This document shows, piece by piece, positions 1 to 60,698 of a stretch of DNA of 60,698 nucleotides. Source of the stretch: a virus. The notes below the pieces were generated by a model, which had not been told where the DNA came from, made no database searches, and saw only the letters and a program-made list of their open reading frames with translations. Location: positions 1 to 60,698 of IMG/VR virus record IMGVR_UViG_3300018481_000007; one strand, 5' to 3'. Both the position numbers and the translations under genes were made by a program. The first letter of the stretch is position 1. Each line of letters opens with the position of its first letter.

Positions 1-95
1 AGGGCACCTGCATCGGGTGTCGAGGTGACCAGGCAACCCGGCATCCGGCCCACATCAGCGACAGGGACGACGAGTTCGACGAGACCTACCGCACC
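1..95. repeat. 95-bp terminal direct repeat (left copy)
   Basis: These 95 bases are identical to positions 60604-60698. The repeat lies inside a gene that stays open across the join, so it marks the overlap of a circular or circularly permuted molecule. It does not look like a true non-coding terminal repeat. Confidence 0.95.
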
Positions 96-236
96 TACCG
101 GTTCGCCTTCCCGGCGAACATTCCGCAGGACTGGAAAGAGGCATTGAACGAAGTGGCTGAAGACCCGAGAGACATGAGTGAGCAGTGGGCTATCGCCATC
201 GAGGCGATCGGTGGAGAGGCGGCCTCCCGTGGCTGA
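1..236 (+). CDS. hypothetical protein, 3' part (gene wraps from 60369)
   Basis: Reading 60369-60698 and then 96 onward gives one uninterrupted frame of about 156 residues that stops at 234-236. The middle part has a Cys cluster (CYCDGEGTCIGC) that looks like a metal-binding knuckle. The C-terminus is acidic and amphipathic. I do not recognise the family. The start ATG at 60369 overlaps the preceding stop codon, so the gene is translationally coupled to the early operon. The next gene starts with GTG at 229, overlapping this stop. Confidence 0.85.
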   Translation, partial: GTCIGCRGDQATRHPAHISDRDDEFDETYRTYRFAFPANIPQDWKEALNEVAEDPRDMSEQWAIAIEAIGGEAASRG

Positions 237-639
237 CAACGCCCTGCTGTACGCCACCCTCGACCGGGTGATCGCAGCCGCTGCCGACGGCTCCTGGAAC
301 CAGAAGATGTGGGTGGAGATCAACGAGTGCGGGTCGGCGTTCTGCTACGCCGGTCACTACCTGCACTCGCGGGGATGGCGGGCGTGCCGACTGCCTGAGC
401 AGCCGACATGGGCCACCTACGCACTGACCAGGGACGGGGAGATCCTCACCTGGACCGGGATCGGCGAGCGGGCTGCTGCCGAACTCGGGCTCACCCCGGC
501 CGAGGCGGATGCCCTGTTCGAGGAGGAGAACACGCTGGAGCAGTTGAAGGAGATCGTCGACGAGATCGCCAACGGCACCTTCGAGGAGCCCCGCCTCCTG
601 TTCGATGGTGTCGAGTTCTTCCCGGAGGTGCCGTTCTGA
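229..639 (+). CDS. conserved phage hypothetical protein
   Basis: The product has 136 residues from a GTG start that overlaps the upstream stop codon. It resembles small actinophage proteins built around a W-x-Q...CG-x-A-x-C-x-AG core and a C-terminal LGLTPAEADALF segment. The protein at 47099 has a similar W...CCLGVAC arrangement, so the two may be distant relatives. The function is unknown. It is the second gene of a run of overlapping genes (1-2756) that probably shares one transcript. Confidence 0.8.
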   Translation: MADNALLYATLDRVIAAAADGSWNQKMWVEINECGSAFCYAGHYLHSRGWRACRLPEQPTWATYALTRDGEILTWTGIGERAAAELGLTPAEADALFEEENTLEQLKEIVDEIANGTFEEPRLLFDGVEFFPEVPF

Positions 640-866
640 TGCCGTACATCAGCATCAATGGCCAGCGTGCGGACGGCACGCTGATGACCGACGACGAGAC
701 CGATGCCGCCGCCATCCTGGGGCGGGGGCACGGCATCTTCCGCCAGTGCTCGATCGGCTGGCACGCCGAATGCTCCGACCCCCAGGGGACCCGCTGCAAG
801 TGCACCTGTCACGACGAGGGAGGTGCCGAGACACGTGAAAGACGAGACGGCAGCGCGCCACGCTGA
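639..866 (+). CDS. small Cys-rich hypothetical protein
   Basis: The product has 75 residues. Its ATG overlaps the upstream TGA (TGATG). The central stretch has spaced Cys and His residues (C-x5-H-x2-C, then C-x-C-x-C-H), which suggests a metal-binding knuckle. The last 30 residues overlap the next gene and are low-complexity. No family is recognised. Confidence 0.6.
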   Translation: MPYISINGQRADGTLMTDDETDAAAILGRGHGIFRQCSIGWHAECSDPQGTRCKCTCHDEGGAETRERRDGSAPR

Positions 867-1083
867 GATCGCCAGAGAGGCCGAGCACCTGATCAATCTG
901 AAGGAGTGGCCGGACACCATCGCCAGGACTCTCGGTTACGCCGACGCCGGGAACCTCGCCACCAAGTTGAAGGCCTGGGGGTACGTGGCCCTCAGCGAAC
1001 GGTTCAATCGAGTCAACTTCGACGGGCTGGTGGCACCGAGCCACCGGACCGCCTACGAACGCAGAAGGGGAGCAGCAGTATGA
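835..1083 (+). CDS. HTH-like small DNA-binding protein candidate
   Basis: The product has 82 residues from a GTG start preceded by GAGGGAGGTG. Residues about 23-50 (EWPDTIARTLGYADAGNLATKL) have the spacing of a helix-turn-helix like those that read DNA in small terminase and sigma-like proteins. The C-terminus is basic (ERRRG). DNA binding is inferred from this pattern only. The gene overlaps both neighbours and belongs to the left-arm operon. Confidence 0.65.
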   Translation: MKDETAARHAEIAREAEHLINLKEWPDTIARTLGYADAGNLATKLKAWGYVALSERFNRVNFDGLVAPSHRTAYERRRGAAV

Positions 1084-1664
1084 ACGAGGAGCAACCAACC
1101 GACGAGCAGATGGCGATGGCCGAGGCCGCCGCCGCCGTGACCAGGATGGCGTACGACCATGGAGCGGGGGCAATGGTCCTGCACCCGTACGCCGGACCAC
1201 CACCACCAGCGGACTTCTTCCTCTCCCTGATGCGGGAGATGATCGAGGCCGACGGGGACGCGATGGGCTGCATCACCATCGGCTGCGAGAACGACGAGTC
1301 GGGGATGCTCCCGCTCATCGACGTGCACCCGACCGACGCCCTGCACGCCATCCTGCACGCCCGGATGGAGGGCATCCTGCCCAAGATCAACTGGGTGACC
1401 CTGGCGGTGGACACCTACGTCTTCCTGACCGACGACCCGGAGAAGGGTGCGGGATCGGCACGGGAGGCGTTCCAGGCGGGTGACCCCGAAGCCCACGAGG
1501 CACTGATCGCCATCTGCGTAGCCCCGGACGGTCCGGGCTACGACGTGCACCAGACCTACGAGCGGGACGGCGCCCTGATCGAGTGGGGAGAACCCGATGC
1601 TGTGCAGGCGCTGTTCTCCAGCGGAGACGTGCCCTTCCTGATGAACGAGTTGGTGCTGGTATGA
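1080..1664 (+). CDS. hypothetical protein
   Basis: The product has 194 residues. The start is supported by the AGGGGAGCAGC ribosome-binding site and by overlap with the upstream stop codon. The sequence is acidic, with no membrane segment or recognisable motif. It is translationally coupled to the lipoprotein gene that follows at 1661. Confidence 0.75.
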   Translation: MNEEQPTDEQMAMAEAAAAVTRMAYDHGAGAMVLHPYAGPPPPADFFLSLMREMIEADGDAMGCITIGCENDESGMLPLIDVHPTDALHAILHARMEGILPKINWVTLAVDTYVFLTDDPEKGAGSAREAFQAGDPEAHEALIAICVAPDGPGYDVHQTYERDGALIEWGEPDAVQALFSSGDVPFLMNELVLV

Positions 1665-1969
1665 GGGGGCCGATCCAGATCATCGGAGCAGTGGTCATCG
1701 GCGTCGTGCTGCCGTTGACCGCCGCCGGAGCCTGCGGTGCCTCACCCACGGCGGACCGTCAGGGTCCGAACGGGACCCAGCCGGACAACTACCAGGACAT
1801 GCAGCACGTCACCATCTACCGGGGACCTGACACGGTGCCCAACGTGGCGACGTTCTGCATCGGGCAGTTCGGCTTCATCTCCACCTTGAAGGCGGATACC
1901 TCAGAAGGCGGGGTCACCTCACCGGCGATGATTCGCTTCCCCGAGATGGATTCGAGGTGCAGGCCGTGA
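1661..1969 (+). CDS. putative secreted lipoprotein
   Basis: The product has 102 residues. It begins with a short positive N-terminus, a hydrophobic stretch (about residues 5-22) and AAGAC, a plausible though non-ideal lipobox, followed by a polar mature part. Phage lipoproteins can act in superinfection exclusion at the host surface. That role is only inferred here. The ATG overlaps the upstream stop (ATGA). Confidence 0.7.
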   Translation: MRGPIQIIGAVVIGVVLPLTAAGACGASPTADRQGPNGTQPDNYQDMQHVTIYRGPDTVPNVATFCIGQFGFISTLKADTSEGGVTSPAMIRFPEMDSRCRP

Positions 1970-2160
1970 GGCGGGGGTTCCACCTCGTCGACGTCGCCGA
2001 GGGGTTCCGCCCTACCGGTGGACTGTCCTGGTCGTGGCGCTGGGTTGGCACCGACTCGGGCAGGACGGTAGGCATCGCCTTCGTCGGCCAGCACAGGATG
2101 CTGATGGTCCTGTGGCGCACAGTCATGCCGCTCAACACGATGAAGTTGGTGTCGGAGTGA
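1966..2160 (+). CDS. hypothetical protein
   Basis: The product has 64 residues from the GTG that overlaps the preceding stop (GTGA), with GAGGTG upstream. A GTG at 1957 is an alternative start. It is rich in Trp and hydrophobic strands. No family is recognised. Confidence 0.6.
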   Translation: MRRGFHLVDVAEGFRPTGGLSWSWRWVGTDSGRTVGIAFVGQHRMLMVLWRTVMPLNTMKLVSE

Positions 2161-2405
2161 CTCCACACCTGCTGCTGCTGACCAGCGCTGAGGAGGTCGG
2201 TGGACCGCTCATGATCCCGATCGCCAACATCGCCTACATGGCCCCGCTGGGTCACCTCACAACCCGAATCGGTTCGTCGGATCTGGGCACCAGGATCTTC
2301 CTGGTGGATCGGGCCGAGTTCATCGACGTGACCGAGAAGTTCGACGCGATCATCGCGTGCATGGGGGGGCTCGTGATGAAGCCCTGGCCAGCAGTACAGC
2401 GGTGA
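2157..2405 (+). CDS. hypothetical protein
   Basis: The product has 82 residues from a GTG overlapping the upstream stop. It is mixed hydrophobic, without a clear membrane helix or motif. An internal ATG (MIPIANIAYM) is an alternative start. It is part of the tightly overlapping left-arm operon. Confidence 0.6.
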   Translation: MTPHLLLLTSAEEVGGPLMIPIANIAYMAPLGHLTTRIGSSDLGTRIFLVDRAEFIDVTEKFDAIIACMGGLVMKPWPAVQR

Positions 2406-2584
2406 TGGAGTGGGCGATGGTGGTGGTCCTGTCGTTCACCGGCGGGTTCATTGGGGGGTCCTTCGCCTACCTGTTGGAAGCACACTCGCGCCGAGTACGC
2501 CTCGGCGACATCCAGACGAAGGAGACAGATGAGCACAGGACAGGTGAAGGTCCGGTTGCAGGTGACCGCCCAGGCGGGGAGTAG
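2405..2584 (+). CDS. small membrane protein
   Basis: The product has 59 residues. It opens with a single glycine-rich membrane helix (about residues 4-24, VVVLSFTGGFIGGSFAYLL), followed by a charged tail. The final 18 codons overlap the next gene, and the tail there is low-complexity, so the true end could be shorter in function. The role is unknown. Confidence 0.55.
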   Translation: MEWAMVVVLSFTGGFIGGSFAYLLEAHSRRVRLGDIQTKETDEHRTGEGPVAGDRPGGE

Positions 2585-2756
2585 GGAGGTGCTGATTCAA
2601 CGCCTCTATGACCAGGCGGCCGAGTTCTTCGGTGACGAGGAGTTCGACCTCGATGGAGCAGTCGACGTGCGGGCCAGCACGGAGGTCAGCGCGGCGGGCA
2701 AGACTCTGGTGACCATGTGGGAGGGCGACGCCTGGTTCAAGAGCCAAGCGAGATGA
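2529..2756 (+). CDS. hypothetical protein
   Basis: The product has 75 residues from ATG 2529, with GAAGGAG just upstream. It has an alternating strand pattern at the N-terminus (MSTGQVKVRLQVTAQ) and an acidic centre. No family is recognised. Its start lies inside the preceding membrane-protein gene. Confidence 0.65.
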   Translation: MSTGQVKVRLQVTAQAGSREVLIQRLYDQAAEFFGDEEFDLDGAVDVRASTEVSAAGKTLVTMWEGDAWFKSQAR

Positions 2757-2763
2757 TCTGCTC

Positions 2764-3093
2764 GTGAAGGCCACGGCGATACCGCAGCGGTCCCGGGATC
2801 TCGTACGGTCCCGGGACCGTCACCGGTGTGCTAGGTGCGCGGTCCCGGCACCGACCGGGGAGTGGCACCACCGTCGGTCGCGTTCGGTGCGCGACAGCCA
2901 CACCCACTGTGCCTGCAACGGGGTGTGGTTGTGCAGTCCCTGTCACCGCTGGGCTCATGCCAATCCCGAGGCTGCCCGGGAGACCGGCTTCATCCTGGCG
3001 CGCAACTGCGACACCCCCTGGCTGATGCCGTTCAGACACCCGCTGGACTGGCGGGCACCCGACTGCCAGGGTGGGTGGAGTGGGTCAAGTTAG
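2764..3093 (+). CDS. HNH endonuclease-like protein
   Basis: The product has 109 residues from a GTG start. It carries the small-HNH signature: C22-x2-C25, then E33-W-H35-H36-R-R-S, then C57-x2-C60-H61 and HANPEAARETG. The two Cys pairs should hold a structural zinc, and the His residues fit the metal-dependent nuclease site. The gene sits at the head of the DNA-processing module (VRR-NUC, Rad52-like, Cas4-like). It may act in recombination, or like HNH partners of terminases, but the terminase genes are far away. Confidence 0.85.
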   Translation: MKATAIPQRSRDLVRSRDRHRCARCAVPAPTGEWHHRRSRSVRDSHTHCACNGVWLCSPCHRWAHANPEAARETGFILARNCDTPWLMPFRHPLDWRAPDCQGGWSGSS

Positions 3094-3102
3094 GTTGCCT
3101 AA
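3090..3102. promoter_or_regulatory. TTAGN5CTAA operator site 1 (TTAGGTTGCCTAA)
   Basis: This site ends 4 bases before the ATG of the VRR-NUC gene and covers the place where the ribosome-binding site should be. Its centre is the reverse complement of the common early-arm form. Confidence 0.8.
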
Positions 3103-3106
3103 GTCA

Positions 3107-3451
3107 ATGAACGAGACCCAGTTCCTGCAGCGGGTGATCGACACCGCTAAGTTGTACGGCTGGCTGGTCTGCCACTTCCGCCCGGCGCGCACCGAGCGGG
3201 GGTGGCGGACCGCCGTCCAGGGGGACTCCGGCTTCGTCGACCTGGTGCTGGCCCGGGGTGGTCAGGTCATCCACGCAGAGTTGAAGGTGGGCACCAAGAA
3301 GCCCCGTCCCGACCAGGTGTCCTGGGGTCACGCGATCGGTGCGACCTACCGGCTCTGGTACCCCGACGACTGGGACGACATCCTGGTCGAACTCAGAACC
3401 CGTCACCCCAGCGCATCGGCCGACCGCGCCGCTCGTTCTCCGCGCGAGTAA
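3107..3451 (+). CDS. VRR-NUC domain nuclease
   Basis: The product has 114 residues starting MNETQFLQ. It matches stand-alone VRR-NUC proteins: an N-terminal helix, GDSGFVDLVLAR (about 39-50, D45), then HAELKVG (E58, K60) and Q70. This gives the D...ExK...Q PD-(D/E)xK catalytic layout. Such proteins act on branched or nicked DNA in phage recombination. An operator sits directly on its translation start, and no ordinary Shine-Dalgarno sequence is visible. Confidence 0.88.
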   Translation: MNETQFLQRVIDTAKLYGWLVCHFRPARTERGWRTAVQGDSGFVDLVLARGGQVIHAELKVGTKKPRPDQVSWGHAIGATYRLWYPDDWDDILVELRTRHPSASADRAARSPRE

Positions 3452-3653
3452 ACGCCAGAGCCCGCTTCCTGCTGTGCAGGTTGAGATCCAGGGCCGGTCC
3501 GAACCGCCCGGTGAGCCGGGCGTCGAAGTAGGCGGACTGCCACTCCGCACTCACCTGAGCGTCGAACGCCGCCTTGGCTCCGCTCAGCCACACCAGCCTC
3601 TCCAACGGGTCGTGGGGTGCGTCAGAGAAGTCGATGGTCAGCGCTTCGGTCAT
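3393..3653 (-). CDS. hypothetical protein, antisense within left arm
   Basis: The product has 86 residues from ATG at 3653, on the opposite strand to its neighbours. Its 3' end overlaps the VRR-NUC gene by about 59 bases. It has aromatic and Arg-rich helices (LVWLSGAKAAF, RKRALAFTRAENERRGR). It is divergent from the Rad52-like gene. A TACAGT hexamer lies 7 bases before its ATG, so it too may be leaderless. The function is unknown. Confidence 0.6.
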   Translation of the reverse strand: MTEALTIDFSDAPHDPLERLVWLSGAKAAFDAQVSAEWQSAYFDARLTGRFGPALDLNLHSRKRALAFTRAENERRGRPMRWGDGF

Positions 3654-3655
3654 GG

Positions 3656-3683
3656 TGGACACTGTACCTTTCTGCGGTAGAAT
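3656..3683 (+). promoter_or_regulatory. sigma70-type promoter for Rad52-like gene (leaderless)
   Basis: TGGACA (3656-3661), a 16-base spacer and TAGAAT (3678-3683) each match the consensus at 5 of 6 positions. The ATG at 3689 falls where transcription should start, so the message is probably leaderless. Confidence 0.7.
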
Positions 3684-3688
3684 GAGGT

Positions 3689-4291
3689 ATGCCACTGACC
3701 AACGCCCAGATCAAGCGTCTCCTCACCCCCGTCATCCCCTCCCGCGTCGAGCAGGTCCGGGGACAGTCCTACGTCCCGCAGTTCGAGGTGCGGGCCGAAC
3801 TGTCCCGGGTCTTCGGCTTCGGCAACTGGGACTCCTCCATCCACGACATGACCCTCATCTACGAGGAGCCGGAGGAGCGCGAGAACGGCAAGACCTACTG
3901 GAAGGTCTGCTACCGCTGCGCCTGCACCCTGACCATCCGCGACTACGACGGCAACGTCGTCTGCACTCAGACCGAGTGGCACGCCGAGGAGTCTGCACCG
4001 CAGCCCTCCCGTGGTGAAGCCCACGCCCTTGCCCTTACCTCGGTCGAGTCCTACGCCTTGCGCCGAGCCTGCATCAACCTCGGAGACACGTTCGGCCTGC
4101 ACCTGTACCGGAACGGCCAGTTGACCCCGCTGATCAAGGGGACGCTGCAGACCACCGACGACGAGAGCCCGCTCTACGACCCCCAGACCACCCCCACCCC
4201 GGTGCTGACCGAGGAGCAGAAGACCAACCTGGCGAACGCCCTGGGAGCGGTCGAGGTGCCTCAGGAGCCCGCTGAGAGCGTGCCAGCATGA
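3689..4291 (+). CDS. Rad52-like single-strand annealing protein
   Basis: The product has 200 residues. The N-terminal 130 residues follow the Rad52/Rad22 pattern of actinophage recombinases: a V-x-G-Q-S-Y-V-P-Q-F-E-V-R-AE-L-x-R-V-FGFGNWD segment, a strand-rich middle, then SYALRRACINLGDTFGLHLY. The protein should anneal complementary single strands in recombination and replication. The C-terminal 65 residues are a flexible linker rich in Pro, Thr and Glu. A consensus promoter ends 5 bases before its ATG. It is followed by an overlapping small gene and the Cas4-like exonuclease, a typical annealase-exonuclease pairing. Confidence 0.88.
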   Translation: MPLTNAQIKRLLTPVIPSRVEQVRGQSYVPQFEVRAELSRVFGFGNWDSSIHDMTLIYEEPEERENGKTYWKVCYRCACTLTIRDYDGNVVCTQTEWHAEESAPQPSRGEAHALALTSVESYALRRACINLGDTFGLHLYRNGQLTPLIKGTLQTTDDESPLYDPQTTPTPVLTEEQKTNLANALGAVEVPQEPAESVPA

Positions 4292-4563
4292 GGGTCTCCG
4301 CGTACCTGATCGTCGAGCCGATCTATGACTACGCCGGGCAGCGGGTGGTGAGCGGAAAGATCACCGGGGTCCGGCAGCGCAAGCCCTCCTCGATGGACAA
4401 CGAGGCCCAGACGATCTGGCTGCACCTGGAGGTCCCCACCGAACTGTTCGACTCCGCCATCGCCGTCATCAACGTGACCGAGTTGCCGCCCCGCGAGATC
4501 GAGGGCGAGTCCGCCGGTGACAGGCTGCCGAAGGACGTTCCCTACGAGGAGACGCGGCGGTGA
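4288..4563 (+). CDS. hypothetical protein of the recombination operon
   Basis: The product has 91 residues, and its ATG overlaps the Rad52-like stop codon. It is beta-rich at the N-terminus with a charged C-terminus. No motif is recognised. Its position between annealase and exonuclease suggests an accessory role. Confidence 0.75.
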   Translation: MRVSAYLIVEPIYDYAGQRVVSGKITGVRQRKPSSMDNEAQTIWLHLEVPTELFDSAIAVINVTELPPREIEGESAGDRLPKDVPYEETRR

Positions 4564-4724
4564 GCGACACCGCCGAGCCTCACTGGTGGCCCCGGGCAGT
4601 GTGCCCGGACTGCTCCCAAGGCAAGCACCAGGCCTGTGTCGGTAGCGCCTGGGACGATGACACCGACAGCCCAGCCGTGTGCCAGTGCTACGAGCACGAC
4701 CATGATCCGGAGTGGAGCGCGTAG
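4560..4724 (+). CDS. small zinc-ribbon protein
   Basis: The product has 54 residues from a GTG overlapping the upstream stop (GTGA). It ends in TAG, which overlaps the GTG of the exonuclease gene. Cys residues are arranged as C15-x2-C18, C26 and C41-x-C43, with several His (HDHDP), so a small metal-binding ribbon is likely. Tight coupling on both sides and the frame-filling fit support it as real. Confidence 0.65.
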   Translation: MSDTAEPHWWPRAVCPDCSQGKHQACVGSAWDDDTDSPAVCQCYEHDHDPEWSA

Positions 4725-5701
4725 TGGACCTACAGATGTTGTTGCAGGAGCCTCCTCGGCTGATGACGGCCGAGGAGCAGGCCATGTCGGACCAGTTCTA
4801 CGAGGCCGTGCAGTTGGCGACGAACCAGACAGCCCGTAGCATCCAAGCCTCTGGACACCGAGTGGGGGTCTCGGATCTGGGGCACTGCTCCGAGCGGGTG
4901 CGGCGGCACCTGCTCGGAGAACAGGAGCCCGCCACCGACAAGACCGCCGCCTTCATCGGCACCGCCCTCGGGGACCACATCGAGGCCGCGATGACCAGCC
5001 TCTACCCGAACCTGATCCGCCAGTCCGAGGTGACCATCACCCTCTACGGCGACACCGGCACCTACGTGCTGATGGGGCACCCGGACCTGGTCGAGCCCTC
5101 GGGGAAACTGATCGACGTCAAGACCGTCCGAGGGCTGGAGCGGGTGCGGCGCACCGGACCATCCCAGCAGCAGCAGTTCCAGCGGCACCTGTACGCGAAG
5201 GCCGCGCACTCGATGGGCCTGTTCGACGACGACGTGGCCCTCGCTGACGTCAAGGTCAGCAACATCTGGTTCGACCGAGGTGGAGACGACAAGATCCCCC
5301 ACGTCCACGAGGAGCCCTATGACGAGCGAGTCGTCGAAGCAGCCACCGCCTGGCTTGACGATGTGGTCTACGCCTACCAGCAGGGAGAGGAAGCCCGAAA
5401 GGAGCCTCCTATCCAGATGTGCGAGAAAGCCTGCGGGTTCTTCCTGGACTGTCGTGCGGGCCGTGGTGGTCCGCAGGGACTGATCGAGGACAGCGACCTG
5501 CTCGCCGCCGTGGCGATGCACCAGGAGGCCCTGGGGCTGGAGCGGACGGCCCGCCGGTTGAAGGACGAGGCCAAGGCTGCCCTGCAGGGTGTCGAGGGCT
5601 CCACGGGCCGGTTCACGGTCCGCTGGACCAAGGTCTCCGGTGGCCGGGTCGAGTACGACCGGGCCGCCTACATGAAACTCGACGTACGCCCCATCCGATG
5701 A
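4724..5701 (+). CDS. Cas4/RecB-like PD-(D/E)XK exonuclease
   Basis: The product has 325 residues from GTG 4724. Motifs in order are VSDLGHCSERVRRHLLGE with C55; GTALGDHIEA with H85 and E87; GHPDLVE with D121; KLIDVKTV with D131 and K133; QQQFQRHLYAKA; and C-terminal C233-x3-C237-x5-C243. This is the RecB nuclease fold with four cysteines placed to hold an Fe-S cluster, as in Cas4-type phage exonucleases. It should resect DNA ends for the Rad52-like annealase. No CRISPR array or other cas gene is present, so a CRISPR role is unlikely. Confidence 0.9.
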   Translation: MDLQMLLQEPPRLMTAEEQAMSDQFYEAVQLATNQTARSIQASGHRVGVSDLGHCSERVRRHLLGEQEPATDKTAAFIGTALGDHIEAAMTSLYPNLIRQSEVTITLYGDTGTYVLMGHPDLVEPSGKLIDVKTVRGLERVRRTGPSQQQQFQRHLYAKAAHSMGLFDDDVALADVKVSNIWFDRGGDDKIPHVHEEPYDERVVEAATAWLDDVVYAYQQGEEARKEPPIQMCEKACGFFLDCRAGRGGPQGLIEDSDLLAAVAMHQEALGLERTARRLKDEAKAALQGVEGSTGRFTVRWTKVSGGRVEYDRAAYMKLDVRPIR

Positions 5702-5889
5702 AGCGGCTGATGCGGGTCTGGTATCGCACCGACTCGGCACCCAACGTCAGGGACAGCCCCAACGAGGAGTACGTCGGCACGTTCTCCGACCCATTCCCCC
5801 AGAACCCATCGTGGCAGATCGTGGACGTCGACTGGTCCCCACCTGGCGAGGTACAGGTCACCTACCTGATCCCGGCGGACCACCTGTGA
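5698..5889 (+). CDS. hypothetical protein
   Basis: The product has 63 residues, and its ATG overlaps the exonuclease stop codon. It is beta-rich (MRVWYRTD, QIVDVDWSPPGEVQVTYLIP). No family is recognised. Confidence 0.65.
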   Translation: MKRLMRVWYRTDSAPNVRDSPNEEYVGTFSDPFPQNPSWQIVDVDWSPPGEVQVTYLIPADHL

Positions 5890-6002
5890 CCACCCCACCC
5901 GGTCCCGGCTGGGTCGCTACGGCTGCCCAGCATGACTCGTGCGGCCATGATGGCGCCCTCTCTGGCGGCGCTGGCCGGGTGGGGTCTACCGTCCCGGCAT
6001 GA
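5886..6002 (+). CDS. very small hypothetical protein
   Basis: The product has 38 residues from a GTG overlapping the upstream stop, and its own stop overlaps the next ATG. The coupling is regular, but the sequence is Gly- and Ala-rich and unremarkable. It could be a translational relay rather than a functional protein. Confidence 0.4.
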   Translation: MTTPPGPGWVATAAQHDSCGHDGALSGGAGRVGSTVPA

Positions 6003-6316
6003 GCAACCATCACGTTCACTACGCGGGCCTGGACCCTCACCTCCAGGCCCGCTGCTCGTGTGCCAAGAGGTCAGCCATCGGGACTCGCTCCGAGGTCGAC
6101 GACTGGTTCCGCGAGCACGTCCACGAGGTCCAGCGGATCAGGGCCCACCTGGGGTCACGGAACCCCTCGTTGAAGACCCAGTACGCCTGGTTCGTGAAGC
6201 AGGCCGAGGACACCGACAACGATCCCGACGACCGCGCCCTCTGGCGACAGTTGGCCGAGGAGATGGAGCGGTTCCTGGCATCCAAGGAACCGCTCCAGCA
6301 GGACGCCCTGTTCTAG
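5999..6316 (+). CDS. hypothetical protein
   Basis: The product has 105 residues. It begins MSNHHVHYAGLDPHLQARCSCA and is otherwise helical, with a charged middle (DDRALWRQLAEEMERFLASK). It is the last gene of the left arm. Its stop overlaps the stop of the convergent Acb2-like gene. Confidence 0.75.
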   Translation: MSNHHVHYAGLDPHLQARCSCAKRSAIGTRSEVDDWFREHVHEVQRIRAHLGSRNPSLKTQYAWFVKQAEDTDNDPDDRALWRQLAEEMERFLASKEPLQQDALF

Positions 6317-6507
6317 AGGTCGAGCCCCGCGCGCACCGCCGCGTCCTTGGACTCCAACAGTTTTCTGAGCGCCACCGTGGTCTCCGGCCCCGACGGCAGG
6401 GTGCTCTCGATGTGCTTCGCCAGGTCGTGGTACGGCTTGGAGATCGCCTGCAACTTCTCCGGCAGGTGGTCGTAGGCGAAGTAGCGCAGCAGTGGTGAGT
6501 GGTTCAT
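6313..6507 (-). CDS. Acb2/Tad1-hairpin-like protein (anti-CBASS sponge candidate)
   Basis: The product has 64 residues. The sequence MNHSPLLRYFAYDHLPEKLQ, then a helix leading to SGPETTVALRKLLESKDAAVRA, fits the two-helix hairpin family of phage Acb2. Its features are the RYFAY motif near the N-terminus, a ...LA..I...LP.GPE.T.ALRKLLE.KDA..RA core and a length near 65. Acb2 proteins bind cyclic di- and trinucleotides and block CBASS, and some related proteins also sequester Thoeris signals. Family membership is from pattern memory. Binding is inferred. It has a CGGAGCACC ribosome-binding site. Operator 2 lies 58 bases upstream. Confidence 0.75.
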   Translation of the reverse strand: MNHSPLLRYFAYDHLPEKLQAISKPYHDLAKHIESTLPSGPETTVALRKLLESKDAAVRAGLDL

Positions 6508-6564
6508 GGTGCTCCGTTCTAAGTACCTTCTATGTGCCGATCACTTCGCCGGCCCCCAACTGAC

Positions 6565-6577
6565 TTAGACGACCTAA
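6565..6577. promoter_or_regulatory. TTAGN5CTAA operator site 2 (TTAGACGACCTAA)
   Basis: This site lies between the last tail-fibre gene (stop at 6579) and the Acb2-like gene, just after the fibre stop codon on the transcribed strand. Confidence 0.8.
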
Positions 6578-6578
6578 C

Positions 6579-7502
6579 TCAGTAGAGGATCGCCTGGACC
6601 GTGCCGGACACCGGAGTCCCTGCCATCACCGTGCCGTCGGTCAGTCGGTAGGCGGTACCCACGATCTTGTTGCTGACAGCGTTGACCATCGCCTTCCACG
6701 GGGAGGACCCGTGCTCGGTGAACTGAGCGGCGAGCACTCCTGACCGACCGGCCAACTCGGGGGTGCCGAGGATGTCGAAGGCCCCGAAGGCGTCGGTGGT
6801 CATGGTGAGTTGGAAGACCATCACCGTCGGCTGCAGACCATCGGACCACGGCCCCGACAGTTCGAGCATCGCATCGACGGCCTCCCAGCCGGTCTGGTTG
6901 GGCAGCAGCGACCAGACCGCGCCGGTCCAGTACCAGATGATCCCGGGCTCGGTGTCGAGGATCGTCAACTGGTTCAGCCCAGGTGTGGGCAGGGCTGCGG
7001 TGCGGGCCGCTGCGTCAACGAAGTGCTGGGTGACCGAGACCATGCCCTGGTCGGTCAGCCCGACGCCGGTGGCGAAAGTGCCGACCAGCCGGTTGGGCTC
7101 CGGCAGCAGACCCAGTGGCAGCCCGGCCGAGCCGTCCCCGGTCAGCGAGGTGTCGTGCAGCACCGCACCCGCCGGAGCCACGGTGGCCGCCTGAGCGACC
7201 CAGGCACTCAGCGCCGAGTCCCAGGCCAGCACCTGCCCGTTGACCGGGTTCGCCGCCTGCACGTCGGGGAAGTCATCCAGTTCGGCGGTCGAGGTGAAGG
7301 ACACCACCGGCGAGTAGGGGTCAGCCGTGGAGCCATCCCCGGTGACCAGCGTGGTGAAGGTCTTGTTCTGGCTGGACGTGAAGGCAATGTCCACGTCGAT
7401 GATCAACGGGTCCGACGGCGTGCCCGAGCCGGAGACGTCCGCCGCCCCGTGTCCGATGATCTGGCAGGCGCAGGTGCTCCCGCCGCAGCAACCCTTGGCC
7501 AT
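6579..7502 (-). CDS. tail fibre / receptor-binding candidate with Cys-rich N-terminus
   Basis: The product has 307 residues. The N-terminus (MAKGCCGGSTCACQIIGHGA, then a short turn and GSGTPSDPLIIDVDI) shares its Cys-x-Cys pattern and following strand motif with the two plus-strand fibres at 33356 and 34500. The middle has W-x-G-A-VW and LAWDSALSAWV repeats, as in phage tip proteins. The C-terminus is beta-rich. It lies downstream of the collar protein in the tail operon, so it is probably a virion tip or adhesion protein. Confidence 0.7.
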   Translation of the reverse strand: MAKGCCGGSTCACQIIGHGAADVSGSGTPSDPLIIDVDIAFTSSQNKTFTTLVTGDGSTADPYSPVVSFTSTAELDDFPDVQAANPVNGQVLAWDSALSAWVAQAATVAPAGAVLHDTSLTGDGSAGLPLGLLPEPNRLVGTFATGVGLTDQGMVSVTQHFVDAAARTAALPTPGLNQLTILDTEPGIIWYWTGAVWSLLPNQTGWEAVDAMLELSGPWSDGLQPTVMVFQLTMTTDAFGAFDILGTPELAGRSGVLAAQFTEHGSSPWKAMVNAVSNKIVGTAYRLTDGTVMAGTPVSGTVQAILY

Positions 7503-7527
7503 CAGATCCCACCTCTCATTGTGTGCA

Positions 7528-8139
7528 TCATGTCTTGATCACCTTCCCACTGGCCGTGGGGATGCGGAACTGGGTGCCGGTCTCGCCACCGGTGTTGAAG
7601 CGGGTGCCGATGGCCCCGAACAGGTCCGGGTAGGACGCCCGGTTGAGCACCGAGCCGTTGCAGGACATCCACCCGTTGGGAGCCGAGCCGAGTGTCCCGC
7701 CGTACTCGACGATCATCCCGGGCGGGTTGTTGTCCTCGATCCGCCAGATCGACCACTCCCGTGGGGTGTCCGGGCTGGCGGTCCAGAACTTGCGCACCCA
7801 GACCTGTCGCGGCCACGCCACATCGGTGGTGTCACCGAAATACTCACTGACCCGCTGCAGGCCGAAGCCTGGCTCGGTGGTCAGGTTGGCACCCATCCAG
7901 TAGCGCTCGGACTTGGGGGTGTTGAAGGCTCCGGGCTCGGAGTAGAAGAACCCGTTGAAGTAGGTCTCGTCGGTGTTCCAGTCCTCGATCCGGACGCAGT
8001 AGGGCGCGATGCCGGGGCCGAGGATGTCGGAGGCAGTGCGGACCTGCGGTCGCCGCTCCTCGTGCAGCACCCGCTTCTCCATGCCGCGCATCCAGTCCTC
8101 GCCGGTGATGTTGGCGCGCCAGTTGTTCTGCCCACCCAT
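7528..8139 (-). CDS. phage tail collar-domain protein
   Basis: The product has 203 residues. The C-terminal 70 residues carry the tail collar signature (GWMSCNGSVLNRASYPDLF, AIGTRFNTGGETGTQFRIP, then a short end). The N-terminal part is Trp/Tyr-rich. Collar domains are found in short tail fibres, where they trimerise at the receptor-binding end. It sits between the Gp37-like minor tail protein and the Cys-rich fibre, consistent with a tail-tip assembly. Confidence 0.85.
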   Translation of the reverse strand: MGGQNNWRANITGEDWMRGMEKRVLHEERRPQVRTASDILGPGIAPYCVRIEDWNTDETYFNGFFYSEPGAFNTPKSERYWMGANLTTEPGFGLQRVSEYFGDTTDVAWPRQVWVRKFWTASPDTPREWSIWRIEDNNPPGMIVEYGGTLGSAPNGWMSCNGSVLNRASYPDLFGAIGTRFNTGGETGTQFRIPTASGKVIKT

Positions 8140-8142
8140 GGC

Positions 8143-11100
8143 TCAGCCCCCTTCCGGTGTCAGGTCGGCGTCCGGGTCGTTGCCGCCGTTGGGTGCCGGA
8201 GAGAGCACCACGTTGACGGTCTCACCCTTCTCGGTGGACTCCACACTGATCGAGTCGAGTTTCTGCCACTGCAGCACCTGTCGGGGTGTGTTGATCGAGC
8301 GCAGCGGCAGCCAGACCCCCGGGATCAACTGCTGGAAGCCGATCCCGGCCTTGGGGGACAGGGTGGAGTTGTCCGGCACCCGCACGATCAGCGGAGCGGG
8401 CCAGCGACCGGCGATGTTGCGCCCCGCCTGGGCGATCAGCGTCTCCTGGGCCTTCGCCAGAGCCGCTGGGGTGAGGATCTCCGTCGACGCGGCCGAGGAG
8501 TCGCTGTAGGACGACGCCAACTGCTCGATCGGACCGTACGGGTAGGTCTTGGCTGGGACCTCGACGGCACCGGCCACCCCGGCGTTGTTGGTGACCGCGA
8601 AGTAGGTCGCCAACTGCATCCCGTACTCGGTCACGATGGGGGAGTCGGAGAAGTCGCCGTCCCGCAGTTCCGGCAGCCGCCCGATGGCCCGGTGGGTGTC
8701 CCAGAGCAGGATCCGCCGGCCCACGGTGGTGTAGTCGAGCCCGGCGGTGGCCGCCAGGTCGTCGACCTCCTCCCAGATCGTGCGGGACCAGTCCGCGACG
8801 ATCCGGGCCTGCTTCGCGTCGTCGGGGTACTCGATGGACGTCAGGTAGGGCAGCACGTTGGGGTCGTACGGGGCCAACCCCTGGATCAGCAACATAGTGG
8901 CTCGCTTGACCACGCTCAGCACACCGGTGCTCTGCTCGGGGATGCTGCCGGAGGCCTTCTGCACCAGCCGGTAGGAGTCGTTGTAGCCCTGCCGCATGAT
9001 CCGGCGGTAGGCGTAGGCCATCACGTCCTTGGCCTCGATCTCGACCGAGTTCTGGGTGTACGCGATCCGGGTGATGGGTCCCTCCCAGACCCGGACCCCG
9101 TCCCGGAAGATCACCAACTCGTGCATCCAGGTGCGGACCGAGCCGTACAACTGACCACAGTCGGCCGAGTAGCCGTTGGAGAAGGCGGTGGCGCTGGAGA
9201 TGTCGTCACGGACCCGGTTGAAGACCAGTCGCCCCATCGGCTCGATCTCCCCGAGCAGCTTCTGCCCGCCCTGCTCGTAGATGAACGCCCGGTAGGTGCC
9301 ACAGCCCAACGAGCCACCGGGGATGAGCACGTCGTCCGCCGAGGGCAGGGGATCGGCCGCCGCCCCGGGGGTGTTCAGGGCATAGAAGTGGAAGGAGTCA
9401 GACCAGCCCGAGGCCAGAGCCATGGCGGTGTCGTAGGTGCGGACCGCCCACTCGTAGGTGTAGTCGGCCGTGAAGGTGTCGGCCTGGATCGCCCAGAACG
9501 TGTCAGCCCCGGGGATGCCGGGGGTGGGTAGGCCGTTCAGTTGGATCCAGCCGTCGTTGGGACCCAGCACAGGGGCGGTCCCGGCGGTCACCTCCTTGGT
9601 GCGGCCCAGGGGCCGGTAGCGGAGGTCCGCCTTCTGCTGCCGGTCGGCGGTGTCGGGGTCGACGAACCGCCAGGAGAAGGTGATGGCGGCGTGGACGTCC
9701 AGAGCCGAGGCCTTAGGCGGACTAAGCAGGACCGGCGGCGAGTTCGTCGACTGCGACCGGAAGGTGAACAGCAGCGACCAGCCACCCCACTGGCTGCGGG
9801 CCGCGTCCCGGGTGCGGACCTGCCACTCCCAGAAGTAGTTGCCGGTGAAGGTGTTGGGGTTGAAGACCCAGAAGTTCTTCGACGACGACGGCGGTCCGGC
9901 GACCACCGGGGAACCGTTCTGGCCGGTGTAGGAGGTGGTGACCACCCAGGCACCGGGTGCGGTGGTCGAGGTCGCCGCCTTGCGGTACTGGAGTTGGAAG
10001 CCGGACTGGTAGTCCGACGGGTCCGGGTCGTTGTGGGTCCAGGTGAAGGTGGCCGAGGAGGTGGAGGGCAGCGTCATGCCGTTGCCCGTGTTGTTGACCG
10101 TCAGGCCCGTGGGCGCGGTCGGGGCACGGTCGGTGTAGAAGGTGAAGCCGCTGTAGGAGACCGAGTACATCCCCTTGGCGTCCTGCGAGTAGACCCGGAC
10201 GTAGTACATCGTGTTGAGCGCCAGCCCGGACAGGGTGGCGGTGGCCACCCTGCCGTTCGCGTGGTAGGTGACCCAGGGCGACCAGGCCGTCTTGTACGAG
10301 GCGAAGTTGCTGGTGGACGAGTAGAGCACCCTCATCCGGACTTTTTGCTTGTTGGTGTCGATCAGGTTGGCCGTGACCTTCACCGACGAGCCAGCCTTGG
10401 TCATCATCCCGTTGGTGACATCGACCCCGTTCAACTTGATGGTGCGCGGGATGGCCGGTGGCTGGTTCGCCGGGGCCGGGGTGACGTAGGTGATGGTCAC
10501 CGCGCCGTTGCCGGTACCGCCGGCACCCTGGGTGTTGGCCGCGCCGCTCAGACCACCGGTGAAGGACGAGCCACCGCCACCGCTGCCGCCGGGTGACTGA
10601 CCCGCCGCCGAGGCCCGGCCACCACCGCCACCGCGCAGACCACCACCGCCACCACCGCCACCGTGACCCGACCCGCTGGGCGGGGCACCACCGGCCGCTC
10701 CCGGGGACAGTGTCTGGTCCCCGGCGTTGGCGCCGTTGTACTTTGCGTTGGTCGGGGAGGCCCCGCCGTTGCCACCCTGGGTCTGGGTGCCACCGGTGGC
10801 GATCCCGGTGACGCTGCCGGTGCCGAACAGCGAGCCGTCGTGGCCCGAGGGACCACCGCCCGCACCACCGAGGGCCCCGTCACCGGAGTTGCCACCCGCA
10901 CCGCCCGCGACCGCCTTCAACGTGCCCGTGGTGGAGCCGATCCGGATGCAGGAGTAGCCGCCACCGCTCCAGCCGCCCCGGTTCCCGCTGCCCAGGCCGT
11001 TGCCGCCCTTGCCACCACCGCCGGAGACCGCCGCGCCACCAGTGGTGGTGCTGTTCGCCCGCCCCGCCTGTCCGACGTGGCAGTAGATCTTCTGGCCTGG

Positions 11101-11241
11101 CTTGACCGCGAGTTTGCCCGTCACCCGACCGGCCGGACGGGTGCTGGAGCCCGCGCCGTCCACCGTCACCGTCAGCGAGGTGACCTTCTTGGGGACGGTG
11201 AAGACGCTCCAGCCGATCTTCGTGTACGTGACGCTTGCCAT
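8143..11241 (-). CDS. minor tail protein, Gly-rich head, FnIII repeats, ReqiPepy6 Gp37-like end
   Basis: The product has 1032 residues. The first about 250 residues are a beta domain that turns into a very glycine-rich region (GGGGKGGNG, GGGGGGGGLRGGGGG), as in actinophage tip proteins. Residues about 265-620 look like two or three fibronectin type III-like modules (NQPPAIPRTIKLNG, RAPTAPTGLTVNNTG, NSPPVLLSPPKAS). The last about 390 residues (LGCGTYRAFIYEQGGQKLLGE onward, VFNRVRDDISSATAF, DGVRVWEGPITRI) match the ReqiPepy6 Gp37-like family, which builds the baseplate. An operator lies inside the coding sequence at 9713-9725. Confidence 0.88.
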   Translation of the reverse strand: MASVTYTKIGWSVFTVPKKVTSLTVTVDGAGSSTRPAGRVTGKLAVKPGQKIYCHVGQAGRANSTTTGGAAVSGGGGKGGNGLGSGNRGGWSGGGYSCIRIGSTTGTLKAVAGGAGGNSGDGALGGAGGGPSGHDGSLFGTGSVTGIATGGTQTQGGNGGASPTNAKYNGANAGDQTLSPGAAGGAPPSGSGHGGGGGGGGLRGGGGGRASAAGQSPGGSGGGGSSFTGGLSGAANTQGAGGTGNGAVTITYVTPAPANQPPAIPRTIKLNGVDVTNGMMTKAGSSVKVTANLIDTNKQKVRMRVLYSSTSNFASYKTAWSPWVTYHANGRVATATLSGLALNTMYYVRVYSQDAKGMYSVSYSGFTFYTDRAPTAPTGLTVNNTGNGMTLPSTSSATFTWTHNDPDPSDYQSGFQLQYRKAATSTTAPGAWVVTTSYTGQNGSPVVAGPPSSSKNFWVFNPNTFTGNYFWEWQVRTRDAARSQWGGWSLLFTFRSQSTNSPPVLLSPPKASALDVHAAITFSWRFVDPDTADRQQKADLRYRPLGRTKEVTAGTAPVLGPNDGWIQLNGLPTPGIPGADTFWAIQADTFTADYTYEWAVRTYDTAMALASGWSDSFHFYALNTPGAAADPLPSADDVLIPGGSLGCGTYRAFIYEQGGQKLLGEIEPMGRLVFNRVRDDISSATAFSNGYSADCGQLYGSVRTWMHELVIFRDGVRVWEGPITRIAYTQNSVEIEAKDVMAYAYRRIMRQGYNDSYRLVQKASGSIPEQSTGVLSVVKRATMLLIQGLAPYDPNVLPYLTSIEYPDDAKQARIVADWSRTIWEEVDDLAATAGLDYTTVGRRILLWDTHRAIGRLPELRDGDFSDSPIVTEYGMQLATYFAVTNNAGVAGAVEVPAKTYPYGPIEQLASSYSDSSAASTEILTPAALAKAQETLIAQAGRNIAGRWPAPLIVRVPDNSTLSPKAGIGFQQLIPGVWLPLRSINTPRQVLQWQKLDSISVESTEKGETVNVVLSPAPNGGNDPDADLTPEGG
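9713..9725. promoter_or_regulatory. TTAGN5CTAA operator site 3 (TTAGGCGGACTAA), intragenic
   Basis: This site is inside the 1032-residue tail gene, where the coding strand reads it as LLSPPKA. Confidence 0.7.
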
Positions 11242-12560
11242 CAGGCGATCCGCGACACCAGGGCGAGGTCGACGACGGGACGACCGGTCTGCTGCTGAGG
11301 CATGTCCACGGTCACCACGTAGCCGAAGCCGCAGGAGAACTCAGGCCAGTCCATCGGCTTGCCGGAGGAGTCGGTGGCCAGCGAGTCAGCCCGCCGTCGA
11401 CCGATGCCCGCCGAGTCCAGATAAATGTCATGGTCTGGACCGTCGATCACCAGGGTGGAGGACGGCGGGATGTAGGAGATGACGATGTCGCCGCAGTAGT
11501 TGCACGGGTCGGAGTCGGGGCTGCCGGTACCGAACACGTCGGCGTAGAAGCGCAGCCGGACGTTCCGTGCCTCCTCGGCCCTGGTGGTCAACTTGATGAT
11601 CGGCACCACCTGGTCCCACAACGGGATGTCCTCCCGGGGGATCACGAAGGAGAACCGCAGGAAGTTGGGCGGGAAGTCGAAGCAGGTCGGCACCACGGTG
11701 GGGATGTCCGGGGGTGGCGAGAGCAGGTCGCACATCGGGTCGTAGACCGGGATGTAGGTCTCCACCGGGCAGACCGGGTCGTCGTCCACGTGACCGTCGT
11801 CGTCGAAGTGCGCCCCCTCCGGGATCACCCCGCCGTAGTAGGGCACCTCCACCGCCGGGTCCAGGAACCCCACCACGATGGGCTTCTCGACGCCGAACTC
11901 GGCCGGGTTCGCAGCGATCATGGTCCAGGACACCGACCAGGCGCAGCCTCCGTCATTCAGGTCCATCTTCGCCGTCACCACCGGACCGTTGGTGGTGGTC
12001 ACGTCGTGCATCGAGCGGCCGATCTTGTCGTAGCACTCCTCGGCCGTCAGCCCCTCGCTGGCGTTGTCGTCGATCACCGGCTCGCAGCCCAGGTAGCACA
12101 TCTCGGACCCACCACAGACCCCGTAGGAGGCGCTGTTGCAGTTGGTGGTGGTGAGCACCGAGCGGAGCCAGCGCATCCCGTACTCGACCGCACACTGGGA
12201 GGCACCCACCAGCACGGCGGTGAACACCATCGTGCGGGTCTTGCGCCGGGGCTTGTTCACGTAGCCACCGTCGATCACCGACTCGATCGCGGACGCCTCG
12301 GCGGTGGAGTCCTCGAAGCCGACGATCTCCAGCGGGTAGCAGCCGTAGAAGTCGTAGGAGTCCAGCCGATCCGGGTCTGTCCAGGGCGCATCGTCCTGCA
12401 GCGGGGTGGCGTACGGCTTCTCACCGAGCAGCCAGGGCAGGTCGGGCTGCTCGTAGACGGGCTTGAACCAGCCCACGTTGGCGTGTGCTGCGTAGGCCTC
12501 GGTGCGGGTCGCGTTGATGACCTCAGTGCCGTTGAACAGGACATAGCCAGGCCACATCAC
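11241..12560 (-). CDS. minor tail / distal tail protein
   Basis: The product has 439 residues. It follows the tape measure and overlaps the next gene by one base (TGATG). Features are an N-terminal MMWPGYVLFNGTEVINATRT, a Cys-rich centre (CNSASYGVCGGSEMCYLGC) and a jelly-roll-like C-terminal third. Position and composition match the first minor tail proteins after the tape measure in actinophages, which cap the tail tube. The exact role is not settled by sequence. Confidence 0.8.
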   Translation of the reverse strand: MMWPGYVLFNGTEVINATRTEAYAAHANVGWFKPVYEQPDLPWLLGEKPYATPLQDDAPWTDPDRLDSYDFYGCYPLEIVGFEDSTAEASAIESVIDGGYVNKPRRKTRTMVFTAVLVGASQCAVEYGMRWLRSVLTTTNCNSASYGVCGGSEMCYLGCEPVIDDNASEGLTAEECYDKIGRSMHDVTTTNGPVVTAKMDLNDGGCAWSVSWTMIAANPAEFGVEKPIVVGFLDPAVEVPYYGGVIPEGAHFDDDGHVDDDPVCPVETYIPVYDPMCDLLSPPPDIPTVVPTCFDFPPNFLRFSFVIPREDIPLWDQVVPIIKLTTRAEEARNVRLRFYADVFGTGSPDSDPCNYCGDIVISYIPPSSTLVIDGPDHDIYLDSAGIGRRRADSLATDSSGKPMDWPEFSCGFGYVVTVDMPQQQTGRPVVDLALVSRIA

Positions 12561-12572
12561 GCACCCCTTCCC

Positions 12573-12585
12573 TTAGGTTGACTAA
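12573..12585. promoter_or_regulatory. TTAGN5CTAA operator site 4 (TTAGGTTGACTAA)
   Basis: This site is in the gap between the tape measure stop and the next tail gene. Read on the transcribed minus strand it is TTAGTCAACCTAA, the same form as in the early arm. Confidence 0.85.
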
Positions 12586-12590
12586 GCCGC

Positions 12591-15500
12591 TCAGACATAG
12601 GACGCCGCCGTCAGTCGGGCGAAGACCTCGGCCGCCACAGCCCTGGGATCCTCGGTGGGCGTGATGATGGTGACCTGCATGACCGGCTCGGTGTTCTCCT
12701 TGCCGGTATCGACGCTGAGCCCGCTGTTCCTGGGCACCGGCAGCCCCTGGGCGATGGCCGACAGCGCTCGCACCGCCGGATCGACGTAGGCCAGGTTGCG
12801 GTTCAGCGGCACCACAGCCTCGGGTCCGGCCTCGCCGATCATCCGGACCTGGGGGCCGTTGAAGACACCACCACCGGCGGTCTCCGGCACGATCACCCTG
12901 GCGGTCACCGTCGGCTGGGGGATGTCGGGGATGTTCACCTTCACGGTGATCTCGACAGGACCGATGGCCTGCTCGATCCGCTTGTTCAGACCCCGGAACT
13001 GGTCCACGATGCCATCGGCGATGGAGTTGGCCTCACGCACCGCCGCATTACCCCAGGAACTCATGGCCTCGGCCAGGCTGCCCGCCTGCCTGATCGAGGC
13101 TGCAGCCATGCCGGAGAACTGATTGGCGATGCTGACCGAGGTCCGGTCGGCGATGCCTGGGGCTGGGGCCAGCCAGCCGGAGAGCGCGCTGCTGAACGAG
13201 GTGGCCGCCCTGATGATCCGACCCGCCAGCCCGGTGAACGCCCGAACGATGGCGTCGGCGGTCCGGGTGGCAATGCCACCCACCCCGGAGAACCAGGTGC
13301 TGAACGCCTGGCTGACGTTCCCTGCCGTCTGGATGATCTTGGTCGCCAGGCCACTGAAGGCGTCGATCACCAGTCTGGCGACCCGGGCAGCCTCCTCGGG
13401 CACCCCGAACATCCAGACGACGAAGAGCCCGACCAGCGGCCCACCGAGGGCGAACAGGATGGCGGTGGGCAGGGTGCCAAACAGCCGGATGATCTCGTTG
13501 ATCAGGTCCGGCACGATCGAGTTGCCCACCAGGGCGTTGTAGAGCCAGAGCCACGGCCAGATCAGGGCGTTGACCGCGATCTGCATCGGGAGCGGCAGTC
13601 TGGCGACGTTGGTCGTCCACCACTCGAAGAACCCGTTGAACAGCATCTGGATGCCAGCGAACACGTCCTCGAACAGCCGCAGTGCCTCGACGAGGAAGTC
13701 GCCCAGGGTCATGGCGCTGAACACGTCCTGGATGTCGGGAACCAGGACGTTGACGATGTAGTCCTTGATCTGCCCGAAGGCGTCGATGATGCCCTGCACG
13801 GCCCCCGCCGCACCGGAGATCATGTTCTGGAAGGCTGCGATCCCGGCGCTCAGCGTCTCCAGCAGGAAGGTGTTCCACCGGTCCAGCAACCCGGCACCGA
13901 TGGTCAGCCAGCCGATGAGCGACTCCAGGGCGCCGACCATCCCGAGCAGCATGAAGCGACTGGTCGGGGTGTCCAGGGCGTCGATGAACTTGACCGCCTG
14001 GACGACCACCTGACCGAGGGCCCCGGCGAGTTGCTCGGCGAAGCCGAACATGTCTTTCAGGGCCTGCTGACCCTCTGGGCTGGTCAGCCACTTGTTGAGG
14101 TCCTCGGCGGCGTCAGCCAGGCTGGTGATGATGTTGTCGCCGGTTGACTTGCCTGCCGAGAACACGGTGGCGATGACACTGCCCACCTGGACGATCAGGT
14201 CCCACAGCCGCATGGCGCTGCCCGCGGCCTTGTCGAAGAACTGGGCCAGTTTGGACCCGCCCCGGGCTCCGTCGTCCTTGCTGAAGTCGGCGAACGCCTT
14301 GGATACCTCCTCCATCCAGCCCAGGAAGTCGGTGATGTAGGGCTCCAGCACGATGAATCCCCGGATCAGACCGAGGCCGATGTTGCCCCCGATCTTGCCC
14401 AGGGTGGTCACCATCGGCGGCAGGATCTCCGACAGGTTCGTCATCAGTTTGACGAACTCTTTGCTCTTGGCCACGTCACCAAGATCATCGAGCAGGTCGC
14501 CGAGGGCCCTGGACACCGACTTCACGACTGGCTCGACGGCCTTCAACAGGACGGTCAGGTTGTCCAGCCCGCCCCCGTCCTTGCCGAACAGACCCTCGGA
14601 GGCGATCCGCTGGAGGCGCTTGAACTGGTCCTCCAGTTCCTTCAGGTTCTGCTTGACCGCCTTGTTCTTCTTGTCCAGCCCGCCGATGGCCAGGGCAACC
14701 ACACCGATGGCCACAGCCAGCGGGAACAGCGACCCGGCGGCGGCCACCGCCCCACCCACCAGAGCGAAGCCGAGTGACCCGGCCAGGGACAGCACGATCC
14801 CGGTCAGTCCGACGAGGGCAGCAGCGGCGGGGCCCAGGCTGACCCCGAGGGTGGTCAGCAGCCCGACCGCCGCGCCGACAGCGGCGATCAACCCGGGCAG
14901 CCCCTGGGAGGCCAGGTTGAGGAACGCCCCACGCAGGCTGCCCGCCTCGTCGACCAGCGCCTGGAAACGGGTGACCATCCGACCGACCTGCTCGGCGATC
15001 AGACCGGGCCATCGGTAGAAGGTGGTGAACACCCGGGTCAGCCGAGACATCCCCTGGATGAAAGAGCCGAAGAAGTTGAGGAAGTTGTTCCGGCTGCCCT
15101 TGCCGAACACCCGACCCAAGGTGGTGCCGGTCTTGTCGATCTCCTCCCGGAACCTGGTCAGCCGAGGGGTGGCGTTGACCACCTCCCGGCGCATCAGGGT
15201 GACCGTGGCGCGGAAGGAGTCCAGGTTGGTGACAGCGTCGGGAAGGGCGGCGACCATCGCGCGGATGTCCCTGAGGAACTGTCGCCGCGAGCGGCCGGTG
15301 TTGTCCAGCCCCTGGGCGTAGCGCTTGGTGCTGGCCTCCAGTTCGTTGAACAGGATGGCGTTGTCGTCGGCGATGCCCCGGTAGGCCTTGGCTGCCTCGG
15401 CGCGCAGGTTGTGCAGCCGGTTGATCAGCTCGACCTCGCCGATGCTGCCGCTGGCCAGGTCCGCGCGCAGATTCTGGAGGATCTTGTTCCCGACGTCGGG

Positions 15501-15803
15501 GAACAGTCGGTTGACCGTGTCGGCGAAGCCTTCTTCAAGGTCACCGGCGAGCAGCGCGCCGATCCGGTTGTACCGACCCCGGCCCTGTTCGAGCGCATCG
15601 GTGAAGGACTCCAGTGGGTCCTCGTCGTCACCCGGCAGACCGGAGTTCCAGCCCCGGTTGTAGGCGTCGTTGTGGCGCTCGCCAACCTTTGTGAAGGTCG
15701 GCTCGGCCTCGCGGAGTTGACGCTCGGCGTCAGCCTCGAAGCCGGTGCCGTCGGCGAGGATGCGGACGTACGCCGCTCCGATGGTCTCGCCTCTGATGGG
15801 CAC
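12591..15803 (-). CDS. tape measure protein
   Basis: The product has 1070 residues, the largest protein encoded here. The N-terminus (MPIRGETIGAAYVRILADGT) and long helices are typical of tape measure proteins. A hydrophobic stretch lies at about residues 290-390 (LIAAVGAAVGLLTTLG, ALVGLTGIVLSLAGSLGF). Near-repeats such as IRAATSFSSALSGW and IRQAGSLAEAMSSW occupy the C-terminal half. It sets tail length and may help DNA entry. It follows the frameshift chaperone genes, as in nearly all siphoviruses. Confidence 0.95.
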   Translation of the reverse strand: MPIRGETIGAAYVRILADGTGFEADAERQLREAEPTFTKVGERHNDAYNRGWNSGLPGDDEDPLESFTDALEQGRGRYNRIGALLAGDLEEGFADTVNRLFPDVGNKILQNLRADLASGSIGEVELINRLHNLRAEAAKAYRGIADDNAILFNELEASTKRYAQGLDNTGRSRRQFLRDIRAMVAALPDAVTNLDSFRATVTLMRREVVNATPRLTRFREEIDKTGTTLGRVFGKGSRNNFLNFFGSFIQGMSRLTRVFTTFYRWPGLIAEQVGRMVTRFQALVDEAGSLRGAFLNLASQGLPGLIAAVGAAVGLLTTLGVSLGPAAAALVGLTGIVLSLAGSLGFALVGGAVAAAGSLFPLAVAIGVVALAIGGLDKKNKAVKQNLKELEDQFKRLQRIASEGLFGKDGGGLDNLTVLLKAVEPVVKSVSRALGDLLDDLGDVAKSKEFVKLMTNLSEILPPMVTTLGKIGGNIGLGLIRGFIVLEPYITDFLGWMEEVSKAFADFSKDDGARGGSKLAQFFDKAAGSAMRLWDLIVQVGSVIATVFSAGKSTGDNIITSLADAAEDLNKWLTSPEGQQALKDMFGFAEQLAGALGQVVVQAVKFIDALDTPTSRFMLLGMVGALESLIGWLTIGAGLLDRWNTFLLETLSAGIAAFQNMISGAAGAVQGIIDAFGQIKDYIVNVLVPDIQDVFSAMTLGDFLVEALRLFEDVFAGIQMLFNGFFEWWTTNVARLPLPMQIAVNALIWPWLWLYNALVGNSIVPDLINEIIRLFGTLPTAILFALGGPLVGLFVVWMFGVPEEAARVARLVIDAFSGLATKIIQTAGNVSQAFSTWFSGVGGIATRTADAIVRAFTGLAGRIIRAATSFSSALSGWLAPAPGIADRTSVSIANQFSGMAAASIRQAGSLAEAMSSWGNAAVREANSIADGIVDQFRGLNKRIEQAIGPVEITVKVNIPDIPQPTVTARVIVPETAGGGVFNGPQVRMIGEAGPEAVVPLNRNLAYVDPAVRALSAIAQGLPVPRNSGLSVDTGKENTEPVMQVTIITPTEDPRAVAAEVFARLTAASYV

Positions 15804-15812
15804 GTCGCCTCC

Positions 15813-15825
15813 TTAGACCGTCTAA
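15813..15825. promoter_or_regulatory. TTAGN5CTAA operator site 5 (TTAGACCGTCTAA)
   Basis: This site lies between the chaperone fusion gene and the tape measure gene. It overlaps the last codons and stop of the fusion (Ala-stop read from GCT-TAG on the minus strand). Confidence 0.85.
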
Positions 15826-16444
15826 GCCCGCTGGGCCTGGTGCATGGCCATCGTGGCCATGAAGTCGGACGCCTCGTCCTCGGCCTGGAAGGGTGTCGGC
15901 TCGGCCTTCCGGGCCACCTGGTGGGGTAGCGGCTCGCTGAGCAGGGCGTCCCAGTCGGCCCGCTTCTCCGGCTCCACCCGCTGCACGCACCACCCGTAGA
16001 CCAGGTTCATGAACCGGTACGGGGGTTGGTGAATCAGGTCAAGGCTGGCGTACGCCGCGTCGACTTCTTCCCACCTCTCGGCGGCGATGACGTAGAGGCG
16101 GAGGCACTGGGGAAAGGGCGACCCCCCCACTCCTCGGTCAGCCACTCCATGATCTCGACGATCTTGGACAGCGGGATGATGTTCTGCCGACCCATCATCC
16201 GCTGCACCACGTACCGCTCGGACTCCTCGTCGAGCACGTTGATGAAGAAGTCGATGATCCCGGCGGCCTGGTCCATGTTCGAGGCGTGCCGCCCCAGCGA
16301 CATCACCAGCAGGGCGAACTGGCCCTCGGTTGGCTTGTAGGCCCGCAACTCGGGACCGTTCTCCTCGACCCGGAAGACCAACGGCTCCTCTTCGGTGCCC
16401 TCCTCGGACTGTTTCACTGCGGTGATGAACTCGCGTACTGCCAC
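15822..16444 (-). CDS. tail assembly chaperone, frameshift product (gpGT-like)
   Basis: This is the same start as the short chaperone, with a -1 shift at GGGGGGT (16127-16121). The new frame begins GGSPFPQCLRLYVIAAERWE and ends at 15822. The full product is about 207 residues. The extension has a DLIHQPPYRFMNLVYGW segment and an acidic tail. As in lambda G/GT, the long form should bind the tape measure and major tail protein during tube assembly. Confidence 0.88.
16034..16444 (-). CDS. tail assembly chaperone, short form (gpG-like)
   Basis: The product has 136 residues from GTG 16444, with GGGAGG six bases upstream. The start VAVREFITAVKQSEE and the helical centre (EGQFALLVMSLGRHASNMDQ) are typical of the first tail chaperone of actinophages. 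The last about 28 residues after the slip site are low-complexity and basic. Confidence 0.88.
   Translation of the reverse strand: MAVREFITAVKQSEEGTEEEPLVFRVEENGPELRAYKPTEGQFALLVMSLGRHASNMDQAAGIIDFFINVLDEESERYVVQRMMGRQNIIPLSKIVEIMEWLTEEWGGRPFPSASASTSSPPRGGKKSTRRTPALT
16121..16127 (-). other. programmed -1 frameshift site GGGGGGT
   Basis: On the minus strand the chaperone frame reads TG-G GGG GGT-CGC, a canonical X-XXY-YYZ heptamer. Slipping back one base joins it to the open frame that runs to 15822. Confidence 0.88.
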
Positions 16445-16519
16445 GATGCCTCCCTGGTCGTTTCGGCCTGAGCCTAGGAGGGGCTGGGCACGCGAGCCAG
16501 TCCCCACCGGAGGGGGGAG

Positions 16520-17032
16520 TCATGACAGACCGATGGGGAAGGGGACCTTGCCGATGGCCGGATGCTGCCGGGCTGTCTTCTGCCAGCCCGTGTAGAAGAA
16601 GTTGTTCGCGTCCTGTCCGCTGACTCTGAACTTGGGTGTCACCGGTGGGTGCCTGTTGCGGCCGACTGCCATCGTCATCCCCGGTGCGGGCACCCGCTTC
16701 CCAGCCGCGTTGACGGTCCAGGCCTGGGGGTTCTTCTCGTGACCGGGGAGGTTCCACAGGGCGTCCGACATGATCGGGCCGGTGGTGCCCCTGATGACGT
16801 ACAGCACGTACGGCATGTTGGAGCCGATGGTGGCCTGGATCTTCTTGGTACCGGGCTTGCGGTAGGTCACCCGGATGCTCCGCTTCAACTTCCCGGTCCG
16901 GCTCTTGACCCCGGCGCGGGTGTTCGCCCCGAACTTGGTGCCCACCTTGCGGACCCAGACCCAGACCAGGCCACGGGGCCGGTAGAGCGCCCCGTCGATG
17001 ATGACCACCCGGGTCAGTACGGCGGCGGCCAT
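16520..17032 (-). CDS. tail completion-like / HK97 gp10-like protein
   Basis: The product has 170 residues starting MAAAVLTRVVI. It contains AGVKSRTGKLKRSIRVTYRK and GSNMPYVLYVIRGTTGPIM, patterns seen in HK97 gp10-type proteins that join tail to head. It has a basic N-terminal half. It lies between the connector-type genes and the chaperones, the usual place for this family. Confidence 0.72.
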   Translation of the reverse strand: MAAAVLTRVVIIDGALYRPRGLVWVWVRKVGTKFGANTRAGVKSRTGKLKRSIRVTYRKPGTKKIQATIGSNMPYVLYVIRGTTGPIMSDALWNLPGHEKNPQAWTVNAAGKRVPAPGMTMAVGRNRHPPVTPKFRVSGQDANNFFYTGWQKTARQHPAIGKVPFPIGLS

Positions 17033-17547
17033 CAGAAGATCACCACCGCGACCTGGAACATGCCACCCACCAGGGCACCCTCGGGCCCGTACGGCTGGTA
17101 CTGCCCCATCATCCAGTCCTTCGAGCCGTGGCAGCAGGCGACGGCGCGCCACATCGCCATCATGTCGGCCGCCTGCAGCCGGGTGGCCTCGGCCATCGAC
17201 TCCGGCGTGGGTGGCTCCCCGCCCTCCCCAACGTCCAGGCAGCGCACGATGCCCACCTCGATGTCGACGCCGATGCCCATCGCGCAGTTGCCCGGCCGCT
17301 CGGCGGCGGCGCCGACCGAGGTCGAGGGATAGGACGCGATCATCCGCACCCAGGCCATGCCGCAGACGTCGTCGCAGTCCCCCGCGTAGTCCAGCGGCAC
17401 CTCGGCACCCGGCATCGTCCCGCAGAAGCAGGTGGGTGGCAGTCCGTCGATCTCGATCTGGGCGCACAGGCAGGTGGCCAGGTTCTCCAGCACCTGGCCG
17501 ACCAGGGAGTCGTACGTGGGCAGCACGAGCGGCTCGGTGACCGTCAC
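17032..17547 (-). CDS. head-tail joining protein candidate
   Basis: The product has 171 residues from GTG 17547, overlapping the upstream stop codon. It is Cys-rich (CLCAQIEIDGLPPTCFCG; CDDVCG; ACCHG) with an alpha/beta pattern. Location after the adaptor and before the gp10-like protein suggests a tail terminator or connector. No precise family is claimed. Confidence 0.65.
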   Translation of the reverse strand: MTVTEPLVLPTYDSLVGQVLENLATCLCAQIEIDGLPPTCFCGTMPGAEVPLDYAGDCDDVCGMAWVRMIASYPSTSVGAAAERPGNCAMGIGVDIEVGIVRCLDVGEGGEPPTPESMAEATRLQAADMMAMWRAVACCHGSKDWMMGQYQPYGPEGALVGGMFQVAVVIF

Positions 17548-18305
17548 GCCCCCACCACCCGGGGCGTGCGCTGGCCCGGGAACCACACCGACGAGGCCTG
17601 GCGCATGTTGTTGGGGTTCCACAGGCCGATCCAGGCGTCCACCTCGCGGATGCCGGTCATGCCGGTGGGGAAGGCTCCGGCCGCGATGTCGTAGGAGACA
17701 CCCTGCCGTGTGATCGAGGTGACGTTCGCCGGCAGACGGCACTTGCCACCCGTGCACGCCTTGGCGAACTCCATCGCCAGCACTCCGGCGGCGTACGCGG
17801 CCAGTGCATCCGGGGCGGCGGCGTTGAGGTAGCGGACCGCGAAGGTGTCGGGCTCGGTGTCGGCGGCGGTCATGTCCTGGCACACCGGCCAGGGGCAGTC
17901 ACCGTCACCGATCCACACCAGCCGGTCTCCGTCCACCCGGTAGTCGGTGGTGGGGAGTTCCACCCCGTCCACCTTGACCCAGGACACGGGGCCGACGGGT
18001 GCGGCGAGACGCACCTCGCACAGCGCTGTGCAGGAGCACTCGGTCGTGCAGCCGCAGGTGTTCACCCACGAGCCGTCAGCCAGTTGGGTGGGCCCCCAGG
18101 AGCGGGACCGGTAGAGCGAGAGGTCCCAGCAGCCCAGCACGCAGGGCCGCACGGTGATGGGGCAGCCACCGACGCGGTAGCCGCTCAGCCGCCGCAGCGT
18201 GGCCGCCGACAGTCCCAGAGCGCGGGCCTGGACCTCAGGGTCCAGCGCCTCCCACTCGGTCGTCAGACAGGCGGGATCGACGGGCCAGTCGCAGTCGGTC
18301 GGCAT
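17544..18305 (-). CDS. head-tail adaptor-like protein
   Basis: The product has 253 residues. The N-terminal helices (CLTTEWEALDPEVQARALGL onward, LRRLSGYRVGGCPITVRPC) fit the head-tail connector families of actinophages. It is rich in Cys (CGCTTECSCTALC). The last third predicts a surface domain. Unusually, it follows the major tail protein rather than preceding it. Confidence 0.68.
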   Translation of the reverse strand: MPTDCDWPVDPACLTTEWEALDPEVQARALGLSAATLRRLSGYRVGGCPITVRPCVLGCWDLSLYRSRSWGPTQLADGSWVNTCGCTTECSCTALCEVRLAAPVGPVSWVKVDGVELPTTDYRVDGDRLVWIGDGDCPWPVCQDMTAADTEPDTFAVRYLNAAAPDALAAYAAGVLAMEFAKACTGGKCRLPANVTSITRQGVSYDIAAGAFPTGMTGIREVDAWIGLWNPNNMRQASSVWFPGQRTPRVVGA

Positions 18306-18333
18306 ATCGGCATCTTCCTCCCTCGGACGCGGT

Positions 18334-18364
18334 GACGGCCACGCCCCGTCGGGACGTGGCCGTC
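18334..18364 (-). terminator. hairpin between major tail protein and adaptor genes
   Basis: A perfect 10-bp stem GACGGCCACG / CGTGGCCGTC encloses an 11-base loop. It lies after operator 6 on the transcribed strand and may attenuate transcription into the adaptor gene. There is no U-run, so intrinsic termination is uncertain. Confidence 0.5.
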
Positions 18365-18368
18365 ATGG

Positions 18369-18381
18369 TTAGGTCGCCTAA
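18369..18381. promoter_or_regulatory. TTAGN5CTAA operator site 6 (TTAGGTCGCCTAA)
   Basis: This site lies a few bases after the major tail protein stop codon and before the hairpin at 18364-18334 on the transcribed strand. Confidence 0.85.
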
Positions 18382-18384
18382 GGC

Positions 18385-19287
18385 CTAGGCCGCCTTGCCA
18401 GCCATCCAGGCAGTGCCGTCCCAGTGAGCGAACGAGCCGTCCTCCAGCACGATGTACTGCCCGGTGGTCCAGGCGGTGGTCGGGCTGGCCACGACCGGGG
18501 GAGCCGCAGCGACCAGGGCCGCCAGGTCCTCGGGCAGGTAGGCCGGGGCCGGGGTGGCCGTACCAGGAGTGCCAGCGGTGGCTCCGGTGGCTGCCACGCC
18601 AACCGGGATCGCATCGCAGGACGCGGTGGGCGGCTCGACCGTGGTCAACTGCATCCACAGGTGGTCGCGGCTGTCGACCTCCTCCAGCAGCGGGCTGGGC
18701 TGACCGGTGTCGTCCTTGACCACGTCGTACGGACCTGCACCCCAGTTGTTGCCGTCCTTGCTCTTGGCTCCCGAGAGGGTGAAGTTCACCGCGTCGTTGC
18801 CGATGGTGAAGTCACCGATGACACCGCCCTTGATGAACGGCACCAGGAAGTAGCCGTAGGAGACACCGGCGTTCGGGTCGCAGACCGCACTCGGCACCGA
18901 GGACCAGACCTCCAGAGCGAATCCAGAGGCGCAGGCGTCGATGCCGGAGTTCATCCGGATGCCCACCCGGTTGCCCTCCGCGTCGGTGACCGAGGGCATT
19001 CCGGTCATCAACTCGTACAGCAGGGGATCCACGCCGCAGAACTCGACCTGGATCTCGTAGCCGGTGAAGACGGGGCAGGGCTCATCGAGGATGCAGACCT
19101 TGCCTGCGGCGTTGGTGACCGAGATGGTCTCGCCCTCGTCGGTCTGGGCGGTCAACTGGACGGTGATGAAGCCGTCCGAGACGATCGCAGCGTCGGGCCC
19201 GAGGTCGACGGAGCCACAGCCGTCAAGCCGGGTGACCCGCATCGCCCGGCCACGGACGAGCGAGAAACAGGTGTTGGAACCGGCCAT
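18385..19287 (-). CDS. major tail protein
   Basis: The product has 300 residues. The N-terminal about 215 residues have the tail-tube pattern: many short strands and GVIGDFTIGNDAVNFTLSG, followed by KDGNNWGAGPYDVV near the end of the core domain. A linker rich in Ala, Pro and Thr leads to a 35-residue C-terminal module (TTAWTTGQYIVLEDGSFAHW ending in TAWMAG) that probably decorates the tube. It precedes the chaperone and tape measure region with connector genes in between. Confidence 0.83.
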   Translation of the reverse strand: MAGSNTCFSLVRGRAMRVTRLDGCGSVDLGPDAAIVSDGFITVQLTAQTDEGETISVTNAAGKVCILDEPCPVFTGYEIQVEFCGVDPLLYELMTGMPSVTDAEGNRVGIRMNSGIDACASGFALEVWSSVPSAVCDPNAGVSYGYFLVPFIKGGVIGDFTIGNDAVNFTLSGAKSKDGNNWGAGPYDVVKDDTGQPSPLLEEVDSRDHLWMQLTTVEPPTASCDAIPVGVAATGATAGTPGTATPAPAYLPEDLAALVAAAPPVVASPTTAWTTGQYIVLEDGSFAHWDGTAWMAGKAA

Positions 19288-19484
19288 CAGCCTTCCTTAC
19301 TCTCGGACTTCTTCGCGGTCTTCTTCGGCGGGTACGCCTTGTCGTTGACTTCCTTGGGTACGCGGAAGCCACCCTCGTAGGTCTGCACCACGTCGGGCTC
19401 CAGCCCCAGTTCCTCGGCAGCCGCGAGCAGCAGGGTGGCCTGCTCACTCGCCTTGTCGAAGGGGATCTCTACCTGGTCGCTCAT
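19287..19484 (-). CDS. small hypothetical virion-operon protein
   Basis: The product has 65 residues, acidic then Lys-rich at the end (PPKKTAKKSESKEG). Its 198 bases exactly fill the space between the flanking structural genes, with stop/start overlaps on both sides. It may be a small head or assembly protein. Confidence 0.7.
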   Translation of the reverse strand: MSDQVEIPFDKASEQATLLLAAAEELGLEPDVVQTYEGGFRVPKEVNDKAYPPKKTAKKSESKEG

Positions 19485-20287
19485 TACGGACCTCCGCAGT
19501 CACACAGGGTGCCCGTGGCGCTGGCCATGTAGCAGTCCACCAGGGCTGCGTAGCCACGCTCGATCAGCACGTAGTAGTCGTTGCTGTACTCGTTCTGAGC
19601 CCCGGCCCGACCGAGCACCGGCCCGGTCTCCACCAGCGCGCTGCGGTAGAGCACGGTCGCTCCGGAGGCATAGACCACCGGTTCGGTGGCGGACCCTCCG
19701 GCGTGGTCGGCGTGGTAGTTGCCCACCGACACGAGACTCCCTGCGTGGGTCTCCAGGTGGTCACCCACGCGCACCAGACCGCCCTTGCTGAACGCCTCCT
19801 CGGCCGCCAGAAACCCCAGGTGCAGGGTGATCTGACCGCCGTACTCGGCTGCCGCGTGGGCCTCCAGGCTGCCCACCGCCTGAGTGACCGAACCGAACGA
19901 CCCGATGGCCGTCGCGGTGTCCAGCACGTTGTCCTGGAACTCGGTCTCGACGGCCGACTGCTCGCTGGCCAGGAACCGCTGCCTCAACCGGGCGGAGGAC
20001 TCGTCGAAGCGACCCACCGTCTTGCAGGTCTCGTACATGTACGCCAACCAGGGGTCGGCGTCGATGTCGGAGTACCAGGACCGGCTGCTCTTGGCTGCGG
20101 TGGGGCCACAGACGATCGTGGTCCCCTCCGGCCGCGAGCACTCCTCGCCGTCGGAGGTGAGACCGCCGAGCAACCAGTGGGCCTCCCCACTGTCGACGGT
20201 CTCCACCACCGAGAACAGGCCGAACTTGCGCGGCTGGCGGACCGGCGCGGCGACCAACTGTCGAGCGTTCGCTAGTGCGACGGCCAT
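19484..20287 (-). CDS. structural protein downstream of capsid (unknown role)
   Basis: The product has 267 residues. It lies between major capsid and major tail protein genes, so a virion role is likely. It is helical in the centre (ARLRQRFLASEQSAVETEFQ) and ends with CMASATGTLCDCGGP. I do not recognise the family. It could be a minor capsid or connector protein. Confidence 0.7.
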   Translation of the reverse strand: MAVALANARQLVAAPVRQPRKFGLFSVVETVDSGEAHWLLGGLTSDGEECSRPEGTTIVCGPTAAKSSRSWYSDIDADPWLAYMYETCKTVGRFDESSARLRQRFLASEQSAVETEFQDNVLDTATAIGSFGSVTQAVGSLEAHAAAEYGGQITLHLGFLAAEEAFSKGGLVRVGDHLETHAGSLVSVGNYHADHAGGSATEPVVYASGATVLYRSALVETGPVLGRAGAQNEYSNDYYVLIERGYAALVDCYMASATGTLCDCGGP

Positions 20288-20333
20288 TCAGCACCTCCCT
20301 CTCGTGTCCGACTCCTGATGTCTGAGTCGGCGA

Positions 20334-21941
20334 TCAGGGGACGGCGACGACGCAGGTCATGTCAGCAGCGCCGGTGGTGCCAGCGGTGCAGACCGGGATC
20401 TCCACAGCGAGGCTCTCGTAGCACTGCGGAGCCACGAGGATGCCCTGCTCGAAGAACAGCGCGGTGTAGGTGTTGGTGGCCAGCGAGGCCGCGTCGTAGA
20501 CCGCGTTCAGGTTGATGATGTCGGCGGTGCCCTTGATCCAGGTACCGGCCGGGTACATCAGCGCCTTGAAGGTGGCGGGCCATGCGTCGACCGCACCCAG
20601 GGGCTGCCAGTCGTAGGCGTACTGGACGGCCAACTTGCGAGCAGAGAACTCGGCGGCGATCAGCGCGTCGGTGACCGGGGAGATGTCCATGCCGGTCCGA
20701 CGGGACATGTCGGCCCGCAGGATGTCCTGCACGTAGAACGGCAGGATGACCTCCAGCGAGGAGTTGATCCCCAGGCGGTACTTCTCCTTCACCTGGTCGG
20801 CGTAGAGGGTCAGCGCGTCGAAGGTGTCGGTGGACACCGCGCCGAGCCCGGTCGCCGTCTTGGCCACGGAGCCGGTGGTGAGGGCGTTGAGCACCTTGGC
20901 GTTCATCTTGTGCTGGTGGGCGATCATCGAGCCCGAGATGTAGCGCTGCACCAACTCCGGGTAGGCCGCGTTGGTGAGGATCGGGGCCTTGATGCAGATG
21001 CCACAGGCCTCCAGCCGCACGTCCACGAAGGGCGGGCAGTCGATCTCCTGGCACGGCTTGGTGGTCCCGGCGATGGCCTGCGCCTCGGTCTGGCAGAAGC
21101 CAGCGTCGGCGTAGATGTCGGAGAAGTCCGGACCCCGGGTGTACTTGATGCCGCCCCGGGAGACGTTCACCTCGGGGATCGAGATGATGCCGTCCGTGGT
21201 CTCACCGGCACACAGGTCGTAGATGGTCTCGCTCGGTGCACACCAGCCACCGGCCGCAACCAGCGAGCCGCCGGGGAGGCGGGCCTCGCTCTGCGCGTAG
21301 GCGAGCACCTCCATGTCGTCGGAGTGCCGGTCAATGGTCAGTTCGGCGGGGAACTCCAGCCGGAACGAGGCGACACCGACGTGGCGGAGGTCCTCGCGGC
21401 TGCCGTCACCCGACGGCGGGCCGAAGCCGCGCATCCGGTTGACCATGGCGACGCCGACCTGCTCCAGGCCACCCAACTTGGCACCGGCCGCGAAGTCCGG
21501 CACGTCGGCGGCAGCAGTGATGGTGAGCGGGGCGCGCTGGGCGGCGGGCTTGGCCGGGCGGGCGGTCCGACGGGCGAGCGTCTGGACACCGGAGCGGGCC
21601 TGGGCGACCGGAGCGGCAGGAGCCTCCGGAGCGACCTCCTCGGTGGCCTCAGCCTCGTCGTCCTCGTCCTCGGTCTCCTCCTCGACCTCCTCGGGAGCCT
21701 CGGTGGAGAAGCGGGTGCGGAGAGCGGCGGTGCGGGCGGCGAGCGCCTCGGCGGCCTCGACCCGGGTGGCCTGCTCGGTGGCGATGGCCTCCAGGTGCTC
21801 GGCGTAGGCCTCGGCCTGGGTGACCTCGTCCTCGCTCGGGGCATCGGATGCGGCGATCGCATCGAAAGCGGCACGGACCTGGGTGGCGTAGGTCGCCAGC
21901 GCGTCAGGATCCAGTGCGGTGAAGTTCTTGTTGAGGTCCAC
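20334..21941 (-). CDS. HK97-fold major capsid protein with scaffold-like N-terminal domain
   Basis: The product has 535 residues from GTG 21941 with GAGGAGCAAGTCCC upstream. Residues 1-85 are a long helical segment and 85-140 are acidic then Ala/Pro/Arg-rich, like the delta domain that scaffolds HK97 capsids. The mature domain follows (PDFAAGAKLGGLEQVGVAMV onward), with E-loop and spine-helix-like segments and a C-terminal ADIINLNAVYDAASLATNTY. The N-terminal part is probably cleaved by the protease fused to MuF at 25973. Confidence 0.9.
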   Translation of the reverse strand: MDLNKNFTALDPDALATYATQVRAAFDAIAASDAPSEDEVTQAEAYAEHLEAIATEQATRVEAAEALAARTAALRTRFSTEAPEEVEEETEDEDDEAEATEEVAPEAPAAPVAQARSGVQTLARRTARPAKPAAQRAPLTITAAADVPDFAAGAKLGGLEQVGVAMVNRMRGFGPPSGDGSREDLRHVGVASFRLEFPAELTIDRHSDDMEVLAYAQSEARLPGGSLVAAGGWCAPSETIYDLCAGETTDGIISIPEVNVSRGGIKYTRGPDFSDIYADAGFCQTEAQAIAGTTKPCQEIDCPPFVDVRLEACGICIKAPILTNAAYPELVQRYISGSMIAHQHKMNAKVLNALTTGSVAKTATGLGAVSTDTFDALTLYADQVKEKYRLGINSSLEVILPFYVQDILRADMSRRTGMDISPVTDALIAAEFSARKLAVQYAYDWQPLGAVDAWPATFKALMYPAGTWIKGTADIINLNAVYDAASLATNTYTALFFEQGILVAPQCYESLAVEIPVCTAGTTGAADMTCVVAVP

Positions 21942-22077
21942 GGGACTTGCTCCTCGGCTCGAAGATGGGGCTGCGCCAAGCGCAAGTCGAGATCCCCGGG
22001 CACCAAGGTCCAGCGGAAGAACTTCCTAGGCCGGGACAGTACACCCAGAACAGGGGGGTCCGCTGCAGGGGGAGTGC

Positions 22078-22090
22078 TTAGGCTGCCTAA
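22078..22090. promoter_or_regulatory. TTAGN5CTAA operator site 7 (TTAGGCTGCCTAA)
   Basis: This site is in the 168-base gap upstream of the capsid gene and 19 bases before the small plus-strand membrane-protein gene, so it could control either strand. Confidence 0.85.
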
Positions 22091-22109
22091 GGCGGCGTAC
22101 CGTCAGGCC

Positions 22110-22190
22110 ATGAATACGAACGCCATTGCGGCGGCGACCCTGGTGATCGTCGTCATCCTGCTAGTGATTGCCCTCATCGGCATCTTCTGA
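22110..22190 (+). CDS. 26-residue single-helix membrane peptide
   Basis: A short polar start (MNTNAIAAATL) runs into one continuous hydrophobic helix (VIVVILLVIALIGIF) and then stops. It is on the plus strand inside the minus-strand structural block, just after operator 7. It could be a small holin-like or antiholin-like peptide. That is inference from the single helix only. Confidence 0.55.
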   Translation: MNTNAIAAATLVIVVILLVIALIGIF

Positions 22191-22191
22191 G

Positions 22192-22407
22192 GTGACCGCC
22201 TTTCGCCAGATCGTCATCTGTTGCAACGCGAAGGACTGCAACATCTGCACGACCGTCGGCGGGAAGTCGGTGAAGGCCGCCCGGAATGCGCTCTGGCTCG
22301 GCGGCTGGACCCAGCACAAGAAGCGCGACCGATGCCCGCTGCACAACCCGAAGCGGGACGACGTCCAGGGACGGCGGACGAGTATGGAGTGGAAAGGTCA
22401 GCCATGA
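22192..22407 (+). CDS. small zinc-binding hypothetical protein
   Basis: The product has 71 residues from GTG 22192. Spaced Cys and His residues (ICCNAKDCNIC ... W-T-Q-H-K-K-R-D-R-C-P-L-H) suggest a metal site. The rest is basic. It is second of three antisense genes in the structural block. Confidence 0.6.
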   Translation: MTAFRQIVICCNAKDCNICTTVGGKSVKAARNALWLGGWTQHKKRDRCPLHNPKRDDVQGRRTSMEWKGQP

Positions 22408-22604
22408 TCCTGTGGTGTCTGCGGCTGTGGTGGCGGCTGTGCGACTGGGCCACCAGCCCGCCCTCGTACCGATGGAACGGCGAGGAGCAGCGCTACCACC
22501 CGGTCAGCCACCGGGGCTGGGGTTGGGGTCCAGGAGACACACCCAGACCGGCAGGTCCTGGTCCTCGGGAGCGCGCTGATGAACCTCGATCCGACCGAAG
22601 GTGA
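22404..22604 (+). CDS. small Trp-rich hypothetical protein
   Basis: The product has 66 residues, and its ATG overlaps the upstream stop. The N-terminus is dense in Trp ([14 protein letters not shown]). The 3' half overlaps the convergent collagen-like gene by about 100 bases, so its true extent is uncertain. Confidence 0.45.
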
Positions 22605-23109
22605 ACCCCGGCGGGCAGAAGACCTGACTCGCAGCGGTGGGGCTGGGGGCGGGGAGGCCAGGGGGTCCGACTGGCCCCGGTGGACCTTGTTCGCCTTCAG
22701 CGCCGTCCTCTCCGGGCTCGCCTTGTGGACCGGCTGGGCCTGGCTCACCCTGTTCGCCCTCGGCGCCCTGCTCGCCGGGATCACCATCAACGCCTGGAGC
22801 ACCCGTCGCGTCCAGCCCCGGCGGGCCAGCGGGACCCGGGCCTCCGGGCTCACCTTGCACGCCAGGCGGGCCGACATCGCCCTGCTGGCCGTCAAGTCCC
22901 GGCTGGCCGACCCCATCTACACCGGGAGCCCCCGAGGGCCCGCTGGGGCCAGGAGGGCCCGCTGGACCCGCTGGGCCAACGAAAGTCTGGGGAGCCCCCG
23001 GCGCGCTCGGGGCGCTGACGATGCCGTTGATGACAGCCCCGGCGAAGGCGAGGGTCGCTAGTCCTCCGGCGACCCAGTACCCGAGGGGACTAGCCGTCAG
23101 CCGCGACAT
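22504..23109 (-). CDS. membrane-anchored collagen-like protein
   Basis: The product has 201 residues from ATG 23109, with GGAGAAGACCG upstream. One membrane helix lies at about residues 9-30 ([21 protein letters not shown]). Roughly 35 Gly-x-y triplets follow ([26 protein letters not shown]), then a C-terminal domain with two Cys ([19 protein letters not shown]). Collagen-like phage proteins form trimeric rods. Its place beside holin and lysin genes makes a lysis or envelope role possible. Confidence 0.82.
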
Positions 23110-23380
23110 CGGTCTTCTCCACCGCCTGGGCGTACCGCTGCTTGGCAAGGGTGGCGTCGGTGCGCCCGGCGAGGAATCCAGCCAGCAGACCGATCAGGGT
23201 GTTCACCACGTCCGAGACGGCGTGGAAGCCCGCCGTGGTGTCCCGCTCGGGCACCCACAGTGTGACAATGAACAGCGCCATCCCGGAGGCCAGCACTGAG
23301 AAGCAGACGGTGCTGGCTATCACCAGGATCAGCAGGTCGCCCGTCGTCCGGTCGGCGAACCAGGGGCGACGCCGGATCAC
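23090..23380 (-). CDS. holin candidate (two membrane helices)
   Basis: The product has 96 residues. Two hydrophobic helices lie at about residues 16-40 ([24 protein letters not shown], broken here) and about 57-70 ([15 protein letters not shown]). A charged tail follows. Its ATG overlaps the lysin stop, the classic lysin-holin order, which supports a holin role. The family itself is not recognised. Confidence 0.7.
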
Positions 23381-25077
23381 GGCAGCCCCGTCATCTCCCA
23401 GACCACGTAGTCACGCGCCGACGCCGATGCGCCACCCTCGCGCTTCGCCGCCAGCACCGCGCCGTTGGCCGCGAAGCACAGGCCCTCGGGCTCATCCTCG
23501 TCCGAGCCGGACAAGTGCATCCCGGTCACGTCGAACTTGTTGAGCAGGCAGGTGCCGTTCCAGTCGAACACGTCCAGCACGTGCTTGCCGCCGGACGGGT
23601 CCGGGGTCTCGTTGGTGCCGCCGTAGATCCGGTAGATCCGCTTCTCGTTGCACGACCACGACTGCTGGGTGAGGTCGGTGCGCTTAGAGAGGGTGACCTC
23701 CTTGATCGGCTTCGAGCGGTTGTCGCCGCCGGTGAAGTCGGTCCGGTCGAAGATCGAGATGGTCTCCTTGGTGTCCGTCGCGGAGCGGAAGCCCACCCGG
23801 TCGGTGTAGCCCGCCTGGGGCCGACCGCCCTGGTAGTCCATCTTGTCGCCAGAGGTGCGGGAGACCTTCTTGCCCGAGTTCCACGGGTAGCGGTACGAAG
23901 GGTCCTCGCCGCACCACACGTAGAGGTTCCCGGCGGCGGAGCGGTAGGCGTAGACGGTCTGCCCGTGCCCGGCGTCGTTGACCTGCATCCAGTCGATGTA
24001 CTTGCCGCTGGAGTCGAACATCAGGAACCGGATGTCCCCGGCGTTGTTGTAGTCCTGCGCCACGATCCAGCGCTCAGCGTGGGAGGTGCCGTCGTCCTCG
24101 GTCATGGCATCCACCCGAGCCATGCCCTGGAGGTAGGAGACCGAGCCGGACACCCCGTTCAGACTGAGCGTCTTGTAGTGCTTCCAGCCCGGCTTGGCTG
24201 CGGGTGGTGGTGCGGAGACCTTGGCGAGGTAGTCGCTGGAGTACCAGTTGGTGCCACCGGTGATCCAGCCGCTAACCGGATCACCGGTGACATCGAACTC
24301 GTAGCCCGTCTCGCGGACGATCGTGTTGCCGTCCTTGTCGAGCGACTTCGGGCCACCGGGGAGGGTGCGGGCGGTGAGCCCACCGGAGGCGGTGACCTTG
24401 ACCGAGTCGCCCTTCTTGATCCCGGCAGCGTTCGCAGGGTCTGGCTTCACCATGGGGAACAGGTAGTCGGTCGAGTACCACACACCGTCTGGAGCCGGTT
24501 CCGGCGGCTCGGGGGGTCCGTCGGCCCCGGCCCAGGCCTGCAAGTCTGCCAGGGTTTTGAACTTCGGGGCACGGTTCTTGTCGTACGGCTCGGTCGTGTA
24601 CTGGTGGAACGTCCAGTCGGCCTGGATGCCGGGGTCGGAGCCACCGTTGAAGTTGGCGATCCACAGGTAGTTGCCGAAGAACGAGGAGGTGTCGTGGTTG
24701 AGCCACCAGTCCCGGTTGCAGTAGAGCCCCACCATGCTGTCGGGGAAGTTCTTCTGCAACGCCTTGATCGCCTGATCCTTCTGCGCGGTGGTCGGGTTGC
24801 TGGGGTCTTCCCAGTCGACGGCGATGAGGTCCCCGGGCCGCACGTCGGACTGGGCGGTGAACCACTCCACCTGCGCGGTTACGTCCCCGTCGTTAAGCCA
24901 GTGGTAGTGGCCGAGTTGCTTGCCACGATTCCGAACGACGCCGATCTGGTGCTCATAGTCGGGGTTCTTGTACGACTTCCCCTCGGTGGCCTTCACCCAG
25001 CAGTAGTCCCATGCGTCGTCCTCCCAGTTGCTGCTGTTGTTGGACGACACGTCGATGCCGATCAGTCCGTCGACCAT
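23377..25077 (-). CDS. endolysin: GH25 muramidase, SH3-like and beta-propeller-like domains
   Basis: The product has 566 residues. Residues 1-190 are a glycoside hydrolase 25 domain (GLIGIDVSSNN with D9; LIAVDWEDPS with D88 and E90; GLYCNRDWW). Residues about 200-295 look SH3-like (SVKVTASGGLTARTLPGG). The last about 270 residues repeat a blade-like pattern (SYLQGMARVDAM, ERWIVAQDY, NLYVWCGED, PEGLCFAANGAVLAAKREGG) that recalls helveticin-type or other beta-propeller domains. That assignment is tentative. The start overlaps the upstream peptidase stop (TGATG). Confidence 0.85.
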   Translation of the reverse strand: MVDGLIGIDVSSNNSSNWEDDAWDYCWVKATEGKSYKNPDYEHQIGVVRNRGKQLGHYHWLNDGDVTAQVEWFTAQSDVRPGDLIAVDWEDPSNPTTAQKDQAIKALQKNFPDSMVGLYCNRDWWLNHDTSSFFGNYLWIANFNGGSDPGIQADWTFHQYTTEPYDKNRAPKFKTLADLQAWAGADGPPEPPEPAPDGVWYSTDYLFPMVKPDPANAAGIKKGDSVKVTASGGLTARTLPGGPKSLDKDGNTIVRETGYEFDVTGDPVSGWITGGTNWYSSDYLAKVSAPPPAAKPGWKHYKTLSLNGVSGSVSYLQGMARVDAMTEDDGTSHAERWIVAQDYNNAGDIRFLMFDSSGKYIDWMQVNDAGHGQTVYAYRSAAGNLYVWCGEDPSYRYPWNSGKKVSRTSGDKMDYQGGRPQAGYTDRVGFRSATDTKETISIFDRTDFTGGDNRSKPIKEVTLSKRTDLTQQSWSCNEKRIYRIYGGTNETPDPSGGKHVLDVFDWNGTCLLNKFDVTGMHLSGSDEDEPEGLCFAANGAVLAAKREGGASASARDYVVWEMTGLP

Positions 25078-25643
25078 CACTCGGCCGCCCATCCGTCGAC
25101 CAACTGGGTGACCACGAACGTGCTGCCGTAGGGCCTGGTCTTCACCACATCGCCTTCTCCGCTGGGCTCGTCCCGGCCGTTGAGTTCGCCGGACGCGATG
25201 ACGTACACCGTGTCCCCGACCTTGACACCGTTCGGGTTGTCCGGCTCGCCACCGGCGGCCAGGTAGGACAGCCGGATGCCCGCGATGTCCTCAGTCCAGC
25301 CCTGGTAGGTCAGGTTGCCCCAGTCCCGGTCGATCTCGTCGATGCTCACCGAGGCGCACTTGCCGTTGCTCTGCTGGTCGGTGGAGCGGACCATGCCACC
25401 ACCCAGCGACACCACGGCGTGGCCGTACCCGGAGCCGCCCCCGGTCCAGAACACGGGGGCACCCTCGGGTGGTGTTCGGTCACCCTTGTGCTTGTACTTG
25501 GCAGCGTTCCACTGAGCGGAGGCGTCGGGGTACTGGTGCGGGGACTCCAGCCACTCCTGGGTCTGCCACAGGCACATCCCTACCGAGCAGGTGGTGGTCG
25601 CCTTGGCGTTGTCCATCGCCTCCTTAGCCGACTGCACCACCAT
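25077..25643 (-). CDS. CHAP/papain-like cell wall endopeptidase with SH3-like end
   Basis: The product has 188 residues from ATG 25643. The N-terminal domain has a candidate catalytic Cys in TTTCSVGMCLW (C19 or C24) and GHAVVSLGGG with H75, the Cys/His layout of amidase-peptidase lysins. A C-terminal module (GDTVYVIASGELNGRDEPSG) is SH3-like and should bind the wall. With the GH25 lysin next to it, the phage has a two-protein lysis set. Confidence 0.8.
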   Translation of the reverse strand: MVVQSAKEAMDNAKATTTCSVGMCLWQTQEWLESPHQYPDASAQWNAAKYKHKGDRTPPEGAPVFWTGGGSGYGHAVVSLGGGMVRSTDQQSNGKCASVSIDEIDRDWGNLTYQGWTEDIAGIRLSYLAAGGEPDNPNGVKVGDTVYVIASGELNGRDEPSGEGDVVKTRPYGSTFVVTQLVDGWAAE

Positions 25644-25818
25644 CGTCAGCCACCCCCTTCTCGTCGCCGTTGCGGTAGTCCCGGTTCTGCTCTCCGCCGG
25701 GCGGATCGGGCGGGTCCGCCTTGCCCAGTACGGTCGAGCCGTCCGGCGCGGTGTCCTGCTTCTCGGGTACCGGATCAGCACCGCGCGTCCCCCCGGCCAC
25801 GCCGGTGTTGTCGCTCAC
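25624..25818 (-). CDS. small hydrophilic hypothetical protein
   Basis: The product has 64 residues from a GTG overlapping the preceding stop (GTGA). It is polar and disordered in look, with no hydrophobic segment. Its stop lies 20 bases inside the peptidase gene. Confidence 0.55.
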   Translation of the reverse strand: MSDNTGVAGGTRGADPVPEKQDTAPDGSTVLGKADPPDPPGGEQNRDYRNGDEKGVADDGGAVG

Positions 25819-25970
25819 TTGGCCCGGGCAACGACCTTGCCCCCGTTCGCCCTCACCACCGCCGCCCGCGCCTGGATCTCGCTGGGGTACTCCTTGGTGA
25901 TCGCGCCGTCCTTGGAGGTGAACACCCAGACCATGTTGGCGCTCTTGTTCTTGCCGCAGTTGCAACTCAT
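25815..25970 (-). CDS. small Cys-motif protein of actinophage type
   Basis: The product has 51 residues beginning MSCNCGKNKS. The core ITKEYPSEIQARAAVVRANG matches a small protein found near head genes of many actinophages. CNCG at the N-terminus resembles the Cys pattern opening the tail fibres. It starts 2 bases after the MuF-protease stop, which supports it. Confidence 0.72.
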   Translation of the reverse strand: MSCNCGKNKSANMVWVFTSKDGAITKEYPSEIQARAAVVRANGGKVVARAK

Positions 25971-25972
25971 GC

Positions 25973-28588
25973 TCAGACTCCTACTCTCTGGCGGAGCGCC
26001 GCCATCTTCTCGCGCCGGGCCAGGGCCTTGACCACGGCGGTCACCACCTCGTTCATCGGGTCGTCGGGCTTCTCCACCACACCGGCCGCGACCAGGCTCA
26101 CCTGGGTGCGGTTCTGCACCGACACCACCGGCAGCCCGGCAACGTTGACCGCGAGTGCCGCAACCAACTCCATCTGACCCGGAACCACCTCGCGCCAGTC
26201 GCCGGACACGTCGGAGGCCCGCAGGGCGTACACCTGCTTTTCGGTGGTGCCCGGCCGGACCCAGCCCGCTGCCCAGATGCCGTGCTCGTCGTCACCCACG
26301 CTCACGTCGGCCACCCCGGTCGAGGTGCTGTCGTAGTGCGCGATCGCAGCGCGGAAGTTCCGGCCCGGAGCGGCGTGCCCACCCCCCAGAGAGATGACCC
26401 CGGTGCGGGCGGAGGTTCCGTCGTCGAGCAGCACCTCCTTGCTGGCGTAGTAGGCGTAGTTGCACTGGCTCATCGGCGGTGCGACACAGACGTCCTCGTA
26501 GCCGATGTGGCAGGACGACCACTCCGCGATATGACCGAAGACCCGACCCTCCTCGGTCACGGTGAGATGGGTGGGCTCGGTCAGGTTCGGGTTCTGGAAC
26601 CAGTCCGCCGGGGCCTTGATGCCGCCCGAGGCGACCAGCGAGACGGACGGGGCAGGGTCGCCCTTAGGCCGACTAAGCGACTGCTCCGTCGGTGCCCGGC
26701 CCGGCCAGAAGCCGGTGGCGTCGTGATGCCACTGCGAGCAGATCTGGTTGAGGAAGCGCAGGTCCTCGGGGGAGTTGGCCGCGATCTTCTCCCCGACCAG
26801 GGTGCGGCAGCGGTTGAAGTCGCCCGGCACCCCCCAGTTGATCTTGGCGTAGCCCGGCTGGCCCTTCTTCGTCCAGTAGGCGTGGATGCGGCGGGTGTCC
26901 TCCGGGTGGGTCACCCAGCCCGGCCCGCGACCGAACGTCTCCGCCGCCTCGATGCTCGCCTTGATGACGTCCGGCGGCTCCTCGCCCAACTGCTTGTACG
27001 CACCGCGCAACTGGCGGGCGGCACTGGCCTTGGCCTCGGCCGGGGCGTCCACCTGGTTGAAACGGGACGCTGCGGCGTGCACACCGGCCCGGGACAGCGC
27101 GCCACCCGGCTCCTTGATCGGCAGTTTGTGGCAGGACTTCTCCTCGCCGTCACAGACGTGCAGGATCGTGGACTTCTTCCACTGCTCCGGGGTGAACCGC
27201 CCGGCGCTGCCGTCCCAGGCGGCGTCGGAGATCATCTCCACCACGTTGCCCGAGGTGGCCTGGCTGGCGGACACGGGCACGGTGTCACCGCTGGCCTTCG
27301 GAGCCACCGGCACCCAGCCGGGCTCGTCCTCGTCCATCGGCTCCTCGTCCTTGGCCTTGGCCGCGAGGCACTCCTCGTAGTCCGGGGCGTTCGGGTCGCA
27401 GTCGTCCTCGGCGATGTCGTCGATGTCATCCTCCGGGTTGGCCGACTCGTCTCTCTTCGGCGGGAACGCAGCCTCGTCGGCCCAGGTGCCCAGGGCGATG
27501 TACGCCTCGGCGAAGGCCGGGATCGAGACCAGGGAGGCGGACGCGATTCGCGCCGACGTGAAGGTGACCTGACCGGTCTCCTCGTCGAAGGTGAACTCGG
27601 AGTCATCGGCGTCCACGCTCACCCCGAACCGACCGAACTCGGCCACCAGTCCGACGATCTCGTCGGTCTCCGGGGTGTCGATCCAGATGCCCTCGGCCTG
27701 CATCAGGTTGACGCCGTTCTCGCTCGACACCCGCTCGATGATGTCGATCCGGCCCACCACCGTCGAGCCGTCATGGCCCTCGTTGGTGGCCCGCTGCCAG
27801 GTCAGCGGAAGGGGCAGGTCGCGGTTGCGCAGCGAGTCCGCAGTGAAGCGCCGGCCATCGCCGGACCACGCTCCCTCGGGGGCCAGAACGCCGTGCCAGG
27901 CGAGGGGGGTCTCCAGGGGCATGTCCATCTCCTTCGCAGCGGCGGCGGCCAGGGAGGCGGCCTCCGGTCCGTAGAACGGCACCGGCTGCAGCACGCACCG
28001 GCAGTTGATCGTGTTCTCCAGCGACCCCCGGGGGTCCCCGGGATACAGCAGATTCTCGCCACCGACGAAGAACAGCGAGCCAGCGGGGCGGCGTTGCCGG
28101 TCGGCCGCAGCGTGCGCCTCGCGGACCTTCCTGTCGTGCATCGTCGTCCACTTCAACAGAACCGGACGAGGGTCGTCGACACCGGCCTGGAGGGTTGCCG
28201 CGTTGATGGTGGCCACCGCCAGCCAGGTCGCCGCAGTGGTCGGGTCGGAGTCTGGCTCGGTGTGGGAGAGGACGGACTTCATCGAGTGGATGAACGCGGC
28301 TGTCCGGGCCTTCCGGTCACCGCCCTCGCTCAGGTAGGTGTCGAGGTAGAGCCGGACCAGTTTCTCGGCCAGTTCCTTGACGGCATCCGGGCCCTGCTCG
28401 ATGAAGTCCTTCACCTCGGGCAGCAGGAACGCGATCGCCTCATCCTGGGCGGTGCGCCGCCGCGCCGCGAACTCGATCGACGTGAGTGCCTCGACCCCCT
28501 CGGCGGTGAGTTCGAGGCTCATCGAGAAGGTCTTGTCGGTCTCAACGAAGACGTTCTCCCAGTCCGGACCCTCGGTGAAGACGGTCAT
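25973..28588 (-). CDS. MuF-like protein fused to capsid maturation protease
   Basis: The product has 871 residues. Residues 1-225 are MuF-like (WTTMHDRKVREAHAAADRQ, then LLYPGDPRGSLENTINCRC). Residues about 230-385 look like a prohead protease (WHGVLAPEGAWSGDGRRFTA, GRIDIIERV, GRFGVSVDADD, SLVSIPAFAEAYI). An acidic linker leads to a long third region (about 440-871) with a Cys/His-rich segment (WSSCHIGYEDVCVAPPMSQC). MuF proteins sit inside the portal. The protease should trim the capsid N-terminus. Operator 8 lies inside the gene. Confidence 0.85.
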   Translation of the reverse strand: MTVFTEGPDWENVFVETDKTFSMSLELTAEGVEALTSIEFAARRRTAQDEAIAFLLPEVKDFIEQGPDAVKELAEKLVRLYLDTYLSEGGDRKARTAAFIHSMKSVLSHTEPDSDPTTAATWLAVATINAATLQAGVDDPRPVLLKWTTMHDRKVREAHAAADRQRRPAGSLFFVGGENLLYPGDPRGSLENTINCRCVLQPVPFYGPEAASLAAAAAKEMDMPLETPLAWHGVLAPEGAWSGDGRRFTADSLRNRDLPLPLTWQRATNEGHDGSTVVGRIDIIERVSSENGVNLMQAEGIWIDTPETDEIVGLVAEFGRFGVSVDADDSEFTFDEETGQVTFTSARIASASLVSIPAFAEAYIALGTWADEAAFPPKRDESANPEDDIDDIAEDDCDPNAPDYEECLAAKAKDEEPMDEDEPGWVPVAPKASGDTVPVSASQATSGNVVEMISDAAWDGSAGRFTPEQWKKSTILHVCDGEEKSCHKLPIKEPGGALSRAGVHAAASRFNQVDAPAEAKASAARQLRGAYKQLGEEPPDVIKASIEAAETFGRGPGWVTHPEDTRRIHAYWTKKGQPGYAKINWGVPGDFNRCRTLVGEKIAANSPEDLRFLNQICSQWHHDATGFWPGRAPTEQSLSRPKGDPAPSVSLVASGGIKAPADWFQNPNLTEPTHLTVTEEGRVFGHIAEWSSCHIGYEDVCVAPPMSQCNYAYYASKEVLLDDGTSARTGVISLGGGHAAPGRNFRAAIAHYDSTSTGVADVSVGDDEHGIWAAGWVRPGTTEKQVYALRASDVSGDWREVVPGQMELVAALAVNVAGLPVVSVQNRTQVSLVAAGVVEKPDDPMNEVVTAVVKALARREKMAALRQRVGV
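26664..26676. promoter_or_regulatory. TTAGN5CTAA operator site 8 (TTAGGCCGACTAA), intragenic
   Basis: This site is inside the MuF-protease gene, where the coding strand reads it as SLSRPKG. Confidence 0.7.
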
Positions 28589-30363
28589 GCCGAGACCTGA
28601 TCGGCCAGCCTCAGCCAGTTCACCAGCCGGTCCCGGCGGTGCGGGGACTGCTCCTTCATCAGCGAGACGCAGTACGAGGTGAGCACCGGCACCACGGTCT
28701 TGCAGTCCGCGATCCCCTCCAGCACCTGGGGTGCACAGGACCAGGCGTCCTCCAGCATCTTCTCGGCGGTGCCGTTGGCCTGGACGTACAGGTGGGTCTC
28801 ATACGCCGGGACACCGGGGGGCTTGGCCACGCTCTGCCGCAACCGGTTGCCCGCCCGCTCCAGGGCTCGGAAGACCAGAGCCTCGCTCGCCGCCACCAGG
28901 GCGTTCTCATCCGGGGTGCGGGGTCGGGTCGGATGCTCCTCAATCGAGGGGTCGGGCCGCGTTTCACGTGGAACAGCCTCGGGCAGGGCGATCGGTCCGA
29001 GGTCCACCCCGAGCACGCCGAGCGCCGCCTGCACCTGCTCCGGGGTGGCCGAGCCGGAGGCGACCTTGATCAGCAGCCAGCGCTGGAACTGGTCCGGGGC
29101 GGGCATGTCCTCGATTGAGAAGCCGTTCTCCCGCAGCAGTGCCTCGGCGGTGATCAGCCCTCGGTCGTACAACTCGAAGGCCTCCTTGCTGCGGTCCGGG
29201 CGCAGCCGCAGGGCGGTGGAGTTGTAGGACACCACCGAGGCGTCGTTCTCGCTCAACAGCGGGCGGAGGTAGCCGACGGTCAGGGCGTTGACGATGACGT
29301 CGAGCATCGGCTCGATGTGCAACTTGATGGTTGACTCTTCAACTTGCCACGCACCCCAGTGGCTGACCGTGCCCGAGGAGGCACCGGTGGAGGTGCCGCT
29401 CATCCCCAGCACCTGCTCCGGGGGGAGGTCCATGCCCAGGGCGAACCGTCGGATGGCCTCGTTCCGCAGACCCATCGACGCGGCGTCCAACTCGGACCAG
29501 AAGGTCAGCAGCCGGGCCTTGTCGATCACGTCGTCGGGGGCGGTGATCACGATCGGCACTACGGCGCTCGGCGAGGAGGGGTCCTCGATCGGCGTCATCA
29601 TCGCGTCGGCCAGCGTCGCCATGAACGTGGTCGCGTCGTTGGTGGTGGTCGGTGGGGAGGTGGTGCCGTCCGGGTTCAGCGTCTCCGGTGGCGGGGGGAA
29701 GGTCATCCCCTGCGGCATGATCAGGATGCCGCTGCCCGCCAGCCGCGAGGTGATCTGCGCGAACACGTGCCGGGTGAGCCACTCGATCTCAGAGAGGATC
29801 GGCAGCAGGGCGCGGAACGGGGAGTCGGCCTCGATCCGGTGCGCTGGGCTCGGCAGCCAGATCCGGATCACCACGTCGTCCTCGGTGAGGTTCACCGCCG
29901 GGATGCCCTGGCCGTAGTTGATCTGCCACTGGGTGCCTGCGACCACCATCTCCAGACAGGAGACAATCTCCCAGGTGTCTACCTCGTCGACCTGGCGACC
30001 GACGAGGTAGCACTCACCGGCGATGGTCAGGTGGGTGCCCAGGCTGTCGAGCATCTGGGTCTGGCCGTCACGACCGTTGAACAGCGCGTTCAGCAGGTCG
30101 GCGGCCGGTCCGGTGTCGGTCTCCACCGGCTGCCCAGCCACGATGGTGGAGGTGTGCAGCGAAGCACGGGACACGCTGTGGCCGAAGAACCTGGCAGCGA
30201 ACCTCGCCTCACCGCAGATGGAGTAGTGCCGGTAGCACTCGGCCTGCCAGTCCTGGCGCGGCTGGTAGATCCGCGCCGCTTTCCCCGGATAGCGAGTGGC
30301 TGATGCCACCATCGAGGAAGTGGGAATCACCACCGCTTCCGGCTCGACCTTGCGTCGTGGCAT
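28585..30363 (-). CDS. portal protein
   Basis: The product has 592 residues from ATG 30363 with GGAGCGGAAG upstream. It has the long mixed alpha/beta layout of actinophage portals: ETDTGPAADLLNALFNGRDG, HLTIAGECYLVGRQV, RHVFAQITSRLAGSGILIM, then a crown-like C-terminus. It lies between terminase and MuF-protease, as expected. It forms the DNA gate of the head. A parS-like sequence is embedded at 28960-28975. Confidence 0.9.
   Translation of the reverse strand: MPRRKVEPEAVVIPTSSMVASATRYPGKAARIYQPRQDWQAECYRHYSICGEARFAARFFGHSVSRASLHTSTIVAGQPVETDTGPAADLLNALFNGRDGQTQMLDSLGTHLTIAGECYLVGRQVDEVDTWEIVSCLEMVVAGTQWQINYGQGIPAVNLTEDDVVIRIWLPSPAHRIEADSPFRALLPILSEIEWLTRHVFAQITSRLAGSGILIMPQGMTFPPPPETLNPDGTTSPPTTTNDATTFMATLADAMMTPIEDPSSPSAVVPIVITAPDDVIDKARLLTFWSELDAASMGLRNEAIRRFALGMDLPPEQVLGMSGTSTGASSGTVSHWGAWQVEESTIKLHIEPMLDVIVNALTVGYLRPLLSENDASVVSYNSTALRLRPDRSKEAFELYDRGLITAEALLRENGFSIEDMPAPDQFQRWLLIKVASGSATPEQVQAALGVLGVDLGPIALPEAVPRETRPDPSIEEHPTRPRTPDENALVAASEALVFRALERAGNRLRQSVAKPPGVPAYETHLYVQANGTAEKMLEDAWSCAPQVLEGIADCKTVVPVLTSYCVSLMKEQSPHRRDRLVNWLRLADQVSA
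28960..28975. promoter_or_regulatory. near-perfect bacterial parS-like site
   Basis: CGTTTCACGTGGAACA matches the bacterial chromosomal parS consensus (TGTTTCACGTGNAACA on this strand) at all but the first base. It lies inside the portal gene and encodes VPRET on the minus strand. Binding of host ParB is inference. Confidence 0.6.
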
Positions 30364-30435
30364 CGGTTACTTCCGCTCCGAGGGGATTGACACCTCGGAG
30401 TTTCGCACAGCGGAGTCCAGTCCGGCCAGAACCAG

Positions 30436-30771
30436 TCAGTCCAGCCCGTCGGCGGGTTGGTCGTAGGAAAGCAGGATCGCGGCCCCGTAGGAGACAGGTC
30501 CCCACCAGATGTTGATCAGCCACCAGGACCAGTGAAGATCACTCAGTAGCGCCCAGGCGATCATTCCAGCCGACAGGTAGGGGGCCAGGCAGAAGCCGCA
30601 TTCGGCCAGTTTCCGCCACGGGCTGTCGTCGACCGCCACGAAGAACTTCAGCCGCAGCCAGGCGATGGGCGGGAAGTCGTCGAACACCAGCAGCCGCGCG
30701 GTGCGGGCCACCGAGATGGTCCCGACGATGATGGCCAGCACCCAGATCCACCACGGCTGGTCGAAGATCAC
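30436..30771 (-). CDS. membrane protein, DUF1360-like
   Basis: The product has 111 residues with three membrane helices (WWIWVLAIIVGTISVA; LAPYLSAGMIAWALL; WWLINIWWGPVSYGAAILL). RTARLLVFDDFPPIAW, then KLAECGFCLAPY, resembles DUF1360/YjcA-like proteins, which share the R-x-TRL...D and C-x2-C features. The function in phages is unknown. It overlaps the terminase stop codon. Confidence 0.72.
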   Translation of the reverse strand: MIFDQPWWIWVLAIIVGTISVARTARLLVFDDFPPIAWLRLKFFVAVDDSPWRKLAECGFCLAPYLSAGMIAWALLSDLHWSWWLINIWWGPVSYGAAILLSYDQPADGLD

Positions 30772-32207
30772 GAGACCGCTCGCAGGTGCCGGGGGGCCCG
30801 GCGCAGCAGGCTGTTCGGGCTGGCGATGGCTGCGGGCTCCAGCCGCTTCAACAGGTCGGTGCCGCCGTGCACCAGGGCGTCCACCCGGTTCGGGGAGGGG
30901 CCCTCACCGGGCACCCACGAGGTCTGCTCGTCCTCCAGTTCGCCCAGCGCGCCCTGCTTGCCCACGTGGCTGACCATCTTCCGTTCGTAGCGGGCCACGA
31001 TCGGCTCCGCCCGGATCTCCTTGCCCCGGCGGGAGTCGACCAGGATGATCCGGGCACCGCCGTAGCCGGAGGTCTCCAGGGTGTGCTTGACCATCTCGCC
31101 GCCGTAGTTCTTCTCGGCCACGATGGCGTCCGCTCCGTAGGCCTCGTACAGCCCGTTGGCCTTGCTCGCCCACTGCCCCGGGGAGTACCGACCGGTGGCG
31201 TCGTGCAGCACGTACAGGTGCTTGTCGTAGCCGACCCCGATGACGATGATGCCGGTCTCGTCGGAGGACTTGTTCTTCGACCCGGCCGGGTCCACGGCGA
31301 CCACGATCCGCTGCAGCGGCGGGGCCTCGTCGACCCACTGGAACATGTCCCAGGACCACATCGCCCCCTCGACGTCTTCAAGGATCTCGCCGTGCAACTC
31401 CTGGCGACCGAGGCGGGTGCCCTCGAACCGGTCCAGCACGGTGCGCTTGAACGCCTCCGCGAGGTTGCCGATGTTGGCGTAGGTGCTGACCCGGCGGGTG
31501 ATGGTCAGCGGGTCCTTGATCTGCTCCTTCATCCACTTCGTCGGCTTCGGCGTGGTGGTGGCCACGATCTTGGGCCGGTCACCCATCCGCAGCCCCAACT
31601 GCATGTTCGACCAGACCTCGTCCACCAGCGGGTAGTGGGCGGGCTCATCGGCCCAGACGAAGCCGGACTGGGGGCCACGCAGGCGGTCCGGCTCCTCCGC
31701 GCTGAAGCCCTGCGCGATGCAGCCGTTGGGCCAGGTGAGCCGCTTCTTGGAGGGCTCGTACAGCGGGCGTCTGCCAGGAGGAGACGTGGCCAGGATCCCT
31801 GATACACCCTCGACCATGGTCTCGCGCAGGTCGGGCCCGGTGGCTCCGATCAGGAAGATGCGGGGGGTGTGCTCGGTCATCTTGTGGGTGATCTCGGAGC
31901 CGGTCCGCGACTTGCCCGCACCGCGACCACCGGAGAACATCAGCGTCAGCCAGTTCGCCGAGGCCATGTTCGGGGGGCGCTGGTCGACCCGGGCGTGCGG
32001 CCAGTCCCAGGTGCCGTCGGAGTGCGGGTTGCCGTCGCAGGTCCTGATCTTGCAGAAGAACGGGTGCCAGTCGGCCTTCTCGAAGCCACGCAGCATGTCC
32101 AGGGCCTTCTCCTGGAACTCCGGCTTCCACTGCTTGAACATCCCGATCAACTCAGGTGGTACACCTGACAGGTCAGGCGATGTCGGGCTAGGCACGCTGC
32201 GCACCAT
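30768..32207 (-). CDS. terminase large subunit
   Basis: The product has 479 residues from ATG 32207. Walker A is SGGRGAGKS (about 92-100), Walker B is FVWADEPA (about 195-202), followed by a coupling TTTPKP motif. The nuclease domain begins with VVAVDPAGS and continues to the C-terminal NRVDALVHG. The N-terminus has a typical FCKIRTCDGN segment. It packages DNA into the head through the portal. The start is less certain because a small zinc-ribbon gene overlaps its first codons. Confidence 0.93.
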   Translation of the reverse strand: MVRSVPSPTSPDLSGVPPELIGMFKQWKPEFQEKALDMLRGFEKADWHPFFCKIRTCDGNPHSDGTWDWPHARVDQRPPNMASANWLTLMFSGGRGAGKSRTGSEITHKMTEHTPRIFLIGATGPDLRETMVEGVSGILATSPPGRRPLYEPSKKRLTWPNGCIAQGFSAEEPDRLRGPQSGFVWADEPAHYPLVDEVWSNMQLGLRMGDRPKIVATTTPKPTKWMKEQIKDPLTITRRVSTYANIGNLAEAFKRTVLDRFEGTRLGRQELHGEILEDVEGAMWSWDMFQWVDEAPPLQRIVVAVDPAGSKNKSSDETGIIVIGVGYDKHLYVLHDATGRYSPGQWASKANGLYEAYGADAIVAEKNYGGEMVKHTLETSGYGGARIILVDSRRGKEIRAEPIVARYERKMVSHVGKQGALGELEDEQTSWVPGEGPSPNRVDALVHGGTDLLKRLEPAAIASPNSLLRRAPRHLRAVS

Positions 32208-32299
32208 AGACCCGAGTGCAGGCGTGTGGCGTAGACGCCGACGCGCAGCATCGTGCCGCAACCACCGGCGCACTTCTGGGTCCAGCGGACCTTCTGCAC
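32147..32299 (-). CDS. small zinc-ribbon protein overlapping terminase start
   Basis: The product has 50 residues from GTG 32299. It has KCAGGCGTM and LWCAACLA, two Cys knuckles (C-x3-C and C-x2-C) about 20 residues apart, the spacing of a zinc ribbon. It overlaps the terminase N-terminus by about 60 bases and lacks a well-spaced ribosome-binding site. The same frame is open further upstream without an obvious start codon. Confidence 0.45.
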   Translation of the reverse strand: MQKVRWTQKCAGGCGTMLRVGVYATRLHSGLWCAACLARHRLTCQVYHLS

Positions 32300-32330
32300 G
32301 CTTCCAGTGTAGAAACGAAAACCATGTTCG

Positions 32331-32684
32331 TCACCGCACTTCCTCGTCCGTGTTGCCCATCCCGTACCGGCCGACGAAAACCCGGGTGAAGGTGGCGGGA
32401 TGCTCCCGATCCGATGGTCCCAGCAGTTTGGTGTCGTTTCCGGTCGGGTCCCACAGCCGGGTATTCACTGTGCGGGCCTTCGGGAGTTCTGCGATCAGTT
32501 CCTCCAGGTCCAGGTCGAGGTCCTTCGCCAGTTTCTCGCAGACCGCGATCTGGCAATAGCGGGTGTTGCTGAGAATGCCCGTGGCCAGACACGCCTGATA
32601 GATTTTGTAGGGCATCCAGGCAGCGGTGGTGAATTGGATCTTGGTGCGGAACTCGCCGTACTTCTCATCCAGTCGGAAAGGCAT
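32331..32684 (-). CDS. hypothetical protein between terminase genes
   Basis: The product has 117 residues. It is helical with WMPYKIYQACLATGILSNTR and KLAKDLDLDLEELIAELP segments. Operator 9 ends 2 bases before its ATG, taking the place of a ribosome-binding site. No family is recognised, but its position suggests a packaging accessory. Confidence 0.75.
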   Translation of the reverse strand: MPFRLDEKYGEFRTKIQFTTAAWMPYKIYQACLATGILSNTRYCQIAVCEKLAKDLDLDLEELIAELPKARTVNTRLWDPTGNDTKLLGPSDREHPATFTRVFVGRYGMGNTDEEVR

Positions 32685-32686
32685 TC

Positions 32687-32699
32687 TTAGGCCGCCTAA
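32687..32699. promoter_or_regulatory. TTAGN5CTAA operator site 9 (TTAGGCCGCCTAA)
   Basis: This site contains the stop codon of the small terminase gene (GCT-TAG on the minus strand) and ends 2 bases before the next start codon. Confidence 0.85.
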
Positions 32700-33238
32700 G
32701 CCGAGTCGGTTTCTTCGACGATCTCGGCGTCGTAGATGTCGTCCTCCTCGACCAGCGGAACCATTGTGGCGGTCATCCGCAGCACCCAGTCCTCCAGTTC
32801 GCTCTGGGTCGGTGTGTGCACCACCATCTCGGTCGGAGCGTTCAGACCGAACAACTTGTTGTGGTCGGAGATCAGTTCCCTAGCGCGGGACTGGGCAATC
32901 ATCTGCTCCGGGTTGTCCGGGTCGATGGCCTTGGTCCAGACCCCTCGCAGCAGCCGGTCAAGCCGAGCCCCGGCCATCGCCCGCATCTTGACCTTGTCGT
33001 CCTCGGTGGCCAGTTGGCGGACCAGTGCGCGCTCCACCGCCAACTTCGCCTGGCGAGGGGTGGGGTAGCCCAGGGTCTGCGCGATCTCGGCCCAGGAGGC
33101 TCCGGACATGGACAGCGACAGGGCGGCGTCGGCCTTGCGGTTGCGCTCCCGCAGGACCCTGCCCTTGTCGCCTCCCTTGATGTCCCCCCGCAGGTCGACC
33201 ACACCGGTCGGATGGGAGGAGTCCTGCCTGGTCGCCAT
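32696..33238 (-). CDS. terminase small subunit
   Basis: The product has 180 residues. An HTH of the small-terminase type lies at about residues 48-70 (SWAEIAQTLGYPTPRQAKLA). Helices about 75-140 (ATEDDKVKMRAMAGARLDRL and on) match the oligomerisation region. The C-terminus is acidic (DDIYDAEIVEETDSA), probably the contact with the large subunit. It is the promoter-proximal gene of the structural block and diverges from the fibre gene at 33356. Confidence 0.85.
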   Translation of the reverse strand: MATRQDSSHPTGVVDLRGDIKGGDKGRVLRERNRKADAALSLSMSGASWAEIAQTLGYPTPRQAKLAVERALVRQLATEDDKVKMRAMAGARLDRLLRGVWTKAIDPDNPEQMIAQSRARELISDHNKLFGLNAPTEMVVHTPTQSELEDWVLRMTATMVPLVEEDDIYDAEIVEETDSA

Positions 33239-33355
33239 GAGGGGAGGATACGACTACGTGTTCCCTCTCGTCACCCTGTGCGAGACTGCGCTTGTTCGAC
33301 GACCGCCCTCCGAGGGTGGAGCCAAGCCGGTGCAATCCCGGGACGAGGGGACACG

Positions 33356-34498
33356 ATGGCGCGCTGCAGTTGTGGAAACGCCGCCTGCTCGTGCGTCATC
33401 AAGGGTGCCCCCGAGGGTGGTGTGACGGTCACCGGGTCAGGCTCCCCGGAGCGGCCCTACCTGCTCTCCCTGACCTCCGGCGGTGAGCCGCTGGACTCCC
33501 TGGAGATGGTCGACTCCTCGACCGTGACGTGGGCAAGATCGGGTGCAGGCACCCCGGCCGACCACCGCCGCTACATCGCCACCGCCGATGTCGGGATGCG
33601 CGAACTGACCGACGTCTCCAAGACCGACGTGCCGATCCCCGGCGACGTGGTCCAGTGGAACGGGACCGAGTGGGTGTTCGGCGCCCCCGGGGCCACCGCC
33701 GTCCCGGTCTCGGGCATCTTCGGCACCGCCCCGCTGAACCTGTACGGGGCCAATCCCCTGATCGGCCCGTCGATCTACACTGACTCCAACGGCCAGATCC
33801 GGAGCGCGCCCCGCACCATCATCTCGGGCACCTTCGCCCCCACCGACCCGATCACCTCCTACCCGCTGGGTGTCTCGGTGATGACGCTGCTCACCGGGGC
33901 CAACGCCAGTGCCTGGCCGTTCGGGTTCTCGGCCACGGTCACCACCCACCACCGCTACGAGGGTGGCCCCACTGACAACGCGGGCTGGCAGGTCTGGTCC
34001 CGCAACAGCCCGACCTCAGTGCAGATGATGATGCGAACCTCCAGCGGTGGGGTCTGGTCGCCGTGGACCTTCGTCGGTGGGCAGCCCCCGTACTACGCGG
34101 CCTACAAGAGCACGGCCCAGGCGATGCCGGTGGCGAACACCTGGTACACCACGACCTTCGAGAACGTCGAGACCAGCGAGGGCGGGTTCCTCTACTCCGG
34201 CGGTGTGTTCACGGTGCCGATGGCGGGCAAGTACCAGATCAACTTCGCCTCCCACATCCAGAACACCACCACCACCTCCAGCGTCACCCTGGGTCTGGTG
34301 AAGAACGGGGTCTCGATCGCCGACTCCTCCAACGGTGCGGTCGGCAACAACAAGTCCTTCGACATGAACCGCCTGGTGAAGTGCGCGGCCGGGGACACGC
34401 TCTACGCCCGCATCAGGACCAACACGGCGGGCACCACCATGTACGGCGCGGCCGGGGCCCGCTACACCTACATCGACATCACCCTGGTCGGAGGCTGA
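33356..34498 (+). CDS. tail fibre with Cys-rich N-terminus and C1q-like end
   Basis: The product has 380 residues from ATG 33356, with ACGAGGGG upstream. It opens MARCSCGNAACSCVIKG, then GVTVTGSGSPERPYLLSL, the module shared with the fibres at 6579 and 34500. The middle has a DLTDV-like and VVQWNGTEWVF segment. The C-terminal about 130 residues (FLYSGGVFTVPMAGKYQINF onward, RLVKCAAGDTLYARI) look like a C1q/TNF jelly-roll trimer head. It is probably a receptor-binding fibre encoded divergently from the terminase. Confidence 0.78.
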   Translation: MARCSCGNAACSCVIKGAPEGGVTVTGSGSPERPYLLSLTSGGEPLDSLEMVDSSTVTWARSGAGTPADHRRYIATADVGMRELTDVSKTDVPIPGDVVQWNGTEWVFGAPGATAVPVSGIFGTAPLNLYGANPLIGPSIYTDSNGQIRSAPRTIISGTFAPTDPITSYPLGVSVMTLLTGANASAWPFGFSATVTTHHRYEGGPTDNAGWQVWSRNSPTSVQMMMRTSSGGVWSPWTFVGGQPPYYAAYKSTAQAMPVANTWYTTTFENVETSEGGFLYSGGVFTVPMAGKYQINFASHIQNTTTTSSVTLGLVKNGVSIADSSNGAVGNNKSFDMNRLVKCAAGDTLYARIRTNTAGTTMYGAAGARYTYIDITLVGG

Positions 34499-34499
34499 C

Positions 34500-35621
34500 G
34501 TGCCCAGATGCGGCTGCGGAGCCACCTGCTCCTGCCTGATCGTCGCCGGGGAAGGCGTCCAGGTCGACGGCATCGGCACCATCGAGAACCCCTACGAGAT
34601 CTCCTCCGACGCCTCCGAACTGCTGGAGCGGATCGAGTTCGTCGACACCCCCTCGGTGGACTTCACCGTCACCGGCATCGGCACCCTGATCACCCCGATG
34701 AGCGTCCAGGCCGAGGCCACCCTGGCGCTGACCGACCTGACCGACGTGCAGGGCACCCCGGGCAACCAGCAGGTGCCCGTCTGGGTCGACGACCACTGGG
34801 AGTTCCAGGACCAGACCGGCGGCGGCGGTGGACTGTCTCCGTCTGGTACCTGGGACATCTCACCGCTGGATATCTACGGCACCGACGACCTGATCGGCCG
34901 CGAGGTCTACATCGACTCCAATGGACAGTTGCGGGCCAAGCCGGACCTGGTGCCGACTCACCTGGTGGCGGACCTGGGCTCGACGTACCCGACTGGTCTG
35001 TCGATCTTCTACCTCACCGCTGCCCTGTCCGGTCCGTGGCCTCCCGCCGGGGCGACGGCAGCCACCGTCGTCACCACCAAGTCGACCAGCACCACCCAGT
35101 ACGGCGTGACGCAGTGGTGCTACTCCGCCACAGCCGGGACCACCAGAGCGTGGGTCCGTACCGGAACCAATGTTGCTTGGAATGCCTGGTTGGAGGTGGC
35201 CACCTCCGCACCCGCACCGCGCACGTTGCGGCGCAAGTCAACCAGCCAGGCACTGACCACCGCGAGCACCTACTACACGATCACCTTCGACGTCGACGGG
35301 GCCAATGGCACCGGCATCGGCTACTCCGGCGGTGTGTTCACCGTGCCCGAGGCCGGGGTCTACCTGATCAACCCGCTGGTGCTGGTGCAGGGTTCGGGGG
35401 CGCCGACCATCCGGGTGCGCATCATCGCCGCCGGGCTGAATCTCGGCGAGGAGACGGTGATCGGCGGCAGTGGCAACAACACGTTCACCCAGTCCCGCTC
35501 GATTCGGCTCGCCGCTGGGGAGACGATCTACCTGGAGGCACAGTCCACCCTCACCGGGTTCTCCGTCACCGGCTCGACGCCGGCGTACACCATGATCGAC
35601 ATCACCCGCATCTCCGCCTAG
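34500..35621 (+). CDS. tail fibre paralogue, C1q-like
   Basis: The product has 373 residues from a GTG that follows the preceding stop at once. The N-terminus is VPRCGCGATCSCLIVAGEG, then GVQVDGIGTIENPYEI. The sequence LALTDLTDVQGTPGNQQVPV and a Gly-rich hinge precede a middle domain. A C1q-like end (GIGYSGGVFTVPEAGVYLIN) matches the previous protein. The two genes look like an ancient tandem duplication with diverged middle parts. Confidence 0.78.
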   Translation: MPRCGCGATCSCLIVAGEGVQVDGIGTIENPYEISSDASELLERIEFVDTPSVDFTVTGIGTLITPMSVQAEATLALTDLTDVQGTPGNQQVPVWVDDHWEFQDQTGGGGGLSPSGTWDISPLDIYGTDDLIGREVYIDSNGQLRAKPDLVPTHLVADLGSTYPTGLSIFYLTAALSGPWPPAGATAATVVTTKSTSTTQYGVTQWCYSATAGTTRAWVRTGTNVAWNAWLEVATSAPAPRTLRRKSTSQALTTASTYYTITFDVDGANGTGIGYSGGVFTVPEAGVYLINPLVLVQGSGAPTIRVRIIAAGLNLGEETVIGGSGNNTFTQSRSIRLAAGETIYLEAQSTLTGFSVTGSTPAYTMIDITRISA

Positions 35622-35632
35622 AAAGGACCGTC

Positions 35633-35926
35633 ATGGCATACGCCGACATCGCGGCGCTCCAGCAGGACGCCGACTTCGCCGTGCGGGTGTCCGCCTGCTA
35701 CGCGGTCGAGACACTGACGATCGACGCCGGGCCAGACCCGGGCTCGTGGCAGGCCATGCACTCCTGGGACATGGCCGCCCAGCCGGGCTTCGGGGACGCC
35801 TACGCCTCGGCCATCGCCGGGGGTGTGCCCGACCCCGGCAACAACCCGGCGGTGATCTCCGACGCCATGATCCTGTCCGGGGTACAGTCCCTGCTGCCCC
35901 AGCCGCCCGAGGAGGAGACGCCCTGA
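35633..35926 (+). CDS. small virion-region protein, paralogue 1
   Basis: The product has 97 residues from ATG 35633 with GAAAGGACC upstream. It begins MAYADIAALQQDADFAVRVS and contains WDMAAQPGFGDAYASAI. It is clearly paralogous to the next protein. Small proteins of this pattern lie near tail or head genes in actinophages. The role is unknown. Confidence 0.75.
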   Translation: MAYADIAALQQDADFAVRVSACYAVETLTIDAGPDPGSWQAMHSWDMAAQPGFGDAYASAIAGGVPDPGNNPAVISDAMILSGVQSLLPQPPEEETP

Positions 35927-36201
35927 TGGCCTACTCCGATGTCCTGGCCCTGCACGAGGACCCCGACTTCGCCGGTCGCACCCAGGCCTGCGTGGCGATC
36001 GAGACCCTGGGGGACGACCCGCTGGTCGACCCGGGGGCATGGCAGGCGCAGCACGCCTGGGAGATGGCGGCCCAGCCCGGGTTCGGCGACGCCTACGCGA
36101 GTGCGCTGGCCGCCGACCCACCCATTGAGCGACCGGGGAACGACACCTCGGTGATCAGTGACGCCCAGATCCTGTCGGCCGTGCAGTCGGTGATGGCGTG
36201 A
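35926..36201 (+). CDS. small virion-region protein, paralogue 2
   Basis: The product has 91 residues, and its ATG overlaps the upstream stop (TGATG). It shares MAYxDxxALxxDxDFAxR and WEMAAQPGFGDAYASAL with paralogue 1. It differs mainly around residues 70-80. The pair is a tandem duplication. Confidence 0.75.
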   Translation: MAYSDVLALHEDPDFAGRTQACVAIETLGDDPLVDPGAWQAQHAWEMAAQPGFGDAYASALAADPPIERPGNDTSVISDAQILSAVQSVMA

Positions 36202-36704
36202 CCTTCATCCCGACACCCAAGGCCGACCTGATCCCCCTGCCGCAGTTGGACGGCGCCATCGTCGCGGTCACCCAGCAGGTGCTCAGTCGGCTGCACCACG
36301 CCGAGCAGGCGGCCGACTGGGCAGCCTCGGCCATCGCCGACCTGTACGAGGACCAGCCCGGTGGTGGTGGCATCTGGGAGTGGTCGGGACAGCCGTTCGG
36401 CACCGACCCCGGAGTGGGCGCGCTGCTGGTCACCGTGGCCTCCGGCAGCAACCGCACCATCGTCTTCGCCAAGTCCGACGCCGACGGCCTGACACCCTCG
36501 CTGGACCTGCTCACCCAAGGCTCCACCCTGGTGCTCACCGACGACCCGGCAGCCCCACCGGTGACCGCGTTCCGTCAGTACGTGGTGGCGAGTGACCCGA
36601 CCGACCACGGCACCTGGGTGTCGATGCTGGCGGTCCGGGTGGCGACCTTCGGCACCCAGGACACCCCCACCGTGGGCACCCGGGTGCGGCTGCTGATCCG
36701 GTGA
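36198..36704 (+). CDS. hypothetical protein of fibre region
   Basis: The product has 168 residues from a GTG overlapping the preceding stop. A helical N-terminus (AVTQQVLSRLHHAEQAADWA) is followed by a beta-rich C-terminal domain (WEWSGQPFGTDPGVGALLVT). It could be a fibre chaperone or tip protein. No family is recognised. Confidence 0.7.
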   Translation: MTFIPTPKADLIPLPQLDGAIVAVTQQVLSRLHHAEQAADWAASAIADLYEDQPGGGGIWEWSGQPFGTDPGVGALLVTVASGSNRTIVFAKSDADGLTPSLDLLTQGSTLVLTDDPAAPPVTAFRQYVVASDPTDHGTWVSMLAVRVATFGTQDTPTVGTRVRLLIR

Positions 36705-37561
36705 CCGAGTGCCTCGACCTCTACTGCGGCGGCGGTGGGGCCGGGGAGGGCTACCGACAGGCCGGGTTCACCATGACCGGGGTGGACCGGCAGCGGCGGC
36801 AGACCGGCTACCCACCGGGGACCCTGCTGGTGACCGACGTGCGGGAGGTCTTAGACGACCTAAGGTTCCTGCGCCGCTTCACCTTCATCCACGCCTCGCC
36901 GCCCTGTCAGCCGTTCACCCGGGCCTCCCACCTGCGGACCGCTCAGGGCAAGGTGACCACCACCGAGGACCTGGTCGCCTACACCCGGGAGCGGCTGGTC
37001 GCCAGTGGGGTGCCGTGGGTGATGGAGAACGTGCCGGAGGCCCCGATGCGGCGGGACCTGCTGCTCTGCGGGTCGTTCTTCCCCGAGTGCTCGATCACCG
37101 ACGCGACCGGGAGACGATGGCTGCAGCGGCACCGCATCTTCGAGTTCGGGGGTGGGGCGAGGGTGCCGTTCCAGGCTCGGTGCAGGCACGCCCAGGGCCG
37201 GAAGCTTGACACTGTGATGATGCGGCGCCGGCCACTGGGGGTCTACCACAAACTGGACGACGCGATCCCCTCCGGTGGGCAGACGGCGGCCACCCTGGCG
37301 GACGCGAGAGCGCTGATGGGCATCGGTTGGATGTCGTTCGAGGCGCTGGCGGAGGCGATCCCTCCGGCCTACACCCGCTACATCGGGTCAGCGCAACTCA
37401 AACAGGTACGCCAGCCGCTGCCGGTCGTTGTCCCCGGGGACGTCGAACCAGGTAGCCATCTCGTCACCGGTGAGGTGCACGCTGACGGTGTAGCCGGGCT
37501 CGATCGGGGTGGGCTCGGGAACCGGCGGGGGCTCGACGTAGCCGGTGCCCAGCAGCCGTAG
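36701..37561 (+). CDS. C5-cytosine DNA methyltransferase
   Basis: The product has 286 residues from a GTG overlapping the upstream stop. Motif I is DLYCGGGGAGEGYRQAGF, motif IV is SPPCQPF with catalytic C69, motif VI is ENV at about 109-111, motif VIII is QRHRIFEF, and the C-terminal motif is AIPPAYTRYIG. The target-recognition region is short. The last about 55 residues overlap the convergent ParB-like gene and look like a read-through tail. It should methylate cytosines to guard phage DNA. Operator 10 lies inside the gene. Confidence 0.85.
   Translation: MTECLDLYCGGGGAGEGYRQAGFTMTGVDRQRRQTGYPPGTLLVTDVREVLDDLRFLRRFTFIHASPPCQPFTRASHLRTAQGKVTTTEDLVAYTRERLVASGVPWVMENVPEAPMRRDLLLCGSFFPECSITDATGRRWLQRHRIFEFGGGARVPFQARCRHAQGRKLDTVMMRRRPLGVYHKLDDAIPSGGQTAATLADARALMGIGWMSFEALAEAIPPAYTRYIGSAQLKQVRQPLPVVVPGDVEPGSHLVTGEVHADGVAGLDRGGLGNRRGLDVAGAQQP
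36851..36863. promoter_or_regulatory. TTAGN5CTAA operator site 10 (TTAGACGACCTAA), intragenic
   Basis: This site is inside the methyltransferase gene, read as VLDDLRF. This frame differs from the LSxPK frame seen at other intragenic sites. Confidence 0.7.
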
Positions 37562-37927
37562 TTCGGTCTGCAGCAGCAGGTCGATCTGGGGGGCGAGCAG
37601 CCCCAGGTCCACGATGGCCAGCCGAGCCAGTTCGTTGTCCCCCAGCAGGATCCGCAGCGCGGTGGTGTCGTCCACGTCCAGCCAGACCACCGGGATCCTT
37701 AGGCTGCCTAACCTCAGACAGGCGGCGTAGGTGGTGTTCCCCGCCAGGATGTAGCCGGTGCTCCGCTGCACGTAGACCGGCCGGTACATGCCGTTGATCT
37801 CGATGGACTCGGTGATCGCGTCCTCGTCCCCGGAGGAGGGGTTGTCCGGGTGTGGCCGGACCATCTCGACCGACTCGAACAGCGGCTCCAGGGAGGGGTG
37901 GAACCTGACGTGGCCGGAGGTGATCAC
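37388..37927 (-). CDS. ParB/Srx N-terminal domain protein
   Basis: The product has 179 residues from GTG 37927 with GAGGAGACGGCG upstream. The first about 110 residues follow the ParB/Srx fold: ESVEMVRPHPDNP, AITESIEINGMYRPVYV, GYILAGNTTYAACLRLG, then IPVVWLDVDD. ATP- or CTP-binding ParB-like domains are often found beside phage methyltransferases. No ParA is present, so plasmid-style partition is unlikely. Operator 11 lies inside. It overlaps the methyltransferase end by 174 bases. Confidence 0.8.
   Translation of the reverse strand: MITSGHVRFHPSLEPLFESVEMVRPHPDNPSSGDEDAITESIEINGMYRPVYVQRSTGYILAGNTTYAACLRLGSLRIPVVWLDVDDTTALRILLGDNELARLAIVDLGLLAPQIDLLLQTELRLLGTGYVEPPPVPEPTPIEPGYTVSVHLTGDEMATWFDVPGDNDRQRLAYLFELR
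37699..37711. promoter_or_regulatory. TTAGN5CTAA operator site 11 (TTAGGCTGCCTAA), intragenic
   Basis: This site is inside the ParB-like gene, read as LRLGSLR on the minus strand. Confidence 0.7.
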
Positions 37928-38010
37928 CGCCGTCTCCTCAGGCGGCGAGCCCTGGCCCGACGCAGCGCCCTGATCTTGCGCTGCCTGCGCTCGTAGAGGC
38001 TGTTGCTCAT
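37924..38010 (-). CDS. 28-residue arginine-rich peptide
   Basis: The product begins MSNSLYERRQRKIRALRRAR and ends in four consecutive Arg residues, with nearly half of all residues basic. Stop overlap with the ParB-like GTG and a 12-base gap to the methyltransferase support translation. It resembles an arginine-rich RNA- or DNA-binding peptide (compare lambda N-type motifs). That comparison is only compositional. Confidence 0.55.
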   Translation of the reverse strand: MSNSLYERRQRKIRALRRARARRLRRRR

Positions 38011-38021
38011 GCCGGGTGGTC

Positions 38022-38654
38022 TCACGGGATGCTCCTGCCGATGTGCTCGGTGTACGCCGGGGGGATGGCCTGGGCCAGGCTCCTCTTGCTGGTGATCCAG
38101 GGGGCGTCGAGCGCCTGCTGCCACTGCTCCAGGGTGCCCTTGTAGCCGCCACTGTGGCCCCAGACCCCGGACATCGAGCCCTTGATCCGTCGGCCGTGCC
38201 GCCACCCGTCCACCCGGCCGACGTGCTTGGGGTGCGGCGGGCGGGGGACCGGGAAGGACACCTCGAAGTAGCGGTGCCGGTAGGTGGAGAGACCGAACAT
38301 GGCCCCGCACAGGGTGATGTCGGGGCGCAGGTTGGCCCCCTTGACGTTCTCCACGATGGTCGGCAGCGGCAGGGCGGCGAGCATCCGGCGGGTCTGCGGC
38401 ACCAGGTCGGTGTGCCCGGTGGTGTTGCCCCAGGTGCCGGTGGTCAGGGTGGAGGAGGCCTGGCACGGCGGGGAGGCGTGCACGGCGTCGAACTCCATCC
38501 AGTGCTCCTCGCAAAACTCCAGGGCGTCACCGAGCACGAACGTGAAGGGGTAGTCGGGCTGATTCTCGTTATCCACACCGGTCACCGTCCAGCCAGCCCG
38601 GTGATAACCGACCGAGCACCCCCCGGCACCGCAGAAAAGGTCCAACAACCTCAC
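38022..38654 (-). CDS. C5-cytosine DNA methyltransferase (second)
   Basis: The product has 210 residues from GTG 38654, overlapping the upstream stop. Motif I is LLDLFCGAGGCSVGYHRAG, motif IV is SPPCQ with C64, motif VI is VENV at about 101-104, motif VIII is YRHRYFE, and the C-terminus has AIPPAYTEHIG. It is shorter than most C5 enzymes, with a reduced recognition region, like the plus-strand one. Two distinct C5 enzymes suggest two target sequences. Confidence 0.88.
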   Translation of the reverse strand: MRLLDLFCGAGGCSVGYHRAGWTVTGVDNENQPDYPFTFVLGDALEFCEEHWMEFDAVHASPPCQASSTLTTGTWGNTTGHTDLVPQTRRMLAALPLPTIVENVKGANLRPDITLCGAMFGLSTYRHRYFEVSFPVPRPPHPKHVGRVDGWRHGRRIKGSMSGVWGHSGGYKGTLEQWQQALDAPWITSKRSLAQAIPPAYTEHIGRSIP

Positions 38655-38839
38655 TTCTTGCCACACAGGGTGCAGCCGGGGGCCTTCTTGTTGGCTGCTT
38701 TCTTGTTGGCGGCCTTCCGGTTCGGTGCCTTCTTGCCGATATTGGCGTCAGCGGCCGCTTTCGCCTTGGCGAAGTTGGCTTTCTTCAGTTTTGCGGCCCG
38801 GCCCGAGCAGCATTTCATCTGGGGGGCCGCTACTACCAT
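38651..38839 (-). CDS. Lys/Ala-rich small basic protein
   Basis: The product has 62 residues from ATG 38839 with GAAAGG upstream. KCCSGRAAKLKKANFAKAKA, then KAANKKAANKK, recalls histone H1-like tails. A C-terminal CTLCGKK adds a Cys pair. It probably binds nucleic acid. The function is unknown. Confidence 0.65.
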   Translation of the reverse strand: MVVAAPQMKCCSGRAAKLKKANFAKAKAAADANIGKKAPNRKAANKKAANKKAPGCTLCGKK

Positions 38840-38840
38840 C

Positions 38841-39197
38841 TCAGGAGCCTTTCTGGGTGCGTTCGATGGTCGAAATCGGTATGTCGGACTCCGATACCCA
38901 CCACCGTAGAGGCATGGCACCGGGATTACCGTCCAGACCGAGCCTGTTGGCGAAGTCCACCTTGTTGTCGTGAGCCCACCGGGTCCATTTGACCGCAGAA
39001 TCGGTCTCCACCACCACCTTCCACTCGGTTCGGTTGCACCTCAGCATGAAGGAGGTCAGCCCGAGCCCCAGGACGTCGGGTTGTTCGAGGTCGGTGAGCC
39101 ACAGCAGGTGCCGGAAGGACAGAGGGTTCGGCCTGAGCACCCGATCGGCCTCGATCTTGGCTGCACTGTGCGAGCAGGTGAAATGAATCAGCCTCAT
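38841..39197 (-). CDS. ADP-ribosyltransferase-like protein (tentative)
   Basis: The product has 118 residues from ATG 39197. The N-terminus RLIHFTCSHSAAKIEADRVL, the central HLLWLTDLEQPDVLGLG and a C-terminal RWWVSESDIPISTIE resemble the His...Trp/Tyr...Glu layout of small ART-superfamily proteins such as DarT relatives and uncharacterised actinobacterial families. This is a pattern resemblance only. Catalytic residues are not proved. Confidence 0.5.
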   Translation of the reverse strand: MRLIHFTCSHSAAKIEADRVLRPNPLSFRHLLWLTDLEQPDVLGLGLTSFMLRCNRTEWKVVVETDSAVKWTRWAHDNKVDFANRLGLDGNPGAMPLRWWVSESDIPISTIERTQKGS

Positions 39198-39484
39198 CGC
39201 AGCCCTCCCGGCACGATGCAGGCGCCCTGGTGGCCGGGAGGCTGTGTGCATCCGGGCGGACAGGGCTCCCCGTTGGCGTCGACCTGCCCTCCCGGGTTGA
39301 CCTGAGCGGCCAACTCGTCGCACATCCGGCTCGCGTCCTCCTCGCTGTCGTGCTCCCACTGCCAGGAGGTCTTCTCCAGGCACCGCAGGATCACCCGCCA
39401 GTAGTCGCCATCATCGAGGTGCTCGTACCAGATCCCGACCACCTTGTCGGGGTTGAGCCACATGTCCTTCACGCGAACCAGCAT
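39194..39484 (-). CDS. hypothetical protein
   Basis: The product has 96 residues. The N-terminal half (MLVRVKDMWLNPDKVVGIWY) is a strand-rich domain seen in small actinophage proteins. The C-terminus has CPPGCTQPPGHQGAC, a Cys/His knuckle. Its stop overlaps the next gene. Confidence 0.7.
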   Translation of the reverse strand: MLVRVKDMWLNPDKVVGIWYEHLDDGDYWRVILRCLEKTSWQWEHDSEEDASRMCDELAAQVNPGGQVDANGEPCPPGCTQPPGHQGACIVPGGLR

Positions 39485-39774
39485 CACTCGTCCCTCATCT
39501 CGTCCATCAGGTCCAGCACCAGCCGGAAAGCGTCCCGGGTGGCCTTGCGACAGGCCCGCTCCTGCCTGCTCATCGGGCTCCTGAGCGCCTGAACCTCGGC
39601 GTAGGCCAGGGCCTCGATGCGGTCGTGCAGCATCACCTGGTCGACCACCAGCCTGCGGGCCACGAAGGCCATCGGGGCGTGGCAGTTGCCGCACAGGGGT
39701 CCGGAGTTGCCGTGCATCACGATCTCGCCGCCGTCGTGGGTGCAGAACTCGGGCTCCTGCAGTACGTCAGCCAT
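39484..39774 (-). CDS. small zinc-binding hypothetical protein
   Basis: The product has 96 residues. C11-T-H and the LCGNCHAPMAF motif suggest a zinc site in the first 35 residues, followed by long helices. It is part of the overlapping minus-strand run. Confidence 0.7.
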   Translation of the reverse strand: MADVLQEPEFCTHDGGEIVMHGNSGPLCGNCHAPMAFVARRLVVDQVMLHDRIEALAYAEVQALRSPMSRQERACRKATRDAFRLVLDLMDEMRDE

Positions 39775-39889
39775 GAGACTCCTCCATCTCGACCAGGGTC
39801 CACAGCCACGACTCGGCCTGCTCGGGACTGATGCGGCGGTGGGCGAGCATGTCCAGCACCCAGCAGACCTGGGTCTCGAAGGGGCTCAT
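39767..39889 (-). CDS. 40-residue helical protein
   Basis: This is a short protein (MSPFETQVCWVLDMLAHRRI ending EMEESHG) whose start and stop overlap the neighbouring genes. No function is recognised. Confidence 0.55.
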   Translation of the reverse strand: MSPFETQVCWVLDMLAHRRISPEQAESWLWTLVEMEESHG

Positions 39890-40122
39890 GCCTGGTCCAT
39901 CTCGCTGGCCAGCAGCAACTCGCACACCGCACAGACCTCCATCGTGTCGTTGTCGGGGGTGTAGGTCGCCATCCCCAGCCCGCAGCGGGCGCACCGACCG
40001 GAGTACGCCGGTGTGCCGAAGGTCATCCGCACCCCCTGGTGCCAGATCACGATCAGCACCACCGCACCCTCGTGGGTGGTGATCTCCCACTGGCCCTCAC
40101 CGCTGATCTGCTCGACGCTCAT
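39886..40122 (-). CDS. zinc-ribbon protein
   Basis: The product has 78 residues from ATG 40122. It has RCARCGLG and VCAVCELL, two C-x2-C knuckles about 20 residues apart, the zinc-ribbon spacing. The N-terminal half is a beta-rich domain. Confidence 0.75.
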   Translation of the reverse strand: MSVEQISGEGQWEITTHEGAVVLIVIWHQGVRMTFGTPAYSGRCARCGLGMATYTPDNDTMEVCAVCELLLASEMDQA

Positions 40123-40301
40123 CGGGGCACCACCTCGAACCCTTCCTCGACCAACCAGGCGCGGATCTGGTTGAGGCTCATCTGCTTGTCCCTCAGTTCG
40201 ATCCAGGCCCACAGGGCTGCCTTCACCTTGGTCGCCTGGCTTCCCTGCACCTCCAGGAACGCGATGTCAGCGAACCAGGTGTCGATCTGGGGCTCAGACA
40301 C
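40119..40301 (-). CDS. small helical hypothetical protein
   Basis: The product has 60 residues from GTG 40301. The C-terminal MSLNQIRAWLVEEGFEVVPR could be a winged or HTH-like element. No family is recognised. Confidence 0.65.
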   Translation of the reverse strand: MSEPQIDTWFADIAFLEVQGSQATKVKAALWAWIELRDKQMSLNQIRAWLVEEGFEVVPR

Positions 40302-40533
40302 GTCCGTCCTCCTCCGCGTCCTCAGCCACCTGGAGGGCGAAGTCCAGACCGGCGGGCTGCGAGGGCTCGTGCCCCCACCACCGGTCCCGGGCTCGCACCG
40401 CGTGCTCCCAGTCGATCAGCACGTTCTGGAGGAAGTGGGCCAGGATGAAGTCGGGGGTGTCGGAGCGGTTCTCGACACTGTGCCGGTTCAGGAGAGCCCG
40501 GAGTTCGTCGAGGAAGGTGGGCTGCTCAGCCAT
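40294..40533 (-). CDS. hypothetical protein
   Basis: The product has 79 residues. FLDELRALLNRHSVENRSDT, followed by PDFILAHFLQNVLI, resembles a conserved actinophage family that has R-H-S-x-E-x-x-S-x-T-PDFILA-x-FL. The function is unknown. The start overlaps the upstream stop. Confidence 0.75.
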   Translation of the reverse strand: MAEQPTFLDELRALLNRHSVENRSDTPDFILAHFLQNVLIDWEHAVRARDRWWGHEPSQPAGLDFALQVAEDAEEDGRV

Positions 40534-40796
40534 CAGAACGACACCTCATGCCTGCTCAGGGACCGGCCGCAGTTGAAGCACCGGGCAGTCCCTGGACGCG
40601 GCTTCCAGCCCTTCGGGCACTCAGGGTCGGGACCCTCGACGGTGGGGAGTGCGGTGGTCCGCTGGGCAGCCTCGACCGCCTCCTTGACCCGGGCCTCGAT
40701 CAGGTCTCTGATCCATCGCACGCGGGCGACCGACCCTCGCTCCTCGTCCACCCTGGCGAGAGTCTTCTCGCTCAGTGTCAGTCTGATATCAGGCAT
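40533..40796 (-). CDS. ribbon-helix-helix protein with C-terminal zinc knuckle
   Basis: The product has 87 residues. Residues 1-42 (MPDIRLTLSEKTLARVDEER, GSVARVRWIRDLIEARV) have the RHH strand-helix-helix pattern. Residues 58-87 contain C-x-KGWK, then CFNCGRSLSRHE, probably binding zinc. RHH dimers bind short palindromes through a beta-ribbon. As first gene of the leftward run, beside an operator-rich intergenic region, it is the best local candidate to bind the 13-bp dyad. That link is inference. Confidence 0.75.
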   Translation of the reverse strand: MPDIRLTLSEKTLARVDEERGSVARVRWIRDLIEARVKEAVEAAQRTTALPTVEGPDPECPKGWKPRPGTARCFNCGRSLSRHEVSF

Positions 40797-40980
40797 GTAC
40801 CTAAGTGTACACGTCTGTACCTCTTGGTATCACTGCCTTAGGTCCAAACTGCACTTGACTTTGGCCTCAACCAAACTGCCGGATGGGTACAGGGCTGGAT
40901 TGCGTAGGGGGGCCGGCGATTCGGCCGGAAGCCGTACTAGTGGGGGGTCCGAGCTCGGGATCCGTACGAACCGACCGCGA

Positions 40981-40993
40981 TTAGGTCACCTAA
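40981..40993. promoter_or_regulatory. TTAGN5CTAA operator site 12 (TTAGGTCACCTAA)
   Basis: This site is in the divergent control region, 37 bases before the -35 box of the rightward promoter. Confidence 0.85.
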
Positions 40994-41029
40994 CCGCCCG
41001 TTTCACGCTTAATACTGAGTGGACTTGAA

Positions 41030-41058
41030 TTGACTTAGCGTGCACGCCGCGAGACAAT
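41030..41058 (+). promoter_or_regulatory. rightward promoter candidate
   Basis: TTGACT (41030-41035), a 17-base spacer and GACAAT (41053-41058). The -35 box matches 5 of 6 and the -10 box 4 of 6. It would transcribe the gene at 41172 through operator 13. Confidence 0.55.
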
Positions 41059-41132
41059 GGGGTTCTTGATCGCGGAAGGACAAGGCAAGGGGAGTCGGTC
41101 GGATGCCGACGAACCGCCCGAAGGATCAAGGC

Positions 41133-41145
41133 TTAGGCGATCTAA
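41133..41145. promoter_or_regulatory. TTAGN5CTAA operator site 13 (TTAGGCGATCTAA)
   Basis: This site is downstream of the 41030 promoter and 26 bases before the start of the coiled-coil gene. Confidence 0.85.
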
Positions 41146-41171
41146 TCGCCCCGAAGAAAGGACCGGACACA

Positions 41172-42149
41172 ATGTCCGTTTCGACTCCTGCCACACCGAG
41201 CGCCATGCCTGGCGCTGCTGTGGTGCGCAACACTCCTACTCACCTGGTCACCCTCTCGGGTGAGGTGAACCGCACCTACCGGGACATGACGCGAGAGCGT
41301 ATGTCACTGGCAGTCTCGACCGAAGGTGGACTCACCGAGTACGCCGATGAGTTGGTCGCGGTCTTCGACAGCCTCACCGAAGCAGAGCGGAAGATCGGTG
41401 ACGCAAAGCAGAAGACCGGGGCCTACGTCTACCGTGCGACGTTCCTCGCCACGGGTGACAAGGCCAAGGCTTCCGCCGCTGTGAAGGACCGACTCGGGAT
41501 CAAGGCCCCGACTCGGTACGGGTACCTGAGTAAGTTGCACTTCACGTTCGGTTTCGACTTCACCGACACCGAGTGGACTGCGCTCGTCAAGGCTGCTGAT
41601 CAAGACAAGGACTTCCGTAAGTTGTTGAATCGGGACGAGACTGCTGCCCCGGACGCGCCGCGGGTACAGCGGAAGGACCTCCTTGATCACCTCGCCATGC
41701 GTGAGGCGGAAGCCAAGGCTGCCAAGATCAAGGCCGAGCAGGAGGCAGCCGCCCGGGCGATCGCCGAGCGCAAGGCTGCCGAAGAAGCAGCGGAAGCCAA
41801 GCGCAAGGCCGATGAGGCTGCCGCTAGCGGACAGGATACGGGTGAGCGGCGTCCGGACGTCCCGACTGTAGGAGAGGGCGACAGCACCACTCCCCCGGAC
41901 GAGAGCGGGCAGCAGCGGGCAGCACAGCCGAACGGACTCGGGACGACCGCTACCCGTACCCGTGGAGCGATCCTCTCCGATATGGCGCGTGACCGTAACG
42001 AGTTCGGTACGCCGCGCGACGCGACCGAATGGGCGCGACTCAACGTCATCCTCGTGGCCATCACAGCCGCTCTCGACGCCGCAGACAGCGACGTCCGGGC
42101 GGAGGGTATGGCGAAATACGCCGCTATCACGGCGGACGAGAGCGCCTAG
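41172..42149 (+). CDS. coiled-coil hypothetical protein
   Basis: The product has 325 residues from ATG 41172 with GAAAGGA nine bases upstream. A helical N-terminal domain (about 30-165) includes SAAVKDRLGIKAPTRYGYLS. An Ala/Lys/Glu-rich coiled coil (about 172-222) and a disordered acidic linker follow. A C-terminal helical domain completes it. Its codons use more T-ending triplets than neighbouring genes, which may mark separate origin. It has its own promoter, operators and a strong downstream hairpin. The function is unknown. A regulator or DNA-organising role is possible. Confidence 0.75.
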   Translation: MSVSTPATPSAMPGAAVVRNTPTHLVTLSGEVNRTYRDMTRERMSLAVSTEGGLTEYADELVAVFDSLTEAERKIGDAKQKTGAYVYRATFLATGDKAKASAAVKDRLGIKAPTRYGYLSKLHFTFGFDFTDTEWTALVKAADQDKDFRKLLNRDETAAPDAPRVQRKDLLDHLAMREAEAKAAKIKAEQEAAARAIAERKAAEEAAEAKRKADEAAASGQDTGERRPDVPTVGEGDSTTPPDESGQQRAAQPNGLGTTATRTRGAILSDMARDRNEFGTPRDATEWARLNVILVAITAALDAADSDVRAEGMAKYAAITADESA

Positions 42150-42156
42150 GCAGTAC

Positions 42157-42184
42157 GGGAGCACAGCCCCAGGGCTGTGCTCCC
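42157..42184 (+). terminator. 12-bp stem, 4-base loop hairpin
   Basis: GGGAGCACAGCC / GGCTGTGCTCCC pairs perfectly 7 bases after the stop of the coiled-coil gene. There is no U-run, but the stem is strong enough to suggest termination or message protection. Confidence 0.7.
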
Positions 42185-42291
42185 AGCATGGCAGCCCGCG
42201 CCATGCGCGCTAGGAAAGCACTAGCGCCGAACCCCCCGGGCTGCTGTGTTGGGAGTGAGCGCCGCTCACCCGCTACTGAGAGGAACCTGGA

Positions 42292-42501
42292 ATGTCCGAC
42301 CACAACTCACCCGAGCACCGATACGGAGACTGGGGCTGCCCGTGCGAAACCTGTGAACCTTCCGCGTCGATGCGCCAGACTCCCGTGTTCGCGGTCCGCC
42401 CGCCGTGCGAGGAGTCTTGGCCTTACCCGTGCGACTGTCAGCCATGGGCACGCGCTAGCGCCGCTCACACGTACGTTCCCTTCCACGTCCGTGGACTGTA
42501 G
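42292..42501 (+). CDS. small Cys-rich hypothetical protein
   Basis: The product has 69 residues with GAGAGGAACCTGG upstream. Cys pairs (GCPCETCE; PYPCDC) and the DWGCPCETC pattern suggest a zinc-binding protein like small actinophage proteins that begin with WGCPCEPC. It is closely followed by a 15-bp stem terminator. Confidence 0.65.
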   Translation: MSDHNSPEHRYGDWGCPCETCEPSASMRQTPVFAVRPPCEESWPYPCDCQPWARASAAHTYVPFHVRGL

Positions 42502-42517
42502 GACCGTAGGACCGCAC

Positions 42518-42552
42518 ACGACCCCCGACCGCCTAGCGCGGTCGGGGGTCGT
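42518..42552 (+). terminator. 15-bp stem terminator-like hairpin
   Basis: ACGACCCCCGACCGC / GCGGTCGGGGGTCGT with a 5-base loop closes the transcript of the gene at 42292. Confidence 0.75.
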
Positions 42553-42603
42553 TGCATGTCCGGGTGACGCCGCTGTTAGTCCAGCTCCCGTACGAACCTC
42601 CGC

Positions 42604-42712
42604 CTCCCTGGCCGCGTCGGTTTCCTACCGACTCCTGGCCGCGTCGGTTTCTTTCCTCCCTGGCCGCGTGTCGGTTTCTTTCCCACCGAGCTCGGTGGCG
42701 GTTTCTTTCCCA
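42604..42712. repeat. degenerate tandem repeats in a non-coding region
   Basis: Three copies of CCTGGCCGCGTCGGTTTCTTTCC-like units start at about 42607, 42634 and 42658. A fourth partial copy (GGTGGCGGTTTCTTTCCCAC) is near 42694. An inverted GGGCGGAAACCGCC follows at about 42727. No gene is evident from 42553 to 43009. Iteron-like spacing raises the idea of an origin or binding array, but this is unproved. Confidence 0.6.
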
Positions 42713-42873
42713 CCCCCGATTCGTTCGGGCGGAAACCGCCGGCACCGCCGCGCCCCGCGCGCGCACCACCACCACCCCCGCGCGACCGCCGCGCCGCCGC
42801 GCGCCGACAGATTCTGGTCAATGAACGTCAACGAACGGGGGCCGGTATTCCAGTCAATGAATGTCAGGTCAAG

Positions 42874-42902
42874 TTGACATAGTACGAGCAACCTAGTAAA
42901 CT
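42874..42902 (+). promoter_or_regulatory. strong early promoter P1
   Basis: TTGACA (42874-42879), exactly 17 bases and TAAACT (42897-42902). The -35 box is perfect and the -10 box matches 5 of 6. ACTGTAGT after the -10 is shared with promoter P2 at 47718. It drives the 43010 gene group. Confidence 0.85.
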
Positions 42903-42915
42903 GTAGTTTGAAGTG

Positions 42916-42961
42916 GAGGACTCTGTCCTCACCCCAGCCCCCGGTCGGATGCCGGGGGTTG
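42916..42961 (+). other. leader hairpins before operator 14
   Basis: A 5'-end hairpin GAGGAC-TCT-GTCCTC (42916-42930) is followed by a C-rich stem around CCCCCGG / CCGGGGG (42935-42961). Both lie between P1 and operator 14, so the leader may act as an attenuator. Confidence 0.6.
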
Positions 42962-42978
42962 CTGCGTTCTACCGGGAC

Positions 42979-42991
42979 TTAGGCAACCTAA
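42979..42991. promoter_or_regulatory. TTAGN5CTAA operator site 14 (TTAGGCAACCTAA)
   Basis: This site lies between the P1 leader hairpins and the GAAAGGAGCAAGCC ribosome-binding site of the gene at 43010. Confidence 0.88.
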
Positions 42992-43009
42992 GTCCGAAAG
43001 GAGCAAGCC

Positions 43010-43204
43010 ATGTCTGACACCGATGTGCACGCCGCACACGCCGAGACCCTGGAGTTGGGTCACTACCGCCGGGTCGTCCGCGAGGAGACCCGCTACCTCA
43101 TCGACGCGCTGCACGCCCTGCGCAACGGCAGCCCCGAGGTGACCGAGGAGTTCCTCGACCGCGCTGTCCTCCACCTGTCCCGCCTGTCCAACCCCACCGC
43201 TTAG
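43010..43204 (+). CDS. small helical hypothetical protein
   Basis: The product has 64 residues with AAGGAGCAAGCC upstream. It is two-helix in appearance (HYRRVVREETRYLIDALHAL, then VTEEFLDRAVLHLSRL). It is the first gene after promoter P1. The stop codon TAG is inside operator 15. Confidence 0.75.
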   Translation: MSDTDVHAAHAETLELGHYRRVVREETRYLIDALHALRNGSPEVTEEFLDRAVLHLSRLSNPTA

Positions 43205-43213
43205 TCAACCTAA
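43201..43213. promoter_or_regulatory. TTAGN5CTAA operator site 15 (TTAGTCAACCTAA)
   Basis: This site contains the stop codon of the preceding gene and is followed by GCAAGAAGGAGCAACC and the next ATG. Confidence 0.88.
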
Positions 43214-43232
43214 GCAAGAAGGAGCAACCACC

Positions 43233-43757
43233 ATGTCAGTGCGTACCCGCACCATCGTGGCGGCGGCACTCAGTGCCCTCGCCCTAGGTGCCGCATTCGG
43301 TCACGACCGGATGCCCAACGACCTCGCCACGCTTAGTCAACCTAAGCCCGTCACGCCCACCATCGAGCGACCGTGCTCCACCGAGGACGCGGTCGGCCCG
43401 TGCTTCTGGGATGCCGAGGCCCAGGGCAACGGCAAGGGGCTGTCGTTCTGGATCCTGGAGGACGGCACCGTCGCCTACGTCACCGACCGAGCCACCGCCT
43501 ACCGCGCCTACCTCGCGGGCTATGCGGGCAACGGGTGCCAGGCCGACTTCGACGCCAACTACCGGGGCACCCGGTTCGTGCGTGACCTGCCCGAGGACCT
43601 GCAGCAGGAGTTGGCCGAGGGCCGGATGAGCCTGGACTCCGAGGGTCTCACCACCACACCGATGGTCGCCGACTACGGGGACGGGTCGGTGGTCGAGTTG
43701 CTCGATGACGTCATCACCCAGGTCATCGTGGTCGATGCCTACGACGGGCGGTGCTGA
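43233..43757 (+). CDS. putative secreted protein
   Basis: The product has 174 residues. The N-terminal signal-like helix (RTRTIVAAALSALALGAAFG) is followed by a mature domain with four or more Cys (CSTEDAVGPCFW; GNGCQADF; final GRC) and aromatic-rich strands. Export to the envelope or medium is inferred. Operator 16 lies within codons 33-39 (TLSQPKP). Confidence 0.72.
   Translation: MSVRTRTIVAAALSALALGAAFGHDRMPNDLATLSQPKPVTPTIERPCSTEDAVGPCFWDAEAQGNGKGLSFWILEDGTVAYVTDRATAYRAYLAGYAGNGCQADFDANYRGTRFVRDLPEDLQQELAEGRMSLDSEGLTTTPMVADYGDGSVVELLDDVITQVIVVDAYDGRC
43333..43345. promoter_or_regulatory. TTAGN5CTAA operator site 16 (TTAGTCAACCTAA), intragenic
   Basis: This site is inside the secreted-protein gene, read as TLSQPKP. 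Confidence 0.75.
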
Positions 43758-43758
43758 C

Positions 43759-43977
43759 ATGATGCACGTCGTGTCCGCCGAGACCAACATCTTCGGTGGC
43801 CAGGGTGTCACGGTCTGCGGCCTCACCCTGCCCGTGAACCCGGACCTCATCCCGTCCTACCGGGAGGACCGGGAGGACTACCTCATCCTCGCGGTGTGCA
43901 TCCCCTCCCTGTCGGAGGACGACACCGCCTGCCCGGACTGCCTCGTCTACGTGCAGACGATGGAGGTGCCGACATGA
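43759..43977 (+). CDS. small Cys-containing hypothetical protein
   Basis: The product has 72 residues starting MMHVVSAETNIFGG. Cys residues at VTVCGL and AVCIP and the CPDCL pair suggest a zinc-ribbon. It overlaps the next ATG (ATGA). Confidence 0.7.
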   Translation: MMHVVSAETNIFGGQGVTVCGLTLPVNPDLIPSYREDREDYLILAVCIPSLSEDDTACPDCLVYVQTMEVPT

Positions 43978-44219
43978 CCGGCTACGGTTCACTGCCGCAG
44001 CACTGGTGCCGGACCTGCCGTCAACTCATCGGGGTGCGCTGCGCCTGTGGTCTGCCGATCCCGATGCAGCAGTGGGACGAGCAGCCGAAGCAGCGCTCGG
44101 TCATCGTCACCACCCTGATCGTGCTGTTCACCGTGTTCATCCTGGTGCCCATGCTGTTGATGGGTGGGTGCGCGGTGCTGGTCGGCGTCGCCGGTCTCGG
44201 GTCGGCGGTCACGCCATGA
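43974..44219 (+). CDS. zinc-ribbon membrane protein
   Basis: The product has 81 residues. WCRTCRQL and RCACGLP form a zinc-ribbon-like head. One membrane helix follows (VIVTTLIVLFTVFILVPMLL). The function is unknown. Confidence 0.7.
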   Translation: MTGYGSLPQHWCRTCRQLIGVRCACGLPIPMQQWDEQPKQRSVIVTTLIVLFTVFILVPMLLMGGCAVLVGVAGLGSAVTP

Positions 44220-44377
44220 TGACCACCGAGGACCTGCGCGCACGTCGTGCCATGTACGACCGGCACGCCGCACTGCTGGCCAAGGCCAGGCAGTCCCCCA
44301 CCGAACGAGGTGCCGCGCTCTGGCACGCTCGCGCCGACATGATCCAGCAGGCCATCGACCTGTTGAACGCACGCTGA
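44216..44377 (+). CDS. small helical hypothetical protein
   Basis: The product has 53 residues, mostly one helical pair (RARRAMYDRHAALLAKARQS; ALWHARADMIQQAIDLLNAR). Its start overlaps the previous stop. It ends just before a strong hairpin. Confidence 0.65.
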   Translation: MMTTEDLRARRAMYDRHAALLAKARQSPTERGAALWHARADMIQQAIDLLNAR

Positions 44378-44382
44378 TCCAT

Positions 44383-44414
44383 CCAGCCCCCGGTCAGCAT
44401 CGACCGGGGGCTGG
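44383..44414 (+). terminator. 13-bp stem hairpin before operator 17
   Basis: CCAGCCCCCGGTC / GACCGGGGGCTGG with a 6-base loop, followed within 6 bases by operator 17. Confidence 0.72.
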
Positions 44415-44420
44415 TCCCGC

Positions 44421-44433
44421 TTAGGCAACCTAA
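44421..44433. promoter_or_regulatory. TTAGN5CTAA operator site 17 (TTAGGCAACCTAA)
   Basis: This site is between the hairpin and the AGAAGGAGCAACCC ribosome-binding site of the gene at 44451. Confidence 0.88.
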
Positions 44434-44450
44434 CCCAGAAGGAGCAACCC

Positions 44451-44756
44451 ATGTCCGACCTAACACCCAGCGTCATCTGCGACGACTGCGGTGCCGTCCA
44501 CCCGGCCGAGTTCAGTCACCTCGGTCAGTTCGACCAGGCCCCGGTCTACGCCGTGGTCTGCCCGGTCGACGGGCTCACCGGCTACTACACGACACCGGCG
44601 CTGCTGGCCTACACCACGGCCACGCCGCCGCCGGCAGTGGTCATCGACTACGGGCCGGAGCAGACCCGCTGCGAACTCGACGACCCGCAGACCGGCGGTG
44701 TCTGCCAGCGCAGGCTCACGCCCCGTGGGCACTGCCCGCTGCACGACAAGGCTTAG
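44451..44756 (+). CDS. zinc-binding hypothetical protein
   Basis: The product has 101 residues. ICDDCGAVHP opens the protein. C-terminal residues TRCELDDPQTGGVCQRRLTP, then GHCPLH, form a second Cys/His set. It is probably a two-site metal-binding protein. The stop codon lies inside operator 18. Confidence 0.72.
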   Translation: MSDLTPSVICDDCGAVHPAEFSHLGQFDQAPVYAVVCPVDGLTGYYTTPALLAYTTATPPPAVVIDYGPEQTRCELDDPQTGGVCQRRLTPRGHCPLHDKA

Positions 44757-44765
44757 GCAACCTAA
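44753..44765. promoter_or_regulatory. TTAGN5CTAA operator site 18 (TTAGGCAACCTAA)
   Basis: This site contains the stop codon of the gene at 44451 and precedes the hairpin at 44787. Confidence 0.88.
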
Positions 44766-44786
44766 GCCCAGCCCGACCCGCCAGAC

Positions 44787-44817
44787 CCAGCCCCCGGCCA
44801 CCACGGTCGGGGGCTGG
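44787..44817 (+). terminator. 10-bp stem hairpin after operator 18
   Basis: CCAGCCCCCG / CGGGGGCTGG with an 11-base loop. It is nearly the same stem sequence as at 44383. Confidence 0.65.
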
Positions 44818-44858
44818 CAGCACCACCCCGCAGATTCCACTCAATGAAGGAGCACACC

Positions 44859-45161
44859 ATGAAGCGCATCGACAACCGCACCGTCGAACTCACCCCGCTG
44901 GAGCGGGACATTCGGATGGACGCCGACACCTGGGACGAGGACACCGACCCGCACGACTTCATCTACCGCCGCGCTGCCGAGTACGGCGGCGTGGTGCAGG
45001 AGGACTTCGCCGAGTACCTGGCCGAGAGCATGGTGCTCGGGGCCAACGGCTTCCACGTCGGAATGCGGTGGTCCGGCAGCACCGTCATCACGATGGAGAT
45101 CCAGACCGACCGCATCAGCCTCGGCATGGCCGACGGTCGCAGCCTGGTGGTCCGGTCATGA
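44859..45161 (+). CDS. hypothetical protein
   Basis: The product has 100 residues. ATG 44859 is chosen because GAAGGAG lies 6 bases upstream. A nearer ATG at 44844 overlaps that site. The ATTCCACTCAATGA motif lies just before. It has an acidic helix and a C-terminal strand region. No family is recognised. Confidence 0.72.
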   Translation: MKRIDNRTVELTPLERDIRMDADTWDEDTDPHDFIYRRAAEYGGVVQEDFAEYLAESMVLGANGFHVGMRWSGSTVITMEIQTDRISLGMADGRSLVVRS

Positions 45162-45307
45162 CCCGCATCAAGGCGTTCCTGCTCGGGGTGTGGGAGTTCC
45201 GGTCATCGGTCACCACGCACTACGACTACCCGCTGATCGAGACCTACGACCGTGGTCGAGACCTCGCCCACCGGCTGACGTTCCGGCACTGGGACGAGGC
45301 GTCATGA
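45158..45307 (+). CDS. small hypothetical protein
   Basis: The product has 49 residues (MTRIKAFLLGVWEFRSSVTT onward) with Tyr- and Arg-rich strands. It overlaps both neighbours by ATGA junctions. Confidence 0.65.
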   Translation: MTRIKAFLLGVWEFRSSVTTHYDYPLIETYDRGRDLAHRLTFRHWDEAS

Positions 45308-45459
45308 AGTTCTGCGAATGGCTCCGCGCCAGCGGCCACACCCACCGTGGGCTGTCGTGCCACGAACTCCTTCGTCTCTGGCGGGAGGAGAACGCCCGCG
45401 ACCTGCCCGAACTGCCGACCCATCAACGGGTCACGCTTAGTCAACCTAAGCCTGAGTGA
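45304..45459 (+). CDS. small hypothetical protein ending in operator sequence
   Basis: The product has 51 residues beginning MKFCEWLRASGHTHRGLSCH. The last codons (TLSQPKPE) are encoded by operator 19, as if the gene end was formed by the element. No family is recognised. Confidence 0.65.
   Translation: MKFCEWLRASGHTHRGLSCHELLRLWREENARDLPELPTHQRVTLSQPKPE
45437..45449. promoter_or_regulatory. TTAGN5CTAA operator site 19 (TTAGTCAACCTAA)
   Basis: This site overlaps the last codons of the gene at 45304 and precedes two hairpins. Confidence 0.85.
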
Positions 45460-45467
45460 GTCTCAGT

Positions 45468-45525
45468 CGAGCCCGGCGTCTCGCACGTCGGGCTCGCTCG
45501 GGGACTCAGTCCATCAGGGACTGAG
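45468..45525 (+). terminator. two consecutive hairpins
   Basis: CGAGCCCG / CGGGCTCG (45468-45496) and CTCAGTCC / GGACTGAG (45505-45525), between operator 19 and the AGAAGGAGCAACC ribosome-binding site of the gene at 45548. Confidence 0.62.
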
Positions 45526-45547
45526 CCACGGAAGAAGGAGCAACCTC

Positions 45548-45766
45548 ATGTACACATCAACCAACTTCAAGACCAAGAAAGCCTTGAAGGAGGCAGTCAA
45601 GGCGGGCGAGCGGGTCACCGTGTTCCAGCCCAACGGTGACGTGACCGGGTTCACCGGCACCACCAACGGTCGCGCCACGGTCGAGGGTCCGCACTACCCG
45701 GAGCCGCACCGGTGGTACGCCGTGGTCGAGGTCACCGACGGTGTCGTCACCAAGGTCACGTCATGA
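45548..45766 (+). CDS. small basic beta-rich protein
   Basis: The product has 72 residues (MYTSTNFKTKKALKEAVKAG onward). It has a Lys-rich helix and then strands, reminiscent of small actinophage proteins that start with T-x-FKTKKALKEAVA. The function is unknown. Confidence 0.72.
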   Translation: MYTSTNFKTKKALKEAVKAGERVTVFQPNGDVTGFTGTTNGRATVEGPHYPEPHRWYAVVEVTDGVVTKVTS

Positions 45767-46161
45767 ACGGGACCAACTACAACCACATCGCGGCCATCCT
45801 CGCGGGTGACCTGGCCACCTGCACCACGGACCGGGAGCGGTACAAGGTGAGCGGCATCGCCTACTCGCTGGCCGACTACTTCGCCCGGGAGAACCCTCGC
45901 TTCGTGCGCGACCGGTTCTACGCGGCGGTCGGGATTCCACTCAATGAGCCGTTCGTCGACGGCACCGACGGCGAGTGGGTAGACGCCGACACTGCGCCCG
46001 ACTGGCACGAGCCCTCAGAGGCGCGCCTGCCGTGGGAGTCGAGTCGGGCGGTCGACGACTCGGACCAGACCACCGGGTGGAGTGACTTCACCGGCATGGG
46101 TGAGTACCGGACGATCCAGCAGAGGTGGGCCCAAACCCAAGCGGAGGTGCGTCATGGCTGA
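45763..46161 (+). CDS. conserved phage hypothetical protein
   Basis: The product has 132 residues. The first 60 residues (YNHIAAILAGDLATCTTDRE, then ADYFARENPRFVRDRFYAAV) match small actinophage proteins in which a short helical domain ends in F..ENPRFDR..F. The C-terminus is acidic. The ATTCCACTCAATGA motif lies inside, read as IPLNE. Confidence 0.75.
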   Translation: MNGTNYNHIAAILAGDLATCTTDRERYKVSGIAYSLADYFARENPRFVRDRFYAAVGIPLNEPFVDGTDGEWVDADTAPDWHEPSEARLPWESSRAVDDSDQTTGWSDFTGMGEYRTIQQRWAQTQAEVRHG

Positions 46162-46399
46162 GCCCAAGGTCCAGGAGCCGGGCATGTTGCTCGGTCGGCT
46201 GCTGACCAGTGAGGGGTGGAGCCAGACCGCCTTCGCCCTGCTGATGGCTGACCTCAGGCAGGGACACCTGGATCCCTACGACCTGGAGTGGCTGGAGGAC
46301 TCGGCCTCGGAGCGGCGGGCTGCCCGTGCCGAGGAGGCCGAGCACGAGCACGAGCAGGCTGCCGAGGCGGAGGAGGCGGAGGATGCCGACGACGCTTAG
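46154..46399 (+). CDS. small acidic hypothetical protein
   Basis: The product has 81 residues. A helical start (GWSQTAFALLMADLRQGHL) is followed by a Glu/Ala-rich tail (EEAEHEHEQAAEAEEAEDAD). The stop codon is inside operator 20. Confidence 0.7.
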   Translation: MAEPKVQEPGMLLGRLLTSEGWSQTAFALLMADLRQGHLDPYDLEWLEDSASERRAARAEEAEHEHEQAAEAEEAEDADDA

Positions 46400-46682
46400 T
46401 CAACCTAAGCCCAGCCCGGACAAGCAGTGCAGCCTGGGCCGGGTGCATCCGGCCCATCGCTGGTGGTCGCGCAGCCAGCAGTGCTACTTCCACTGCTTCG
46501 GTCGGCGCGAGCCACGCCGCCAGCGCCGGGCGAATCCAGTCAATGAGCCGGCCACCATCTCGGGGGCGTACGCGGTTCACCTCACCCAGTCCGACGACCC
46601 GCCGGTCACCTACCGGCGGGTCACCCGGCGGATTCGACTCAACGAAGGAGGCACCGATGGACCCGGACCAGACGCTGCATGA
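46383..46682 (+). CDS. hypothetical protein overlapping operator 20
   Basis: The product has 99 residues from ATG 46383, overlapping the preceding gene by 17 bases. Operator 20 is encoded in its codons 4-8 (LSQPK). A Trp/His/Cys-rich segment follows (HRWWSRSQQCYFHCFG). Two CAATGA-type motifs are present in its sequence (NPVNEP and RIRLNEGG). Confidence 0.6.
   Translation: MPTTLSQPKPSPDKQCSLGRVHPAHRWWSRSQQCYFHCFGRREPRRQRRANPVNEPATISGAYAVHLTQSDDPPVTYRRVTRRIRLNEGGTDGPGPDAA
46396..46408. promoter_or_regulatory. TTAGN5CTAA operator site 20 (TTAGTCAACCTAA)
   Basis: This site holds the stop codon of the gene at 46154 and is read through in another frame (LSQPK) by the gene at 46383. Confidence 0.85.
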
Positions 46683-46833
46683 CCTGCGCGCACTGATCGC
46701 CACCCTCCTCCGCGAGGAGGACGAGGGTCGTGTGCTCACCGACGAGGAGTGCCAGTTCGTGGACCAGGTGACTGCTCTCGACCAGTGGCTGAGCCGGGGT
46801 GGGGCTGTGCCCCGTGCCTGGCAGGGGCCTTGA
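46657..46833 (+). CDS. small hypothetical protein
   Basis: The product has 58 residues with CGAAGGAGGCACCG upstream. It is helical and acidic (LHDLRALIATLLREEDEGRV). Its stop overlaps the next TTG start. Confidence 0.68.
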   Translation: MDPDQTLHDLRALIATLLREEDEGRVLTDEECQFVDQVTALDQWLSRGGAVPRAWQGP

Positions 46834-47063
46834 GTGCAACGGTGACGCTGCGTGAGGAGTTCGAGGGTGGCTGCTCGGTCAACGAACTGGTCGAGTTCGG
46901 AGCCAAGGCAGTCGCCCTCGGGCTCGGCGGGTACGACGTGCGAGCGGTCACCCAGATCACCGGCGTGCAGCAGGGGACGCAGGGCACGCTGCTCGCCGAG
47001 CCGAATGCGCTGCGTCGGATCAAGGTGCTGGAGGTCACCGGCCCAGCACCGGAGATGAGGTGA
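46830..47063 (+). CDS. hypothetical protein
   Basis: The product has 77 residues if TTG 46830 (overlapping the upstream stop, AGGGG nearby) is the start. GTG 46841 is the alternative. FGAKAVALGLGGYDVRAVTQ is a soluble alpha/beta pattern. No family is recognised. Confidence 0.6.
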   Translation: MSATVTLREEFEGGCSVNELVEFGAKAVALGLGGYDVRAVTQITGVQQGTQGTLLAEPNALRRIKVLEVTGPAPEMR

Positions 47064-47068
47064 TCACC

Positions 47069-47081
47069 TTAGGCAACCTAA
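47069..47081. promoter_or_regulatory. TTAGN5CTAA operator site 21 (TTAGGCAACCTAA)
   Basis: This site is followed directly by CCAAGAAGGAGCAACCA and the ATG at 47099. Confidence 0.88.
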
Positions 47082-47098
47082 CCAAGAAGGAGCAACCA

Positions 47099-47503
47099 AT
47101 GTACAACCTCATCAACATCAAGAAGTGGCACGACGGACTGGTGTCCGGCTACTACCAGCAGGGCAGCGGCACGCTGGTCAAAGACAGCCTGTACTGCTGC
47201 CTCGGGGTGGCCTGCCACCTGGCGATCAAGGACGGGGCACCTCTCCTGGAGGTGGACGACGAGGACGGCCACGGGTTCGAGCGGGTCGCGGCCAACTACA
47301 TGGAGACCGACACCCTCCCGCCCGAGGTGAAGGAGTGGCTCGGCATCCAGCAGGGCGACCCGGAACTGGCCACCGAGTCCGACGGCTACGTCACCGCCTC
47401 CTCGCTCAACGACGAGGCGGTGTACAACTTCGCTCAGATCGCGGAGTGCATCGTGCGCACCTGGCCGGACGCATTCGTGTCAATGAACGAGGTGACCTCG
47501 TGA
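47099..47503 (+). CDS. conserved phage hypothetical protein
   Basis: The product has 134 residues. KWHDGLVSGYYQQGSGTLVK and LYCCLGVACHLA match a common phage protein family of unknown function, in which W..gL.SG.y.Q..g.L...yCCLGVLc is conserved. The C-terminus carries DEAVYNFAQIAECI, as in that family. It is the first gene after operator 21. Confidence 0.78.
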   Translation: MYNLINIKKWHDGLVSGYYQQGSGTLVKDSLYCCLGVACHLAIKDGAPLLEVDDEDGHGFERVAANYMETDTLPPEVKEWLGIQQGDPELATESDGYVTASSLNDEAVYNFAQIAECIVRTWPDAFVSMNEVTS

Positions 47504-47721
47504 CCACCACCACCTACTGCATCAACCCGTCGTCGGCGGTGGTGCACACCTGGCTCTGTCAGATCGGACCGGCCAGCAGCCGCACCGTCGGGGGGTACCA
47601 GCCCTTGCCCAGCGTGGTGCTGGACTACCTCCCGTCCCGGCTGTTCTGCCACAACTGCTGCCCGCACCTGGGCAAACAGGCCCGTGCCCGAGAGGGTCAA
47701 GTCGCGTCAAGTCCAGGTTGA
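47500..47721 (+). CDS. small Cys-containing hypothetical protein
   Basis: The product has 73 residues from a GTG overlapping the upstream stop. HTWLCQIGP, then RLFCHNCCPH, could hold zinc. Its 3' end overlaps the -35 box of promoter P2. Confidence 0.62.
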   Translation: MTTTTYCINPSSAVVHTWLCQIGPASSRTVGGYQPLPSVVLDYLPSRLFCHNCCPHLGKQARAREGQVASSPG

Positions 47722-47746
47722 CATAAGCCGGTCAACCTGGTATACT
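47718..47746 (+). promoter_or_regulatory. strong early promoter P2
   Basis: TTGACA (47718-47723), exactly 17 bases and TATACT (47741-47746), nearly consensus. It is followed by GTAGT as in P1. It points into operator 22 and a terminator-like hairpin. Confidence 0.9.
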
Positions 47747-47790
47747 GTAGTCAAGAGTTGAACCAGGCGGTCAATCAAGTCAACGTCTGG

Positions 47791-47803
47791 TTAGGTCATC
47801 TAA
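47791..47803. promoter_or_regulatory. TTAGN5CTAA operator site 22 (TTAGGTCATCTAA)
   Basis: This site starts 45 bases after the P2 -10 box and sits directly before the hairpin at 47806. Confidence 0.85.
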
Positions 47804-47805
47804 GA

Positions 47806-47830
47806 GGGGCACGGTCCAGGACCGTGCCCC
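47806..47830 (+). terminator. terminator-like hairpin after P2
   Basis: GGGGCACGGTCC / GGACCGTGCCCC is a near-perfect inverted repeat with TTGTTCT after it. Transcription from P2 would meet it after about 55 bases. Confidence 0.78.
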
Positions 47831-47905
47831 TTGTTCTGCGTTCCCACCACCGAGAGGCACCGCATGGTCCGAGGTCCACCCAGTCCACCGTTCACCCCGA
47901 CCCGC

Positions 47906-47918
47906 TTAGGCAACCTAA
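47906..47918. promoter_or_regulatory. TTAGN5CTAA operator site 23 (TTAGGCAACCTAA)
   Basis: This site is followed by TCAACAAGGAGCAACCGAC and the ATG at 47938. Confidence 0.88.
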
Positions 47919-47937
47919 TCAACAAGGAGCAACCGAC

Positions 47938-48780
47938 ATGACCGCAACACTCGACAACGTTCTCTACGACGACCTCGGTGCGGAGATCACACCCGGCACC
48001 CTGTGCTGGGTCCAGACCGACAGCACCGTCCCCACACTGGTGCGCAACGGACGGTGCCTGGCCATCTACTGCCGGGGCGCTCACCTCGGCAGCAGTCAGC
48101 AGTGGCTGCTGCTCATCCCCGTCGGCGAGGACGAGGACCCGTGGGCCCGTGCCTCCGAGACGGGCTGGCCGCTCAACCACCACCTGACCTACGAACTGAG
48201 GGTGGAACTCAACGTCGATCGGTTCGCCGACACCCACCGTGGGTGGTGGCCAGGCACGGGAGCCACGTTCATCGAGACCGCCGTCGGTCACTGGTGCACC
48301 GAGCACAAGGTCTTCCATGCCACCGAGGAGTGCCCGCCACCCACAACTGCGCAGTTCACCACCGTCACCTCGATGGTGACGGACCTGCGTGCTGAGTTGG
48401 CTGCGGTCCAGCGTGAGTTGGCCCAGGCCAGGGCTGACGTGGAGCAGGCCAGGATCCAGGGCGAGCAGAACCTGGAGGACTTCAAGGTCAAGTGCTCCGA
48501 CATCCTCGGGGAGGAGGCCCGCGAGCACGACCTGTGCGGTGTGTACGACGAGGTCGCGGAGCGGGCCGGTCTGTACCCACGGATGGCTGACCAGGATGTG
48601 GAGATCGAGGTCACCCACCGGATGACCATCACTGTCAAGGCACGCAACTGGGAGGCGGCAGCCGAGATCATCCGGGACAGGCACACCACCAACTACTACG
48701 AGCCGATGTCCCCGTTCGCCGACGAGTCCGACATCGAGATCGGCTCGGCCTACTCCCTCGAAGTCAACGTCGTCGACTGA
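47938..48780 (+). CDS. coiled-coil protein, paralogue A
   Basis: The product has 280 residues. The N-terminal domain contains ITPGTLCWVQTDSTVPTLVR and a HRGWWPGTGATFIETAVGHW segment. A possible metal site follows (HWCTEHKVFHATEECP). A coiled coil lies at about 140-180 (LRAELAAVQRELAQARADVE). A C-terminal domain has CSDILGEEAREHDLC. It is paralogous to the next gene. The function is unknown. Confidence 0.75.
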   Translation: MTATLDNVLYDDLGAEITPGTLCWVQTDSTVPTLVRNGRCLAIYCRGAHLGSSQQWLLLIPVGEDEDPWARASETGWPLNHHLTYELRVELNVDRFADTHRGWWPGTGATFIETAVGHWCTEHKVFHATEECPPPTTAQFTTVTSMVTDLRAELAAVQRELAQARADVEQARIQGEQNLEDFKVKCSDILGEEAREHDLCGVYDEVAERAGLYPRMADQDVEIEVTHRMTITVKARNWEAAAEIIRDRHTTNYYEPMSPFADESDIEIGSAYSLEVNVVD

Positions 48781-48781
48781 C

Positions 48782-48794
48782 TTAGGCAACCTAA
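48782..48794. promoter_or_regulatory. TTAGN5CTAA operator site 24 (TTAGGCAACCTAA)
   Basis: This site lies between the two paralogues and is followed by CCAACAAGGAGCAACCC. Confidence 0.88.
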
Positions 48795-48814
48795 CCAACA
48801 AGGAGCAACCCAAC

Positions 48815-49645
48815 ATGACCGACACACTCGACCAGACCTTCGCCGAGACGGAGGCCAGCATTACACCCGGCACCCTGTGCTGGGTGCAGACCGGGATGAA
48901 CGTCCCCGGTGCCAGCCTCCGCAACCGACGGATGCTCGCCGTCTACGCCCAAGGGGTGGGCCCCCAGCGATGGCTGCTGCTGGTCGCCGCCACCGACAAG
49001 GTGCGGGACATCACCTCCGAGGGGTGGCTGTTCCGAACCCGGCTCACCGAGCACGAGATGAACCGCCTCAACCTGGCTCGGTTCGCCGACAGTCACCGTG
49101 GCTGGTGGACCGGTGAGGCGGAGTTCGTCGAGACCGCCACCGACTACTGGTGCATGGAGCACGGATGCTTCCACGGTTCGGAGACCTGCCCAATGCCGGG
49201 CCGTCTTCTGCCGGTGTTCACCCCACCGCTGCCGACCGAGGTCGAGCGCGAGGACTCGGCGATGGTCGCGGCATTGAAGGGAGAACTCGCCGCAGCACGG
49301 GCAGCCAACGAGGTCCTGGTCCGGGAGCACGAGGCTTTCATCGTCAGGGCGTCGGAGATCCTCGGCGAGGAGGCCGACGCCCACGACCTGTGCGACACGT
49401 ACGACCGGATCGCGGAGAGGGCCGGGCTGAACCGGCGGGTCCGCGACCACGAGGTCCTGATCGAGGTCACCTACCGGCAGCGGATCCGGGTCGAAGCCCG
49501 CTCGACCAGTGCTGCCGAGGACATGGTGAGCGATGCCGAACTGATCTCGGGCTGGCACCCGGACATGGTGCTGGACCTCGACATCGAGGACAGCCACACC
49601 CCCACCGACGTGACCGTCAAGGTCATCGTCGAGCCTCCCTTCTGA
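48815..49645 (+). CDS. coiled-coil protein, paralogue B
   Basis: The product has 276 residues. It shares ITPGTLCWVQT, the RFADSHRGWWTGEAEFVETA segment, YWCMEHGCFHGSETCP and the SEILGEEADAHDLCDTYDRI helix with paralogue A. The duplication includes the operator and ribosome-binding cassette in front of each copy. Confidence 0.75.
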   Translation: MTDTLDQTFAETEASITPGTLCWVQTGMNVPGASLRNRRMLAVYAQGVGPQRWLLLVAATDKVRDITSEGWLFRTRLTEHEMNRLNLARFADSHRGWWTGEAEFVETATDYWCMEHGCFHGSETCPMPGRLLPVFTPPLPTEVEREDSAMVAALKGELAAARAANEVLVREHEAFIVRASEILGEEADAHDLCDTYDRIAERAGLNRRVRDHEVLIEVTYRQRIRVEARSTSAAEDMVSDAELISGWHPDMVLDLDIEDSHTPTDVTVKVIVEPPF

Positions 49646-49651
49646 ACCCGC

Positions 49652-49664
49652 TTAGTCAACCTAA
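49652..49664. promoter_or_regulatory. TTAGN5CTAA operator site 25 (TTAGTCAACCTAA)
   Basis: This site is followed by a short GAGAGAGCAACCA ribosome-binding site and the ATG at 49678. Confidence 0.88.
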
Positions 49665-49677
49665 GAGAGAGCAACCA

Positions 49678-50793
49678 ATGATCAGATTAGTCAAGCCAGG
49701 GGAACTGTTCCCCGACCTCATCCACCACGGTGACCTGCTGCCGCTGGGCACCACCATCCGCATCGGCTCCCGCACCGGTGGCCGGTACGAGAAGCGGGCA
49801 CCCCGCACCTGGGTCGACTCGGCCAGCAGTGGGGGGATTGACACCTACTACCTGAACGGGCCGAACTGGCTGGACCAGGTGGACACCGAGCAGGTGGAGA
49901 TCCCGCTGGAGTCCGTCGAGTCCTTCCGCTGGCGGATGCGGGACTCCGCTCTCGGTGCGGCCGAGAGGTCAGGCGTCACCATCGCCCCGGTCATCGAGAT
50001 GTGCAACGCCTTCGGTGCCGGGAACCCCCGATTCACCGAGGGCGGGATCGTGTCGAGCAACGTCGACATCAACCAGATGCCCAACGGGTCGGTGCTCTAC
50101 TCCGGCCACCCCGATGTCCCGTCCCAGATGTCGGTGTTCGAGATCAAGAACCAGATGCTCTACCGCATCCTCGGCACCCGGGACCGGCAGCCCGGGCACC
50201 CGATGACCATCTACTCGCTGCCCGGGTACACCCCGCCAGAGCCGGAGGTCGTCGCCGACGACGACACCCTCACCCGGATCGCGCTCCGTGTCTACCGGGT
50301 GGGTCGGACCGCACAGAAGAACAACTCCTGGTGCTCGGTCTTCAACCACTGCATGACCGGAGTGGGCATCACCGAGCAGGTGTTGGCCAAGATCGGCGCC
50401 ACCACCCGGGGACCTGGTGACACCCTCGACCGGGAGCAGATCGCCCTGCTGCCGGAGGGCTCGATCCTCTGGTGGCCGTGGCGCAGCGGGAAGGGGTTCG
50501 CGGTCTACATCCGTGACGACTCCGCTCGTGGCCTGACCAAGACCCGGCGGCTGTACGGGTGGAACGACGACGGGGCCAACACCCACGGGCACATGATCGT
50601 GGTCCAGACACCGGACGAGCCGATGGCCTGGCGGATCAACGGAGCGATGGCCCAGCACCTGCCGGACGGGGTGTTCGTGCGGCTACACGGCACCACCCAG
50701 GTGCTGACCGATGAGGTCCGTCGGCAGATGGTCTACTACTACGACTACCAGGTGCAGTCGTGGCCGGTCGACGCTCCGACGGTGAACGCATGA
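49678..50793 (+). CDS. hypothetical protein
   Basis: The product has 371 residues, one of the larger early proteins. It is a mixed alpha/beta soluble protein with WCSVFNHCMTGVGITEQVLA and ILWWPWRSGKGFAVYIRDDS segments. No Walker or nuclease motif is visible. Translation couples to the next gene. Confidence 0.72.
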   Translation: MIRLVKPGELFPDLIHHGDLLPLGTTIRIGSRTGGRYEKRAPRTWVDSASSGGIDTYYLNGPNWLDQVDTEQVEIPLESVESFRWRMRDSALGAAERSGVTIAPVIEMCNAFGAGNPRFTEGGIVSSNVDINQMPNGSVLYSGHPDVPSQMSVFEIKNQMLYRILGTRDRQPGHPMTIYSLPGYTPPEPEVVADDDTLTRIALRVYRVGRTAQKNNSWCSVFNHCMTGVGITEQVLAKIGATTRGPGDTLDREQIALLPEGSILWWPWRSGKGFAVYIRDDSARGLTKTRRLYGWNDDGANTHGHMIVVQTPDEPMAWRINGAMAQHLPDGVFVRLHGTTQVLTDEVRRQMVYYYDYQVQSWPVDAPTVNA

Positions 50794-51335
50794 CCAGCGG
50801 CGTGGTGACCAGGCTGGAGGACCTGGAGGACGGCACCGACCTGGCCGTGGTCCTGTCCGGGGGCACGATCGAGCACTGGCAGTGGGCCGACCAGGTGATG
50901 CAGAAGGACGGCAACCGGCTGCCGCCGTTCTTCTTCTCCGGTCTGCTCACCGACGGCAAGGTCATGCTCGGTGACTTCTCCCCGCCGGTGCTGGGGGAGT
51001 GGTTCACCCGGCGAGCCTCTGAGTGGCAGTACCTCGTGGTCCAGGTGAAGCCGGAGAACACCTTCCGGTGTGCGTACTTCCGGCGCGAGTCCTTCTACGA
51101 GTGGCGCAATGTCAGTCAGGCGGACCTGCTGGACCACTGCATCCGGAGCCAGACACCGGAGTGGGCCACCCCGCAGTTCCTCCAGATGACCTACCTGGCC
51201 AGCGAGGAGAACATCGCCCGGCTGGCAGCAGAGAGCGCATCACGGCATACCCGGGACGCCCGCAACAACCTCCGCTACGCCCGCGAATACCTGAACAACG
51301 CCATCGAGCAGATCGACAGAAGGATCAACCAATGA
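50790..51335 (+). CDS. hypothetical protein
   Basis: The product has 181 residues. The N-terminal half is beta-rich (VVTRLEDLEDGTDLAVVLSG). The C-terminal half is helical and Arg-rich (RHTRDARNNLRYAREYLNNA). No family is recognised. It overlaps the previous stop. Confidence 0.7.
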   Translation: MTSGVVTRLEDLEDGTDLAVVLSGGTIEHWQWADQVMQKDGNRLPPFFFSGLLTDGKVMLGDFSPPVLGEWFTRRASEWQYLVVQVKPENTFRCAYFRRESFYEWRNVSQADLLDHCIRSQTPEWATPQFLQMTYLASEENIARLAAESASRHTRDARNNLRYAREYLNNAIEQIDRRINQ

Positions 51336-51787
51336 CACCACGACCGGTCGACAACGAGGACCTGTACTTCGCCGCCTTGCAGCAGATGGCTCGGGACTAC
51401 CCGCACTACCTGGAGTGTCGAGGTGGCCAGCACCTGATGGAGTTGGTCGAGCCGTTCCGGGTCGTCGACTCACGGACCGAACTGGACGAGAAAGGTCACC
51501 GGCTGCACGCCCACATGGGGCACGACGTGTACGCCCGACGACAGTTCGAGTGCACCCGGTGCGGGAAGAAGCGGTTCGACTTCTACGAGATCTCCTCGTA
51601 CCGGGGTCACATGATGCTGCGGCGGATCAACGCCGGGTACCAGGACCCACCAGGCTTCGCCATCCTCGGGCTGGGCCGGATGCCCAACGCCCGGGGACTG
51701 GTGATGGGGATGGCACTGGAGGCAGAGATCAGTGCCATCCCAGTGCGGGGCAGGGGCCGACCCAAGAAAGGAGGTGGTGCCGCTTAG
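51332..51787 (+). CDS. zinc-finger protein with AT-hook-like tail
   Basis: The product has 151 residues. FECTRCGKKRFDFYEIS gives a C-x2-C knuckle. The C-terminus RGRGRPKKGGGAA contains the R-G-R-P AT-hook core. Minor-groove DNA binding is inferred. The stop codon lies inside operator 26. Confidence 0.72.
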   Translation: MTPRPVDNEDLYFAALQQMARDYPHYLECRGGQHLMELVEPFRVVDSRTELDEKGHRLHAHMGHDVYARRQFECTRCGKKRFDFYEISSYRGHMMLRRINAGYQDPPGFAILGLGRMPNARGLVMGMALEAEISAIPVRGRGRPKKGGGAA

Positions 51788-51796
51788 ACCGCCTAA
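51784..51796. promoter_or_regulatory. TTAGN5CTAA operator site 26 (TTAGACCGCCTAA)
   Basis: This site contains the stop codon of the gene at 51332 and ends 2 bases before the -35 box at 51799. Confidence 0.85.
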
Positions 51797-51798
51797 GC

Positions 51799-51827
51799 AA
51801 GACAAGTCCATTCGTATCAACTACACT
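51799..51827 (+). promoter_or_regulatory. promoter candidate before gene at 51870
   Basis: AAGACA (51799-51804), a 17-base spacer and TACACT (51822-51827). Each box matches 4 of 6. The operator immediately upstream would sit against RNA polymerase. Confidence 0.45.
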
Positions 51828-51869
51828 CATACCCAGTAGCAACCACTCATGTAAAGGAACCACATTCAG

Positions 51870-52250
51870 ATGAGCACCACCCAGAACGAGACCCAGGGCA
51901 TCGCCCAGACCATCCGCACCGCGATGAACACGAACGGGGCAGGTGGCTACTACGACACCTACGCCCGGCCCGTGGTCGTGGCGCTGACTACGCGGGAGAC
52001 CGAACTCAGCGAGAAGTTGGTCGACTACGCGGTCGATGCCGGAGCGGATGGCGCCGAGGTCAAGGCCTACCTGCGCGAGATCGGCATGGCTGTGGCCACC
52101 GACCCCGAGTCCGAGGACCCCGAGTCCGAGGACGTCGAGTCCGAGGACGAGGACGCGACCACCACCCGGATCGCGTCCGCGCTGGAGCGGATCGAGCAGC
52201 GGATCGAGAGCCTGACCGACTTCGCTCGGCGCAACGGGTATCGCGGCTGA
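51870..52250 (+). CDS. hypothetical protein with acidic repeats
   Basis: The product has 126 residues. A helical N-terminus is followed by three PESED/VESED repeats (about residues 79-93), encoded by a 15-base tandem repeat at 52104-52148. A short helical C-terminus ends the protein (RIASALERIEQRIESLTDFA). It is possibly an oligomerising or scaffold protein. Confidence 0.72.
   Translation: MSTTQNETQGIAQTIRTAMNTNGAGGYYDTYARPVVVALTTRETELSEKLVDYAVDAGADGAEVKAYLREIGMAVATDPESEDPESEDVESEDEDATTTRIASALERIEQRIESLTDFARRNGYRG
52104..52148 (+). repeat. 15-base tandem repeat, three copies
   Basis: CCCGAGTCCGAGGAC is repeated twice exactly, with a third copy beginning GTC instead of CCC. It is in frame. 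Confidence 0.88.
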
Positions 52251-52271
52251 CGTTCGGACAACTGAATCAAT

Positions 52272-52309
52272 GACGAGCCCGGTCACCAACCCAGGTGGCC
52301 GGGCTCGTC
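52272..52309 (+). terminator. 11-bp stem hairpin
   Basis: GACGAGCCCGG / CCGGGCTCGTC with a short inner stem (CACC/GGTG), between the genes at 51870 and 52333. Confidence 0.68.
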
Positions 52310-52332
52310 CCGACCCTAGAGAAGGGAGCAGG

Positions 52333-52623
52333 ATGACGGGACCCACCTGGGAGGAACCACCTCCGCCGGGCCATGGCTACGACTGGCCCGCTATCGCCAG
52401 TGACCTGAGAGCACACCCGAACCAGTGGATGAAGATCTTCGAGGACGGTCCGGTGAGTGTGGTCAATGCCATCCGTCAGTCGACCATCGCCCCGCTGGCA
52501 CCACTGCACAGACCGGGCTCGGACGGTGCTGGCTTCGAGGTCACCACCAGGAACAACAAACAGGGACCACCCAGGCTGGCGACGATGTACCTGCGCTGGG
52601 TGCCCGAGGAGGGAGCGAACTAA
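52333..52623 (+). CDS. hypothetical protein preceding SSB
   Basis: The product has 96 residues with GAAGGGAGCAGG upstream. WPAIASDLRAHPNQWMKIFE followed by strands resembles small phage proteins with P-x-WEEPPP starts next to ssb genes. The SSB GTG follows its TAA at once. Confidence 0.72.
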   Translation: MTGPTWEEPPPPGHGYDWPAIASDLRAHPNQWMKIFEDGPVSVVNAIRQSTIAPLAPLHRPGSDGAGFEVTTRNNKQGPPRLATMYLRWVPEEGAN

Positions 52624-53067
52624 GTGCTGCCACGAGTAGCAGTCGAGTGCCGTGTGGTGGCGGAGCCGGAGTTGCGATTCAGCAACTCCGGCGTCGCCGT
52701 CGCCAAGTTGCGGGTGGTCGCGGCAGACCGCCGGCTGAATCAACAGACCAACGAATGGGAGGACGCGGACACCCTGTGGCTGGATGTCACGTGCTTCAAG
52801 AAGTTGGCCGAGAACGTGGTCGAGTCAGTAGCCAAGGGGGATCTGCTGCTGGTCACGGGCAAGTTGAAGACGGACGAGTGGACCGACAAGGACAGCGGTC
52901 AGGCTCGCTCGAAGATCGTCCTGCTCGCGGACGTGGTGGCTGCCAGCCTCCAGTTCCGCACCATCCCGCACGGAGGAGGGCAGGCTGCACGGCAGCAGCC
53001 AGCCAGCCAGCCGTACCGGGCACCGGCAGAGCAGGCCTACTCCGGAGCGGACGAGCCACCGTTCTGA
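52624..53067 (+). CDS. ssb: single-stranded DNA-binding protein
   Basis: The product has 147 residues from GTG 52624. The OB-fold pattern runs from RVVAEPELRFSNSGVAVAKL through TLWLDVTCFKKLAENVVESV and GDLLLVTGKLKTDEW to about residue 112. A Gln/Pro-rich linker and an acidic SGADEPPF tail follow, the classic SSB partner-binding tip. It protects single strands in replication and recombination and should work with the primase-helicase and Rad52-like protein. Confidence 0.93.
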   Translation: MLPRVAVECRVVAEPELRFSNSGVAVAKLRVVAADRRLNQQTNEWEDADTLWLDVTCFKKLAENVVESVAKGDLLLVTGKLKTDEWTDKDSGQARSKIVLLADVVAASLQFRTIPHGGGQAARQQPASQPYRAPAEQAYSGADEPPF

Positions 53068-53068
53068 G

Positions 53069-53081
53069 TTAGGCGAACTAA
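53069..53081. promoter_or_regulatory. TTAGN5CTAA operator site 27 (TTAGGCGAACTAA)
   Basis: This site begins 2 bases after the SSB stop codon and precedes the strong terminator at 53089. Confidence 0.85.
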
Positions 53082-53088
53082 GCACGAC

Positions 53089-53122
53089 CCGCTAGCCCTC
53101 CCGTTTTCGGGGGGGCTAGCGG
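53089..53122 (+). terminator. 15-bp stem UUUU-loop terminator
   Basis: CCGCTAGCCCTCCCG-TTTT-CGGGGGGGCTAGCGG with one G-U pair. It closes the SSB transcript and is followed by CATTTC. Confidence 0.8.
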
Positions 53123-53160
53123 CATTTCAGGAGCAACCAACAACTGGAAGAAGAACAACC

Positions 53161-53940
53161 ATGAGCACGACCGAAAGAACATGGCAGGACAACGCGGCTG
53201 AGTTCGCGTTGCTGGACAAGGGCGAGGGCTGGCCGTTCGCCAGACTGATCGCCTGCTCCGTAGAGCGCAGCAGGCCAGGGCCGAAGGGAGATCGGAACGA
53301 TCGTTCCGATCTCAAGGTCAGCGCCACTGAGTTCTCGGAGAAGGCAGGGACCAGCCGTCCCCGCATCATCCGCTACCTCGACGCCTGGGACAAGGCAGCC
53401 AAGCAGGGTCTGTGCACCCCGTCGACTGACCTGTCTCCCGCCGATGCACCGACGGTGATGGAGCCGGACATCGCGTGGGGTGAGATCTACGACGCGAGCA
53501 AGGCGGGTGGTCGGCCTCGGGACAGCAAGCCTTCCGACGCTGCCGCCATCATCGGCAACGCACCCGGTCCGGTGATCGAAGCGATGACTCCGCTTCAGCG
53601 GGTCGCTATGGCGGACGCCTTGAAGGGACGCGAGCGGGCTGATCGCAAGACCGTCGAGGACGAGATCATCCAGGGCGAACTGGAGCGGGGGGTCGACGGT
53701 CGAGAGGCCGCCGCTCTACGGGACCAGCAGGAGGCGCACCTGCACCTGGTGCAGCGGCTGCTCGAAGTCTCGTACGGGATGACCCAGGTCATCAGCGAGT
53801 GGCGGCAGTACCGGGAGTTCCTCACCACCGGTGACCTGCGTGAGATCGCTGAGTACCTCACCCGGATCGAGAACAACCTCGGTGTTCTCCGGATGTACGC
53901 CACCGACGACGTGGTCGGGGAGGTGCTCAACCATGAGTAG
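53161..53940 (+). CDS. HTH DNA-binding protein (ParB-like layout, tentative)
   Basis: The product has 259 residues. TRAC-like or ParB-like HTH features lie at about 55-85 (KVSATEFSEKAGTSRPRIIR, then LDAWDKAAKQG). A middle linker and helical C-terminal domain follow (HLHLVQRLLEVSYGMTQVIS). A 26-base perfect palindrome lies inside the gene just before the HTH region. An operator or centromere for the protein itself is possible. It follows terminator 53089 and overlaps the next gene, suggesting a two-gene regulatory unit. Confidence 0.62.
   Translation: MSTTERTWQDNAAEFALLDKGEGWPFARLIACSVERSRPGPKGDRNDRSDLKVSATEFSEKAGTSRPRIIRYLDAWDKAAKQGLCTPSTDLSPADAPTVMEPDIAWGEIYDASKAGGRPRDSKPSDAAAIIGNAPGPVIEAMTPLQRVAMADALKGRERADRKTVEDEIIQGELERGVDGREAAALRDQQEAHLHLVQRLLEVSYGMTQVISEWRQYREFLTTGDLREIAEYLTRIENNLGVLRMYATDDVVGEVLNHE
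53288..53313. promoter_or_regulatory. 26-bp perfect palindrome
   Basis: The sequence is a perfect inverted repeat centred between 53300 and 53301, with core GGAACGATCGTTCC flanked by GAGATC / GATCTC. It lies in the HTH-like gene and encodes GDRNDRSDL. Confidence 0.75.
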
Positions 53941-54433
53941 GGACCGGAGCCATCGCGTGATGAACTCCAACGCTCTGACCCTGGTCACCTACCTGGAGGG
54001 CAAGTACCGGGAGCGTGACGACCTCGGCTACAGCGTCGACAGGATCGCTGAGGATCTGGACTGGAGCACGACCAAGGTGCGCAACGTCATCGACTGGTCG
54101 CGCAACCGGATGCTCGACTCGCGGTACATGATCCATGCCTTCCGGGGCAGTCACAACCACAGTCGGTGGTACTACAAGAAGCCGACGCCGGACGAGGCTC
54201 TCATCTACGAGCGGGCTCGCGGCAAGGACGTGGCGCGGCGTGCCAGTCACGTGCTGCTGCTGGTGCGCAAGCGGGCGACCGAGTTCGGGGTGACCAGGGA
54301 GACCCGGAAGACCTCGGCTGCCTACGTGGAGTGCCTGCGCTGGCTGCGGGAGGCCGGAGTGGAGGAGGCCGAGGTGTTCCTGGAGGAGGCTCTGCAGGAT
54401 CTGGCCAGCACCAACGGGCATCACGCAGCGTAG
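53933..54433 (+). CDS. winged-helix/HTH-like DNA-binding protein
   Basis: The product has 166 residues from ATG 53933, 8 bases before the end of the upstream gene. GYSVDRIAEDLDWSTTKVRN (about 35-54) fits a helix-turn-helix, followed by HSRWYYKKP, a wing-like strand. The C-terminus is helical. It probably acts with the previous protein. Target unknown. Confidence 0.65.
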   Translation: MSRDRSHRVMNSNALTLVTYLEGKYRERDDLGYSVDRIAEDLDWSTTKVRNVIDWSRNRMLDSRYMIHAFRGSHNHSRWYYKKPTPDEALIYERARGKDVARRASHVLLLVRKRATEFGVTRETRKTSAAYVECLRWLREAGVEEAEVFLEEALQDLASTNGHHAA

Positions 54434-54462
54434 GTGACGTAAGGTTCCTGCACTGATATAAT
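54434..54462 (+). promoter_or_regulatory. promoter P3 with perfect TATAAT
   Basis: GTGACG (54434-54439), a 17-base spacer and TATAAT (54457-54462) with an extended -10 TG at 54454-54455. It begins right after the HTH gene stop and fires into a terminator hairpin. Confidence 0.82.
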
Positions 54463-54468
54463 GCAGAA

Positions 54469-54521
54469 AGAGGCGGGAAGTCTCGGGTGTGGCGACCAGA
54501 CTTCCCGCCTCTCTTGTCTTC
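54469..54521 (+). ncRNA. short terminated transcript candidate
   Basis: Transcription from P3 should start near 54469. GAGGCGGGAAGTCT / AGACTTCCCGCCTC (54470-54483 and 54498-54511) then forms a 14-bp stem with TCTTGTCTT after it. The product would be about 50 bases, or a conditional leader for the gene at 54615. No reading frame fits. Confidence 0.6.
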
Positions 54522-54571
54522 ACGCGCGCCCACACCCGGATGAAGATGGTGTCGGTTCTGTGAAGTCAGGC

Positions 54572-54584
54572 TTAGGCAACCTAA
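54572..54584. promoter_or_regulatory. TTAGN5CTAA operator site 28 (TTAGGCAACCTAA)
   Basis: This site is between the P3 terminator and the AGAAGGAGCAGCA ribosome-binding site of the gene at 54615. Confidence 0.88.
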
Positions 54585-54614
54585 GATTTTCATCAACCAA
54601 CAGAAGGAGCAGCA

Positions 54615-54902
54615 GTGACCGCTGTAATTCAGGACAGCACGGATCAGGCAGAGAAGGACAAACTCATGGGACAGGCGTACTCCGCTGCCCAACGGGATCT
54701 GCGAGAGGCCCACAAGGACGAGTTCAACGGCTACTACCAGAAGCAGTTGGCCGAGCGTGGCATCGAGTGGACCCCGCGCAAGTCGAAGCAGGAGCAGGCT
54801 CTCGACCAGATCCTGACGCTGTTGCAGGAGAACCCGGAGTTGGCTGAGCGGCTGATCGAGCGGCTCGCTCCGGCCAGTGCCGACGAGGTCGCATCGGCGT
54901 AG
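54615..54902 (+). CDS. helical hypothetical protein
   Basis: The product has 95 residues from a GTG with AGAAGGAGCAGCA upstream. It is helical and charged (AAQRDLREAHKDEFNGYYQK; DQILTLLQENPELAERLIER). No family is recognised. It is the only gene between P3 and terminator 54915. Confidence 0.72.
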   Translation: MTAVIQDSTDQAEKDKLMGQAYSAAQRDLREAHKDEFNGYYQKQLAERGIEWTPRKSKQEQALDQILTLLQENPELAERLIERLAPASADEVASA

Positions 54903-54914
54903 GGTCACAGATGT

Positions 54915-54953
54915 TTGAAGGCCCGCTCCCCGGATGTAGGAGCGGGCCTTCAA
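54915..54953 (+). terminator. 15-bp stem terminator-like hairpin
   Basis: TTGAAGGCCCGCTCC / GGAGCGGGCCTTCAA, 13 bases after the stop codon of the gene at 54615. Confidence 0.78.
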
Positions 54954-55542
54954 TCGAGGAGCAACCAACCCATCGAACATCCACTCACTGGAAGGAGGTA
55001 AGCACCACCCGGGGAAAGGAACCCGGTTTGCTTCACCGCTGCGCATTGCCGTGTGCGTAACCAGCGGGTCCTGTCCATCCGCTCGTGAAAGCAGTCCCCA
55101 TGCTACTCACACCGACGTCAGTCGACATAAGCCCATGTCACCGATAGGTTGGTGGAAGGTTTTGACCCCGCATCCGTTAGCGCGGACCGGGGTCTTGGTC
55201 GGTGGAACAAAGCGAAACACCGACGCGCACAGTCTACTGGTACGGACCAGTTCTGCGCACCCCGGAAAGGACTACCCGCTCGTCGGGGATGCCTCCCTGT
55301 TCCCCTCCGGCCAGGCCACTCACCCTCGTGGGAGTGACGGCTTGCTGATGCAACAACCGGAGATGTCTTGCAGGGCGTTGACCGACGGGACCACCCGTAC
55401 CAAGGGAAGGATCTGCCCACTTCCCACCGCCCAAACCTGACCCCTCTTAGATCGTCTAAGTCAAGACCCACCCCCACTGGCATGTCGCTTGCCGTAGCGG
55501 CAGAGTCAGACAGCACCACCCAGTCCCCTCAGGAGCAGCCAC
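54954..55542. other. long non-coding region before primase-helicase
   Basis: About 590 bases hold no convincing gene. They contain an AGGAGCAACC box with no start codon, a strong GGAAGGAGGT box near 54991 also without a start, a promoter-like TCGACATAAGCC (compare P2), a GACCCCG-type hairpin at 55164-55194 and operator 29. A leader RNA or replication origin is possible. An open frame here has no coding character. Confidence 0.5.
55447..55459. promoter_or_regulatory. TTAGN5CTAA operator site 29 (TTAGATCGTCTAA)
   Basis: This site is in the leader region about 85 bases before the leader mini-gene of the primase-helicase. Confidence 0.82.
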
Positions 55543-55569
55543 ATGTCCTTCACGACCCCACTCGCATGA
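55543..55569 (+). CDS. 8-codon leader mini-gene coupled to primase
   Basis: CAGGAGCAGCCAC ends just before ATG 55543. The frame MSFTTPLA stops in TGA that overlaps the primase ATG (ATGA). It has the standard ribosome-binding cassette, which the primase start lacks, so it probably delivers ribosomes to the primase gene. Confidence 0.5.
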   Translation: MSFTTPLA

Positions 55570-57170
55570 CCGCCATCGAGACCGTCACCGCCCGCCTCGA
55601 CCGGGTACAGCGGAACGGCACATCCACTCTCGCCTCCTGTCCCGTCTCCTCGCACGGACGAGGCAACGGTGACCGCAACCCCTCCCTCTCCGTGACCGAG
55701 CAGCACGGCAAGGTGCTGCTGAACTGCATGTCCGGATGTCACGTCCAGGACGTGATGGTCGCGCTCGACCTCGACTGGGGTGACCTGTTCGACGAGCCGA
55801 TCACCAACAGCAAGGGCGTGATGGTGGCCGAGTGGCTCTACACCCTGCCCGACGGCAGCGACCACCTGGTGGTCGAACGGTGGAACACCCCTGGGGGTGG
55901 TAAGCGGTTCGTCCAGCGACGACCGGGACACACCGCTGCCGAAGGTCTGGGCTCGGGGTTCTGGAACGTGCTGTACCGACTGCCGAAGGTGATCGCGGCG
56001 GCGAAGGCGGGCGAGCCCATCTGGATCGTGGAGGGGGAGAAGTGCGTGGCTGCGGCCGAGCGCCTCGGACTCACGGCCACCACCGGACCTGGCGGGGCGA
56101 AGAACTGGAAGGACTACTACGGCAAGTGGCTGGTCGGGGCACCGGTGGTGAACATCGTCAGCGACAACGACGACGTGGGCCGGGCCTACGCCAGCATGGT
56201 CGCGGCCTCGTTGAAGGGCCGGGGGATCAAGACCAGGACGTGGGCGGTCGCGGTCCCCGGGGAGAAGGCCGACCTCTACGACCACGTGCTCGCGGGCAAG
56301 GGTGTGGCCGACCTGGTGCCGACCAGGCTGAACCAGTTCAGACCCGAGGGCAGCATCGCGGGCTGCCTGCTGGGCAAGGAGTTCCCACCGGTGGAGTGGG
56401 TGATCAGGGACCTGATGCCGATCGGGTTCACGGTGCTCGGCGGGGCACCGAAGGTGGGTAAGTCCTTCCTCGCGCTCGATGCCGCGATGAACGTGGCGAC
56501 CGGCGGGCAGTTCATGCACACCCAGCAGTGCGAGCGGGGCTCGGTGCTCTACCTGAGTTTGGACAATGACGCTGAGTGGCGGCTGCAACTACGGCTGCGG
56601 CACCTGCAGATGCAGTACGGGGTGAGTCTGGCCGACACCGACATCGAGTTCCACTGCGACTTCCCGACCGGAGAGGCGGGCATCCAGGGGATCGCGGAGT
56701 GGTGCGCCGAACGGCGGGACGAGGGGAAGAAGCCACTGCTGGTGGTGGCCGACACCATCGGCAAGGCCGAGCCCAACTTCGACGGCAGCAACGCACGGGG
56801 TGAGACGTCCAACGGCGGCTACCAGGGCAGCACCCAGAACCTGAGCAAGTGGTCACGGCTGGCACTGGAGCAGCGGATCGGAATCCTGGGCGTGCACCAC
56901 ATCCGCAAGTCCGGTGACGACGACTGGACGAACCGGTTCATCGGCTCGCAGGGGATCGTGGCCACCGCCACCACGCTGATGATGCTCGACCCGAAACAGC
57001 GAGGCTCCAGCGAGGGGGTCCTGCACGTCACCTCACGCGACGCGGGCGACCACGAGTTGGAGGTACGGCGGGACGGCTGGTCGTGGCAGTTGATCGAGGA
57101 GGCCAAGGGTGAGCGGATCGTCACCAAGGGCAACGGTGGCCTGAGGGTCATCCCGGGAGGACAGGCTTAG
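55566..57170 (+). CDS. primase-helicase (zinc, Toprim and RepA-like ATPase domains)
   Basis: The product has 534 residues. A zinc-type N-terminus (C25, H30, C54, C58 around LLNCMSGCH) is followed by a Toprim-like domain with VEGEKC (155-160) and SDNDDVG (199-205). A RecA/RepA-like ATPase with Walker A GGAPKVGKS (292-300) follows, then LLVVADTIG as Walker B and a GVHHIRKSGDDDW segment. It matches actinophage DNA primase/helicases that prime and unwind at the phage fork. The start at 55566 fits coupling to the mini-gene. The stop lies in operator 30. Confidence 0.9.
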   Translation: MTAIETVTARLDRVQRNGTSTLASCPVSSHGRGNGDRNPSLSVTEQHGKVLLNCMSGCHVQDVMVALDLDWGDLFDEPITNSKGVMVAEWLYTLPDGSDHLVVERWNTPGGGKRFVQRRPGHTAAEGLGSGFWNVLYRLPKVIAAAKAGEPIWIVEGEKCVAAAERLGLTATTGPGGAKNWKDYYGKWLVGAPVVNIVSDNDDVGRAYASMVAASLKGRGIKTRTWAVAVPGEKADLYDHVLAGKGVADLVPTRLNQFRPEGSIAGCLLGKEFPPVEWVIRDLMPIGFTVLGGAPKVGKSFLALDAAMNVATGGQFMHTQQCERGSVLYLSLDNDAEWRLQLRLRHLQMQYGVSLADTDIEFHCDFPTGEAGIQGIAEWCAERRDEGKKPLLVVADTIGKAEPNFDGSNARGETSNGGYQGSTQNLSKWSRLALEQRIGILGVHHIRKSGDDDWTNRFIGSQGIVATATTLMMLDPKQRGSSEGVLHVTSRDAGDHELEVRRDGWSWQLIEEAKGERIVTKGNGGLRVIPGGQA

Positions 57171-57179
57171 GCGATCTAA
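57167..57179. promoter_or_regulatory. TTAGN5CTAA operator site 30 (TTAGGCGATCTAA)
   Basis: This site contains the stop codon of the primase-helicase gene (GCT-TAG). Confidence 0.85.
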
Positions 57180-57236
57180 GGAGCAGCAGACCCCACCACG
57201 TGGACAGAATGGTGGGTAGCAGGACCGAACAGAGCG

Positions 57237-57288
57237 AGCCCCTACCTGGGTGCCAGGTACGGGGTTCGTGCCCTTAGAGGGGCACACA
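57237..57288 (+). terminator. two hairpins after primase gene
   Basis: An imperfect stem of AGCCCCTACCTGG with CCAGGTACGGGGTT is followed by GTGCCCTTAGAGGGGCAC. Both lie in the 147-base gap before the gene at 57318. Confidence 0.55.
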
Positions 57289-57317
57289 GCGGAGCAACCA
57301 CACGAGAGGAACGACCC

Positions 57318-57539
57318 ATGGCTATCGCCACCGAAGAAGACACCAAGCCCACCTGCCCCTGCTGCGAAGGGACGGGGATGCACGGGCACCGAGCGCGCGT
57401 CTCACCCAGCCCCGACGACGACAGCGAGGGCTGCACCAACTGCGGGGAGCGGGGGACCACCTGGTTCACCGACGCCCGGCCCCGCTCCTGCACCGGCTAC
57501 CGGGCCATGATGCGGAGGGTGAACCATGCGTCCCGCTGA
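57318..57539 (+). CDS. DnaJ-type zinc-knuckle protein
   Basis: The product has 73 residues with GAGAGGAACGACCC upstream. PTCPCCEGTGMHGHRA and GCTNCGERGT are C-x2-C-x-G-x-G knuckles like those of DnaJ. Zinc binding is inferred. It overlaps the next gene's ATG. Confidence 0.7.
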   Translation: MAIATEEDTKPTCPCCEGTGMHGHRARVSPSPDDDSEGCTNCGERGTTWFTDARPRSCTGYRAMMRRVNHASR

Positions 57540-58659
57540 GTTGCTCGGGATGCAGGCCGACTTCCTGCGTCGGTACTCAGTAGTCCCCGACGAGAACCCC
57601 GACACCCGGATGCTGATGGTCCAGGTGACCGCGATCGACCGGCAGCTGACGGCCATCGAGACCGGCACGACGCTGAGCAGCGGCGACCTGTCCAACACGA
57701 TCCGGGCGGGTGAGTACCCGCCGATGGCACACGCTGCCGTGCAGCACTGCGCCCGGGCAGCGCAGGGCGGGATGCCGATCATGGTCAGCCCGCAGATGGT
57801 GGACCTGGTGACCTGGGTGGCGAACGACTTCTCCGACACCGAGACCTGCGACCTCGGCATCATGCCGTCGCCGTACGGGTTCGTCTGGCTGGACAAGCCG
57901 TTCATCAGCCCCGGTGCGGTCGAACGCTCAGGCTCATCGGTCGCCGTCGGGGACCGGATCGACCCGGACACCCACATCGACCTGATCGTGTGGTGCCCGG
58001 TCCCCCGACCCGAGCGCCGTGACGTGCACGCCACCGCCTTCCTCGGCTTCAACTCATCGCTCCGTCCCGACGGCATCACCACCGCGTGGAACGAGGGGTC
58101 CATGAAGGACGGGTTCCGACCGCACCCCTACAACATGTGCTTCCTGTCGGCGCTCATCCAGGGCGAGCGGCTGGGGGACCGGGACTACGGGCCGATGTTC
58201 TGCCGCCCGATCGTCTACGACGCCACACCGGCGGAGAAGGACTTCCTCGACGTGGACGGCAACCCGGTCCGTGAGGGGCAGCGGCTGATGGAGTACGCCA
58301 CCTGGAACGGGGCGAACATGCAGCGCTGGCTGTACGCCCTGTGGGTGGTGATGGGTCAGGAGATCGCCCATCTCCAGGAGGAGCAGGCGGACCGGGCCAC
58401 CAAGCGCCGAATGACACGGATGAAACTCCCGCCCGCCATCACCGTCGTAACCCTCCGTCGCCCAGCCAACCCACACCGCAACGAAGGCGACGGACACGTC
58501 GAGTGGCAGTGGCACTGGATGGTAAGGGGTCACCCGAGATGGCAGGCGTGCGGCCCTGGTCGGAAGGAGCGCAAGTTGATCTGGGTGAATCCCCATTTGA
58601 AAGGAAACCTCGATGCGCCACTTCATCAGACCACCAAGGTCTACAAGGTGTCGAGATGA
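57526..58659 (+). CDS. hypothetical protein with conserved basic C-terminus
   Basis: The product has 377 residues. The N-terminal part is helical (RPAELLGMQADFLRRYSVVP). The C-terminal 75 residues (VVTLRRPANPHRNEGDGHVE, HWMVRGHPRWQACGPGRKER, then WVNPHLKGN and APLHQTTKVYKV) resemble a block found at the ends of many actinobacterial and phage proteins of unknown function. DNA or RNA contact is possible. No catalytic motif is recognised. Confidence 0.72.
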   Translation: MRPAELLGMQADFLRRYSVVPDENPDTRMLMVQVTAIDRQLTAIETGTTLSSGDLSNTIRAGEYPPMAHAAVQHCARAAQGGMPIMVSPQMVDLVTWVANDFSDTETCDLGIMPSPYGFVWLDKPFISPGAVERSGSSVAVGDRIDPDTHIDLIVWCPVPRPERRDVHATAFLGFNSSLRPDGITTAWNEGSMKDGFRPHPYNMCFLSALIQGERLGDRDYGPMFCRPIVYDATPAEKDFLDVDGNPVREGQRLMEYATWNGANMQRWLYALWVVMGQEIAHLQEEQADRATKRRMTRMKLPPAITVVTLRRPANPHRNEGDGHVEWQWHWMVRGHPRWQACGPGRKERKLIWVNPHLKGNLDAPLHQTTKVYKVSR

Positions 58660-58934
58660 CCCATCAGCCGAACACCCCGCGCATCCGCAACGAGCGGGGG
58701 GAGAAGGTCGACGAGCCCGTGCAGTGCGTGCAGTGCCTCCAGACCTGGCCGTGCGAGGTGATGCTGCTGAGCCGGGAGATCGTCCGGCTCGGTGCGGAGA
58801 ACCACAGGCTGCGGGCTGAGTCGGTGCACGCCCCTGCCGCCTTGTACGGCAAGCCGGGTCGCGAGCCGATCTGCGACTTCGACTGCGACTACTGCCACGA
58901 GGACTCCACCCTCTCGGAAGGACACGAGACATGA
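58656..58934 (+). CDS. zinc-binding hypothetical protein
   Basis: The product has 92 residues, and its ATG overlaps the previous stop codon. VQCVQCLQTWPCEVM and CDFDCDYCHED give two Cys sets at the ends with a helix between (LSREIVRLGAENHRLRAESV). Confidence 0.7.
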   Translation: MTHQPNTPRIRNERGEKVDEPVQCVQCLQTWPCEVMLLSREIVRLGAENHRLRAESVHAPAALYGKPGREPICDFDCDYCHEDSTLSEGHET

Positions 58935-59191
58935 CCGACGTGAACGATGCCATCGCCGAGGTGTGGAACGTGGCGATGGGCACGGCTCCCGCGACAGCCC
59001 AGTTCGCTCGCAGGGTCGAGGCGGCAGTGACCGCTGAGATCACACGACTCCAGGGCGAACTCGCCGCCGTGCGCGACCGACTCGATGTCGAACGGAAGGA
59101 GCACACCGAGGAGATGCGGGATGCGGGTCGGGACTACCGCGAAATGCAGTCCGAGATCGACGCGCTCCAGCGAGAGAGGGAGGGATGGTGA
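58931..59191 (+). CDS. coiled-coil hypothetical protein
   Basis: The product has 86 residues. A long heptad-like helix runs from about residue 30 (EAAVTAEITRLQGELAAVRD onward) to the end (SEIDALQREREGW). It resembles other short coiled-coil proteins in this arm. The role is unknown. Confidence 0.7.
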   Translation: MTDVNDAIAEVWNVAMGTAPATAQFARRVEAAVTAEITRLQGELAAVRDRLDVERKEHTEEMRDAGRDYREMQSEIDALQREREGW

Positions 59192-59451
59192 GCGACGAGA
59201 CCATCCGGGTGCCGAGGTCGGACCCGCTCTACCAGGCCTGGATCTGGCGGCAGGACTCGGCTCTGCTGTTCCGGCTGCGGCCGATCCTGGAGCGGCTCCG
59301 GTACGTGCCCGACCAGCCGTGCGTGCTGGGCCAGACGTACTCCTGCCAGGTGAACGGGCAGACGTGCAGCCCGTGCGCCATCCGCCAGATCAAGATCGAA
59401 CTGTTCGGAACACCCACCACAGAGGAGCACCATGACGTTCAACCCGACTGA
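59185..59451 (+). CDS. small Cys-containing hypothetical protein
   Basis: The product has 88 residues from ATG 59185. GTG 59188 is equally possible. LFRLRPILERLRYVPDQPCV, then YSCQVNGQTCSPCAIRQ, suggests a small Cys cluster. Its end overlaps the next gene. Confidence 0.65.
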   Translation: MVSDETIRVPRSDPLYQAWIWRQDSALLFRLRPILERLRYVPDQPCVLGQTYSCQVNGQTCSPCAIRQIKIELFGTPTTEEHHDVQPD

Positions 59452-59758
59452 ACCCGTCGACACCGAAGCCAGGCTGCTGGACCTGGAGCAGAAGGCCCGC
59501 ACCCTGGCGCTGTCGGCGGCTCGACCCCTGCTGACCGCACAGGGGCTGACCAGCAGGACGCCGCCGGACGTGAACGACCTGATCCGGCTGGCCCAGTGGA
59601 TCCTCGACGGCGAGTACGAGGACCTCTACCCGTTCCTGAACGGGGACGTGATCGTGCTCGGACCGGAGATCTTCGCAGCCAGCGGTGGCGATGTCATCTG
59701 CTGGAAGGGCAGGAACTACGTACTGGAGGATGACGAAGACGGGCATGACAATGACTGA
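59432..59758 (+). CDS. hypothetical protein
   Basis: The product has 108 residues with CAGAGGAGCACC upstream. ARLLDLEQKARTLALSAARP is helical. LIRLAQWILDGEYEDLYPFL and DVIVLGPEIF form a compact second half. No family is recognised. Confidence 0.7.
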   Translation: MTFNPTEPVDTEARLLDLEQKARTLALSAARPLLTAQGLTSRTPPDVNDLIRLAQWILDGEYEDLYPFLNGDVIVLGPEIFAASGGDVICWKGRNYVLEDDEDGHDND

Positions 59759-59990
59759 GTTAGGCAACCTAAGCCTGGACGTCAACAGCGCCATCGAGCG
59801 GGCCAGCAAGAAGTGGGACCCGGTGGCCAGCCACACCGACCACGAGGCCGCCTACCTCGACCGGTTCGTGCTGGCTGCCGAGGTGCTGATCCTGCGGCAG
59901 GAACTGGCCGACACCCAGGACGCACTCGACGAGGCAGAACGGGAGGTGGAGACCCTGCAGCGCGCACTCCAGAACATCGACTTCGAGTAG
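59745..59990 (+). CDS. coiled-coil hypothetical protein containing operator 31
   Basis: The product has 81 residues from ATG 59745. ATG 59751 is an alternative start. Codons for ELGNLS come from operator 31. The second half is a coiled coil (RQELADTQDALDEAEREVET). The overlap with the previous gene is 14 bases. Confidence 0.65.
   Translation: MTMTELGNLSLDVNSAIERASKKWDPVASHTDHEAAYLDRFVLAAEVLILRQELADTQDALDEAEREVETLQRALQNIDFE
59760..59772. promoter_or_regulatory. TTAGN5CTAA operator site 31 (TTAGGCAACCTAA), intragenic
   Basis: This site lies in codons 6-10 of the gene at 59745 and 2 bases after the stop codon of the preceding gene. Confidence 0.8.
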
Positions 59991-60015
59991 ATACACCTCA
60001 ATGAAGGAGCAACCA

Positions 60016-60372
60016 ATGAAGGCAATCCGGGTTCCCGCGAACCCCAAGACACCCATCCAGACCATCGACGTGAAGCCCAACTGGGAGAGCCTGGCCGTGG
60101 CTCTCGGCTGCCAGTACATCGAACGGTTCCGCTGCCCGCTCACCCCGGAGTACGGGCTCGTCGGGGTGACCGACGAGGAGGGTCAGTTCAACGGCGGCCA
60201 GCCGAACGAGCGGGCCTGGGCCCTGTACCCGGTGCCCGGTTACACCCTCAAGGGTGACGTGCTGGTGATGGCCGAGGGCATGACACCCAACGGGATCGAG
60301 TTCATCGACCTGCCCGACGAGCGGGCCGCCTTCCTGGCGGTCATCAACCTGGTGGCGGGAGCGGAGCGATGA
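60016..60372 (+). CDS. hypothetical protein
   Basis: The product has 118 residues from ATG 60016, chosen because GAAGGAGCAACC lies just upstream. The ATG at 60001 overlaps that site. A CAATGA motif is next to it. TPEYGLVGVTDEEGQFNGGQ is a beta-rich domain reminiscent of small actinophage proteins that end in a DERAAFLAVINLV helix. The function is unknown. Confidence 0.75.
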   Translation: MKAIRVPANPKTPIQTIDVKPNWESLAVALGCQYIERFRCPLTPEYGLVGVTDEEGQFNGGQPNERAWALYPVPGYTLKGDVLVMAEGMTPNGIEFIDLPDERAAFLAVINLVAGAER

Positions 60373-60698
60373 GCATGTTCGGGATGGTCTTCCCCGACCC
60401 ACAGCGGCAGGACCGGTTCGCCCTGCTGCTGGGGCTGGTCGCCTACGACCAGCCGGACGCCGAGGCGGCCGAGGCGTACATGCAGCCGGTGATGAACCTG
60501 CGGCTGCGGGACTGCTGGGTGGAGAAGCAGCCGGACGGTCCACCCTGCATGGCGGTCTACACCCGCAACGGTGGCGGCAACCGCGAATGCTACTGCGACG
60601 GCGAGGGCACCTGCATCGGGTGTCGAGGTGACCAGGCAACCCGGCATCCGGCCCACATCAGCGACAGGGACGACGAGTTCGACGAGACCTACCGCACC
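60369..60698 (+). CDS. hypothetical protein, 5' part (continues at 96)
   Basis: This is the first 110 codons of the gene that closes the circle. ATG 60369 overlaps the previous stop (ATGA). Residues 84-95 carry CYCDGEGTCIGC. The frame continues seamlessly at position 96 of the window when the 95-base repeat is counted once. Confidence 0.85.
   Translation, partial: MSMFGMVFPDPQRQDRFALLLGLVAYDQPDAEAAEAYMQPVMNLRLRDCWVEKQPDGPPCMAVYTRNGGGNRECYCDGEGTCIGCRGDQATRHPAHISDRDDEFDETYRT
60604..60698. repeat. 95-bp terminal direct repeat (right copy)
   Basis: This is identical to positions 1-95. See the left copy. Confidence 0.95.

Follow-up and report, generated by a model that had tools for sequence, protein, structure and literature searches.

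A large, unnamed phage protein family as a probable remote relative of the Acb2/Tad1 hairpin and a putative nucleotide sponge

The gene under study lies in an IMG/VR virus record of 60,698 nucleotides (IMGVR_UViG_3300018481_000007). The whole of this stretch is called the window below. It has 67% GC and carries terminase, portal, tape-measure and tail genes. The terminase is closest to those of Curtobacterium and Arthrobacter phages (45–47%), and the window is from an actinobacterial phage. No near DNA match to its first 25 kb was found in the phage collection. A phage recombination pair is present in this part of the window. Briefly, a Rad52/22-family annealase gene (3689–4291, plus strand; PF04098, E = 6e-13) sits just upstream of a gene for a RecE-like exonuclease (4712–5701, plus strand; PHROG 35747, E = 2e-43), with small ORFs between.

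The protein of interest, P0001, has 64 residues and is encoded on the minus strand at positions 6313–6507. Its translation is MNHSPLLRYFAYDHLPEKLQAISKPYHDLAKHIESTLPSGPETTVALRKLLESKDAAVRAGLDL. Residues 8–12 are RYFAY and residues 40–60 read GPE-TTV-ALRKLLE-S-KDA-AV-RA; both motifs named in the original prediction are thus exact. A Shine-Dalgarno sequence, GGAG (6512–6515, minus strand), is placed 4 nt 5' of the ATG. The gene had been described as sitting alone. This holds only in part, since tail genes precede it on the same strand, 71 bp away, and its 3' end overlaps, by 4 bp, a convergent ORF of 105 codons (5999–6316, plus strand). The upstream neighbour (6579–7502, minus strand) encodes a 307-residue protein of the tail region, downstream of a tail-collar protein. 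Neither a sigma-70 promoter nor a convincing terminator was found beside the P0001 gene.

Two syntenic relatives, with the same tail-gene neighbours, were used for comparison. These are L001 and L002, the latter a metagenomic relative of the window phage. Amino acid identity to P0001 is 83% in L001 and 81% in L002; for the 307-residue neighbour the values are 54% and 71%, respectively. The convergent ORF is conserved in L002 (56%). Compared by eye with the upstream sequence of L001, the 5' leader of P0001 (6508–6551, minus strand) is well conserved. For P0001 against L001, dN is 0.12 and dS is 1.09; against L002, dN is 0.14 and dS is 0.52. The plus-strand frame opposite P0001 is broken by stops in both relatives. 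By tblastn, relatives were detected in 335 phage records, with coverage of 80% or more in 314. Because of this spread, the low dN relative to dS, the broken opposite frame and the Shine-Dalgarno sequence, P0001 is not a chance ORF. We conclude that it is a real gene under purifying selection.

Between the stop codon of the tail gene and the start of P0001 is a palindromic, operator-like site, TTAGACGACCTAA (6565–6577). This is a copy of TTAGN5CTAA, which occurs 31 times exactly in the window against 0.02 copies expected. The operator that had been predicted upstream of P0001 is therefore borne out as a real repeated site and a putative operator. The sites span positions 3090 to 59760 and include those at 6565, 9713, 12573, 15813, 42979, 43201, 47069 and 48782; the extended form of the palindrome is CTTAGGCAACCTAAG. 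In the late half, spacing is approximately 3 kb and some copies fall within ORFs (9713, 26664). The sites are dense at 41–60 kb, where many lie 17–30 bp 5' of a Shine-Dalgarno sequence and start codon. This layout recalls the stoperators or start-associated sequences of mycobacteriophages. L002 has three copies in 8.2 kb, at 833, 3977 and 6964. One occupies the same junction between the tail gene and the P0001 homologue, 11 bp 5' of the start codon. At that junction L001 has a different palindrome, CTCAGGGCCCTGAG.

P0001 matches PHROG 1761 (E = 2e-28), PHROG 5120 (E = 2e-19) and PHROG 1454 (E = 0.008). The first two are listed in PHROGs as of unknown function. The PHROG 1761 profile differs in its greater length (148 positions), with P0001 aligned to the C-terminal part only. 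The tblastn relatives come mainly from phages of Vibrio, Erwinia, Acinetobacter, Brevibacterium, Gordonia and Mycobacterium, mostly at 45–65% identity, and 167 of 180 candidate viral-contig stretches contain a relative. We aligned 63 members of the family (alignment A1). Fourteen columns are invariant: F10, H14, L15, A30, E42, L47, R48, K49, L51, E52, K54, D55, A57 and R59. The near-invariant signature R48-K-L-L-E-S-K-D-A-A-V-R59 is encoded at positions 6331–6366 (minus strand).

Two sister branches have the same signature and can be aligned with P0001 over their full length. These are the Mycobacterium phage Nigel gp67 type (RKLLEAKDCFVR) and the Dickeya phage JA13_104 type (DSAEKSAGLRKLLEAKDCxVR), the latter also a Foldseek match. 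Both differ from P0001 in having mostly Cys for Ala56 and Gly for Ala46, and the Nigel type has an RHP-like N-terminal start. The Nigel type (LRKLLEAKDCFVR; viral-contig loci L214–L293) was found in at least 518 viral stretches. It is larger than the P0001 family, and the members seen were annotated as hypothetical only.

Some family members have a Cys-rich, zinc-ribbon-like N-terminal extension. Examples are L083:765-1133(+), relatives in L080 and L024, and the 'anti-TRAP' protein of Ochrobactrum phage OH. Published annotations such as 'occludin homology', 'anti-TRAP' and 'endopeptidase Rz', found under the family matches, either seem spurious or concern the extra N-terminal parts. We also searched bacterial genomes. 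Among 297 genomes from the bacterial class of a Nocardioides genome, the family profile matched nine, including the seed genome, and the Pfam model for the Acb2/Tad1 hairpin (PF24729, Acb2_Tad1_hairpin) matched two. Among 274 genomes from the Marinomonas class the numbers were one (the seed) and five, respectively. No P0001-family gene was seen together with canonical acb2 in 40 family records, nor any clear family member in 41 viral contigs chosen for canonical acb2; base rates are low and the records may be fragments.

P0001 had been predicted to be an Acb2/Tad1-hairpin protein. At the level of superfamily and fold this is upheld by the comparisons described below; a match to PF24729 is missing. 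With P0001 as the query there was no match to PF24729 (cut-off 27 bits) even at E = 10, and none in Pfam, NCBIfam or PADLOC. The model works, as T4 Vs.4 and eight proteins from actinophages and a Paenibacillus phage match it with E from 5e-16 to 2e-27. Among the 63 relatives of P0001, five match it weakly, with a best E of 0.024. Searching PDB sequences with P0001 and with the A1 profile returned neither Acb2 nor Tad1, and chance matches only.

A profile-profile comparison of A1 with 46 canonical Acb2 sequences gave P = 5.5e-6 over residues 19–53. This value applies to one chosen pair; had a complete family library been searched blind, it would count as no more than borderline. With the two sister branches added to the family the score against canonical Acb2 was 35.0, whereas 200 column shuffles gave 19.2 or less and a reversed profile gave 8.4. 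An earlier comparison using 8 canonical sequences had been weak (probability 30), and deeper alignments improved the result. In reciprocal hmmsearch runs between the family and Acb2, E values went down to 1.6e-4 at Z = 10000, and no reversed decoy was better than 35. PHROG 1454 forms a bridge: P0001 matches it at 0.008, T4 Vs.4 at 7e-4 and canonical members of PF24729 at 1e-28 to 1e-37. Two canonical Acb2 members match PHROG 1761 back (0.006–0.008) in a compatible register. Finally, we asked where A1 matches fall in the 41 contigs chosen for canonical acb2. All nine matches with E of 0.001 or less were inside the acb2 gene, several of the contigs being close relatives, so that the nine are not independent. 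Taken from these alignments, P0001 is very probably a remote homologue of the Acb2 hairpin.

The predicted fold points the same way. An AF2 model of P0001, built from the family alignment, has a pLDDT of 94.5 and helices at residues 5–10, 17–36 and 41–62. The control, a canonical actinophage Acb2, has helices at 3–8, 17–40 and 45–68. Hence, in the models, the layout of the P0001 protomer is the same as that of canonical Acb2. The published Acb2 protomer has this layout too, with a short helix at the N-terminus and two long ones that run antiparallel (PMC10419184). The original prediction was staked on a profile match and on the helical hairpin; the match proved absent for Pfam, and no different fold emerged. 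In a Foldseek search of viral models (BFVD), the family itself was followed by many proteins named 'Acb2/Tad1 hairpin domain-containing'. The best named match outside the family was of this kind, with probability 0.99 and an E value of only 0.07–0.16. Against the PDB, the P0001 model did not find Acb2. This negative is weak for small hairpins because a true Acb2 model reaches Vs.4 only at E = 1.3. Short helical hairpins make fold comparison weak in general, and with the non-significant PDB result for true Acb2 this leaves some room for convergence of two small hairpins with no common origin. We consider convergence very improbable. Shuffled and reversed controls score far lower than the real profiles, and the profile matches in the 41 acb2-bearing contigs fall on acb2 only. 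Furthermore, helicity alone cannot explain a gapless match that spans helix 1, AL-x-KL-x-E and the LP-x-G-x-E turn between them, together with a shared F-x-[YF]-x-H.

Next, residues of the ligand pocket were compared in a joint alignment. F10 and H14 of P0001 are common to canonical actinophage Acb2, within a shared F-x-[FY]-H motif (F10-A-Y12-D-H14-L-P16; positions 6460–6480, minus strand). P38, E42, K49, L50, E52 and A/S53 are also common to canonical Acb2. Y12, at the place of the stacking aromatic, aligns with Y8 of T4 Acb2 and Y11 of PaMx33 p26, and the column is Tyr or Phe in 68–91% of each branch. T4 Acb2 mutated at Y8 no longer binds cyclic dinucleotides (PMC12657218). At R59, the T4-type proteins also have a conserved Arg. 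F10, Y12, H14 and R59, like the homology and fold, favour the view that P0001 is a straightforward Acb2, with the same pockets, that binds the cyclic di- and trinucleotides of CBASS.

Other positions argue against that view, which we regard as unlikely. K26 is reportedly important in PaMx33 Acb2. The equivalent of this residue, R27 in canonical Acb2, is S23 in P0001 and Ser in 79–91% of each branch, a pairing that depends on where the alignment gap is placed, with less certainty than in the stretch aligned without gaps. The canonical T-K-L-E-E-A-M-F-W-A-N-A is replaced by R-K-L-L-E-S-K-D-A-A-V-R in P0001, with Trp and Asn absent; more generally, D-[AC]-x-V-R takes the place of canonical [FM]-W-A-N-A. 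The missing Pfam match also counts against a straightforward Acb2. The motif of RYFAY and ALRKLLE-x-KDA-x-x-RA that had been called typical of Acb2/Tad1 proteins is not. At the place of its helix part canonical actinophage Acb2 reads T-K-L-E-E-A-M-F-W-A-N-A-A-I-A-R, and the motif in P0001 is instead the signature of the sister family. As aligned, the end of helix 2 has gained a near-invariant charged stripe of R48, E52, D55 and R59, with K49 and K54. The first four would fall on one face of the helix (i, i+4, i+7, i+11). These changes suggest a rebuilt pocket or subunit interface. Given S23 and the new charged stripe, we would expect a ligand partly unlike the preferred cyclic nucleotides of Acb2.

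An anti-defence protein might be expected to vary more than this signature does, and P0001 could have a different role. P0001 would then be an Acb2-derived hairpin that does not bind immune nucleotides and has some other conserved phage function, for instance with a housekeeping nucleotide, with a host protein or as an oligomeric adaptor. The 14 invariant columns in 63 sequences, from phages of Actinobacteria and Proteobacteria alike, are consistent with this, as are the PHROG labels of unknown function, frequent placement in late, structural or lysis regions and the Cys-rich N-terminal extensions of some members. Set against this, canonical Acb2 is equally conserved, having 13 invariant columns in 46 sequences. 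Gene neighbourhoods of the family vary, from capsid or head genes, the tail-lysin interval and the position after the holin to DNA-metabolism genes and sites near the genome end. Such varied placement would fit an accessory gene better than one for a structural component. In particular, positions ranging from after the capsid gene or the holin to the early region argue against a fixed structural role. We consider another function somewhat unlikely, though a little less so than a straightforward Acb2.

The best explanation of our data is that P0001 is an accessory phage protein of the late region and a member of an unnamed large family (PHROG 1761/5120 and the sister branches), a remote homologue of the Acb2/Tad1 hairpin and a putative sponge of a partly different ligand. 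We put the probability of this reading at roughly 60%. Acb2 forms a compact homohexamer that has three sites for dinucleotides and two for trinucleotides. P0001 would oligomerise, bind a ligand partly unlike the cyclic nucleotides of Acb2 and act as a sponge. Most likely it is a small, oligomeric sponge for nucleotides whose specificity has changed, and that it sequesters some immune nucleotide is rather probable. More tentatively, the family may be a phage-wide sister of Acb2, missed by current Pfam and NCBIfam models, in which a remodelled pocket (S23; R48, K49, E52, K54, D55, R59) on the same hairpin serves to sequester an immune nucleotide outside the known ligands of Acb2. We offer this fuller proposal as a possibility that is more doubtful than the sponge itself.

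If P0001 is a sponge, a counter-defence gene overlooked by standard annotation is present in hundreds of phages, where its product is labelled 'hypothetical protein'. The Acb2 group would extend widely among phages of Actinobacteria and Proteobacteria, and its scaffold would be known with a second type of pocket. The strict and different signature would predict a ligand, testable with one purified 64-residue protein.

The closest known system is Acb2 (anti-CBASS 2; PF24729), represented by T4 Vs.4, PaMx33 p26 and actinophage proteins of PHROG 1454. P0001 resembles it in size, in the arrangement of one short and two long antiparallel helices, in F-x-[YF]-H and in scattered occurrence among phages. 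Helix 1, the turn and the first half of helix 2 can be aligned between the two (P of about 5e-6). P0001 differs in missing PF24729, in having Ser at the K26/R27 equivalent and in the second half of helix 2, where RKLLE-x-KD-x-x-VR stands against TKLEEAMFWANAAIAR in Acb2. Tad1 (Thoeris anti-defence 1) is related in that its C-terminal helices have the hairpin of Acb2; for Tad1 chains, the canonical profile gives E of about 0.001. Unlike Tad1, P0001 is predicted by AF2 to be all helical, has 64 residues with no N-terminal beta-sheet domain and has no direct sequence match to Tad1. Published sponges of the Acb2/Tad1 kind bind CBASS cyclic nucleotides, and Tad1 also binds gcADPR (PMC12043709). Acb2 can also trigger Panoptes defence (PMC12657218). 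Acb2 has been reported in 239 tailed phages (PMC12043709), and the P0001 family is found in more phage records than this.
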